NCBI GenBank assembly: GCA_019428905.1
Contig: JAHYJN010000021.1
Span: 1 to 40,984, forward strand
Reading direction: 5' to 3'
Origin: Candidatus Brevefilum sp.
Lineage (GTDB): Bacteria; Chloroflexota; Anaerolineae; Anaerolineales; Anaerolineaceae
Length of the DNA: 40,984 nucleotides
The notes beneath the pieces were generated by a model, which made no database searches, had not been told where the DNA came from, and worked only from the letters and a program-made list of their open reading frames with translations. Positions 1 through 40,984 of the stretch are shown piece after piece. The first letter of the stretch is position 1, and every line of letters starts with the position of its first letter. The translations under genes and the position numbers were made by a program.

Positions 1-280
1 CTGCAAAAATACTCTTTATCTCAATTTTAACATGTGATCTTTATACGTGGTTTTATTTCACCCAATGGGTGAAAGTACAATCCTGAAGATACTTGTTTGA
101 ATGTCTTAAAAATGTGGCAAAAAGTGGTGATTTTGGTTCAAAAAGGTTGGAAAATCGCCTAAAATAGCCAATTTTTGCCATGCGAAGCACTCTTCGAGTA
201 AATAAGGTCTGTTTTCTAAAAGTGACTATCCTTCACTGATTAGGCGACGTAGAATCCGGGTAGTACCTAATACCTCAAAT
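1..280. other. AT-rich stretch with no gene seen
   Basis: This stretch lies downstream of proA, which is transcribed leftward. I see no open frame of convincing length, no RNA gene and no clear terminator hairpin with a T-run. It may hold the end of the proBA transcript. Confidence 0.5.
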
Positions 281-1570
281 CTATTCCCGAACATGATCAT
301 CCCCCCTGATCACCCATTTGTAGGTGGTCAATTCCTCCAATCCCATCGGACCCCGCGCATGCAGCCTTTGGGTTGAAACCGCCACTTCCGCTCCCAAGCC
401 CAATTGCCCGCCATCTGTGAAGCGCGTGCTGGCATTCACATACACTGCGGCTGAATCGACTTGCTGGATAAAGCGATTGGCGTTACCCTCGTCCCGGGTC
501 AGGATACCATCAGAATGTCCCGTGCTGTGAAATTGGATATGTTCAATCGCCTGATCCAATCCTCCCACCACGCGCACCCCGAGTATCAAGGATAGCCATT
601 CTGTATCAAAGTCGTCCGGACCAGCCAGCGACACCATCTCTGGACTGTACGGCACTCCCTGGATACACTCCATAGCAGCGGGGTCAAGCCTGAATTCAAC
701 CCCTGCCTCTTGCAGATGCTCGATTATAGCCGGGATAAAGCCCTCTGCGATGGCATGGTGCACCAGGACGGTATCCAGTGAATTACATACGCTGGGGCGT
801 TGTGTTTTTGCATTGTGGATAATCTTCACAGCCATCTCCTGGTTGGCGCTCTCATCCACAAACAGGTGACAGATACCGATGCCACCGGTCATCACCGGGA
901 TGCGGCTTTTCTCACGACAGAAACGGTGCAGCCCGGCACCCCCGCGTGGGATCAACATATCGACATCATCCGCCATCTGGATCAGCGCCAACACATCAGC
1001 ACGATCGCTTGAATCCACAAATTGGACCGCACCAGGTGGGATCGCACAGGCTGTGAGCGTTTCTTGAATGATCTTAAGCAAAGCACGGTTGGAATTCAGG
1101 GTCTCCTTGCCGCCTCGCAAGATGACGGCATTACCAGACTTTAACGCCAAGCTCGACACATCCACCGTAACATTTGGGCGCGATTCATAAATAACGGCTA
1201 ACACACCGATCGGCACGCGCTGCCTGTGCACACGCAGTCCGTTCGCCAGCACTTTCTGATCAAACACAGTGCCTACCGGGTCAGGTAATTCTGCTACTTT
1301 GCGCACATCACCTGCCAGTTCGGCTAGGCTGGCTGCGGATAAGCGTAAGCGGTCGATCATCGCGGGCGGCAAACCCGCTTCTTCGGCCAAGTGGATATCG
1401 ATCGCATTGGCGGATAACACCGCTCCGGATTGATCGACTAACAAATCAGCTAATGCGATCAAAGCCTGATTCTTGCGATCTGGATCTAACACCGCCAGGT
1501 GCCGAGCGGCCTGTCGCGCCAATTTTCCCATCTCATGTAAGTTGACCATCTGCCCTCTTTTCTTAGTCAC
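281..1570 (-). CDS. proA: Gamma-glutamyl phosphate reductase (glutamate-5-semialdehyde dehydrogenase)
   Basis: ProA carries out the NADPH-dependent reduction of gamma-glutamyl phosphate to glutamate-5-semialdehyde, the second step of proline synthesis, in the cytosol. The 429-residue product has the normal family length and an aldehyde-dehydrogenase fold. Recognisable stretches are the segment around VYESRPNVTVDVSSLALKSG in the N-terminal half, the catalytic cysteine in TQRPSVCNSLDT near residue 260, and the C-terminal FTDGGQLGLGAEVAVSTQ. The listed start is a GTG that overlaps the proB stop as GTGA, which suggests translational coupling. An ATG seven codons in, at 1549, has a purine-rich AGAGGG just upstream, so it could be the true start. 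It is the second gene of a proBA operon. Confidence 0.96.
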   Translation of the reverse strand: MTKKRGQMVNLHEMGKLARQAARHLAVLDPDRKNQALIALADLLVDQSGAVLSANAIDIHLAEEAGLPPAMIDRLRLSAASLAELAGDVRKVAELPDPVGTVFDQKVLANGLRVHRQRVPIGVLAVIYESRPNVTVDVSSLALKSGNAVILRGGKETLNSNRALLKIIQETLTACAIPPGAVQFVDSSDRADVLALIQMADDVDMLIPRGGAGLHRFCREKSRIPVMTGGIGICHLFVDESANQEMAVKIIHNAKTQRPSVCNSLDTVLVHHAIAEGFIPAIIEHLQEAGVEFRLDPAAMECIQGVPYSPEMVSLAGPDDFDTEWLSLILGVRVVGGLDQAIEHIQFHSTGHSDGILTRDEGNANRFIQQVDSAAVYVNASTRFTDGGQLGLGAEVAVSTQRLHARGPMGLEELTTYKWVIRGDDHVRE

Positions 1571-2688
1571 AACAAAACCAGGTTGTCATGGTGTACAACT
1601 TCCGACCCATAAGCGTAACCCAGGATGTCCTCGATCTCTTCGGATTGTTTGCCACAAATAAGCTGAACATCAGTAAAATCATAGTTGACCAATCCCACAG
1701 CCACCGTGTGACCATGTTGGTCAGTAACGGTCACACTCTGACCGCGAGTGAAATCACCGACCGTGCCGACAATCCCCACCGGCAGCAAACTGCCGCCCTT
1801 GCGCAATGCCCTGACAGCGCCATCGTCAATCACCAAAATACCCGAGGTGTCCTTGATGCCAGCCAACAAGAAACGTTTACGGCTTTCAAGATGAGACCCT
1901 ATGGGGCTGAAGGTCGTCCCAAGGGACTCGCCAGCAATCACCCGCGTGATGACTTGATCCATCGCCCCATTGGTGATGACGACTGCCGTCCCCGATCGCC
2001 GTGCCAAGTCCGCCGCCTGTAATTTGCTGGCCATGCCGCCTGTACCCAACCCGATACCGCTGTCCTTAGCTGCTGTGATGATTTCAGGGGGGATTTCGTC
2101 CCCATCAACCTTCTGGATCAACGCAGCCTGTGGATCCAGGCGCGGATCAGCCGTGAATAAGCCATCCTGATCCGTGAGCAGCAGCAGCAGGTTCGCCTCA
2201 AGCAAATTGGCAACCAGCGCAGACAGGTTATCGTTATCGCCAAAGCGGATTTCTTCCGTGGCGGTCGTGTCGTTTTCATTGACGATCGGGATGATCCCAT
2301 AACTGAGCAAGGCTTCCAAAGTATTCCGCGCGTTCAAGTAACGCCGCCGATCCGCGAGGTCATCACGCGTTAACAGGACCTGGGCAATTTGCTGCTGATA
2401 GAGGTTGAAGAGTTGGGTGTAAATCGCCATCAGGCGGGGTTGCCCAACAGCAGCCATCATCTGCTTGGCAGGTAAAAAATGCGCCAATTCAGGGTAGGCC
2501 ATGGCCTCACGTCCAGCCGCAATCCCACCTGAGCTGACCACCACCATTTGATGTCCTGCTGAGCGCAGGCTGGCAATCTGCCGGACAAGATCCACCATAC
2601 GGGCTAGGTTTAGCTTCTCACCCGATGCGGTTAATGTCGAGGTGCCAACCTTAACAATGATTCTTTTGTTCTCGGTTGATTTTTCCAT
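1567..2688 (-). CDS. proB: Glutamate 5-kinase with C-terminal PUA domain
   Basis: ProB phosphorylates L-glutamate with ATP to gamma-glutamyl phosphate, the committed and usually proline-inhibited step of proline synthesis. The 373-residue product has an amino-acid-kinase domain at about residues 8-255: IIVKVGTSTLT at the start, VVSSGGIAAG, PIVNENDTTATEEIRFGDND for substrate and nucleotide binding, and GTGGMASKLQAA near 217. A PUA domain follows at about 280-360. AGGA sits five bases before the ATG. The gene lies about 40 nt downstream of a good promoter (2735-2764) and overlaps proA by four bases. ProA probably receives the unstable acyl phosphate directly, as is known for the family. Confidence 0.96.
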   Translation of the reverse strand: MEKSTENKRIIVKVGTSTLTASGEKLNLARMVDLVRQIASLRSAGHQMVVVSSGGIAAGREAMAYPELAHFLPAKQMMAAVGQPRLMAIYTQLFNLYQQQIAQVLLTRDDLADRRRYLNARNTLEALLSYGIIPIVNENDTTATEEIRFGDNDNLSALVANLLEANLLLLLTDQDGLFTADPRLDPQAALIQKVDGDEIPPEIITAAKDSGIGLGTGGMASKLQAADLARRSGTAVVITNGAMDQVITRVIAGESLGTTFSPIGSHLESRKRFLLAGIKDTSGILVIDDGAVRALRKGGSLLPVGIVGTVGDFTRGQSVTVTDQHGHTVAVGLVNYDFTDVQLICGKQSEEIEDILGYAYGSEVVHHDNLVLL

Positions 2689-2734
2689 TTACGTCCTGGT
2701 ATGCCTTCAATCACTTTGATTTACTGATCTACCA

Positions 2735-2764
2735 ATTATAAACGAGAGTGTTAATCATTATCAA
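2735..2764 (-). promoter_or_regulatory. Sigma70-type promoter for proBA
   Basis: On the minus strand the sequence reads TTGATA, an 18-base spacer, then a perfect TATAAT. The -35 lies at 2759-2764 and the -10 at 2735-2740. The predicted transcript starts near 2728, giving a 5' leader of about 40 nt before proB. The match is by consensus only. Confidence 0.65.
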
Positions 2765-2784
2765 AATGAACAATTGATCAAATC

Positions 2785-2812
2785 GTAGGGGCACGGCATG
2801 CCGTGCCCCTAC
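2785..2812. repeat. Perfect 28-bp palindrome of the GTAGGGGC family
   Basis: Fourteen bases (GTAGGGGCACGGCA) are followed directly by their exact reverse complement. It lies between the end of recO and the proBA promoter. Related elements with the same GTAGGGGC arm and other interiors occur at about 7534 and at 31456-31508, so this is one member of a dispersed family. Neither strand shows a T-run directly after it, so a terminator role is not shown. Confidence 0.8.
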
Positions 2813-2968
2813 ATTTTAATAATATTTATTTCAATTAACTCGCATTTTTAAACATCTTCATAATGGGGTTTTGTTAATCTACTTGGTTTTAAACACATCC
2901 AAAAACAATCCTTGATTCACCATTAACTTTTTTCCGAAACGGCAAATTTTGAGACCTAAGCAAACACT

Positions 2969-3784
2969 TCAATCATGTCGCTCATCCTCACCCGGAATTG
3001 TGCCCTTCGCACCATAACCGCGTATCTTTCGCAAAAACTCCGGCGTATTCAGCCGCCGCTCCAGTAAATAGGTGAAATACGCTTCGATCTGGGCTGCCAT
3101 CTCGTTGTGGATTTTCTCAGGGATCACAATTGCCGCCACGACTTTCCAGTCTGACCGTTGAAAATGGCGCAAATATCGCAGTACATCCTTGTCGATCGGC
3201 CATGCCTCCGCTCGCGCCCGGCCACATTTGTGGCAGGCCACACCACCCGCCAGCGGTGAGAAGAACTGGTCCTGCGCCAATATCGCCTCGCCGCAATCGA
3301 TACATTCAAACAATTGGGGACGAAAACCCAGCAAATCCAGCAGCCTGATCTCATAATAACGGATGACCGTCTCAATATTCGGATGCGTTTCCATTCGGCC
3401 GAGAGTCTGGGTCAATAAGCGGAACAAGCCCGGGTTGGGGCCTTCTTCATAAGTAAAGCGATCCAGCACTTCCACCACATATGAAGCCTGCGCCATGCGC
3501 TGTAAATTCTCGCGTAAACCCATCATCAAGTTGATCGCCTCCGCCTGGGTGATGATGTCCAGGTCACGCCCCCTGGCCAAAAACAGGTTAACATGGGTGA
3601 ACGGCTCTAAATGCCCCGCCTTATGTGAGCTGATTTTACGCACACCCTTGGCAATCGCAGAAAATTTCCCCTTCTCCAAAGAATACAGCTTTAATATCCG
3701 GTCCGCTTCGCCGTACTCAAAATGCCCCAGCACGATGGCTTGGGTTCGATAGGTACGGCTCTCACGTGTGGATATATTCAACAC
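2969..3784 (-). CDS. recO: DNA repair protein RecO
   Basis: RecO is the RecFOR-pathway mediator that binds SSB and DNA, anneals strands and helps load RecA at gaps. The 271-residue protein has the usual length. The N-terminal OB-fold is typical (YRTQAIVLGHFEYGEADRIL, then KGVRK). The central helical region ends in a Cys4 zinc finger at about residues 160-190, built from CIDCG and CHKCG. The start is a GTG at 3784 with only a weak GGAA upstream. The gene follows cdd by 65 bases and is the last gene of the glmU-CBS protein-cdd-recO cluster. A recO next to cdd and a CBS-domain protein is a common arrangement in bacteria. Identification is secure; the exact start is less so. Confidence 0.93.
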   Translation of the reverse strand: MLNISTRESRTYRTQAIVLGHFEYGEADRILKLYSLEKGKFSAIAKGVRKISSHKAGHLEPFTHVNLFLARGRDLDIITQAEAINLMMGLRENLQRMAQASYVVEVLDRFTYEEGPNPGLFRLLTQTLGRMETHPNIETVIRYYEIRLLDLLGFRPQLFECIDCGEAILAQDQFFSPLAGGVACHKCGRARAEAWPIDKDVLRYLRHFQRSDWKVVAAIVIPEKIHNEMAAQIEAYFTYLLERRLNTPEFLRKIRGYGAKGTIPGEDERHD

Positions 3785-3849
3785 ATTTTCCAGTTAAAAA
3801 CAGCGGCTGCCTATGTTTTGGCACACGCTGACCATCACATTTCCTTGCT

Positions 3850-4263
3850 TCATCCCCGGCCAGCTTCAAGATCCGCATCGCCAAAAGCGTGGGGCAGCAA
3901 ATCGCCAACCGTGGTTTCAAGCACCAGCTCCCCACCCAGATTGGCAATCAGCACGACCGTCTCCAGGCCAAATTCCGCCAGCACCTGGCGGCAGGCGCCG
4001 CACGGGGTGCCGCCGTTCTTGGTCACAACAGCGATGGCAGAAAACGTCATCTCGCCTTCAGAAACGGCTTTGAACACCGCCACCCGCTCGGCACAAATCG
4101 TCAATGGGTACACCGCATTCTCCACATTGACCCCCTTGTAAATCGTACCAGAATCCGTTCTTAGTGCAGCCCCGACGGCATATTCAGAATACGGCGCGTA
4201 AGCCTTACGCCAAGCCTCTACCGCAGTTTGGATCAGTTCTTTGCGCATTTCATTCGTCAGCAT
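3850..4263 (-). CDS. cdd: Cytidine deaminase
   Basis: Cdd hydrolytically deaminates cytidine and deoxycytidine to uridine and deoxyuridine in pyrimidine salvage. The product is short (137-140 residues), the length of the homotetrameric class. The zinc site is visible as TICAERVAVFKA (Cys ligand plus catalytic Glu) and PCGACRQVLAEFG (two Cys ligands). The three-cysteine ligand set fits the tetrameric enzymes. NVENAVYP, just before the CAE motif, is the nucleoside-binding stretch. I chose the ATG at 4263 because GGAAGG lies nine bases upstream of it. An ATG at 4272 lies directly on that motif, with no spacing. The gene overlaps the preceding CBS-domain gene by about 14 bases, which implies coupled translation. 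Confidence 0.93.
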   Translation of the reverse strand: MLTNEMRKELIQTAVEAWRKAYAPYSEYAVGAALRTDSGTIYKGVNVENAVYPLTICAERVAVFKAVSEGEMTFSAIAVVTKNGGTPCGACRQVLAEFGLETVVLIANLGGELVLETTVGDLLPHAFGDADLEAGRG

Positions 4264-5527
4264 ATTCTTCATCCTTCCCTGGGGAAATCAGTGTGTCCCG
4301 CCTGGCGCGCACCTTGGCAATCCGGCGGCCGTCGACCTGTTCAACGATCAAGGTCACCCCATCCGCGTGAACCTGCTCGCCGCCTGTGGGCACATCGCCA
4401 ATCTCGCCATAAATAAACCCACCGATCGTATCGGCATTGTCCATGGCGATTTGGGTATCCATCACCTCGTTGAAGATATCCAGGTCAACCCGCCCCTGGA
4501 AGATATATTCATCCTCACCCACCAGCGTATAGGGCAGTTCTTCGCTCTCATCATATTCGTCGCGAATCTCTCCGATGATCTCCTCAACAATGTCCTCCAG
4601 TGTGACCAATCCTGCCACACCGCCATATTCATCCACCACAATCGCCATATGCATACTGCGGGATTGCATCTCGGCCAGCACCTCATCAACCTTTTTCGAC
4701 TCAGGTACAAAATAAGCCAACCTCAGCAGCTCACGGTGATCCGCAATCAGGTCATCGTCTTGCTGTGCACTTAACAGGTCTTTGGCATATAACAGCCCAA
4801 CCACATTATCGACCGTGTCCTCATACACCGGCACCCGTGAATGACCCGCCCGGACAAAGGTCGCCCGGGCATCCCCCAGGGTGGTATGGATATCCAGCGC
4901 TAACACATCAATCCTGGGCACCATAATCTCCCTGGCCAGGGTTTCGCCAAATTGGAAAATGGAGTAGATCATTTCCCGCTCGCCCTTTTCCAAAGAGCCC
5001 TCGGGCTGCCCAACTTCCACCCAATTCTTAAGGTCTTCTTCGGTCATGGAAGCCAGCGTCACCCGGTTGGCATTGGGACCCAACAAGGCCAACATCAAGG
5101 CAGAGACCGGTGAAAACAACCCGTTGATGACCGCTGCCACCTTGCGCAGCTGAATGGCGAACTCTTCCGGCTCGCGCAGCACCCAGGCTTCAATGCCATA
5201 TTCCAGGACGCTGAGGGTCATCATCCCAATCACCAGGTAAAACAACACCAGCCACAGGCTGAGGCCAGGCAGGTTGGAGAACATCATCAGCACCAGCAGA
5301 CCCGCTATGAGAAAATGGAGCAGGGTCAACGCCAAGTGTAGACCGGTGCGCAAGCGCGGTTCCTCGATCAAACGTACCGTCGCCTCGACGGCTGACTCAC
5401 GACCTTCGCGCAGGTTTAATAAGTATGGCAGCCTGGTGTGGCTGAAACCGGCTTTAACCCACACCACCAGCACATCCAGCAGGAGACTGATACCCAACGC
5501 GATCCACATCACATAATTATTGATCAT
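4250..5527 (-). CDS. CorC/HlyC-family membrane protein with paired CBS domains
   Basis: This 425-residue member of the hemolysin C/CorC-related family has hydrophobic segments at roughly 5-25, 65-85, 90-112 and 135-150, forming the membrane module. It is followed by a GEREMIYSIFQFGE linker and two CBS repeats at about 200-330, beginning at IMVPRIDV and ending with VVDEYGGVAGLVTLEDIVEE. A C-terminal CorC/HlyC domain follows (DTIGGFIYGEIGDVPTGGE). Relatives have been linked to magnesium or other cation efflux, with CBS domains sensing adenine nucleotides. Calling it a hemolysin would be misleading. GGAG lies four bases before the ATG. The gene overlaps glmU by 11 bases and cdd by about 14. Confidence 0.85.
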   Translation of the reverse strand: MINNYVMWIALGISLLLDVLVVWVKAGFSHTRLPYLLNLREGRESAVEATVRLIEEPRLRTGLHLALTLLHFLIAGLLVLMMFSNLPGLSLWLVLFYLVIGMMTLSVLEYGIEAWVLREPEEFAIQLRKVAAVINGLFSPVSALMLALLGPNANRVTLASMTEEDLKNWVEVGQPEGSLEKGEREMIYSIFQFGETLAREIMVPRIDVLALDIHTTLGDARATFVRAGHSRVPVYEDTVDNVVGLLYAKDLLSAQQDDDLIADHRELLRLAYFVPESKKVDEVLAEMQSRSMHMAIVVDEYGGVAGLVTLEDIVEEIIGEIRDEYDESEELPYTLVGEDEYIFQGRVDLDIFNEVMDTQIAMDNADTIGGFIYGEIGDVPTGGEQVHADGVTLIVEQVDGRRIAKVRARRDTLISPGKDEEYADE

Positions 5528-6872
5528 TTTTCTCCAACTTCCGTACTTCTTTTGCCGGCACGCCGATCACCAGCGTATCTTCCGGGACATCATGTGTAAC
5601 GACCGAACCAGCGCCAGTCACACTTCGGTCACCGATTTTAAGCGGGGCGACCAGCATCGTATCGCTGCCAATAAAGACCTCATCGCCTATCTCGGTCAGG
5701 TTCTTGCGTTCACCGTCATAATTACAGGTGATCGTACCCGCACCGATATTGACGTCCCTGCCGATTTTGGCATTCCCAATATATGAGAAATGGCCCATCT
5801 TGGTGCCAGGCCCCAGGTACGAATCCTTGACCTCGCCAAAATTACCCAGGTGCACGCCTTCATCCAGGATGGCGCCCTTGCGCAAGTGGCAGTAGGGACC
5901 CATGGTGACATGATCCGCCACCTGGGCCTGTTCAAGCACAGATGCCAGGAGCTGAACGTGGTCCCCAACCTGTGTGTCGATCAAGATCGTATCCGGCCCG
6001 ATTTCGCAGTCCTCACCGATCACCGTCTGACCGCGCAAGGTAGTGTTGGGCAAAATCAGGCTATCAACCCCAATGCGGACATCCGCTTCGATGTAGGTCG
6101 TGGCGGGGTCAAGAATCGTCACCCCGGCCAGCATCCAGCTTTCATTGATCCGCTTGCGCATCACCTTCTCGGCTTCCGCCAGGTGCACGCGGGTGTTTAA
6201 CCCAATCGCTTCATCCGGGTCATCCAGCACCAGGGACTCAAGCGCAAAACCGGCTGTGACGGCCAGCCCCACCAGGTCCGTCAGGTAATATTCTCCCTTT
6301 GGCGACACTGGGATCTCACCCAACGCTGACCACAGCCAATCGCCGGAAAAGCAATACGCGCCCACGTTATATTCACGGATCGCGAGCTGCTCCGGGGTGG
6401 CATCCGCCTGTTCAACAATGGCAGTCACATGCCCGCTCTCAGCGCGCACCACCCGGCCAAAGCCACGTGCCTCATCGCCGATGAAACTGGTCATTGTCAC
6501 CGGCCCCCCCGATTGTTTATGCAATTGGACCAGCTTTTCCAGGGTTTCGCCCCGCAGCAGCGGCATATCGCCATAAGTCACCAGGATCAAGTCGGCCTTA
6601 CCCAACAACAACGGCTTGGCCATCAACACCGCGTGCCCGGTGCCCAACTGCTGCGCCTGGAGGGCGTAATCCGCACCATCGCCGACCGCAGCTTTGACCG
6701 CCTCCGCGCCATGCCCCACCACCAGCACCGGGGGCACGTCGACCAAATTCGCCACGGCTTCTTGCGCGTAGCGAATCATGGGTTTACCAGCCACGGGGTG
6801 CAGCACCTTGGGAAGTTTTGAGCGCATGCGGGTGCCCTCACCCGCAGCCAGTATGATCGAAGCTAAGGTCAT
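5517..6872 (-). CDS. glmU: Bifunctional GlmU (GlcNAc-1-P uridyltransferase / GlcN-1-P acetyltransferase)
   Basis: GlmU makes UDP-GlcNAc by acetylating glucosamine-1-phosphate and then transferring UMP, supplying peptidoglycan precursors. The N-terminal pyrophosphorylase domain begins ILAAGEGTRMRSKLPKVLHP and contains YGDMPLL. The C-terminal half is a left-handed beta-helix of hexapeptide repeats, with HLGNFGEVKDS, the acetyltransferase segment GHFSYIGNAKIG and ITCNYDG. The length of 451 residues is normal. The frame is open a further 15 codons upstream, but only the ATG at 6872 has a well-placed AAAGGA (nine bases upstream) and gives the canonical N-terminus. It is the first gene of the glmU-CBS protein-cdd-recO cluster. 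Confidence 0.96.
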   Translation of the reverse strand: MTLASIILAAGEGTRMRSKLPKVLHPVAGKPMIRYAQEAVANLVDVPPVLVVGHGAEAVKAAVGDGADYALQAQQLGTGHAVLMAKPLLLGKADLILVTYGDMPLLRGETLEKLVQLHKQSGGPVTMTSFIGDEARGFGRVVRAESGHVTAIVEQADATPEQLAIREYNVGAYCFSGDWLWSALGEIPVSPKGEYYLTDLVGLAVTAGFALESLVLDDPDEAIGLNTRVHLAEAEKVMRKRINESWMLAGVTILDPATTYIEADVRIGVDSLILPNTTLRGQTVIGEDCEIGPDTILIDTQVGDHVQLLASVLEQAQVADHVTMGPYCHLRKGAILDEGVHLGNFGEVKDSYLGPGTKMGHFSYIGNAKIGRDVNIGAGTITCNYDGERKNLTEIGDEVFIGSDTMLVAPLKIGDRSVTGAGSVVTHDVPEDTLVIGVPAKEVRKLEKNDQ

Positions 6873-6946
6873 ATTAACGTGTCCTTTAATCATCAGTGTA
6901 CCACGCCAGGCAGCCAACAGCAGCCAGCCTGGTTAAAGACAAACCC

Positions 6947-6966
6947 ACGAGGAGGGCAATCCTCGT
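6947..6966 (-). terminator. Possible weak terminator hairpin after tRNA-Gln
   Basis: On the minus strand a 7-bp stem (ACGAGGA/TCCTCGT, 6-base loop) lies 70 bases downstream of the tRNA and before glmU. Only a broken T-rich tract follows it, so termination is uncertain. Confidence 0.3.
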
Positions 6967-7036
6967 TTGGATCTGCCAGGCTCGTGAGATGTCTATCGGG
7001 GTCGGTTTCTTGGTTCGTCAAAGTTTAGGTTCAAGA

Positions 7037-7110
7037 TGGCCGGGGCACCAGGATTCGAACCTGGATCAACGGATTCAAAGTCCGCTGTGCTGCCGTTGCA
7101 CCATGCCCCA
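7037..7110 (-). tRNA. tRNA-Gln (anticodon TTG), CCA encoded
   Basis: The minus strand folds as a complete cloverleaf. The acceptor arm is TGGGGCA with TGCCCCG, with a weak U1-G72 pair. The D-stem is GTGC/GCAC. The anticodon stem is GCGGA/TCCGT around loop CTTTGAA, with anticodon TTG at 7076-7078. The T-arm is CCAGG-TTCGAAT-CCTGG. The discriminator base is G73 and the CCA is in the DNA. The weak 1-72 pair and G73 are identity features expected of bacterial tRNA-Gln. No intron is present. The body is 71 nt before CCA. Confidence 0.96.
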
Positions 7111-7684
7111 GAATAGTAGCCATGATTCTAACACATTTTTTGTGGATGTCCAAGATGCGGGTGGATTTCATTAGGGCAATCGCAAAGTCAAATATTTTTG
7201 CAGAATCAACAATCTTCACACTGTAAACACCCCTTCCCGCCCTCCGGGCACCCTTCCCCTCGGTGAGGGGAAGGGCCGGGGATGGGGTCCGTTAACTCAC
7301 GAACAACGATATTACAGACATTTCTACCACTTTGCGATTGCCCTGAGGGTTTCAATCAGGAGGCGAAACCAGACATCCACGCAATTACAATAGCGAAAAA
7401 TTTATTGGCTACCCAATCCGTAGAGACGTTGCATGCAACGTCTTTACGAGCGAACTGGAAATTATCCATTGCCCACCCCGCAGCAACGCCCCGGCGGGGC
7501 GTCTCTACGGATGCAAAACCACAATATTAAAATGTAGGGGCGAGGCATGCCTCGCCCTTGATCCCGATCGCGCAGGGTTTTCTGACCCCATAAATAGCCT
7601 TTTGTCATTGCGAGCCGCCGCAGGCGGCGTGGTAATCTCAGTGTTTTACGCAGGCGTTCTCATCATCGCAAACACAATTCTTTT

Positions 7685-7923
7685 GTCCCCCGGGATTTCC
7701 GCGACAAAGTGGATATCAAAATACTGCCTCCTGCTTATGAAATTTATCAAAAAATTATCTACTTAAAATCCCGGGGGTCTTTGTTTCAAATATTTACCTC
7801 CCGAAATAATGTCTGGAAATGGGCAAGAGCGCCCAAACACAAATCCCGGGGGTCTTTGTCTACGAATAGCTGATTGTTTTCTTTGCATCTAAAATACTGC
7901 ATTCTCCTCAGACCCCCGGGATT
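7685..7923. repeat. CCCGGGGGTC hairpin array A
   Basis: Four copies of a 14-base arm lie at 7685 (GTCCCCCGGGATTT), 7766 and 7841 (AAATCCCGGGGGTC) and 7911 (GACCCCCGGGATT). The order is inverted, direct, direct, inverted, with spacing of 81, 75 and 70 bases. The first pair and the last pair can each form a long hairpin. The spacer sequences recur in arrays B to F. Confidence 0.85.
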
Positions 7924-7963
7924 GTAAACAATGAGTGTGCTGCGTTTGCGCAATTCCCACTTC

Positions 7964-7992
7964 GTAGAGACGCCCCGGTGGGGCGTCTCTAC
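7964..7992. repeat. GTAGAGACGCCCC hairpin (module 1)
   Basis: A perfect 13-bp stem with a GGT loop. Copies lie in the same place relative to the arrays at 9923-9951 and 19475-19503. It is followed eight bases later by the CATTGCGA sequence interrupted by IS110 copy 1. Confidence 0.85.
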
Positions 7993-8010
7993 CTTTTGTC
8001 ATTGCGATTA

Positions 8011-9081
8011 CTATGACCCTGTCAAGGGTACTGATGAGGTTTTTAACGATTGTTTCAATCGTTGTGGATGAATCGAACGATAACCAGCGATATAAGGAGT
8101 CTTTGTTCGCGCGATCGCACAAACCATCCTCAATAATTTATTGGCAATGTTATTGATCACTAATTTTTTCTCTTTCCCTTCGGCAACCTTTCGGATGAAA
8201 TAGTGGGTGTAAATTGGACAGTGTTGCCGAACTGACATGGCTGCTAAATGGATCAAACGCCGCATTGCTGATGGACCGTAATGCCTTGAGGTGGCTTTCT
8301 TGTATCGAGAAGTGCCACTGCTATCCTCGTAGGGACAGATGCCAATATAAGCCGCCAGTGCCTTGGGATTATATGGCTCTGGCGCTGAATGCATTGTCAC
8401 TACCAAAAACGTTGCCAAAGTCTTTCCAATTCCTGGAACAGTTTCTAGTAATTTCTGTAGTTCCTTTGCTGCTGGATCTTCGTCAATCAGGCGTTGTATT
8501 TCCGCTTCAATCTCTTTGATGTGTTTTTCAAGTTCTTTGATCGCCTTTTGATGCACGCCTTCTGCTAGTGGTGTCCGCACAACTTTGCGCTTGATGGCTC
8601 TATTTGCGTTCTTATGCCCTGTTTTTTGTACCACAAGCTGTTCCCGCAGCGTCAAAAGGGTCTTTATTTGCTCTATTGCTACGTCTTTGGGTTGCCAATC
8701 CCTGAGTTGATCAAAGAATCGGTATGCATATTCTGCAATCTGTCGGCTATCGACGGGATCGCTTTTGTGGCCTTCTGGGTCAAAGGCCCGTTTGACTTTC
8801 AAAGGAGCTTCAATAACCAGTTGATACCCATTGCTCACTAAAAAGTATGCCAGGGCTTCTCCATAAACCCCGGTGGCTTCCATGCACACAATGCTGTTGG
8901 TGGGTATTGCTTGATTTGTTTCCAGCCAATATCGATATTGACTGAAAGTATCGTAATCATTTTCAAACGTGGTCGGTTTAGCTACAATCTCCCAGCCTGA
9001 CTGCTCTTTAAATTGTCCTATTGATGCAGTAAAAGTTTCCGATGCTATATCAATACCTACAAAGTATTTCGGTCTGTTCAT
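8011..9081 (-). CDS. IS110-family transposase (DEDD recombinase), copy 1
   Basis: This is the RNA-guided serine/DEDD recombinase of an IS110 element. The 356-residue product has the N-terminal RuvC-like DEDD domain, with D11 in VGIDIAS, E68 in CMEATGVYG, and D108 and D111 in KSDPVDSRQIAEYA. A coiled-coil linker at about 175-210 follows. The C-terminal Transposase_20 domain has VPGIGKTLA, an HhH-like segment, and the probable catalytic serine at 254/255 in PYEDSSGTSRYKKA. The ATG at 9081 has AGGAGG five bases upstream; the frame is open for 43 more codons, but those lie in the guide-RNA region. It looks intact. Compared with copy 2 it differs at three residues, all near the C-terminus. Confidence 0.93.
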   Translation of the reverse strand: MNRPKYFVGIDIASETFTASIGQFKEQSGWEIVAKPTTFENDYDTFSQYRYWLETNQAIPTNSIVCMEATGVYGEALAYFLVSNGYQLVIEAPLKVKRAFDPEGHKSDPVDSRQIAEYAYRFFDQLRDWQPKDVAIEQIKTLLTLREQLVVQKTGHKNANRAIKRKVVRTPLAEGVHQKAIKELEKHIKEIEAEIQRLIDEDPAAKELQKLLETVPGIGKTLATFLVVTMHSAPEPYNPKALAAYIGICPYEDSSGTSRYKKATSRHYGPSAMRRLIHLAAMSVRQHCPIYTHYFIRKVAEGKEKKLVINNIANKLLRMVCAIARTKTPYIAGYRSIHPQRLKQSLKTSSVPLTGS

Positions 9082-9106
9082 TTCAGCCTCCTGGTGTAAA
9101 TGGTGT

Positions 9107-9279
9107 AAAATGAGATTAGTCGAACATTGTGGATTGAACTTTCTCCATGTATTAGTCTCCTGGACGTCATTACTATCTAGTTTTGATCCACACAAGGGCT
9201 GGGTCTTCATCGCAATTCAGGCTTGGTGTCCTTCGAGAGCCATAGACTTATTCAGCCCTTGTTCGACTAACCTCATCTT
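9107..9279 (-). ncRNA. Predicted IS110 bridge RNA, copy 1
   Basis: The 173-nt minus-strand segment before the transposase is closed by a 20-base stem (9260-9279 with 9107-9126; 18 Watson-Crick and two G-U pairs). Inside are two stem-loops. The 5' one (stem ACAAGGGCTG/CAGCCCTTGT, 9253-9262 with 9192-9201) carries ATTGCGA at 9210-9216, complementary to the core plus right target flank TCGCAAT. The 3' one (TGTGGAT/ATCCACA, 9186-9192 with 9128-9134) carries ATAGTAAT at 9169-9176, identical to the transposase-distal element end, and ATGGA at 9144-9148, complementary to core plus left end. Target loop first and donor loop second, with this size, matches the published IS621 bridge RNA. The left target guide is weak (TCTC only). 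Confidence 0.75.
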
Positions 9280-9318
9280 AGCACAGCTTGTTCTCTTGAC
9301 CTAACTAAGTCTAATGGA

Positions 9319-9569
9319 GAAGCTTCGAAGAAGCGCCGAAGCAATCTCGATAGTTGACATACCGGAGAATTATTCTTTTTGGGATTAGTTCACGAGAGGT
9401 TTAGTCTGAGATTGCTTCTTCGCTACGCTCATCGCAATGACAAGAATTTTTTTACCATTCACCCTTCACCATTCATGAAATCCCCGAAGCGTAGCGGAGT
9501 GGGACCATTCACTATTCACAACATTGAGATTGCTTCCTCGCTGCGCTCGTCGCAATGACAATTTAACTT
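9319..9569. repeat. REP-like inverted pair and simple repeats right of IS110 copy 1
   Basis: The right half of the interrupted repeat (GAAGCTTCGAAGAAGCGCC, ending AATCTCG at 9349) is followed by about 60 unique bases. An inverted relative, GAGATTGCTTCTTCGC...CGCAATGACA, lies at about 9409-9441, and another at about 9526-9560. No gene is seen. Confidence 0.7.
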
Positions 9570-9882
9570 GTCCCCCGGGATTTCCGCGACAAAGTGGATA
9601 TCAAAATACTGCCTCCTGCTTATGAAATTTATCAAAAAATTATCTTCTTAAAATCCCGGGGGTCTTTGTTTCAAATATTTACCTCCCGAATTAATGTCTG
9701 AAAAGATGCAAGAGCACCCAAACATAAATCCCGGGGGTCTATGTTTTAATTTTCTACCTCTGGTAAAGCATGACTAGAAATATGCAGAACTAACCAAACA
9801 CAAATCCCGGGGGTCTTTGTCTTATATTGGCCGATTTTTTCTCGTATCCAAATTAGCGCATTCTCCTCAGACCCCCGGGATT
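9570..9882. repeat. CCCGGGGGTC hairpin array B
   Basis: Five arms lie at 9570 (inverted), 9651, 9726 and 9802 (direct) and 9870 (inverted), with spacing of 81, 75, 76 and 68 bases. The two middle units are diverged copies of one about 75-base tandem unit ending CCAAACAC or CCAAACAT. It has one more middle unit than array A. Confidence 0.85.
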
Positions 9883-9922
9883 GTAAACAATGAGTGCGCT
9901 GCGTTTGCGCAATTCCCACTTC

Positions 9923-9998
9923 GTAGAGACGCCCCGCCGGAGCGTCTCTACCTTTTGTCATTGCGAGAAGCTTCGAAGAAGCGCCGAAGCAATCTCGT
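9923..9998. repeat. Unoccupied IS110 target module: GTAGAGACG hairpin plus REP-like repeat
   Basis: A GTAGAGACGCCCC hairpin (9923-9951, one mismatch) is followed by CATTGCGAGAAGCTTCGAAG... starting at 9959. The whole stretch from the end of array B matches the left flanks of both IS110 copies and runs straight through the point where they are interrupted, between 9966 and 9967. It serves as a natural empty site. Confidence 0.85.
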
Positions 9999-10110
9999 TA
10001 TTTTCTGCCGGGATGAGTGCCATTCATAATGATTAATTCTGAAATTGCTTCCCTTAACCTGAAGCGCCACTATCATCCTTGAAACCTAGCAGAGTGGGAC
10101 TATTCACAAC

Positions 10111-10146
10111 ATTGAGATTGCTTCTTCGCTGCGCTCATCGCAATGA
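10111..10146. repeat. Inverted CATTGCGA-type REP element
   Basis: The sequence GAGATTGCTTC...TCATCGCAATGAC is the reverse-oriented partner of the REP-like repeat at 9959. Its reverse complement contains CATTGCGATGA, which shares ten bases with the predicted right target guide of the IS110 bridge RNA. Confidence 0.75.
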
Positions 10147-10157
10147 CTATTTAACTT

Positions 10158-10564
10158 GTCCCCCGGGATTTCCGCGACAAAGTGGAAATCAAAATACTGC
10201 CTCCTGCTTATGAAATTTATCAAAATATTATCTTCTTAAAATCCCGGGGGTCTTTGTTTTAATTTTCTACCTCTGGCAAAGCAAGACTAGAAATATGCAG
10301 AACTAACCAAACAAACACAATTCTTTTGTCCCCCGGGATTTCCGGTACTTTGAGGATATAAAAATACTTTGACCTCCTGATGGGATTGACCAATAAAGTA
10401 TCTTCTTAAAATCCCGGGGGGCTTTGTTACAAATATTTACCTCCCGAAATAATGTCTGGAAATGGGCAAGAGCGCCCAAACACAAATCCCGGGGGTCTTT
10501 GTCTTATATTAGCCGATTTTATCTCGTATCCAAATTAGCGCATTCTCCTCAGACCCCCGGGATT
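10158..10564. repeat. CCCGGGGGTC hairpin array C
   Basis: This is the longest array. Arms lie at 10158 (inverted), 10239 (direct), 10328 (inverted), 10409 (direct, GGGGGGC variant), 10484 (direct) and 10552 (inverted). It looks like two arrays joined, because the inverted first-unit type occurs twice. It ends about 105 bases before the end of the operon 1 permease gene, where it could act on transcript ends; that is inference. Confidence 0.85.
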
Positions 10565-10669
10565 GTAAACACCAGTTGGGTTACGTTTGCACAATTGCCG
10601 ACCCCGCAGCAACGCCCCGGCGGGGGCGTTGTGACGAATGATATTAATATAAAACCTAATGGCAAGAAT

Positions 10670-11713
10670 TTACGATTTTCCCCGCATTCGTGGGTCAAGC
10701 ACATCACGCATCGCATCTCCAACCAGGTTCCAACCCATCACAAACAGGGTCAATGTGAGACCAGGATAAACCACAATATACCAGTAGCGGTTCAGGCTGG
10801 TGATCCAATTGCGGGCAAAACTAAGGACTTGACCCCAATCTGCATAACCAATTTCAGTCCCAATCCCTAGGAAGGAGAGCGCTGCAAAACCAAGCACAAC
10901 ATCGCCAATGCCAAGGGAGGCCAGAACCAGTGTGGGAAAAATAGCGTTTGGCAAAACATGTTTAAAGAGAATACGTCCGCTCCTGACGCCCGATGCCTTC
11001 GCTGCCAGCACAAAATCTCGCTCTTTGATGGAAAGGATATCAGATCGGATGATGCGCGCATATCCCATCCAACTGAACGTGATCATGGCGATCATGGGCG
11101 GCAACAGGCTTCTTCCCAATATCGGTGTGAGCACAGATGAAAAGATGAGCGCCATCATGATATAGGGCAATGTCATAAAAATATCGGTAATTCTCATAAT
11201 CAGGTTGTCTACCCAACCGCCGTAGAAAGCGGCTATTGATCCTAAGATCACACCAATCAAAACGGTGGCGATAACCACGATGATGCCCGTTCTAAAAGCG
11301 GTGCGAGTACCCCAAACAATCCCATAAAAAATATCATATTGACCCTGAGCTGTCCCCAACAAATGCACCCATTCTTCATTGCCCGTCAGCGGTTCATACC
11401 AGAATGGAATTTCGGGGACGTTCTTCTTCCAGGGACTACCCGGTGCCTGTGGTTCACCGCTGAAGCCATCCCGAGGTATTTTCATTGGATCATTGCCAAC
11501 GGGCGGGGCGATGATCGGTGCAAATATCGCCACAAAGATGAAAATAAAAATCAAAAGAAACCCAATAATGGATGCTGGCGTTTTAAATAAACCGGTAACA
11601 ATTCGATAATTATCAGGCCCTAAAAATCCTTCAACCCAACCAATTTTTCGATCAGACTTTGTCTCGTCAAGTAAAAGGTTATCTCCGGTTGGGATGGTTG
11701 TCATTTCAGTCAT
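10670..11713 (-). CDS. Oligopeptide-type ABC transporter permease, OppC-like (operon 1)
   Basis: This is an inner-membrane permease of the DppC/OppC type, the second of two channel subunits for the operon 1 importer. The 347-residue protein has a cytosolic N-terminus with an OppC_N segment, a first membrane helix at about 48-70, and an extracytoplasmic stretch of about 65 residues. Five more helices follow, with the BPD_transp_1 coupling motif at about 230 (SIKERDFVLAAKASGVRSGRILFKH, of the EAA type). The ATG at 11713 has AAGGAG five bases upstream, overlapping the stop of the preceding permease. It is the last gene of operon 1. The substrate is probably peptides, but family members also carry oligosaccharides. 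Confidence 0.9.
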   Translation of the reverse strand: MTEMTTIPTGDNLLLDETKSDRKIGWVEGFLGPDNYRIVTGLFKTPASIIGFLLIFIFIFVAIFAPIIAPPVGNDPMKIPRDGFSGEPQAPGSPWKKNVPEIPFWYEPLTGNEEWVHLLGTAQGQYDIFYGIVWGTRTAFRTGIIVVIATVLIGVILGSIAAFYGGWVDNLIMRITDIFMTLPYIMMALIFSSVLTPILGRSLLPPMIAMITFSWMGYARIIRSDILSIKERDFVLAAKASGVRSGRILFKHVLPNAIFPTLVLASLGIGDVVLGFAALSFLGIGTEIGYADWGQVLSFARNWITSLNRYWYIVVYPGLTLTLFVMGWNLVGDAMRDVLDPRMRGKS

Positions 11714-11722
11714 ACGCACTCC

Positions 11723-12796
11723 TTAGGACAAACGAACACGTGGGTCGATAAAAGCATAAAGAATATCGACGACCAGGTTTGAGATAATCAGGATCAATCC
11801 TGTAAAAATGGCTAAACCAAGGATCGTCACGACATCCAACTGAGCGGCCGCATCTGCTGCCGCCTTTCCAATCCCAGGATAGTTGAATACGGTTTCCGTG
11901 ATGACGACACCACCGAGTAAGCCGACAATACTCCCGCCCATCATGGTAACCACTGGCAGCATGGCATTTGGCCTGGCGTGTTTATTAATCACATCCGATT
12001 CCTTAAGGCCTTTGGACCTGGCTGTAATCACATAATCCATGCGCAGCGTTTCCAGCATGGACGACCGCGTCACCCGCACAAAAGTAGCCCAACTAATATA
12101 AGAAAGCGTAATGATTGGCATGATCATGTGCCGCAGGGCATCCCAAAAAATATCGAGCCGAAGATTCAAAAGCGCATCAATGCTCAATAAATACGTGTAC
12201 TGTTTAAATTCTCCTGAATAAATCAACTTACTCACCCAATCTGACATCTTCCCGGGTAAAAACCATTGGTTGTTAGCGTAGAGGAGCATCAGCAATAGCA
12301 GCCCAAATACAAAGGTCGGGAAAGATGTTCCGATAATGCTATAAATTCGGGCAGCCTGATCGAAAAATTTATTCTGGTTCACCGCCGCCTTAACGCCCAT
12401 CCAAATGCCGACAGACAGCATCGGGAAAATCGTCCAAAGGGCCAGGTCAAGCGTATTGGGAAAGCGATTCTTAATAATGTCAATTACTTCTTGAGAAGCT
12501 GTGCGTGAATAGCCAAAATCACCATAAAGAATCCCCCCATCACGTACAATGTTTCCCTGTGTATCTGGTTTTTGAACGCCGACCAACCAGCGCCAATACT
12601 GCACAAAAAAGGGGTCGTTCAATCCATATCTCTTGATAACAGCATCAATTTGCTTTTCATTTTTCGGAAAATCGACCACATACAATGCCGAACGCTCAAC
12701 TGGACCAAGCAATTGAAGCATTCCAAAAATGATCAGTGTGACGCCTGCTAACAATACGGGAACCATGAGTAGCCGTCGGATTATATAATTTGTCAT
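11723..12796 (-). CDS. Oligopeptide-type ABC transporter permease, OppB-like (operon 1)
   Basis: This first permease subunit of operon 1 has 357 residues. It starts with the classic MTNYIIRRLLMVPVLLAGVT helix, then a long extracytoplasmic loop (about 30-115) containing YGLNDPFFVQYWRWL and GDFGYS. Five further helices follow, and an EAA-type coupling motif at about 255-275 (YVITARSKGLKESDVINKHA). The C-terminal YAFIDPRVRLS is typical of DppB/OppB proteins. AGAGG lies six bases before the ATG. The gene follows the binding-protein gene after 138 bases that contain a 12-bp hairpin. Only nine bases separate it from the next permease, so the two are surely co-translated. Confidence 0.92.
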   Translation of the reverse strand: MTNYIIRRLLMVPVLLAGVTLIIFGMLQLLGPVERSALYVVDFPKNEKQIDAVIKRYGLNDPFFVQYWRWLVGVQKPDTQGNIVRDGGILYGDFGYSRTASQEVIDIIKNRFPNTLDLALWTIFPMLSVGIWMGVKAAVNQNKFFDQAARIYSIIGTSFPTFVFGLLLLMLLYANNQWFLPGKMSDWVSKLIYSGEFKQYTYLLSIDALLNLRLDIFWDALRHMIMPIITLSYISWATFVRVTRSSMLETLRMDYVITARSKGLKESDVINKHARPNAMLPVVTMMGGSIVGLLGGVVITETVFNYPGIGKAAADAAAQLDVVTILGLAIFTGLILIISNLVVDILYAFIDPRVRLS

Positions 12797-12877
12797 TCGA
12801 AACCTCTCACTTCAGTTTTTCCTTTCAGAATGAACAGAAAACCATTTTCTCAACATTCTGAAGAGAAAAATTGATCG

Positions 12878-12909
12878 TGGTGGGGAAGCTTGCGACGGCT
12901 TCCCCACCA
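12878..12909 (-). promoter_or_regulatory. Hairpin between binding-protein and permease genes (operon 1)
   Basis: A perfect 12-bp stem (TGGTGGGGAAGC/GCTTCCCCACCA) with an 8-base loop sits 25 bases after the binding-protein stop. On the minus strand a T5 run follows about eight bases later. Such hairpins often stabilise the upstream message or partly terminate, raising binding protein over permease. Operon 2 has one in the same place. Confidence 0.6.
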
Positions 12910-12934
12910 ACAACTTAATCTAAATATGTTGAGC

Positions 12935-14992
12935 TTACTGAATATTGAAGTTGAATAGGATGACATCCTGACTCAAACCAGGTCGCCCAAATAAGAGGGT
13001 TAATGGCATATTGTTGGGTACATCACATACCACAAAACGCTCAATACCGAGTTTGGTTGTATCCACACTACAAACAGGGACCGGATCATCATAAGCGTTG
13101 GTTTCAGGATTGTAGATCATGATTTCACCCACCATCACGTCAACCGCAGCACGGTTTTCAGCAGGGACGTAGACAATATCCGCGTCACCAGCTTGGAGCA
13201 TCGCAAACCGGGTACCGAACTCTGAGATGTTCAGGAGTGCAACACGCTCGGTCCTCGCAGGCTCTCCCCAATAACCTTCAAAAGCAGTCAGGATAACTTC
13301 CTGATCGGGTGTCCAGTGATCCAGCTTATAAGCACCGGTACCGTTGGTAATAGCCCTAAAGGGATTATCGGCATCTTCCATGGAGTAGAAATTCTGCCAT
13401 GTATCGCAGCTTCCATCCCAACCACCGTTTTCAACGACCCATTCCATATCCATGATGGCGCCCCAGTTATTGGCAATCGTTGCCAGGAAGGGACCCCAAG
13501 GTTGAGCAAGGGTCATAGTCACTGTGCCAGCAGCATCATCAGCAACGATCGCAGCCTTGACGGTTTCACAAGCGCTGACGAGAACTGCTGGATCATTAGC
13601 CATCAAAGCTTCACGATCATCCGCAGACTCAAAGTCGTCCACTAAGCCCGTGATGTCATCGATGCCAACTCCGAAGAAGGGTTCAGCTAACAGCCACTGC
13701 GGGGTTGAATATCCGCCCTGCAGCAAACCTCGCTGGTAGGAATAGGCCACGTCAGATGGCGTCAGATCGCCGCCTTCATGGAATTTGACACCCTCACGGA
13801 TCGTGAAAGTCCAGACGGTGCCATCATCAGAAACTTCCCAGGATTCAGCTAACATGGGCACAAACTCATCGGTCTTGATACCATCATAGAAGACCAGGGT
13901 TTCATAAATATTCTGGAGAACCTCTCCGCTAGCGGTATCATACGCAGCTGCTGGGTCAAAGACCAAAGGATCACCAATCGAAGCAACGTTAATCGTCGTT
14001 GGATCCGGAGCCGCATTCGTTTTGAACATGGTCTTAAAAATATCCCCAGAGAAAATCGGGTTCAAAACACGTCCTTCAACCCACTTTTGCATGTAAGCAT
14101 GAGAGGTTGCTAAAACAACGGGAACGCCGACTGCCTGGTCAAAATACAGCTGGTTAAATTCTTTGTAGACTTCATGCCGTGCATCTGGATCAATCAATGC
14201 TACACCTTCATCGAGCAGGGCTTTGAATTGCGCCTTGAGATCAGAAGGCAGTTGCTGGCGATTGCCATAGGTGCCGGTCGTATAAGGTTGATACCAGTTA
14301 TGGGCATCATGGATATCCTCTAACCAGCCACCGGTCATGATCGGGATTTTATAAGCACGTTGAGCTGTTAAATAAGCGGGCCAGGGCAAACCTAATACCT
14401 CGACAACGAATTTTTCATTGATTTCTGCCAAATTAGCCTGCAGGATTTCGGCATAGATTTGACGGGTTGTGTTGCCGGTATTGTAAAGCATCTGGATTCG
14501 GAAACCCATTTCCCAAATGTCATCGGGGTCTTCACCAGCGGGGATGCCGTCTTTATCGACATCAGCCAGCTTAAATTCCTCGGCAGCTTTTTCCGGGTCG
14601 AAGCTATAAAATGGTGCGTCAGGATCATAGCCAGGCATACCAGGCAGTGAGAGAACCTTGGATTGAACGGCTTCACCGTTGTACACATCTTGTGCAACAA
14701 TCTCAGCGTCGAACGCATAAGCAAAACCTCTGCGGACGTGGACATCATCAAAGAAAGTGCTTGGTACGCCGTTACCATCCAATTTGTTGGAACCAAGATA
14801 TGGGTTTAAGGCAACAGGTTCAACCGCTACGGGCACCTCGACCTCTACGGGAACCTCAACCGTTTCGATCACCGTCTCAATAACGGTCTCGATGATTGTT
14901 TCAGGCTCCGGTACGCCACCAGGCTGGCACGCGGTCAAAACCACCACCAACACCATAACGACGGCAACTAAACCTAATAGTTTCTTTTGCAT
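12935..14992 (-). CDS. Peptide-binding lipoprotein of ABC importer, circularly permuted SBP_bac_5 (operon 1)
   Basis: This is the extracytoplasmic substrate-binding lipoprotein for operon 1, 685 residues. The signal peptide ends in lipobox LTAC (Cys22). A linker of TVIET and VPVEV repeats runs to about residue 60. The next segment (65-325) is what normally forms the second half of SBP_bac_5: NPYLGSNKLDGNGVP, DDVHVRRGFAYAFD, LPGMPGYDPDAP, GWLEDIHDAHNWYQPY. From about 330 the normally N-terminal half follows: INVASIGDPLVFDPA, LAESWEVSDDGTVWTF, REGVKFHEGGDLTPSDVAYS. The protein stops at ILFNFNIQ, exactly where the first half would continue. The ATG at 14992 has GAAGGAG ahead of it; a GTG 15 bases upstream falls next to that motif. 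It lies between the ATPases and the permeases. Confidence 0.9.
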   Translation of the reverse strand: MQKKLLGLVAVVMVLVVVLTACQPGGVPEPETIIETVIETVIETVEVPVEVEVPVAVEPVALNPYLGSNKLDGNGVPSTFFDDVHVRRGFAYAFDAEIVAQDVYNGEAVQSKVLSLPGMPGYDPDAPFYSFDPEKAAEEFKLADVDKDGIPAGEDPDDIWEMGFRIQMLYNTGNTTRQIYAEILQANLAEINEKFVVEVLGLPWPAYLTAQRAYKIPIMTGGWLEDIHDAHNWYQPYTTGTYGNRQQLPSDLKAQFKALLDEGVALIDPDARHEVYKEFNQLYFDQAVGVPVVLATSHAYMQKWVEGRVLNPIFSGDIFKTMFKTNAAPDPTTINVASIGDPLVFDPAAAYDTASGEVLQNIYETLVFYDGIKTDEFVPMLAESWEVSDDGTVWTFTIREGVKFHEGGDLTPSDVAYSYQRGLLQGGYSTPQWLLAEPFFGVGIDDITGLVDDFESADDREALMANDPAVLVSACETVKAAIVADDAAGTVTMTLAQPWGPFLATIANNWGAIMDMEWVVENGGWDGSCDTWQNFYSMEDADNPFRAITNGTGAYKLDHWTPDQEVILTAFEGYWGEPARTERVALLNISEFGTRFAMLQAGDADIVYVPAENRAAVDVMVGEIMIYNPETNAYDDPVPVCSVDTTKLGIERFVVCDVPNNMPLTLLFGRPGLSQDVILFNFNIQ

Positions 14993-15058
14993 TTTTTTCT
15001 CCTTCACACATAATTAGTTAAATTTTGTCGGATTGAGGGAATTTCATTAATGGGTATC

Positions 15059-16072
15059 CTAATTAATCACCTCCTTTTGATCATCGATTGGGGTCACTTT
15101 CAAACAAGCGACAAAATGCCCAGATGTGATTTCACGCAGCACCGGCTGGACTTCAGCACAATGCTCATCTGCAATGGGGCAGCGGGTTCGAAAGCGGCAT
15201 CCGGAAGGTGGATTGGCTGGAGAGGGTACATCCCCCTCCAGGATAATCCTCTGATGTTCTTCATAAAATTTAGGATCTGCTACCGGTATTGAAGATAACA
15301 GTGCCTGCGTGTAAGGATGCAGAGGATTGACATAAACATCCTTCCGATTCGCTATTTCAACAATAATCCCAAGATACATCACCGCCACACGATCACTGAT
15401 GTGCCGCACCATGGAAAGGTCATGCGCAATAAATAGATAAGTTAAATTGAGCTCTTTTTGAAGATCCTCGAGCAAATTAACGATTTGTGCTTGGATAGAG
15501 ACATCCAGTGCAGAAATTGGCTCATCACACACAATAAAGGATGGATTCATCGCTAAAGCACGCGCCACACCAATGCGTTGACGCTGACCACCCGAAAATT
15601 CATGCGGGTAACGGCTGGCGTAGTTGTGATCCAAACTAACTAAATCCAAAAGCTCAGCCACACGGTCATCAATCTCTTTTCCGCTGGCGATACCAAACGC
15701 CAACATCGGCTCACCGATAATTTCCCGTACTGTCATGCGCGGATTAAGGCTGGCATACGGATCTTGAAAGATGATCTGAATATCCTTACGTGCCTTGCGC
15801 ATCTCTTCCGGCTTCAAATGGGCTAAATCCTGCCCCTTAAAATACACATGCCCGGAAGTGGGTTCATAAAGCCGTAAGATTGTACGACCCGTTGTGGTTT
15901 TTCCGCAGCCCGATTCTCCCACAAGACCCAGGGTTTCCCCTTGCTTAATTTCAAATGAGACACCATCGACAGCTCGAACAGCGCCAACTTTTCGGCGGAT
16001 CACCCCTCGATAAATCGGGAAATGTTTCACTAAATCTTCAACTCGCAGCAATGTTTGCTTGTCTGTAGTCAT
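15059..16072 (-). CDS. Oligopeptide-type ABC transporter ATPase, OppF-like (operon 1)
   Basis: This cytosolic ATPase subunit (337 residues) pairs with the upstream OppD-like protein to drive import. Motifs are Walker [11 protein letters not shown]-loop in [15 protein letters not shown], signature [15 protein letters not shown], Walker [13 protein letters not shown] and switch histidine IAHDLSMV. The C-terminal oligo_HPY region holds CRFRTRCP and further cysteines that, in relatives, can bind an iron-sulfur cluster. The ATG at 16072 overlaps the preceding TAA as TAATG, with GGGAGAG upstream. A 12-codon open extension exists inside the upstream gene but lacks support. The last codons before the stop include AAAGGAGGTG, although the next start is about 67 bases away. 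Confidence 0.93.
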
Positions 16073-17064
16073 TAACGCTCTCTCCCAGTTGTTACATCCA
16101 CCCAGCAAGCAACCCGATGGCCACCACGGCCATAGCTTTCCAAAACAGGGTTTTCCTGCCAGCAGTGATCTTTGACAAATTCACAGCGCGGCGCAAATGG
16201 ACAGGCTTTAGGCTTTTTGAAGAGCATTGGGGGCATACCATTAATTGAATATAAACGTTGACGTTCTTCTCGATTAATTTTTGGGAGACTGTTCAGCAGG
16301 CCAATGGTATATGGATGCAACGGTTCCGCATACAGATCTTTGACGGGTGATTCTTCAATAATAAAGCCGCCATACATCACAGACACCCGGTTGGCAATAC
16401 TGGCCACCACACCAAGATCATGTGTGATCCAAATAATTGCCATGCCCAATTCCTCACGTAACCGCTTGACCAGGTCCACGATTTGCGCTTGAATGGTCAC
16501 ATCCAAAGCGGTGGTTGGTTCATCCGCGATTAAGATCTGGGGCATGCAAGAAAGCGCCATGGCAATCATCACTCGCTGTCGCATCCCACCTGAATATTGA
16601 TGCGGGTAGTCTTTTAGCCGATCTGCTGCCTGTGGGATTCCCACCATCTCCAGCAATTCGATGCTGCGTTTGCGCGCCTGTTCTTTGGTTATTCCCATGT
16701 GCAACATCAGAGGTTCCGCCATTTGGTTCCCAATGGACATCACAGGATTGAGCGAAGTCATTGGGTCTTGAAAGATCATGCTGATCTGAGCGCCGCGCAC
16801 TTTGCGGATCTCATCACTGTCCATGGTCAACATATCCTCACCTTTGAAGAAGGCATTACCTGCAACGATCTTCCCGGGAGGTATCGGAACAAGTTTTAAA
16901 CATGAAAGCATCGTGACGCTTTTGCCGCAACCACTTTCCCCGACGACTCCCAATGATTCACCTTCATCCAGGGTAAACGAAACACCGTTTACAGCATGAA
17001 CAATTCCTTCAGGTGTGTTAAACTGTGTTTCAAGCCCCCGAACATTTAATAACTGATTTGCCAT
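16072..17064 (-). CDS. Oligopeptide-type ABC transporter ATPase, OppD-like (operon 1)
   Basis: This is the first gene of operon 1 (330 residues) and the other ATPase of the importer. It shows Walker [28 protein letters not shown] around the Q-loop, signature [15 protein letters not shown], Walker [13 protein letters not shown] and H-loop WITHDLGVV. The oligo_HPY C-terminus has [14 protein letters not shown]. The YSGGMRQR variant and position 5' of OppF are typical of OppD/DppD. AAGGA lies seven bases before the ATG. It overlaps the next ATPase gene by one base. The order ATPase, ATPase, binding protein, permease, permease differs from operon 2, where the binding protein comes first. Confidence 0.93.
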
Positions 17065-17683
17065 AAATTATTCCTTATCGTTCAGTGTCTTCCCAATATC
17101 AGCTACAATTTGATTGAAATTGACAAAATATGATTACTAATTTATACGTAGTTTTAATACTTAATGCTAATAATTATAACACACAATTCATTTAGTTGTT
17201 CTTTTTTTAATATATCCCCAATACATCGCCATGTGAATAGGTTAAGATTCATAAGTTGATCGCTCCCAATAAAAAAAGAAAATCCTTTGCAACAGCTCAG
17301 GCAGCCCTGCTTTAGAAGGCTAGGGGATGTGGTTAAAGCCGCTGGGAAGACGTTCCTATCTCCATTCACTGTTTGGTTATTACCTGGCTTCGGCTTTATG
17401 GTCAGAAACCAGTTGAACATAATTATTTAGTAACTGCTCAGGCAAACCTGCTGCTGAAGGGTGGGGGGTGTGGTGTGGCGGCGAAGCCGCCACACCACAC
17501 CCCCCAATTTACTCACACGCTGAGTAGTTACATTATTTATTAGAAAAGAAGAGCTTACGCTGGGAATTAGAATCTAAAAATGGGTCTCCCTTTATCAGAA
17601 AGTCGGCTTATCTAAACGCATCGGATGAGAAGACAGACCAGGAAACTAGCCAATCAGCACACCACGCATGACAGAGGTGAACA
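17065..17683. other. Intergenic stretch upstream of operon 1
   Basis: About 620 bases hold no convincing gene; an 88-codon minus frame at 17154-17420 lacks a ribosome site and any family look. A minus-strand TATAAT lies at 17173-17178 without a good -35, and is a possible operon 1 promoter about 100 bases from the start. Two related segments with CAGGCA...CCTGCT (about 17300 and 17438) precede a very strong hairpin at 17462-17506. Confidence 0.55.
17462..17506. repeat. Perfect 21-bp hairpin with GAA loop
   Basis: Twenty-one bases (TGGGGGGTGTGGTGTGGCGGC) pair perfectly with their complement across a GAA triloop. It lies about 180 bases past the 3' end of the membrane-protein gene at 17684 and could terminate its transcript, but neither strand shows a strong T-run after it. 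Confidence 0.8.
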
Positions 17684-18532
17684 TTACCGATAAGACACAA
17701 TAAAGACCGGTGACTCCAGCACCTGTTTGCACATGATTGGTTGTGAGTAAATCGTCGTGCATTTTACCCATACCCCCTCAAAATTTACCAAAATGTCCAT
17801 TTGCGCTAAGTTTTCATCAAAAGCGATCAATGTCAAGCGCCGAGATCTTGGTAATATTTCTTCCAGACCCTCCACTGTTTTCATGCGTTTTTGGCGGAAT
17901 AGTAATTTATCAATTTCCTTTCCTTGATTGTCGATGGCGAATTGAAATAAATCATCAAGCGCTTGAATCGGTTCACGAAAATGTTTGTTGGTGAGTTCAT
18001 CACCTGCAGAACCAGCCAACCCCATCATCAAACCACATACCAACACGAAACTAAGAATGGCTCCCTTATGTGAAGATAACAAAACAACATCAACCAGGTT
18101 GTTTTCCAGCAAACCACAAACCAAGACTGGCAATGCAATCACAATGATGCCAACTATTTTAAATTGATTCACATTGGCCACGATGGGATAGTCGATCCAA
18201 TCAATCAAACTCGGTTTAAGCACTTTGAGTAGAAGGGGTGAGATTTGATAGGTTATCCAGAATGTCAACCAAACCAGCATCAAACCAAAGGCTATCCAAA
18301 GCGCAATCGTAACGATGGCTTTAGAGATTTTAATGCTAACCCAGCCGACCAAGCACCCTGTCAGGCTGCAAATAACCAGCCCTGGCAAGATTTTAATCCA
18401 TGGAAAAGCAACATGCATTTTTGCCAAAGCAATACCATCAATTCCCCATGCAGTCAGTGCATAAGCAACGCCCGCCACCAGCCCGTAAATGGCACCAAGG
18501 CGCTGTCTCCTTAAATTAAATGGTACAGCCAT
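17684..18532 (-). CDS. Uncharacterised multi-pass membrane protein
   Basis: I do not recognise this 282-residue protein. It has a short basic N-terminus (NLRRQRLGAIYG) and about six hydrophobic segments, at roughly 13-32, 44-68, 73-95, 125-142, 157-175 and possibly 97-108. A soluble C-terminal region of about 105 residues follows, rich in charged residues (DDLFQFAIDNQGKEIDKLLF, KTVEGLEEILPRSRR) and ending in a beta-like stretch. GGAG lies ten bases before the ATG, and a perfect TATAAT lies about 35 bases upstream of the start. It stands alone between operon 1 and a repeat island, with no partner gene. The composition looks like a real gene rather than a chance frame. No function is proposed. 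Confidence 0.7.
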   Translation of the reverse strand: MAVPFNLRRQRLGAIYGLVAGVAYALTAWGIDGIALAKMHVAFPWIKILPGLVICSLTGCLVGWVSIKISKAIVTIALWIAFGLMLVWLTFWITYQISPLLLKVLKPSLIDWIDYPIVANVNQFKIVGIIVIALPVLVCGLLENNLVDVVLLSSHKGAILSFVLVCGLMMGLAGSAGDELTNKHFREPIQALDDLFQFAIDNQGKEIDKLLFRQKRMKTVEGLEEILPRSRRLTLIAFDENLAQMDILVNFEGVWVKCTTIYSQPIMCKQVLESPVFIVSYR

Positions 18533-18565
18533 AATTTCTAAACTCCAAGTGAAACGTGTAAATCC

Positions 18566-18592
18566 ATTATAATGCTATTTTCGTTAAGACAA
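18566..18592 (-). promoter_or_regulatory. Candidate promoter for the membrane protein gene
   Basis: On the minus strand, TTGTCT (18587-18592) and a perfect TATAAT (18566-18571) are separated by 15 bases, which is shorter than ideal. The predicted leader is about 30 nt. Confidence 0.4.
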
Positions 18593-18722
18593 AACAATCG
18601 TTTTCTTATGCAAATAACCGAAGAATATTGGCGTGCGGTATGCTGCACAACCATGTTTAGCCTGTTGGCATGGGAATTTTTATGTCAATCCAAGCCATCG
18701 GTGTCGCTAACACAATTCTTTT

Positions 18723-18962
18723 GTCCCCCGGGATTTCCGCGACAACGTAGAAATCAAAATAGTGCCTCCTGCTGATGAGATTCATCAATAAAATATCTTC
18801 TTAAAATCCCGGGGGTCTATGTTTTAATTTTCTACCTCTGGTAAAGCAAGACTAGAAATATGCAAGCGTATCCAAACACAAATCCCGGGGTTCTTTGTCT
18901 TATAATGGCTGAATTTTTCCTCGTATCCCATTTAGCGCAATCTCCTCAGACCCCCGGGATTT
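18723..18962. repeat. CCCGGGGGTC hairpin array D
   Basis: Four arms lie at 18723 (inverted), 18804 (direct), 18880 (direct, with one changed base, GGGGTTC) and 18949 (inverted). The middle unit is the TATGTTTTAATTTTCTACC type also seen in arrays B, E and F. Confidence 0.85.
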
Positions 18963-19045
18963 TAAATAACGTTTTATCTATGTTTGCACAATGACGACCT
19001 CGTAGAGACGCATCTGGCCCCGATCGCGCAGGGTTCAAACACAAA

Positions 19046-19069
19046 TCTAATCCGTAGCGACGTTGCATG
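19046..19069. repeat. Perfect 24-bp palindrome AGCGACGTTGCA/TGCAACGTCGCT
   Basis: This is a close relative of the palindrome at 7420-7447, where the arms read GAGACGTTGCA. It lies between arrays D and E, in noncoding DNA that also holds CGATCGCGCAGGGT segments shared with about 7565. Confidence 0.8.
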
Positions 19070-19194
19070 CAACGTCGCTGCGATCGAGCCGGAAATTACC
19101 CGTTGCCTACCCCGTAGAGACACCTCTACCCCCGATTGCGCAGGGTCTCCTGACCCTGCGCAGATGAGAACACGAGTGCAAACACAAATCTTTT

Positions 19195-19503
19195 GTCCCC
19201 CGGGATTTCCGCAACAAAGTGGAAATCAAAATACTGCCTTCTGCTTATGAAATTTATCAAAATATTATCTTCTTAAAATCCCGGGGGTCTATGTTTTAAT
19301 TTTCTACCTCTGGTAAAGCAAGACTAGAAATATGCAAGCGTATCCAAACACAAATCCCGGGGGGCTTTGTCTGATTATGGTTGTATATTTTTCTCGTATC
19401 CCAATTAGCGCAATCTCTTCAGACCCCCGGGATTTTAAACAACGTTTTGTCTATGTTTGCACAATTACCACCTCGTAGCGACGCCCCGCCGGGGCGTCTC
19501 TAC
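19195..19503. repeat. CCCGGGGGTC hairpin array E with adjacent GTAGCGACG hairpin
   Basis: Arms lie at 19195 (inverted), 19276 (direct), 19352 (direct, GGGGGGC variant) and 19422 (inverted). A GTAGCGACGCCCC/GGGGCGTCTCTAC hairpin follows at 19475-19503, then the CATTGCGA interrupted by IS110 copy 2. This is the same module order as array A with copy 1 and as the empty site after array B. Confidence 0.85.
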
Positions 19504-19521
19504 CTTTTGTCATTGCGATTA

Positions 19522-20592
19522 CTATGACCCTGTCAAGGGTATTTGTGAGGTTTTTAACGATTGTTTCAATCGTTGTGGATGAATAGAACGATAACCAGCG
19601 ATGTAAGGAGTCTTTGTTCGTGCGATCGCACATACCATCCTCAAAAGTTTATTTGCAATATTGTTGATTACCAATTTTTTCTCTTTCCCTTCTGCAACCT
19701 TTCGAATGAAATAGTGAGTGTACATCGGACAGTGTTGCCGAACTGACATGGCTGCTAAATGGATCAAACGCCGCATTGCTGATGGACCGTAATGCCTTGA
19801 GGTGGCTTTCTTGTATCGAGAAGTGCCACTGCTATCCTCGTAGGGACAGATGCCAATATAAGCCGCCAGTGCCTTGGGATTATATGGCTCTGGCGCTGAA
19901 TGCATTGTCACTACCAAAAACGTTGCCAAAGTCTTTCCAATTCCTGGAACAGTTTCTAGTAATTTCTGTAGTTCCTTTGCTGCTGGATCTTCGTCAATCA
20001 GGCGTTGTATTTCCGCTTCAATCTCTTTGATGTGTTTTTCAAGTTCTTTGATCGCCTTTTGATGCACGCCTTCTGCTAGTGGTGTCCGCACAACTTTGCG
20101 CTTGATGGCTCTATTTGCGTTCTTATGCCCTGTTTTTTGTACCACAAGCTGTTCCCGCAGCGTCAAAAGGGTCTTTATTTGCTCTATTGCTACGTCTTTG
20201 GGTTGCCAATCCCTGAGTTGATCAAAGAATCGGTATGCATATTCTGCAATCTGTCGGCTATCGACGGGATCGCTTTTGTGGCCTTCTGGGTCAAAGGCCC
20301 GTTTGACTTTCAAAGGAGCTTCAATAACCAGTTGATACCCATTGCTCACTAAAAAGTATGCCAGGGCTTCTCCATAAACCCCGGTGGCTTCCATGCACAC
20401 AATGCTGTTGGTGGGTATTGCTTGATTTGTTTCCAGCCAATATCGATATTGACTGAAAGTATCGTAATCATTTTCAAACGTGGTCGGTTTAGCTACAATC
20501 TCCCAGCCTGACTGCTCTTTAAATTGTCCTATTGATGCAGTAAAAGTTTCCGATGCTATATCAATACCTACAAAGTATTTCGGTCTGTTCAT
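19522..20592 (-). CDS. IS110-family transposase (DEDD recombinase), copy 2
   Basis: This 356-residue DEDD recombinase carries the same D11/E68/D108/D111 set and SSG serine region as copy 1. The start is the ATG at 20592 with AGGAGG five bases upstream. The last 70 or so codons differ from copy 1 at many silent positions but at only three residues (one I/M near 290, and SV versus QI at 350-351). Both copies have therefore been under selection as working proteins since they separated, while the rest of the gene was made identical more recently. Both can be expected to be active with either guide RNA. Confidence 0.93.
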   Translation of the reverse strand: MNRPKYFVGIDIASETFTASIGQFKEQSGWEIVAKPTTFENDYDTFSQYRYWLETNQAIPTNSIVCMEATGVYGEALAYFLVSNGYQLVIEAPLKVKRAFDPEGHKSDPVDSRQIAEYAYRFFDQLRDWQPKDVAIEQIKTLLTLREQLVVQKTGHKNANRAIKRKVVRTPLAEGVHQKAIKELEKHIKEIEAEIQRLIDEDPAAKELQKLLETVPGIGKTLATFLVVTMHSAPEPYNPKALAAYIGICPYEDSSGTSRYKKATSRHYGPSAMRRLIHLAAMSVRQHCPMYTHYFIRKVAEGKEKKLVINNIANKLLRMVCAIARTKTPYIAGYRSIHPQRLKQSLKTSQIPLTGS

Positions 20593-20617
20593 TTCAGCCT
20601 CCTGGTGTAAATGGTGT

Positions 20618-20790
20618 AAAATGAGATTAGTCGAACATTGTGGATTGAACTTTCTCCATGTATTAGTCTCCTGGACGTCATTACTATCTAGTTTTGATCC
20701 ACACAAGGGCTGGGTCTTCATCGCAATTCAGGCTTGGTGTCCTTCGAGAGCCATAGACTTATTCAGCCCTTGTTCGACTAACCTCATCTT
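20618..20790 (-). ncRNA. Predicted IS110 bridge RNA, copy 2
   Basis: This segment is identical in sequence to the copy 1 prediction (offset 11,511 bases), so it has the same closing stem, target loop with ATTGCGA and donor loop with ATAGTAAT and ATGGA. Being identical, it gives no independent covariation support. Confidence 0.72.
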
Positions 20791-20962
20791 AGCACAGCTT
20801 GTTCTCTTGACCTAACTAAGTCTAATGGAGAAGCTTCGAAGAAGCGCCGAAGCAATCTCGATAGTGGACATACCGGAGAATTATTCTTTTTGTGATTAGT
20901 TCACGGGAGGCTTATTCTGAGATTGCTTCTTCGCTGCGCTCATCGCAATGACAATTTAACTT

Positions 20963-21202
20963 GTCCCCCGGGATTTCTGCGACAAAGTGGATCTAAAAAT
21001 ACCACCTGCTGTTGATAAGATTCGTCAATAAAATATCCTCTTAAAATCCCGGGGGTCTATGTTTTAATTTTCTACCTCTGGTAAAGCAAGACTAGAAATA
21101 TGCAAGCGTATCCAAACACAAATCCCGGGGGTCTTTGTCTGATTATGGTTGAATATTTTTCTCGTATCCCAATTAGCGCAATCTCCTCAGACCCCCAGGA
21201 TT
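20963..21202. repeat. CCCGGGGGTC hairpin array F
   Basis: Arms lie at 20963 (inverted), 21044 and 21120 (direct) and 21190 (inverted, CCCCCAGG variant). It ends just beyond the operon 2 terminator. A REP-like GAGATTGCTTC element (about 20920-20952) precedes it. Confidence 0.85.
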
Positions 21203-21204
21203 CT

Positions 21205-21241
21205 AAAGAAAAAGAGGTTGATTCTGTCTTGAATCAACCTC
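21205..21241 (-). terminator. Intrinsic terminator of ABC operon 2
   Basis: On the minus strand, GAGGTTGATTC and GAATCAACCTC form a perfect 11-bp stem with a 6-base loop, followed at once by TTTTTCTTT. It lies 21 bases after the stop of the last operon 2 gene and is the clearest terminator in the window. Confidence 0.88.
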
Positions 21242-21262
21242 CTCAATCCTAATCAAGTTTAG

Positions 21263-21517
21263 CTATTTGTAATAATCCCCGTACTGATCCTCTTGTTGAT
21301 CCTTATACTTTTTCTCAGTCCGCTTGATTTTCACCAGGGACACCATCCCGATAAACCCGATCAACATCCCGGCTACAGACAACCCGTATGCCAGGAAGTT
21401 CAAAAAGAACGTCGACCGCAGGATCTGCAACACCATCAACCAGGGCAGCACCATGCTGACCAGCATCATCGCGCCCCCCAGCGCAATCATCTTCCAGGGT
21501 TCCATTTTGAGCATCAT
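21263..21517 (-). CDS. Small two-helix membrane protein at the end of ABC operon 2
   Basis: I do not recognise this family. The 84-residue product has two hydrophobic segments, about 8-30 (MIALGGAMMLVSMVLPWLMV) and 38-60 (FLAYGLSVAGMLIGFIGMVS). A charged tail follows (KIKRTEKKYKDQQEDQYGDY), probably in the cytosol by the positive-inside rule. The start I prefer is the ATG at 21517, which overlaps the upstream ATPase stop as ATGA and so is likely translated by coupling. An earlier start at 21532 would only extend it inside the ATPase gene. It is followed directly by the operon terminator, so it belongs to the transporter transcript. A role as an accessory transporter subunit is only a guess from position. 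Confidence 0.72.
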   Translation of the reverse strand: MMLKMEPWKMIALGGAMMLVSMVLPWLMVLQILRSTFFLNFLAYGLSVAGMLIGFIGMVSLVKIKRTEKKYKDQQEDQYGDYYK

Positions 21518-22560
21518 TTGTATAACCAGCAAGCCACCATTTGTTCCGGCTTCGGTGTGAAGTGCGGTGGCACCTCAACATCACACAGACCATCGATCTT
21601 ATACGGGCAGCGGGGATGGAACCGACAGCCAGCGGGCGGCTTGACCAAACTTGGCGGCTCACCCGGGGGCACATCGCGATAGCGGGTTGCGTTTGCTGCA
21701 TCCGGATCGGAGGTGGCTTCCATCAACGCCTGCGAATAGGGATGCAGCGGATCGTGCACAATGCTGTCAATCAAGGTCTTCTCAACCGCCTGACCGGCGT
21801 ACATCACAAACACACGCTCGGAGAAATAACGTACCGTCGAAAGGTCATGAGTGATGTAAATCACTGCCAGGTTATGCTTTTGCTGCAAGGCTTGCATCAA
21901 ACGCAAAATCTCCACCCGCACAGAGGCATCCAGCATCGAAACGGGTTCATCAGCCACGATCAGCTTGGGCTCCAGCTCCATGGCACGCGCCAGCACCACC
22001 CGCTGCTGCTGCCCGCCGCTGAGCATGTGCGGGAACTTTTCCAGAAAGTCTTCTGGCGGGCTCATCTTGACCTCTTCCATCGCCCGGTAAATGCGCTCTC
22101 GGCGTTCGGCTTTGTCCTTAATCCCGTTGATGATCATCGGCTCTTCCAGGATGGTTTGAACATTCATAAATGGGGGTAAGGCTCCATAGGGATCCTGCTG
22201 CACATAGCCCACATTTGAGCGATATTCGCGCATTTCTGATGCTTTAAGCTCGCTCAGCCGCCGGCCTTCAAAAAAGATATCGCCAGCCGTGGGCGGGTAG
22301 AGTGCCAAAATACTCTTCATTAATGTGGTCTTGCCGCAGCCCGATTCTCCCACAATTGCAATCGTTTCGCCATAATGCAGGTCAAAACTGACGCCATCCA
22401 CCGCGTGCACGTACCCGGAAATGCCGAATCCAAATTTACGCAGCTCAAACCAGACCTTTAAATCCTGGACAGAAAGTAAAACCTCATCTTTACGATGATC
22501 CTTTGCTGCTCCTCCAACCTGGGCTTCATGTGCTTGTGTCATTGTTTTATCCATCTTCAA
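21514..22560 (-). CDS. Oligopeptide-type ABC transporter ATPase, OppF-like (operon 2)
   Basis: This is the second ATPase of operon 2, 348 residues. Motifs are Walker [14 protein letters not shown] near residue 70, Q-loop VQQDPYGALPPFMN, signature LSGGQQQRVVLARAM, Walker B LIVADEPVSMLD and ITHDLSTV. The C-terminus has CRFHPRCPYKIDGLC. The start is uncertain: TTG at 22560 has AAGGAG at ideal distance, while the ATG at 22554 is the commoner codon with longer spacing. The N-terminal 25 residues before LLSVQDLKVWF are an unusual extension for the family. The gene lies nine bases after the OppD-like gene and is coupled to the small membrane protein downstream. Confidence 0.92.
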   Translation of the reverse strand: MKMDKTMTQAHEAQVGGAAKDHRKDEVLLSVQDLKVWFELRKFGFGISGYVHAVDGVSFDLHYGETIAIVGESGCGKTTLMKSILALYPPTAGDIFFEGRRLSELKASEMREYRSNVGYVQQDPYGALPPFMNVQTILEEPMIINGIKDKAERRERIYRAMEEVKMSPPEDFLEKFPHMLSGGQQQRVVLARAMELEPKLIVADEPVSMLDASVRVEILRLMQALQQKHNLAVIYITHDLSTVRYFSERVFVMYAGQAVEKTLIDSIVHDPLHPYSQALMEATSDPDAANATRYRDVPPGEPPSLVKPPAGCRFHPRCPYKIDGLCDVEVPPHFTPKPEQMVACWLYK

Positions 22561-22569
22561 TATTTCTCC

Positions 22570-23529
22570 TTATTTCACATGCAGCCAGCATTTTACCGTC
22601 CGTCCTTCAATGTTGACGGTCGGGGGTTCTTCATCACAGGGCTCGTATCTTGAAGGGCAGCGCTCAGCAAACCGGCAGCCCGTCGGCGGGTTGAGCAGGC
22701 TGGGCGGCTGTCCGACAATAAAATCCGGTTCCTGCCGGGCACGCAGCCTGGGCACGCTGTTCATCAACTTGATCGAGTAGGGATGCAAGGGCGCTGCAAA
22801 GAACCGGTGGGCATCCCCCGTCTCGACAATCTGCCCGGCATACATCACCGCCACATCATCCGCCAGCTCACTGGAGGTGGCAATATCATGCGTGATCAGG
22901 ATAAAACTCATCCCCAGATCCTTTTTGATGCGCTTGAGCACATTGAAGATGTTGGCTTGGGTCAACACATCCAAGGCCGAGGTGGGTTCGTCTAACACCA
23001 CCAGCTCTGGCAGTGATACCAACGACATGGCAATTGCCACCCGCTGGCGCATCCCACCGCTGAGTTCGAAGGCATAGCGATCAAGAAAGTCGAGGGGCAC
23101 ACCCACATGCTGGAACATGGTTTTGGCCTGCTGCATGGCGACGTCTTTACTCATGTCGTTGTGGATGATGGCCGGTTCAGCCACCTGGTCGCCCACTTTC
23201 AAGACCGGGTTGAGCGAATTCATCGCTGCTTGCGGTACCATCGACATCTTAACCCAGCGCATTTTCAGGCGGTATTCCTCATCCTTGAGCGTCATGGTAT
23301 CCAGCCCGTTCAGCATGATCTTCCCTGAATAGGTGTCCACATTCTTGGGCAGCAAGCGCAAGATCGCTTTCGCCATCGAGGTCTTGCCGCAGCCCGACTC
23401 GCCCACGATCACCACGGCGCGGTTGCGGGCCAATTCAAAATCTACACCATCCACCGCTCGTACAACGCCATGGGTCGTGCGGAAGAATAGTTGTAAATCT
23501 TTTACACTTAATAACGTATCACCTGTCAT
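22570..23529 (-). CDS. Oligopeptide-type ABC transporter ATPase, OppD-like (operon 2)
   Basis: This is the first ATPase of operon 2, 319 residues. It shows Walker [15 protein letters not shown]-loop region MSMVPQAAMNSLNPVLKVG, signature [15 protein letters not shown], Walker B LVVLDEPTSALD and ITHDIATS. The C-terminal HPY region carries CRFAERCPSRYEPC. The VPQAAMNSLNP form of the Q-loop is common in ATPases of the peptide and oligosaccharide subfamily in Thermotogae and Chloroflexota relatives (recalled, not searched). It begins five bases after the permease stop. Confidence 0.92.
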   Translation of the reverse strand: MTGDTLLSVKDLQLFFRTTHGVVRAVDGVDFELARNRAVVIVGESGCGKTSMAKAILRLLPKNVDTYSGKIMLNGLDTMTLKDEEYRLKMRWVKMSMVPQAAMNSLNPVLKVGDQVAEPAIIHNDMSKDVAMQQAKTMFQHVGVPLDFLDRYAFELSGGMRQRVAIAMSLVSLPELVVLDEPTSALDVLTQANIFNVLKRIKKDLGMSFILITHDIATSSELADDVAVMYAGQIVETGDAHRFFAAPLHPYSIKLMNSVPRLRARQEPDFIVGQPPSLLNPPTGCRFAERCPSRYEPCDEEPPTVNIEGRTVKCWLHVK

Positions 23530-23534
23530 CGATC

Positions 23535-24875
23535 TTATACCTCTCTCAATTTGGGGTTAAAGATACGGTCGAGCGCAAAACCGATCATTGCAAAACCCAA
23601 ACCCGTGATCATCAATAAGGCTGCCGGCTGTAAGACCCAGTAATAATACCCATTATATAAGGCGCCGTTCATCTGGGCGTCGTTAATGATCTTGCCCCAG
23701 GTGGGCAAAACAGGGTCACCCAAACCCAACACCGCCAGTGAAGCTTCCAGGAAAACATACGAAGGGATGGCGCTGATCAAGCCGGGGATCAAGATCGGGA
23801 TGATGCGGGGCACTAGGTAGCGCGAGATAATGCGCCAGTTGCCCGCTCCATACGAGCGGGCGGCTTCAATATAGGCCGCTTCCTTGATCTGCAAAAAGAT
23901 TGCCCGGTAATTCTTAATGGCCGCGCCAAAAATACTGATCAAGATCACCACCACCAGCATGGTCCAGATGCTGCGACTGTAGAAAACCCCCACCATGATC
24001 AAGATCGGTAAGAACGGCAAGAGCATATAGATCTCGGTGATGCGCTGGATCAGGTCGTCAACAATTCCGCCAAACCACACGCCGACGGCTGCAATGAACA
24101 TGGTGGTGAAGGTCGTCCCGATCGCAGCTAGAAAGCCGAAGGAGAGGGCAATCGGTGCACCCCATAACAGAGGTAATAATAAATCACGCCGGCGATGATC
24201 CGTGCCGGCCGCACCGTGCACCTGCCCAAAACTGATGAATTGGGCCTCAATATCCGAGCCTTCTTCGAAGACGATTGTATCCACATGCAGCTCATAGGTG
24301 CCCTGCTGTACTTCGTAGGGTACCACATCCGGAACCCGCAATAACCCAATCCGGGCAGGAACCCCATCCAAATTGCGCACCAACCGGTCCTGCAAGTCAA
24401 AGCGCACAACCTCCCTTTGCCTTGAAGTCACATCGGCAATCTTAATCCGTTCACCCTCAGGTGTGTACCAGGTCAGGGTTACAAATGGGGACTTCTCCTG
24501 GTACTTAGCCGTCAGGACCACCTGGATTTCCTGTGGAAAATCGTCATAAGGATAGTCAAACTCAAACACCATCTGGATGTCCCACATGCCCGCCGCAACT
24601 TCTGTGACGGTCTTTTTAATCCCAGCTTCCGGGTCAGCGCTGTCAATCACGATCGTTTCAGGTAGTTTACTGCTGGTGAACCAGTTGGTATACGTCGGGC
24701 GGGCTGTTCGCGGGGATGCCCCTTGCATTTCCTCACTCCCGCGCCATTCCGCAATCGCCTGGTCATAGGGGATGGTAATGACCACATAAATAGACAGCAC
24801 CACCAGGAACAGGATCATGATTGTCCCAATGATCGCAGAGGGGTACTGCTTGATGCTTGCAAAGAATTTTTTCAT
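23535..24875 (-). CDS. OppC-like ABC permease with a large inserted extracytoplasmic domain (operon 2)
   Basis: This is the second permease of operon 2, 446 residues, about 100-150 longer than usual OppC proteins. The first helix lies at about 14-36. Residues about 40-205 then form an extra, beta-rich domain (WDIQMVFEFDYPYDD, SPFVTLTWYTPEGERIKIAD, YELHVDTIVFEEGS) before the usual permease core resumes at HGAAGTDHRRRDLLLPLLWG. Five helices follow, with an EAA-type loop (KEAAYIEAARSYGAGNWRII) at about 330-350. By the topology of the family the insert would lie outside the membrane, next to the binding protein. The start ATG overlaps the OppB-like stop as ATGA, with GGAGGG upstream. Confidence 0.88.
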   Translation of the reverse strand: MKKFFASIKQYPSAIIGTIMILFLVVLSIYVVITIPYDQAIAEWRGSEEMQGASPRTARPTYTNWFTSSKLPETIVIDSADPEAGIKKTVTEVAAGMWDIQMVFEFDYPYDDFPQEIQVVLTAKYQEKSPFVTLTWYTPEGERIKIADVTSRQREVVRFDLQDRLVRNLDGVPARIGLLRVPDVVPYEVQQGTYELHVDTIVFEEGSDIEAQFISFGQVHGAAGTDHRRRDLLLPLLWGAPIALSFGFLAAIGTTFTTMFIAAVGVWFGGIVDDLIQRITEIYMLLPFLPILIMVGVFYSRSIWTMLVVVILISIFGAAIKNYRAIFLQIKEAAYIEAARSYGAGNWRIISRYLVPRIIPILIPGLISAIPSYVFLEASLAVLGLGDPVLPTWGKIINDAQMNGALYNGYYYWVLQPAALLMITGLGFAMIGFALDRIFNPKLREV

Positions 24876-26014
24876 GCTTTTGGCCCTCCACTTCCCACAC
24901 GCACCCGGGGGTCAACCAGGGCGTAAATGAAATCCAGTAAAAACACCGTGATGGCCAACAAATAGGCATAGATAACCTGCGACCCGATAATCACCGGCGT
25001 ATCAAAGGTCTGCACAGCCCGGTAGAGCATGCGCCCCAGGCCAGGCCAGTTGAAAATGGTTTCCGTCAGGATGGCGCCTTGCCACAGGCCGATCAGCATC
25101 AGTGCAAAACTGGTGATGATGTTCGGCAAGGTTGGCCGCAGGATATAACGGCGTTCAATATCCCGGGATGAGAGGCCCTTAGCCCGCGCCAGCTCAACAT
25201 AATCTTCCATCGAGAAGATCAAAAAGAAAGTCCGCCAGCTGAAAACACTGGCGAAGAAGCCGCTGATCAGCCAGGCCGAAACGGGGAGAACCAAGTGCCT
25301 AGCCAAGCTGAGGGCGTAGGCAATCGGATCCTCGGGCGGGGGTGCCGCCACCATACCCCCAAAGGGCAGCCAGCCCAACACAGCAGCGAAGATCAACAGT
25401 AAAAAGATGCCGACAAACCAGGGCGGCGCGGAGGAGGTTGGCGACAGTGCAATCACCAATTTATCAATAATACTGCCATAATTCCTGGATAAGAACAAAG
25501 CAAACACGAGGCTGATAATGAACAAGCTAAAACTGGCCGTGGTCATCAACAGCAAGGTCGGGGGCAGTCGTTCAAGAATGATCAAACGCACAAAGCGCGA
25601 GCCGCTGTCGCTGGATATTTGCTGCGCACGACCCAAATCTAACGTCATGGCGTCGAATAAAAAGCGAAAACTACGCCCAATAAAGGGCTTATCCAACCCC
25701 AAACGCTGTTCTTCGACCGCCACCAGCTCGTTGATTAATTGCTGGCGTTCTGCAGCCGGCCGCCGGCGTAATTCAGGGTCCATGCTGACGCTGAGACCGA
25801 TGCCATCTCGAATCTGTGCCTTCATGATCTGGTCCACATAACCGCCCATATTGGCGATCAAAATCACCAGGTACATCCCGATTAATACGGCCAGGAACAG
25901 CGAAATAAATTTTCCCACGGTATAGCGAATCAACCTCAGCGTTGAATTAGGTTTCTTTTTCGCTGTTTCAACCGGTTGTTCCAGCTCTTCAGGTGTAAAG
26001 GTTGTATCTGTCAT
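24872..26014 (-). CDS. OppB-like ABC permease (operon 2)
   Basis: This is the first permease of operon 2, 380 residues. A cytosolic N-terminus of about 28 residues precedes helix 1 (FISLFLAVLIGMYLVILIA). A loop of about 100 residues contains RRPAAERQQLINELVAVEEQ and ends at the GLDKPF segment. Five more helices follow, with the coupling loop YVELARAKGLSSRDIERRYIL at about 285 and the C-terminal YALVDPRVRVG typical of OppB/DppB. The ribosome site is weak. It follows the binding-protein gene after 99 bases that carry a GC-rich hairpin, and overlaps the next permease by four bases. Confidence 0.91.
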   Translation of the reverse strand: MTDTTFTPEELEQPVETAKKKPNSTLRLIRYTVGKFISLFLAVLIGMYLVILIANMGGYVDQIMKAQIRDGIGLSVSMDPELRRRPAAERQQLINELVAVEEQRLGLDKPFIGRSFRFLFDAMTLDLGRAQQISSDSGSRFVRLIILERLPPTLLLMTTASFSLFIISLVFALFLSRNYGSIIDKLVIALSPTSSAPPWFVGIFLLLIFAAVLGWLPFGGMVAAPPPEDPIAYALSLARHLVLPVSAWLISGFFASVFSWRTFFLIFSMEDYVELARAKGLSSRDIERRYILRPTLPNIITSFALMLIGLWQGAILTETIFNWPGLGRMLYRAVQTFDTPVIIGSQVIYAYLLAITVFLLDFIYALVDPRVRVGSGGPKA

Positions 26015-26056
26015 GGCGATACTCGCTTTCTAAAAACACACATAAAATTTAAGGAT

Positions 26057-26088
26057 ACTGGGGGCGTGGCGTACGCCCCGCCCCCAGT
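26057..26088 (-). promoter_or_regulatory. GC-rich hairpin between binding-protein and permease genes (operon 2)
   Basis: A 15-bp stem with one mismatch (ACTGGGGGCGTGGCG with CGCCCCGCCCCCAGT, 2-base loop) sits 25 bases after the binding-protein stop. No T-run follows directly, so message stabilisation or processing seems likelier than termination. Its position matches the hairpin in operon 1. Confidence 0.6.
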
Positions 26089-26113
26089 CAAAACAGACTA
26101 AAAATCTTTCAAA

Positions 26114-28753
26114 CTACTCAACGGTCACAAAGGTCAAACCAGTAGAGACAGGGACCGCCACCAGCTTGGAAACAACAACAACCTCAAGCGTGTTGGAGCC
26201 TGCTGCCAGTGCACCAGTGATCTCAGGTGTCATGACGATCTCAAACAGTCCGTCTGCCACACCAACCGCCTCACCCACATAGGCAACTTGGTTGGTGGCA
26301 TCAACCACCAGGAAGTTCACAGTGGTGATATCAGCCAGTGCATAGGGAGCGCCATCAAAGGTCACCGTCACTTCGTAGACCTCTTCGGTGCCGATGGTCA
26401 CACGTGCGGAACCATCCAATTCAACCACGGGGATGGGTGCAGCCCCAAAGCGATCCCAACGGGTTGCCAGATCCGGGTAGTTCGGGTTTTGATTCAGGAT
26501 CACGGTACCCTCAACCGGGAAGGCTCGCTGCAGGTAGTAAGGACCCATGCCAATCCAGAAGTGGCCGTAACGGCGGTGCCATTCGGTCAGGTTTTGGATG
26601 CGCAGGGCAGCTTCATCTTCAGTGACAAACTGGCTGAAGGTCGGTTCGTAAGGCAGACCGCCCTCTTCCGCCCACAGGTCCAATTTGGATTTCATAATGT
26701 CAACCGTCGGGCCAGCGATGTAGCTCAGCCGGTCAACGCCCAACTCAGACTCCTTAGCCTGGGAGAAAACGGCTTCGCCAGCAGCGTCCGCCATGATACC
26801 GAGGTACAGGTTATGCCAGGCGCCAATGCCCTGTGCGTAGTATGGCCACCAGGTCGAAACGCCAATCTCAGCATCCTGGTAGAAGGTATCGGTGTAGGTT
26901 TCGATGATCAAAGGATCGGTGGAAACAACCTTGACACCCTTGAAAGCAGACAGGAAGGAGCGCAATGAAGGGGCAGCAGCGGCATCGTAGATGGCGCTGT
27001 CTTCTTTACCACGATCAAAGGTCAGGATCATGCCCATCAGGAAGTCACCCATCGAAATCGGGCTGCCATCGTGCCATGTAACCACGTCAAACAGGTCTTC
27101 CTGGTAGTAAACGGTGATCTTACGTTTGGCGGTGACGGGGCCAGCGGGCTCAACTTCTTCACCCTCTTCAGCCTCAGCGGCGGCTGCTTCTGCTGCAGCG
27201 GCGGCTTTTTCGCCGACGGTGATGAATTGCTGCGCTTCTGCATCCCAGTCAGCCCAGGCATCCTCGGGGACGAGGATCTCAGCTTCAAAGCTCAGGTCAA
27301 CCCAATCCAGGGTCTGGAAGACGGGTAAACCTTCTTCGACAACCACTTCAGCGCGGTCAACTCGGACGGGCAGGGCTAAGCCAGTATAGGGATCCGGGAC
27401 GGTTGCCATATCGGATGTGCCGCGGATCAGGGTCATGTCATAGATCCAGTTGGAGCCAGCGATCGGGTTCCAGGGCTCGGTCAGAATGCTGGGCATGGCC
27501 ATGGTAAAGGAACCACCCTCTTCGCCTGCACGCCTGATGGTGTTGGCCCACAACATAGCGCCGGTAATGTTTCCATACAGGTCAGCAGCACCGGAAATGT
27601 TGGTCAGCTTGGGTGCAATCGCGTTGCGGTCACACAGCCACAAGCGGGCGCCATCTTCTAAGGACAGCTCCAAAGCTCGGGCAATCAACTCGCGGCGCTC
27701 TTCTAGCGAATTGTAATCAGCATTGTCCAGGCGTTCAGCCAGATCGTAGAACTCGGGGTCGTTGACATAATTCTGCCACATCGGTGAGGGTAAGCCCATG
27801 TCAGTGTAGAAGAAGGCAAAGTTGTCACCCAGGTCGCGCGGGATGGCTGTGGTAATCCAGCCGCCGGTGTAAATGCTGTATGCGCCAGCATTCGGGTCAC
27901 CGCCATACCAGATCGGTGAAGCATCAGCAGCGGACTTGTAATCGCGGATAACCGTGAAGCCAATGTCCTCCAGCTGATTGGACACATAATCGCCAATCGC
28001 CAGGCGCTCGTCTTCGATGCGGATCAAAACGCTGAGTGTAACCGGTTCGCCCTCATAGGTCCATACGCCACCATCTAAGGTCGCACCCAGGGCTTCCATT
28101 TCAGCGCCGATCAGCTCTGCAGCTAATTCTTTATCATAGGGGTATTTCAATTCCAGGGCACGAATCTCAGCGGCAAAGGTGGCCGCATCGTTGGAGGCAC
28201 TGTTGAAGGTGGTCCAGCGGGCTGTGGCCAAGCCGCCCATAATCTCCTGTACGACATAATCACGGTCGATCAGGTAGTTCATAGCTTCGCGGATTTTTGG
28301 CACGCCAAAGGGATTCAGATTGCCAATGGCTCCATCTTCCCACACTGGGCCGGTGGTGTTGAAGCTGAGCTCATTGTATGAGCCGGAGGAGCGCCAGTAA
28401 TCAATATTCGGCGCGGCTTCAATTTTTGCGGCCGCTTCGGGATTGCCGACGGTATAGAAGAACGCGTCGATTTCCTCAACCTCGAGGCGGGTGATGGCGG
28501 CATCGGTGCTGGGCTCTTCGACAACGATGATCGTGTCGAACCAACCACCCACACGGGTGGAGACTGGCACTTCGGGTTCAACCACAACCGGAACCTCAAC
28601 CTCAACCGGCACCTCGACTTCGACCGTCTCGATTACTGTTTCAATAACAGTCTCAACGATCGTTTCAGGTGTGACGGCGGCGGGCTGGCAAGCGCTTAAA
28701 ACCATCGCCAGCGCCATAACGACGCCAAACAAAGCTAACAGTTTCTTTTGCAT
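26114..28753 (-). CDS. ABC importer binding lipoprotein, circularly permuted SBP_bac_5 with C-terminal Ig-like domain (operon 2)
   Basis: This is the binding protein of operon 2, 879 residues. The signal peptide has lipobox LSAC (Cys22), and a TVIET/VEVPV linker runs to about 60. Residues about 66-405 resemble the normally C-terminal part of the fold: DTIIVVEEPSTDAAITRLEV, FGVPKIREAMNYLIDRDYVV, YSIYTGGW, WLCDRNAIAPKL. Residues about 413-780 are the normally N-terminal part (GGSFTMAMPSILTEPWNPIA, VVTWHDGSPISMGDFL) and end in FPVEGTVILNQNPNYPD, which would normally run into the first segment. A low-complexity Ala/Glu stretch lies near 520. The last 100 or so residues look like an Ig-type beta domain (VTIGTEEVYEVTVTFDG). 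GAAGGAG precedes the ATG. The substrate may be peptides or oligosaccharides. Confidence 0.88.
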   Translation of the reverse strand: MQKKLLALFGVVMALAMVLSACQPAAVTPETIVETVIETVIETVEVEVPVEVEVPVVVEPEVPVSTRVGGWFDTIIVVEEPSTDAAITRLEVEEIDAFFYTVGNPEAAAKIEAAPNIDYWRSSGSYNELSFNTTGPVWEDGAIGNLNPFGVPKIREAMNYLIDRDYVVQEIMGGLATARWTTFNSASNDAATFAAEIRALELKYPYDKELAAELIGAEMEALGATLDGGVWTYEGEPVTLSVLIRIEDERLAIGDYVSNQLEDIGFTVIRDYKSAADASPIWYGGDPNAGAYSIYTGGWITTAIPRDLGDNFAFFYTDMGLPSPMWQNYVNDPEFYDLAERLDNADYNSLEERRELIARALELSLEDGARLWLCDRNAIAPKLTNISGAADLYGNITGAMLWANTIRRAGEEGGSFTMAMPSILTEPWNPIAGSNWIYDMTLIRGTSDMATVPDPYTGLALPVRVDRAEVVVEEGLPVFQTLDWVDLSFEAEILVPEDAWADWDAEAQQFITVGEKAAAAAEAAAAEAEEGEEVEPAGPVTAKRKITVYYQEDLFDVVTWHDGSPISMGDFLMGMILTFDRGKEDSAIYDAAAAPSLRSFLSAFKGVKVVSTDPLIIETYTDTFYQDAEIGVSTWWPYYAQGIGAWHNLYLGIMADAAGEAVFSQAKESELGVDRLSYIAGPTVDIMKSKLDLWAEEGGLPYEPTFSQFVTEDEAALRIQNLTEWHRRYGHFWIGMGPYYLQRAFPVEGTVILNQNPNYPDLATRWDRFGAAPIPVVELDGSARVTIGTEEVYEVTVTFDGAPYALADITTVNFLVVDATNQVAYVGEAVGVADGLFEIVMTPEITGALAAGSNTLEVVVVSKLVAVPVSTGLTFVTVE

Positions 28754-29823
28754 TTTTTTCTCCTTCTTAACAAATAATTATTTGTCAGAATATAGTGGAT
28801 TGACTTGACAATGGGGTGTTGCTTTTGTTCTGGTTTTTAATGAGTGTTCACCACCTCCTTTAAAAACTGCCTGACTAAGCTACTGCTAAATAAAAATACA
28901 TTAAATACTCGCGCCAATAATCATACCTTAAAAGGCAAATTATGGCACCCATTTAGACCAAAAATATAGCACACATCCCATTTTTCGTCAAGAATTCCTA
29001 GCGCTCCTAAGACCAAATTATGAGTGCTGCTCTTGAATAAAATTTTCCCTCCGCGCGATAATTTGTGATGTGATTGATATTGCATTTAATATTATACCAC
29101 GTTACTTTGAGATTATTGATAAACAAGTGCAGAAAATGCGAAAATGGGTGATTAGGGCTAATGCTGTGAATGGTGAATGGTGAATTGTGAATAGTCCCAC
29201 TTTTCTTCGCTTCGGGGATTTCATGGGTTGTGAATAGGTATTAGGCGATTAGGTATTAGGTATGTGGCATTCCCACACCGCTGAATTCGCAGCTCGTAGC
29301 TGGTCGTTGGTAGGCAAAAGAGAATTCTTTCGTAGGGTGCGGTCTGATTTTGACCGCACCATCTCTCTTGACCCCCCTAAGGAGGTCCGATCGCACATCA
29401 TGACGAAATCCTTCGTAGGGTGCGGTCCGAATTTGACCGCACCATTCATGAATTGTGCCTTGTGCTTATTCAACCTGAACAGAAAAAGTCAGCACATTTA
29501 TAGGGTTCTGTCTGAATTTGACCGCACTACTTTTAGATTTCATCCATACTGAATTGATCAATGTTCTGAAAACCAAAAAAACGGCGGGTTCAAAACCGGA
29601 ACCCGCCCTACAGAAAAGATGGTTCTTTCGTAGGGTGCGCAGGGCACGTCTGCGCACCATCTTAAAAGACCTTCGGTCAAAGGCACTCGCTGGTCATGAG
29701 ACCAGCGAGATCGGCAATTTTTGTAAGGTGGGTTTGCGGATAAAAAAGGCATACCCAGGCACACTCAATACTGTTGCATAACCGGGTTCCCCGCCAACCC
29801 ACCATCTGTGGTCAGGACAAGGC
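28754..29823. other. Upstream region of operon 2 and start of a repeat island
   Basis: No gene is seen. Close to the operon 2 start is a CAAATAATTATTTG palindrome (28770-28783). A minus-strand AAAGGAGGTGGTGA at about 28850-28863 is followed only by a four-codon frame. From 29160 the DNA becomes repeat-rich (GTGAATGGTGAAT, ATTAGGTATTAGG). No convincing -35/-10 pair was found. Confidence 0.5.
29332..29660. repeat. Cluster of GTAGGGTGCG...CGCACC hairpins
   Basis: Hairpins at 29332-29360 and 29415-29443 (arms GGTGCGGTC/GACCGCACC), 29583-29608 (GGCGGGTT/AACCCGCC) and 29630-29658 (GGTGCGCAG/CTGCGCACC-like). Each has GTAGGG or its complement outside and a different interior. Further members lie at 32056-32109, 32133-32161, 32681-32708 and 32886-32914. 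Confidence 0.75.
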
Positions 29824-29912
29824 AAATCCCGGGGGTCTTTGTTTCAGGGCTTTCAAGGTTTACATTTAACTTGGGGTTCGTTTGATTCTCCTCAGACCCC
29901 CGGGATTTTAAT
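29664..29912. repeat. Composite repeat unit of about 250 bp (copy 1) with CCCGGGGGTC hairpin
   Basis: It contains three nested hairpins in order. The first is CTCGCTGGTC-ATGA-GACCAGCGAG. The second has arms of GGTGGGTT(T/G)GCGG and CCGCCAACCCACC about 60 bases apart. The third is the AAATCCCGGGGGTC/GACCCCCGGGATTT hairpin at 29824-29837 and 29895-29908. More copies lie at 31705, 32168 and 32419. Confidence 0.8.
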
Positions 29913-30045
29913 AAGAGCCCTGCGGTCGAGAGCACTCGCACGCAGGTGTAAAAATTCCGTGCTACCGACTACCAGCTACCAGCTACCACCTTTCACCTAT
30001 CAGCTACGAAGTCCCCGCAGCGAAGCGAAGTGGGATCAGCTTATC

Positions 30046-31314
30046 TCATCGCTTTTCTTCTTGCCCGGTGAGCATCGGCCAGGGAACGGCCATGATTTTG
30101 CTCCCCAACCGTTTAATCTCTTGACCGCAGGTGATCAATAAGCCAGCCTCCGCATTTTTGTAATTTTCTAAGAACAGCCTCAAATTCTTGGCATCGTCAT
30201 AACCTGGTTTTTGGGTCAGCTTGACTTCAATTGGCAGAATTTTGCGTCCATGCTGCAGGACAAAATCGATTTCTTGGCCTGATCTCATTCGCCAGTAAAA
30301 CAAGCGCGCCTTGGGTGTTAACAGCTGGGTGATCACCTGCAAATGATGAAAAATAAAGGTCTCAAAGATCTGCCCATACTCACGAGCTTCCTGCAAGTCG
30401 TCTTCTTCATAATAACCCGATAGATAGGCCACCAGGCCTGGGTCGCTCCAGAAAGCCTTGGGCGATTTGATCAGCCTGAGATTGCGGTTTGAAGTGAACG
30501 GGGGCAGGCGCCTGAACAAATAAGATGTCTCTAACAGATTAATATACCTGTGAGCTGTTGGTTGAGAAAGCTCTCCATCCCTGGCAAGCTCTGATTGGTT
30601 CAGAATTTGACCAGACCGCAGCGCCAACAGCATCATCAAACGTCGAAAATCCAACAACGAATCGATTTGCGACAATTGACGCAGGTCGCGTTCAAGGTAA
30701 GTGGTCACATACCCTTCCCACCAGCGCGTCCAGGAATGCGCGTTATCCAGGTGAAGCAGTGATGGCATCAGGCCTCTCAAAAGCAGTGGCGGCAACTGCG
30801 GTAGTGGAGCTTGGTAGGGTCCCGCTTCCGGCCAGATACCATTCAATACATCCCAAATCAGTCTGGGCGGCGGCACTTGGTTGATTTCTCCCAAGGTCAT
30901 CGGGTTTAACTCAAAGTAGATGGCTCTACCTGCAAGACTTTCACTGACCTGTTTCATCAACAGCAAATTCGCTGAGCCTGACAAAACAAATTTATAACGG
31001 GATGGATTTTCATCCACAGTTTGTTTGACAGCTAAAAGTAAATCGGGTTCTCTTTGGACTTCATCGATAATAATCCTATCTGCCCCACTAAACAGCGATT
31101 TAGGATCCCCTTTGGCTTGCTGAAGTGTGTCGAAATCATCCAAAGTTAAAAAACGAAAATCACAAAACGGTGCTTCATTTACCAAAAGGGTGCTTTTTCC
31201 TACTTGTCTTGCGCCTGTTAAGACCAAAATCGATGTGTCGTTTAAAGCATCCTGCAAATGGGGTGTCAACCATCTTTTATAATATAATTCAGGTGATGAA
31301 TAACTTTTATTCAT
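30046..31314 (-). CDS. AAA-type ATPase with C-terminal DUF4143 (nuclease-like) domain
   Basis: The 422-residue protein belongs to the large ATPase_AAA_14/DUF4143 family, whose role is not well defined; members are common in accessory DNA. Walker A is GARQVGKST near residue 38, Walker B RIIIDEVQREP near 85, and a sensor-like VLSGSANLLL near 113. TYLERDLRQL near 215 and a winged-helix-like stretch (LSQPTAHRYINLLETSYLF) follow. The DUF4143 end has FETFIFHHL and then a PD-(D/E)XK-like set in EIDFVL and PIEVKLT. I prefer the ATG at 31314; a TTG 36 bases upstream has no better ribosome site. It stands alone inside a repeat island, flanked by copies of the 250-bp composite repeat. Confidence 0.88.
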   Translation of the reverse strand: MNKSYSSPELYYKRWLTPHLQDALNDTSILVLTGARQVGKSTLLVNEAPFCDFRFLTLDDFDTLQQAKGDPKSLFSGADRIIIDEVQREPDLLLAVKQTVDENPSRYKFVLSGSANLLLMKQVSESLAGRAIYFELNPMTLGEINQVPPPRLIWDVLNGIWPEAGPYQAPLPQLPPLLLRGLMPSLLHLDNAHSWTRWWEGYVTTYLERDLRQLSQIDSLLDFRRLMMLLALRSGQILNQSELARDGELSQPTAHRYINLLETSYLFRRLPPFTSNRNLRLIKSPKAFWSDPGLVAYLSGYYEEDDLQEAREYGQIFETFIFHHLQVITQLLTPKARLFYWRMRSGQEIDFVLQHGRKILPIEVKLTQKPGYDDAKNLRLFLENYKNAEAGLLITCGQEIKRLGSKIMAVPWPMLTGQEEKR

Positions 31315-31704
31315 ACTATGAATAATAGATGGTTTTGTTTTAGAAGTCAAGAGGTATATCGAGGGTGTTGAAAAACGAACAATGATTAATCATCATTTGT
31401 CAAAATCTATAAATAATTCCATTAACTATTATTATTATCTACATTATAACAATGCGTAGGGGCAACCCTCCGTGGTTGCCCTGGGCGGACACGGAGGTCC
31501 GCCCCTACGATTTAATTTTTATTAAGAAAAATATCATTTTCAACACCCTCATATCAAACAGGATATATAACCGGGTTCCCCGCCAACCCACCATCTGTGG
31601 TCAGGACAAGGCAAATCCCGGGGGTCTTTGTTTCAGGGCTTTCAAGGTTTACATTTAACTTGGGGTTCGTTTGATTCTCTTCAGACCCCCGGGATTTTAA
31701 CCAT
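31315..31704. repeat. Noncoding repeats upstream of the DUF4143 ATPase, with partial composite unit
   Basis: A GTAGGGGCAAC...GCCCCTAC element lies at 31456-31508. From about 31569 the second half of the 250-bp composite unit begins (ATAACCGGGTTCCCCGCCAA), including a CCCGGGGGTC hairpin with arms at 31613-31626 and 31684-31697. No gene is seen. Confidence 0.75.
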
Positions 31705-32669
31705 GGAGACCTTCGGTCAATGGCACACGCTGGTCATGAGACCAGCGAGATCGGCAATTTTTGTAGGGTGGGTTGGCGGATAAAAAAGGCATACCCAGGC
31801 ACACTCAATACTGTTGCATAACCGGGTTCCCCGCCAACCCACCATCTGTGGTCAGGACAAGGCAAATCCCGGGGGTCTTTGTTTCAGGGTCTTCAAAGGT
31901 TTACATTTGACATGAAGTTCGTTTGATTCTCCTCAGACCCCCGGGATTTTAACTATGGAGACCTTCGGTAAAAGGCGCTCGCCATCCCCTCCCTTTCGCG
32001 CAGCACTCTGGGGGGGATGGGGGAGGTCTGACAGCCATCAGGGGAAAATCCTTCGTAGGGTGCGATCTGTTTGCCTGCCCTGAGAGCGTAGCTTGTGAGG
32101 GTGACCGCACCATAAATTCTTGCTGGTCAGCCGTAGGGTGTGCACCTCTCTTGTGCGCACCATCTTTGGAGACCTTCGGTCAATGGCACTCGCTGGTCAT
32201 GAGACCAGCGAGATCGGCAATTTTTGTAGGGTGGGTTGGCGGATAAAAAAGGTATACCCAGGCACACTCAACACTGTTACATAACCGGGTTCCCCGCCAA
32301 CCCACCATCCGTGGTCAGGACAAGGCAAATCCCGGGGGTCTTTGTTTCAGGTCTTTCAAGGTTTACATTTAACTTGGGGTTCGTTTGATTCTCCTCAGAC
32401 CCCCGGGATTTTAACCATGGAGACCTGCGGTCAATGGCACTCGCTGGTCATGAGACCAGCGAGATCGGCAATTTTTGTAGGGTGGGTTGGCGGATAAAAA
32501 AGGTATACCCAGGCACACTCAACACTGTTGCATAACCGGGTTCCCCGCCAACCCACCATCCGTGGTCAGGACAAGGCAAATCCCGGGGGTCTTTGTTTCA
32601 GGGTCTTCAAAGGTTTACATTTAACTTGGGGTTCGTTTGATTCTCCTCAGACCCCCGGGATTTTAACAA
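31705..32669. repeat. Composite repeat units 2 to 4 (251-253 bp each) with CCCGGGGGTC hairpins
   Basis: Units start at 31705, 32168 and 32419. The last two are directly adjacent. Unit 2 is followed by about 210 unrelated bases with a GTAGGGTGCG element. The arm pairs of the terminal hairpins are 31864/31936, 32327/32398 and 32578/32650. The units begin GGAGACCTTCGGT, or GGAGACCTGCGGT in the last. Copies are very similar, differing at a few positions each. Confidence 0.82.
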
Positions 32670-33102
32670 GCTGGTCAGCCGTAGGGTGTGCACCTCTCTT
32701 GTGCGCACCATTATTGCTATGCTGTAAAAAATATAATGATGCCCCTGATAGATATTCGTTTACCCCGAGAATCATGCATGTTTCTGACATTCAATCACCC
32801 CCCTACCCCCCGCAAGCAGGGGGAGAAAAACACCCTTCGACCTCATTTGTGGGTTACAAAGTTCAACCATTATGAATTTAGTTGTGGTGCGCAGGAAAGA
32901 ACTGCGCACCCTACAGGTGAATGCCCGCGAGATCAACCTCTCCCCTCCCTTTCGCGCAGCACTCTTCGAGTAGGGGGGGACGGGGGGAGGTCCGGCAGCA
33001 CGCAGGTGTAAAAATTCCGTGCTACCGACGACGAGCTACCATCTACCAACTACGAGCTACGAAGTCCCCGCAGCGAAGCGAAGTGGGATCAGCTGTCAAC
33101 TT
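32670..33102. other. Noncoding stretch with hairpins and CTACC-type simple repeats
   Basis: It holds GTAGGGTGTG...GTGCGCACC (32681-32708), GGTGCGCAG...CTGCGCACC (32886-32914) and low-complexity runs of GCTACC/CTACGA around 33020-33060, similar to those at about 29963-30010. I see no gene. It borders the 3' end of the orphan binding-protein gene. Confidence 0.6.
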
Positions 33103-34953
33103 TCACCTACCACCTATTCTCCACACCTCAACCACCGGCGGCGCGAACAGCGGTACCGCAGGCAGCAACTCCACAAAAACTGCCTCTGCGTGAGCCAGCA
33201 GTGCTGCCTCCTCCTCCGGCAGCGCCAGCGTCGAAGCTGTGCAAGCCCGGTCATATCTCTCATCTTCAAACCCGGCGATATTCGTCCCGATCCACCCGTT
33301 GCCCACATTGGGGACCGCCCAACTGGTGTATAAACCGCAATCCGGGCCGGGGAGCGGCTGCCAGGCGATCAACGCCAGGTCAAAGTCACGCCCAAACAAG
33401 GGACCACCGGGTCCGGGTGCAAACATCTCCTCAGTTGGCAGTGTTCGCACAGTCACCCCCAGGCCGCAGGCTGTCAACGCTTCCTGGATCATGACCGCCA
33501 GATCCTGGTGAAATGGGGAAGGGCCGACCAGCAGCTCAACCGAGAAAGGCGTCCCGTTGAACACGTTAAGCACGTTCCAAGAAATGCGCGGCGTGGACGG
33601 GTCACCGTCATAATCAATCCAGCCCGCGCTATCCAGCAAGGCCGCGCCGGCTTCCGGATTGAAGACGATCCCCTGCTCCAGGGTTGAGCCCGCGGGCGAC
33701 ACAAAGCTCGGCCAGGGTGACCCCCACCCCCCCGTCGTCGCCGCCGCCAGCACCTGGCGGTCCAAGCACGCGGCGATCCCTTGGCGGGTCCGCACGTCGG
33801 CAAAATAATCCCGCCGCTGGGCGAAGATCGGGTTATTTAGGGCATCATACTCGGCAGGACTCACACCAAAAACCAGCTGCGTCCAGGCCTCACCGCTCCG
33901 CACGCGCAGGTCAACCCCCGCCTGTCCTTCTATCTCAGCCAGCAGCCCTGGTTCGGAAGCCAGGCGGAAGCTGGCATCCAGCACGTCACATGCCCCTTCC
34001 TGCAGCGCTGCCCAACCGGCGTCTGGACTACCCTGCACAACCCGGAAGACAACCTGGTCTGAATCGGGAATCTCAACTGCAGCGTTGAAATAATGCGGGT
34101 TTCTCACCAAGCGCAACTCGCCTGCGTCCCACCCAGCCAGGGTAAAGGGTCCATAACTGGGAAGTGAGGTTGTCCACAGCGCATCATCAGCCACCTGGCC
34201 AAAATCAACACCAGTGTCAAAGGCATGCATTGGCAACGGCGACCAGAAAAAACGTCCCAGGTCTGGGCTGGCAAATCCAGGGAATCCGACCCATGTGACG
34301 GTACGGTCATCCAGCGCGCTGTACCCGGCTGTATGCGCCTCTGCCCAACCATTGGCAGGGGAGTCCGGGGCGCTGGCCAGCCTGAAGCTGAAGGCCGAAT
34401 CCCCAGCGGAAACCGGCGTCCCGTCGGACCAGGTCAGATCGTCCCGCAGTTTGAAGTCGATCACCATCTGGTCCATTTCCAGCGGGTCCACCCCGTTCCA
34501 GGTGATGGCACAGTTCGCATCCCGGCAGCCGCTCGGGCGCACCCACACGCCTTCTATGGCGGATACCAGCTCACCGCGTGCGTTGACGACGGTCTGCCCC
34601 CGCCGGATAGGGACCGGCTCCAGCCGCAGGCCACCGTCACTTTGGCTGGGGAGCTTGTCAAGGACTTGCGATGTAAAAAGGGCGTTGTCAGGATCCAATA
34701 GCTGGGGGTACAACAAAGACAAAATCCGCTCTTTGGCGGGCGAGTTTCCACCAGAATAGGGGAAAAGCGTCTCGGGCAGCCCGGTTGTGCACACGTTCAA
34801 TACCACCGGCGGGTGTTCAGTCGGTGTAGGGCTGGGGATCACCTGAGAGGTCTCGGTAGGGATGGGCTGTTCAACCAGCGGGTCATCCACGACTGCATTG
34901 CAAGCAGACAGTAAAAACACAGCCAGGAGGATCACCATAACAACTTTGTTCAT
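33103..34953 (-). CDS. Orphan peptide-binding lipoprotein (SBP_bac_5, normal domain order)
   Basis: A 616-residue extracytoplasmic binding protein with signal peptide and lipobox LSAC (Cys about 18), then a Pro/Thr-rich linker (TETSQVIPSPTPTEHPP). The SBP_bac_5 fold is in the usual order. The N-lobe begins NVCTTGLPETLFPYSG, with DFKLRDDLTWSDGTPVSAGD at about 160. RNPHYFNAAVEIPDSDQVVF follows near 290, then RTRQGIAACLDRQVL, and the C-lobe ends LPAVPLFAPP. Several extra cysteines (CRDANC) suggest a disulfide. I prefer the ATG at 34953 with GAAGGG seven bases upstream; a TTG 15 bases earlier overlaps that motif. It lies 32 bases after rsgA, and no permease or ATPase adjoins it, so it may share a transporter encoded elsewhere. 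Confidence 0.88.
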   Translation of the reverse strand: MNKVVMVILLAVFLLSACNAVVDDPLVEQPIPTETSQVIPSPTPTEHPPVVLNVCTTGLPETLFPYSGGNSPAKERILSLLYPQLLDPDNALFTSQVLDKLPSQSDGGLRLEPVPIRRGQTVVNARGELVSAIEGVWVRPSGCRDANCAITWNGVDPLEMDQMVIDFKLRDDLTWSDGTPVSAGDSAFSFRLASAPDSPANGWAEAHTAGYSALDDRTVTWVGFPGFASPDLGRFFWSPLPMHAFDTGVDFGQVADDALWTTSLPSYGPFTLAGWDAGELRLVRNPHYFNAAVEIPDSDQVVFRVVQGSPDAGWAALQEGACDVLDASFRLASEPGLLAEIEGQAGVDLRVRSGEAWTQLVFGVSPAEYDALNNPIFAQRRDYFADVRTRQGIAACLDRQVLAAATTGGWGSPWPSFVSPAGSTLEQGIVFNPEAGAALLDSAGWIDYDGDPSTPRISWNVLNVFNGTPFSVELLVGPSPFHQDLAVMIQEALTACGLGVTVRTLPTEEMFAPGPGGPLFGRDFDLALIAWQPLPGPDCGLYTSWAVPNVGNGWIGTNIAGFEDERYDRACTASTLALPEEEAALLAHAEAVFVELLPAVPLFAPPVVEVWRIGGR

Positions 34954-34985
34954 ATTTTTTCCCTTCAACAGTCACCACCCATCAG

Positions 34986-35936
34986 TTAATCAAATTCGCC
35001 CTCGTCCATAAATTCTTCCGAATCATCCCCAAAACGCAGCCTCAAGTAGGAATTGTAGCGTTCTCGAGCGACTTCGCCAGCATCCACGGCGGCCAAAACC
35101 GCACAGCCCGGCTCGTGGGTGTGGGTGCAATCTGAGAATTGGCAGTCCGACACCAGGTCCCGCATTTCAATAAAATAGGCGTCTAATTCCTCCGGTTCGG
35201 TGTCCCACAGCGCCAGCGAACGGATGCCCGGGGTGTCAGCCACATATCCGCCGACATCCAGCGGGAACAACTCCCGCACCCGGGTGGTATGCCGCCCTTT
35301 CGAGGTTGTCTCGCTGACTGTGCGCACTTGCAAACCTAAATCGGGCTGGATGGCGTTCAATAAACTCGATTTCCCCACCCCGGAAGGCCCGGTCAGTGCG
35401 GACAGCTTTCCTTTTAAGTGCTCCCGCAGTTGCGCCACGCCCTGCCCGGTATGGGCAGAGGTGTACACCACCGGGTAGCCAAGTTGTGTGTAGATTTCAA
35501 AAATTTCCCGGGCGTGCTCCGGGGTCACCAGGTCGGCCTTATTGGCCACCACCACGGCTTCGACCGCCTGCTTTTCAGCGATCACCAGGAAGCGATCCAG
35601 CATGCGCAAGCTGGGCGAGGGCTCAGCACAGGCAAACACGGCCACAATTTGATCGGGGTTAGCCAGCAGGATCTGGCGGAACTCACGTTTGATACCCGAC
35701 CTCATACGGGAAAATTCAGCTGTGCGCTCATGGACCTGCTCGATCACGCCGCTGCCGTCTTCTTCAGGTGTGATCGTCACCCGGTCACCGACCGCCACTC
35801 TATCCCCCTCCTGCTCGCCCTGTTTCAGCCGGCCGCGCAACCGGCAGGTGTAATCACCAGCATCCGTCCTCACGGTCAGGAAACCGGATTGTGCCCGAAT
35901 CACCAGGCCATCAAGGGTGCCAGCCAACAAACTCAC
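34986..35936 (-). CDS. rsgA: Ribosome small subunit-dependent GTPase RsgA
   Basis: RsgA helps late maturation of the 30S subunit by binding near the decoding centre and hydrolysing GTP. The 316-residue protein has an N-terminal OB-fold (about 1-85), then a GTPase domain whose motifs come in permuted order, as is normal for this family: NKADL (G4, about 132), GPSGVGKSSLLN (G1, about 182), a switch region with TTSKGRHTT, and DTPGIRSL (G3, about 233). A C-terminal zinc site is built from CQFSDCTHTHEPGC. The start is a GTG overlapping the stop of the upstream PBP gene as GTGA. An orphan binding-protein gene follows 32 bases downstream. Confidence 0.95.
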   Translation of the reverse strand: MSLLAGTLDGLVIRAQSGFLTVRTDAGDYTCRLRGRLKQGEQEGDRVAVGDRVTITPEEDGSGVIEQVHERTAEFSRMRSGIKREFRQILLANPDQIVAVFACAEPSPSLRMLDRFLVIAEKQAVEAVVVANKADLVTPEHAREIFEIYTQLGYPVVYTSAHTGQGVAQLREHLKGKLSALTGPSGVGKSSLLNAIQPDLGLQVRTVSETTSKGRHTTRVRELFPLDVGGYVADTPGIRSLALWDTEPEELDAYFIEMRDLVSDCQFSDCTHTHEPGCAVLAAVDAGEVARERYNSYLRLRFGDDSEEFMDEGEFD

Positions 35937-38206
35937 TCCTCGGGCTCCTCAGCTGTTGGCCCGGGGGTCGGCGTTTCTGTCGGCAGGGGCGTGTTGGTCG
36001 GCACCGGGGTATCGGTTGGGATTGGTGTGGGCGAGGCGACCACATAGGCATAGGCCTCCCAAGGGAGAACCCGGCCGGTATCCGAGTAATTCGAGAAATA
36101 AAGCGAGACCGCTCGCCGGAAGACGGGCGCAGCCATATCCGAACCCTCTCCGGCATTTTCCAGCATCACCACCACGGCGATATCCGGCCGGTCGGGGTTA
36201 TTTAGCCGGGTATAACCGGCAAACCAGGCATGCGATGCCCCAAAGGGGTTCTGAGCAGTGCCGGTTTTGCCGTATGGCTGGTAACGCAAGGTGCCCAGTT
36301 GGATTTGGGCAGTGCCGCGCGGGTTGGTGATCACATCGCGCATCGCGTTTTGGATGATGGTTAAATTCTCAGGGGAAACAGGCAGGCTCCCGCTGACCTC
36401 GGGCTCAAAGGTGTAGGTCGGATCGCCGTTCGAGGGGCCGATGGCATCGATCAGGGTGGGCTGATACAGCGTCCCGCCGTTACCCACCGCAGCGGTGAAG
36501 GCCGCGACTTGCAACGGGGTGACGGTCATCTCGCCCTGTCCGATCGCTAACTGGACGTTCTGCTCGCAGCTGGTCGCCTGGACCGGGATGTTCCCGGGCT
36601 GTTCAGCGACCTCCACACCGGTGGCTCTCCCCAACCCAAAGCTGCGTGACATCTCGATCAGCGCGTCCGGGTTGCCGGTCAGCATCAACTGCTCGCCGAT
36701 CAGGTAAAACCACGGGTTGCACGAGCGCATCAACCCCGCAGGGAGCGTCAGGTCACCGCTGGGCGGACGATCCTTCTCAAAAGTCCAGTCATACAGTTCG
36801 TTGCCGCACACCACGATTGAATGGCCGCAGTAAATCGAATCGGTCTGATCGTAAATGCCGGTTTCCAGGGCGGTTGCCATGGTCACAATCTTAAACACCG
36901 AACCCAATGGGTACTGCCCACTTGTCGCCCGGTTGAAAACAGGGTCGTTGGGCTGCGCATAGGGGTTTGTGGCATAGATAAAGTTCTGGTTATTGATGTC
37001 AAACAGGTTCGGGTCAAACTGGGGGTTGGAGACCATCGCCAGCACCCGGCCTGTTTCCAGTTCCATCACCACGATCGCACCGCGGTAATTGCCCAGGGAT
37101 TGCTGCAATCGGTATTGCAGCCCGGGTTCAATGGTGGTCGTGATCGACTGCCCCGGTGCAGCAGGCCGTTCAGCCAGCTTTGAAATGATCTGACCATTCG
37201 CATCTTTCAAATATAAGGTTGCCCCACGCTCTCCTGAGAGCACGTCCTCAAAACTGAGTTCCAACCCGGTGGCACCAAAACGCTCATTGGGTGAATACCC
37301 CAGGCGCAAATAGCGGTTCAACTCTTGCTCCGAGATGTAGGTCAGGTGACCCACGGTCTGTGGCGCCAGGCCGCCATCATAGTAAAAGCGCGAGGTATAG
37401 TAATTCAGATAAACCCCGGTCAGGGTGCTGATCGAGCCCATGTTGGCATCAACGTCTGCACGAGTCGCCTCCCCTAGGGGCACGTAATCGTTGGGCAGGG
37501 CTCTCTCCACCATTTCGATGATCTCATCGATCTGGTAGATCGTCAGTCGGGCCATGGTGTTATAAAACAACGTCATGCGGTTCTGATCAAGGTTGCTGGG
37601 GATGAACCCGATGGCAACAGCATCCTCCTGGGCTGCCAGCGGAAACCCATTGCTGGCGTAGATGTCCCCTCGCGGCGTCGATTGACGTACGATCTCGAGC
37701 GCATTGCCGCCGATTAAATCCGGCATGATCAAGCCCTCATGCCATTCAAGGCGCCACTCGCCACCCTCCCGCACCAATGACATCTCGATATCACGGCTCA
37801 GGGTCCCAAAAAAGTTCGTGTGATAATTCAAATGCAGCCGGGCAGCAGCCTGGTTGGGATTGGTCTCACTTGAGAGGATCTCGTAGGTGATCCCTTCATC
37901 AAACAGCAGGGTCAGCGCGATGGCGGTACTGGTAAAGCGCGCCGTGAAATCCTCTTCAGAGATCGCCCTGCGGCTCTCGCCAGACAGCAAGCTATACATG
38001 CTGGTGTAATCATCGGCACGCCACGCATCCATATAGACCTCAATCAAGCTGTCAACGTCCGGCGCAGGGGTGACATGCACCTGAGGGTCGGGTAGTGTAG
38101 CGGTCGCGGTGGGTAGGTCGTCAACTTCTGTCACCGCCGGCCCCGGCGTGCAGCCAAGGATCGCCAACAGTACGATGAAGATGAGTGTGAGTCGTAATTT
38201 TTTCAT
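35933..38206 (-). CDS. MecA-like class B penicillin-binding protein, lipoprotein
   Basis: A peptidoglycan transpeptidase of 757 residues. The signal peptide ends in lipobox LAILGC (Cys19), so the protein should be lipid-anchored rather than held by a helix. An NTF2-like MecA_N domain covers about 50-160, and a dimerisation domain about 165-330. The transpeptidase has SVFK (Ser436/Lys439), SCN in MRSCNPWFYLIG and KTG in PYGKTGTAQNP. The Pro/Thr-rich C-terminal tail (PTPIPTDTPVPTNTPLPTE) is likely disordered. The ATG at 38206 has GGAG eight bases upstream; an in-frame ATG six bases earlier is too close to that GGAG. It is a paralogue of the next gene upstream and overlaps rsgA by four bases. 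Confidence 0.93.
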   Translation of the reverse strand: MKKLRLTLIFIVLLAILGCTPGPAVTEVDDLPTATATLPDPQVHVTPAPDVDSLIEVYMDAWRADDYTSMYSLLSGESRRAISEEDFTARFTSTAIALTLLFDEGITYEILSSETNPNQAAARLHLNYHTNFFGTLSRDIEMSLVREGGEWRLEWHEGLIMPDLIGGNALEIVRQSTPRGDIYASNGFPLAAQEDAVAIGFIPSNLDQNRMTLFYNTMARLTIYQIDEIIEMVERALPNDYVPLGEATRADVDANMGSISTLTGVYLNYYTSRFYYDGGLAPQTVGHLTYISEQELNRYLRLGYSPNERFGATGLELSFEDVLSGERGATLYLKDANGQIISKLAERPAAPGQSITTTIEPGLQYRLQQSLGNYRGAIVVMELETGRVLAMVSNPQFDPNLFDINNQNFIYATNPYAQPNDPVFNRATSGQYPLGSVFKIVTMATALETGIYDQTDSIYCGHSIVVCGNELYDWTFEKDRPPSGDLTLPAGLMRSCNPWFYLIGEQLMLTGNPDALIEMSRSFGLGRATGVEVAEQPGNIPVQATSCEQNVQLAIGQGEMTVTPLQVAAFTAAVGNGGTLYQPTLIDAIGPSNGDPTYTFEPEVSGSLPVSPENLTIIQNAMRDVITNPRGTAQIQLGTLRYQPYGKTGTAQNPFGASHAWFAGYTRLNNPDRPDIAVVVMLENAGEGSDMAAPVFRRAVSLYFSNYSDTGRVLPWEAYAYVVASPTPIPTDTPVPTNTPLPTETPTPGPTAEEPEE

Positions 38207-38481
38207 GGACATTGCTCCAGTGATGCGGATAAAGCTTCGCATCCGCTTATTTCACGGTCATTGATTATACTGTGTGATTTCATGAGTTGGTAGTTCGTAG
38301 GTATTAGCTGAAAGGTGAAAGCTAAAAGCTGAAAGCAAATAGGGGGAAGTGGTCAAGTAATCGTCCGTAATCCATCGTTTTTAAGTTCTACCGACTAAGT
38401 TCTAACGACTAAGCTCTACCAACTAGGTTCTTCCAACGAAGCTCTCCCTGCTTAAAATCAAGCTGCGAGTCGTGCTAGGAA
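38207..38481. repeat. Intergenic simple repeats, including a 14-bp tandem repeat
   Basis: Between the two PBP genes, four full diverged 14-bp units (AAGTTCTACCGACT, AAGTTCTAACGACT, AAGCTCTACCAACT, AGGTTCTTCCAACG) run from 38383 to 38438, with a part copy after. AAGCTGAAAG-type runs lie at about 38308-38337. No gene or clear promoter is seen. Confidence 0.75.
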
Positions 38482-40671
38482 TTATTCGTCAGGTTCAACT
38501 TCTGGTTGATAAGGGACATACGGTTCAGTCTCCCAGGGCATTAATCCGGCTGGATCTGCACCATCTGAGAAATACAGTGAAATCGCCCGCCGAAATACGG
38601 GCGCAGCCATCACAGAGCCTTCGCCGCTGTTCTCGATGATCACCGCCACGGCAATATCCGGTCGATCGGGGTCATTCGCCCGGCTGTACCCGGCAAACCA
38701 GGCATGCGAATTGCCGGTGGGCGTTTGGGCTGTCCCGGTTTTTCCCGAGACCGGCACCGTCAACCCCTCCATCGCCCAATAACCAGTGCCTCGCATCTCT
38801 TCCACCACCATGCGCAGCGCTTCGGCAACCGCAGCCAGGGTCTCCTGCGAGATCGGCAGCTGACCCAGCGGGTCAGGAGAAAACTCAAAACTGGATTCTC
38901 CGGATCCCGGACGGATGCTTTCCACCAGCGCCGGGCGGTACAGGGTGCCGCCGTTAGCCAGGGCAGCAAACAACGAGGCCACCTGCAGCGGGGTGACCAG
39001 CACCTCGCCCTGGCCGATGGCAATCTGGGCACTGTTGACACAGGTGCCAGCCATTTCAGGGATATTACCCGCCGCCTCAGGGATGTCAATCCCTGTCCTA
39101 GCACCCAGGCCAAAGCCGAAAGCCATATTCGAAAGCAGCCCGTCCATCCCATCAGTGAATAGATTCTCACCGATGTAATAAAACCACGGGTTGCAGGAGC
39201 GCATCAGACCTTCCAATAAATTCAGCTCGCCGCTGGGGGCAACGCCGTAGCCCAGGGTCCAATCGTACAATGTGACGCTGTCGCACACCCACATCGAATG
39301 GCCGCAGTACAACGATGAACCGCTGCGATACAGACCGGATTCCAATCCAGCAGACATCGAGATCACCTTGAACACCGAGCCGAGGGGATACTGGCCCTGG
39401 GTAGCACGGTTGAACAGCGGTTGGTCGGGATTAGTAAAGTACGATTCTAGTAAGCTGCGGTCAATTTCGGTCAGGTCAAAGGCGTTCGGGTCAAAATGGG
39501 GGTTGGAGACCAGCGCCAGCACCCGGCCGGTATCCGCTTCCATCACCACCACCGCCGCACGCTGGTCCCCTAAAGAGGCTTGCAGCTGCATCTGCAGCCG
39601 CTTATCCAGGGTGGTTGTGATCGACTGCCCCGGGACGGGGTCGCTGGCAGCCAGCAGGGATTGAATCTCGCCGCCGCGGCTCATCAAATACAGCGACCCG
39701 CCGTGCACCCCAGCCAGTTCGGTCTCAAAAGCGGCTTCCAAACCCGCCGCCCCGATGCGTTCATCTTGCTGATACCCCAGGCGTGTATATTCTTCTAATT
39801 GTTCTTCAGGGATGAACAGCATATACCCCACGGCATGGGGCGCGACACCGCCGTCCACATAGAAGCGGGACCGGAACTCCGTTATGCGCACACCGCTCAG
39901 CCCCCGCAGGGCCTCGATGTGCGGCGCTGCCGCTGCCTGGGTCAGGGAGACCACGGGCAAGTACCAATCCGCCGGGGTCGACTCGACCTGCCGAGCCAGG
40001 GACTCGGGATTATAAAAGCTGATCTCTGCCAGGGTTTGGTAGACCTGGTCGGCCTGCTCAGGCCGCATTTCACCGGGGACCAGCCCAATGGCGATGGCAC
40101 TCTCATAAGCCGCCAGAGGTGCCCCTGACCGGTCAAAGATCCGCCCCCGGGAGGGCAGCTGGTGCACAAACTCAAGCCAGCCTCCATCTCGCAGTTCGGG
40201 CATGAGCATCCCAATCTCCCATTGGATGCGCCAGCCATCTGCTTCCCGCACCAGGGCGGCCACGGTCTCCCGCCTGAGCGTTCCTACCAGGCGGGTTTCA
40301 AAATCGACCCGGTAAGCCACTTCAGCATAGGATTCATCAGCCAGGGCTGAAAGCACATCCCCCTGGATGGATTGCAATGTCAGGGTATTGGCGATGGATT
40401 GATAAACATCGGTGAATTCATTCAGCGAGAATGCGTCCTGGCTGAGGGATGAAAGGCTGCCGTACATGGCGGGGTAATCCTCTGCTTCCCAGGCCTGGAG
40501 AAAATCGGCCACGACGGTTTGGGCAGCAGCCGCCGCTGCCGCATCCGCCTGGCGGATCCTGGCTGTCGGCTGAGGTGCCGTCGGGTTCACCGGGGCACAG
40601 GCGGCCAGCAGGACCATCAGGACCAGGAACAGGCTGGCTGTGAAATGCACCCGTTGGTGATCAGAGCTCAT
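38482..40671 (-). CDS. MecA-like class B penicillin-binding protein, lipoprotein (paralogue)
   Basis: A transpeptidase of about 729 residues with the same plan as its neighbour: signal peptide with lipobox LLAAC; an Ala-rich linker; an NTF2-like domain (VVADFLQAWEAEDYPAMYGS onward); a dimerisation domain with LPSRGRIFDRSGAPLA; and a transpeptidase with SVFK in YPLGSVFKVIS, SCN in RSCNPWFYYIG and KTG in VSGKTGTAQTP. The ATG at 40671 has GAGGA seven bases upstream; ATGs at 40677 and 40722 are less well placed. It lacks the Pro/Thr tail of its paralogue. It begins 10 bases after maf, and both encode cell envelope or division-related functions. Confidence 0.92.
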   Translation of the reverse strand: MSSDHQRVHFTASLFLVLMVLLAACAPVNPTAPQPTARIRQADAAAAAAAQTVVADFLQAWEAEDYPAMYGSLSSLSQDAFSLNEFTDVYQSIANTLTLQSIQGDVLSALADESYAEVAYRVDFETRLVGTLRRETVAALVREADGWRIQWEIGMLMPELRDGGWLEFVHQLPSRGRIFDRSGAPLAAYESAIAIGLVPGEMRPEQADQVYQTLAEISFYNPESLARQVESTPADWYLPVVSLTQAAAAPHIEALRGLSGVRITEFRSRFYVDGGVAPHAVGYMLFIPEEQLEEYTRLGYQQDERIGAAGLEAAFETELAGVHGGSLYLMSRGGEIQSLLAASDPVPGQSITTTLDKRLQMQLQASLGDQRAAVVVMEADTGRVLALVSNPHFDPNAFDLTEIDRSLLESYFTNPDQPLFNRATQGQYPLGSVFKVISMSAGLESGLYRSGSSLYCGHSMWVCDSVTLYDWTLGYGVAPSGELNLLEGLMRSCNPWFYYIGENLFTDGMDGLLSNMAFGFGLGARTGIDIPEAAGNIPEMAGTCVNSAQIAIGQGEVLVTPLQVASLFAALANGGTLYRPALVESIRPGSGESSFEFSPDPLGQLPISQETLAAVAEALRMVVEEMRGTGYWAMEGLTVPVSGKTGTAQTPTGNSHAWFAGYSRANDPDRPDIAVAVIIENSGEGSVMAAPVFRRAISLYFSDGADPAGLMPWETEPYVPYQPEVEPDE

Positions 40672-40681
40672 GTACATATCC

Positions 40682-40984
40682 TCAAGACTGCCCCAAAATG
40701 GCCTGATAGGCCGGGCAATCATAGTTCAAATGCGCCTGGCAGCGATCTGGCAGCCCGCCAGGAATGTCTGCGATAAAGGTCCGTAAGCCGACCTTTAGGT
40801 GGCACAGCGGCAAGCCCATCACCGAGGCAAAACAGCCGCGCAACCCTTCCACCGGGTGGAAGCCCGCATGCTGAATGCCGTATGCGCCAGCTTTATCCAG
40901 CGGATCGTCAGTGGCGATGTAAGCATCGATTTCAGCATCCGAATAGTGCCGCATGGGCACCTGCGTGCAACAGACCGCGTCATA
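40682..40984 (-). CDS. maf: Maf-family nucleotide pyrophosphatase (partial, N-terminus beyond window)
   Basis: Only the C-terminal 100 or so residues are in the window; the frame is open to the right edge, and the start lies beyond it. The Maf signature is clear: VPMRHYSDAEIDAYIATDDP, LDKAGAYGIQHAGF and GCFASVMGLPLCHL. Maf proteins hydrolyse dTTP, UTP or modified nucleoside triphosphates and are sometimes called septum inhibitors; which subclass this is cannot be told from the visible part. It precedes the PBP genes by 10 bases and probably shares their transcript. Confidence 0.9.
   Translation of the reverse strand, partial: YDAVCCTQVPMRHYSDAEIDAYIATDDPLDKAGAYGIQHAGFHPVEGLRGCFASVMGLPLCHLKVGLRTFIADIPGGLPDRCQAHLNYDCPAYQAILGQS

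Follow-up and report, generated by a model that had tools for sequence, protein, structure and literature searches.

The window, that is, the whole 40,984-nucleotide stretch of DNA from Candidatus Brevefilum sp. analyzed here, holds, on its minus strand, two near-identical IS110-type elements whose recombinase genes lie at positions 8011 to 9081 and 19522 to 20592. A segment of 173 nt lies directly upstream of the first of these genes, on the same strand, which raises the question of whether the element carries its own bridge RNA and, if so, which DNA that RNA reads. We consider it very likely that the segment is a bridge RNA that guides the element's own DEDD recombinase in joining the circular form of the element to a target repeat, with TC as the probable core. 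The basis for this reading is the sequence, covariation of the fold, covariation of the guides with the flanks, the junction spacing, the protein family, and the predicted protein fold; by analogy with IS621, we infer that the RNA would be transcribed and bound and that the element may circularize and recombine. The coordinates of all features are collected in Table 1.

Table 1. Features of the two elements and of the predicted bridge RNA (positions in the window)
Feature	Position	Strand	Remark
Predicted bridge RNA, 173 nt	9107..9279	-	Fold, covariation, guide tests
Closing stem P1, 5' arm	9260..9279	-	Pairs with 9107-9126
Closing stem P1, 3' arm	9107..9126	-	
Left target guide (LTG) AUGGCUCUC	9235..9243	-	6/9 with t1-t9
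Right target guide (RTG) AUUGCGA	9210..9216	-	7/7 with t8-t14
Handshake guide 1, UG	9208..9209	-	Pairs d7 (first nt) but not d6 (second nt)
Left donor guide (LDG) AUAGUAAU	9169..9176	-	8/8 with d1-d8
Right donor guide (RDG) UA-C-AUGGA	9144..9151	-	d8-d14, one bulged C
Handshake guide 2, GA	9142..9143	-	Pairs t7 and t6
IS110 DEDD recombinase, 356 aa + stop	8011..9081	-	Pfam, NCBIfam, predicted fold
IS110-group element body, copy 1	8008..9316	-	1309 bp between its two TC cores
Core dinucleotide TC, left (LE) end, copy 1	9317..9318	-	
Core dinucleotide TC, right (RE) end, copy 1	8006..8007	-	
Left target t1-t7 AAGCTTC	9319..9325	-	
Right target t10-t14 GCAAT	8001..8005	-	
Left donor d1-d7 ATAGTAA	8008..8014	-	Overlaps recombinase stop codon
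Right donor d10-d14 CATTA	9312..9316	-	
TTGACA in RE, predicted -35 box of circle junction promoter	8020..8025	-	
TAGACT in LE, predicted -10 box	9308..9313	-	17 nt from TTGACA across junction
Uninterrupted target repeat GCTTCTCGCAATGAC, empty-site form	9957..9971	-	Single TC
Element copy 2	19519..20827	-	TC cores at 19517-19518 and 20828-20829
Predicted bridge RNA of copy 2	20618..20790	-	Identical 173 nt

Along the gene direction, copy 1 reads AAGCTTC-TC-CATTAGACTT...RNA...gene...CATAGTAA-TC-GCAATGAC and has the layout of the IS110 group, with 235 nt of upstream noncoding region (positions 9082 to 9316) and a short right end that overlaps the stop codon. This TAG codon is inside the left donor sequence (CATAGTAA, positions 8008 to 8014), where coding and donor functions overlap. 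The recombinase scores above the Pfam cutoffs for both PF01548 (79.2 bits) and PF02371 (57.1 bits) and reaches 187.8 against a cutoff of 140 for NF033542 of NCBIfam; D11, E68, D108, D111, and S255-G256 are invariant among 30 aligned proteins. The relatives and a likely ribosome site, AGGAGG, which together with the start codon stands directly downstream of the RNA segment, support a predicted gene start at 9081. A longer ATG frame (positions 8011 to 9210; 399 aa) runs over the bridge RNA, and automatic annotation may choose that start. In the 3.04-Mb assembly, neither the element nor its protein has a match other than these two copies at an E value of ≤0.001. The copies are not independent, because they are identical over plus-strand positions 8216 to 9354 (1,139 bp, of which 36 bp are flank outside the LE core), and at their 3' ends positions 8031 to 8215 and 19542 to 19726 differ 19 times in 185 bp; this mosaic of identity and divergence suggests that gene conversion may have taken place between them. 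A long dispersed repeat with CCCCCGGGATT and AATCCCGGGGGTCT ends was seen by eye in several copies around both elements (about 7680 to 7930, 9570 to 9890, 10150 to 10570, 19190 to 19440, and 20960 to 21190), interspersed with CATTGCGAG and GTAGAGACGCCCC repeats, and a tRNA-Gln (TTG) gene (7037 to 7110, minus strand) adjoins the repeat-rich stretch that holds copy 1.

Relatives were taken from a scan of genome contigs (best 80 of 105 loci). The clade was defined as the loci with about 39% protein identity or more, below which there is a gap before the rest at about 32% or less, and 28 distinct bridge RNAs, the window's included (about 27 relatives), were aligned. In a tree of 67 proteins, a branch with a support of 100/100 and a length of 0.99 separates the clade (26 rows) from the rest. 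Its rows are labeled Chloroflexota, Planctomycetota, Myxococcota, Ignavibacteriota, Fidelibacterota, Thermodesulfobacteriota, and Bacteroidota, and single labels may be wrong because the named clade relatives (L033 to L068) are all contigs of metagenome-assembled genomes (MAGs). Among the best 80 of 105 loci, the closest named relatives of the window element are Anaerolineaceae MAG contigs. At an E value of ≤1e-60, 2 of 400 genomes matched in a search of the phylum and 3 of 396 in a search of the class, G000 being one of each; viral contigs yielded two distant relatives, and the 1,526 matching plasmid records all showed <60% identity, with the best ranked of the 20 listed at 32%. Before counting, L001, L002, L004, L005, and L007 were dropped as duplicates or second copies, as were L008 (no start), L049 (without its left end), and L067 and L068 (partial); L115, a later find, is outside the counts. 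L060 and L065 are without the right end, L033 is without left-target letters, and L052 has its right-target letters only in part. Further insertions of the same element (L058 and L061 to L063 with L059; L064 to L066 with L056) were scored against the RNA of that single copy and excluded from one-per-RNA counts. Element ends were located by patterns demanding TC, TAGA, and an upstream TGA. In-frame stops were observed within the matched recombinase range of L041, L057, and L005, which may be decayed members or contain sequence errors.

The minus strand from 9279 to 9107 folds at -55.8 kcal/mol, compared with a mean of -37.45 for 200 shuffles, none of which was as low (z, -4.62). This fold agrees with the 20-bp closing stem with two G-U pairs that the first-pass annotation had read in the segment, and the short segments singled out there are located as claimed, with ATTGCGA (9210 to 9216) in the target loop and ATAGTAAT (9169 to 9176) and ATGGA (9144 to 9148) in the donor loop. 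The plus-strand reading, also stable because it is the complement, was rejected, as the ribosome site, the gene strand, and the guides fix the minus strand. An Rfam search of the segment gave no match at gathering scores, and the two matches at an E value of ≤1 were discarded as chance (14 bits versus cutoffs of 37 to 38). From the 28 aligned RNAs, RNAalifold returned six helices: apart from the closing stem, the donor arm has two and the target arm has two plus a small hairpin. The alignment pairs are 90.6% paired, and 24 of 30 are changed on both sides. The covariation score of the fold was 0.493, versus 0.221 when shuffled (0 of 500) and 0.13 to 0.16 when slid by one column, the latter being a control that leans toward the structure because the structure was derived from the same alignment. 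When the 3' arms of the closing stem were swapped among RNAs, own arms formed 9.4 bp and swapped arms 6.2 bp (0 of 10,000). In L037 (positions 124 to 321), a tandem duplication in the donor-loop part takes in the right donor guide (CCGTCCCAGACGAGTAATGG twice).

Shuffling the letters of the 173 nt 200,000 times produced the RTG 7-mer in 1.2% of cases, the LDG 8-mer in 0.6%, and both in 0.0075%; the comparison across related elements is a far stronger test than this single-element chance. Guides that stayed constant while the ends and targets of relatives changed had been named in the first-pass annotation as evidence against a bridge RNA, but LTG, RTG, and LDG follow these sequences, and RDG does so weakly. 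With flanks swapped among elements, LTG, RTG, and LDG matched their own element better, at 0 of 20,000 permutations each, while the signal of RDG was reached by 221 of 20,000 and is weak because donor right ends hardly vary (TCCATTA in 25 of 28 rows). The permutations do not remove relatedness, and the result was the same after 8 near-relatives were dropped (0, 0, 0, and 220 of 20,000 for LTG, RTG, LDG, and RDG, respectively). RTG pairs with t8 to t14 in 26, 26, 25, 24, 23, 24, and 25 of 26 rows and with the next two positions in 5 and 2; LDG agrees at d1 to d8 in 24, 25, 27, 26, 26, 27, 23, and 25 of 27 rows, with 0 of 27 at both d0 and d9. The predicted guides therefore have sharp limits, t8 to t14 for RTG and d1 to d8 for LDG. 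RDG pairs with d8 to d12 in 28, 28, 28, 28, and 27 of 28 rows, and its invariant UA pairs with d13 and d14 across zero (9 rows), one (6 rows), or two (13 rows) bulged nucleotides. In permutation controls, most other loops and wrong strands gave no guide-flank signal. The exceptions, reached by fewer than 10% of 5,000 permutations, were the right target in the sense orientation on the 3' side of the target loop (24 permutations) and on the 5' side of the donor loop (310), the reverse-complemented left donor on the 3' side of the donor loop (130), and the left target on the 5' side of the donor loop (161); their gap from the swapped mean was at most 0.4 letters, compared with 1.4 to 2.1 for LTG, RTG, and LDG.

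For IS621, it is described that, once the top strands have been exchanged, the nucleotides that follow RTG and RDG pair with the other DNA at its positions 7 and 6 (PMC11208158). U81 of the window element pairs with d7, and G82 is unpaired with d6. Across the clade, the nucleotide after RTG pairs with d7 in 21 of 27 rows (13.3 expected; 27 of 20,000 permutations), that after RDG pairs with t7 in 23 of 27 (18.45 expected; 115 of 20,000), and both avoid the cognate strand (0 and 1 of 27 pair). At the second handshake position, 82-d6 gives a weak signal (14 of 27; 507 of 20,000), and 167-t6 gives none (5 of 27; 7,000 of 20,000).

The left target guide had been left unclear at first, and with it the target rule was incomplete. 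We assign it to AUGGCUCUC, so that a guide can now be named, yet it matches AAGCTTCTC at only 6 of 9 positions, and the match is lax clade-wide. Agreement at t1 to t6 is found in 10, 10, 18, 17, 17, and 22 of 27 rows and on the core side, at t7 to t9, in 22, 25, and 23; at t1 and t2 it is at or below the swapped level across the clade, and it climbs toward the core. In CFX11, a Chloroflexi MAG, five insertions share one LTG, which matches at 5, 6, 6, 7, and 7 of 9 positions, and each has the right target TCGCAATGACA. Since LTG is lax in the clade and the right target is constant in CFX11, the incomplete rule of the first reading is the rule of the clade, which is predicted to be strict for the right target and, for the left, lax and confined to the core-proximal letters. 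The CFX11 loci (L058, L059, L061, L062, and L063) are insertions of one element into different repeats, and their best recombinase matches are partial (210 to 270 aa), as if frameshifted. Positions t15 to t17 read GAC in 20 of 26 rows, though the RNA hardly pairs there, and therefore most clade elements sit in repeats that start with GTCA on the other strand; versions of this repeat include GTCATTGCGA, GTCATTCTGA, GTCACACTGA, and GTCAGTCTGA, and RTG tracks the version. IS621 itself reportedly transposes to repetitive extragenic palindromes (REP), going by the title of a 2003 paper by Choi et al. The window has eight CTCGCAATGAC-like sites (at most one mismatch; 0.67 expected), two of which are the element junctions themselves. 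In the genome, the 15-mer made of LTG plus right target showed no enrichment at up to three mismatches (58 sites; reversed control, 59) and had no site at zero or one mismatch.

Joined in a predicted circle, the ends would bring together TTGACA (or TTGAnn) of RE and TAGACT (TAGATT in one element) of LE. The spacing between the boxes is 17 nt in 29 of 30 predicted junctions from 24 distinct RNAs and 18 nt in one, a count in which only the distance to the TGA was free, within a set range, because the end patterns fixed TAGA by the core. A consensus promoter scan of the integrated element (7950 to 9400) gave no promoter-like site on the minus strand; this is consistent with a junction promoter but falls short of proof. 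For IS621, transcription of the bridge RNA from a promoter at the RE-LE junction has been described (PMC11208158). In IS621 terms, the element would circularize, and the joined ends, RE-TC-LE, would rebuild a promoter that drives both the bridge RNA and the recombinase. The closing stem would then hold a target-binding and a donor-binding loop. LTG would pair with the bottom strand as far as the core, and RTG with top-strand t8 to t14, while LDG would pair with bottom-strand d1 to d8 and RDG with top-strand d8 to d14 across a bulge of 0 to 2 nt; after strand exchange, the nucleotide that follows each right guide would pair with position 7 of the other DNA.

That the core is really CT or has another offset, with TC an artefact of the end finding, appears very improbable to us, even though both the LE and the RE patterns required TC and the ends of L036, L054, and L057, not caught by the patterns, were set manually, again at TC. 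The RNA letters opposite the core are independent of these patterns, and they are GA in 28 of 28 RNAs at both RTG and RDG. In addition, the sequence shared by the two ends is exactly TC in 29 of 31 insertions, with neighbors differing, and one base longer in the other two, a count that is conditional because the end finder required TC; the empty repeat of the window likewise has a single TC. The core of the clade is thus probably TC where IS621 has CT. In IS621 and its orthologues, the core is reported to be CT, with the main-chain amide of G63 reading T9 and N84 reading the base opposite C8, and a T at the second core position is described as almost invariant (PMC11208158). Right ends were compared for six multicopy outgroups, of which four carry GACGGTATCT, fitting CT, and those of Ramlibacter and Weeksellaceae do not; on these right ends, CT cores in outgroup elements are a lead. 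In the column of N84, 29 clade proteins have P (15), A (12), H (1), or N (1), so that asparagine is absent from 28, and 58 other proteins have N (42), L (13), D (2), or Y (1). N84 is aligned with A92 of the window recombinase in a P-anchored multiple alignment and with E91 in a pairwise HMMER alignment, and under either alignment the asparagine is absent from the predicted protein. We infer that the residue in this column may set the core.

A second alternative retains the RNA but takes the window copies for old remnants of a system that worked at one time and whose target letters or guide drifted afterward. The 6-of-9 match of LTG, the lack of a perfect target in the assembly, the divergent 3' ends, and the count of just two copies would fit this, and we regard it as possible, though rather unlikely. 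Both recombinase frames are open, RTG and LDG match in full, and the junction promoter letters are intact; moreover, lax left targets are usual in the clade, because the five insertions of one sister element match their LTG at only 5 to 7 of 9 positions. The hairpins might instead form a 5' regulatory leader of the recombinase mRNA, acting as an attenuator or in translation control, with the guide matches due to shared ancestry. The location of the segment directly upstream of the likely ribosome site and start codon is as expected of a leader, but nothing about a leader would explain covariation, position by position, with host DNA beyond the element or the exact stops at t14 and d8, and the covariation is mainly in the loops expected of a bridge RNA. 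We consider this explanation hardly credible.

A bridge RNA thus remains the preferred reading, and the element has the features of the IS110 group: the recombinase domains, the upstream RNA, the guide covariation (weak for RDG), and the junction promoter letters. In the IS1111 group, the RNA is usually downstream of the gene, and there are long subterminal inverted repeats. Membership in that group was rejected, since the RNA (9107 to 9279) is upstream of the gene (8011 to 9081), both on the minus strand; the DEDD recombinase family and RNA-guided target choice, as described, are common to both (PMC11187229). TIGR-Tas, described as having guide arrays and no transposition and in this unlike the clade (PMC12045711), was rejected on an NCBIfam score of 35.8 (cutoff, 100). 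Assignment to the IS621-type subgroup by a CT core with T at position 9 was also rejected, the core being TC. The IS110 bridge system is already known, and what appears to be new is the TC-core variant, of which the listed titles and abstract openings of matching literature make no mention. It seems likely that the clade is a separate bridge-recombinase lineage with a TC core in place of CT, loss of the core-reading asparagine (N84 in IS621), and guides that track lineage-specific versions of one dispersed GTCA-type palindromic repeat across hosts of several phyla, which would provide natural records of reprogramming and a core orthogonal to that of IS621.

With IS621 (IS110 group, Escherichia coli), as described in PMC11208160 and PMC11208158, the clade shares a DEDD recombinase with a Tnp domain and catalytic serine, an RNA gene upstream of the recombinase, a target loop followed by a donor loop, an 8-nt LDG ending on the first core base, handshake guides, and a promoter, predicted in the clade, at the RE-LE junction. 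RDG is broken by a short bulge in both, IS621 flipping out two nucleotides there (PMC11208158). The IS621 LDG, A123 to C130, is reported to pair with eight bottom-strand bases, dT14 to dG7 (PMC11208158), which we read as top-strand d1 to d8, fitting the LDG map of the clade. The order of the loops and the strand polarity that the first-pass annotation had likened to IS621 are borne out by covariation; the agreement with the IS621 mechanism does not extend to the core, TC rather than CT, or, probably, to the 5' part of the RNA, in which a covarying closing stem takes the place of the 5' stem-loop that precedes the target loop in IS621. Members with only 39 to 48 nt between the core and the target-loop anchor would have no room for a 33-nt stem-loop if the RNA 5' end is as predicted. 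RTG is 7 nt throughout the clade, compared with 4 nt, extendable to 7, in IS621, some orthologues of which have longer RTGs (PMC11208160), and LTG is effectively t3 to t9, unlike that of IS621. In the N84 column, 27 of 29 clade proteins have A or P, whereas IS621 has N and ISCro4 (PDB 9t56) keeps the INPA motif containing it. The structural work described rests on IS621 with its CT core (PMC11208158); a strongly supported TC clade would show that the core is changeable in nature and would single out a residue near the core (N84, replaced by A or P) as a switch that can be tested. The left-target laxness of natural insertions bears on specificity, and the comparative data turn one legible example into a rule tested clade-wide. 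Taken together, the clade serves as an independent test of the IS621 guide map, in which the d1-d8 boundary, the handshake pairing, and the predicted junction promoter recur in elements whose recombinase, by structural alignment of the predicted fold, shares 23% identity with that of IS621.
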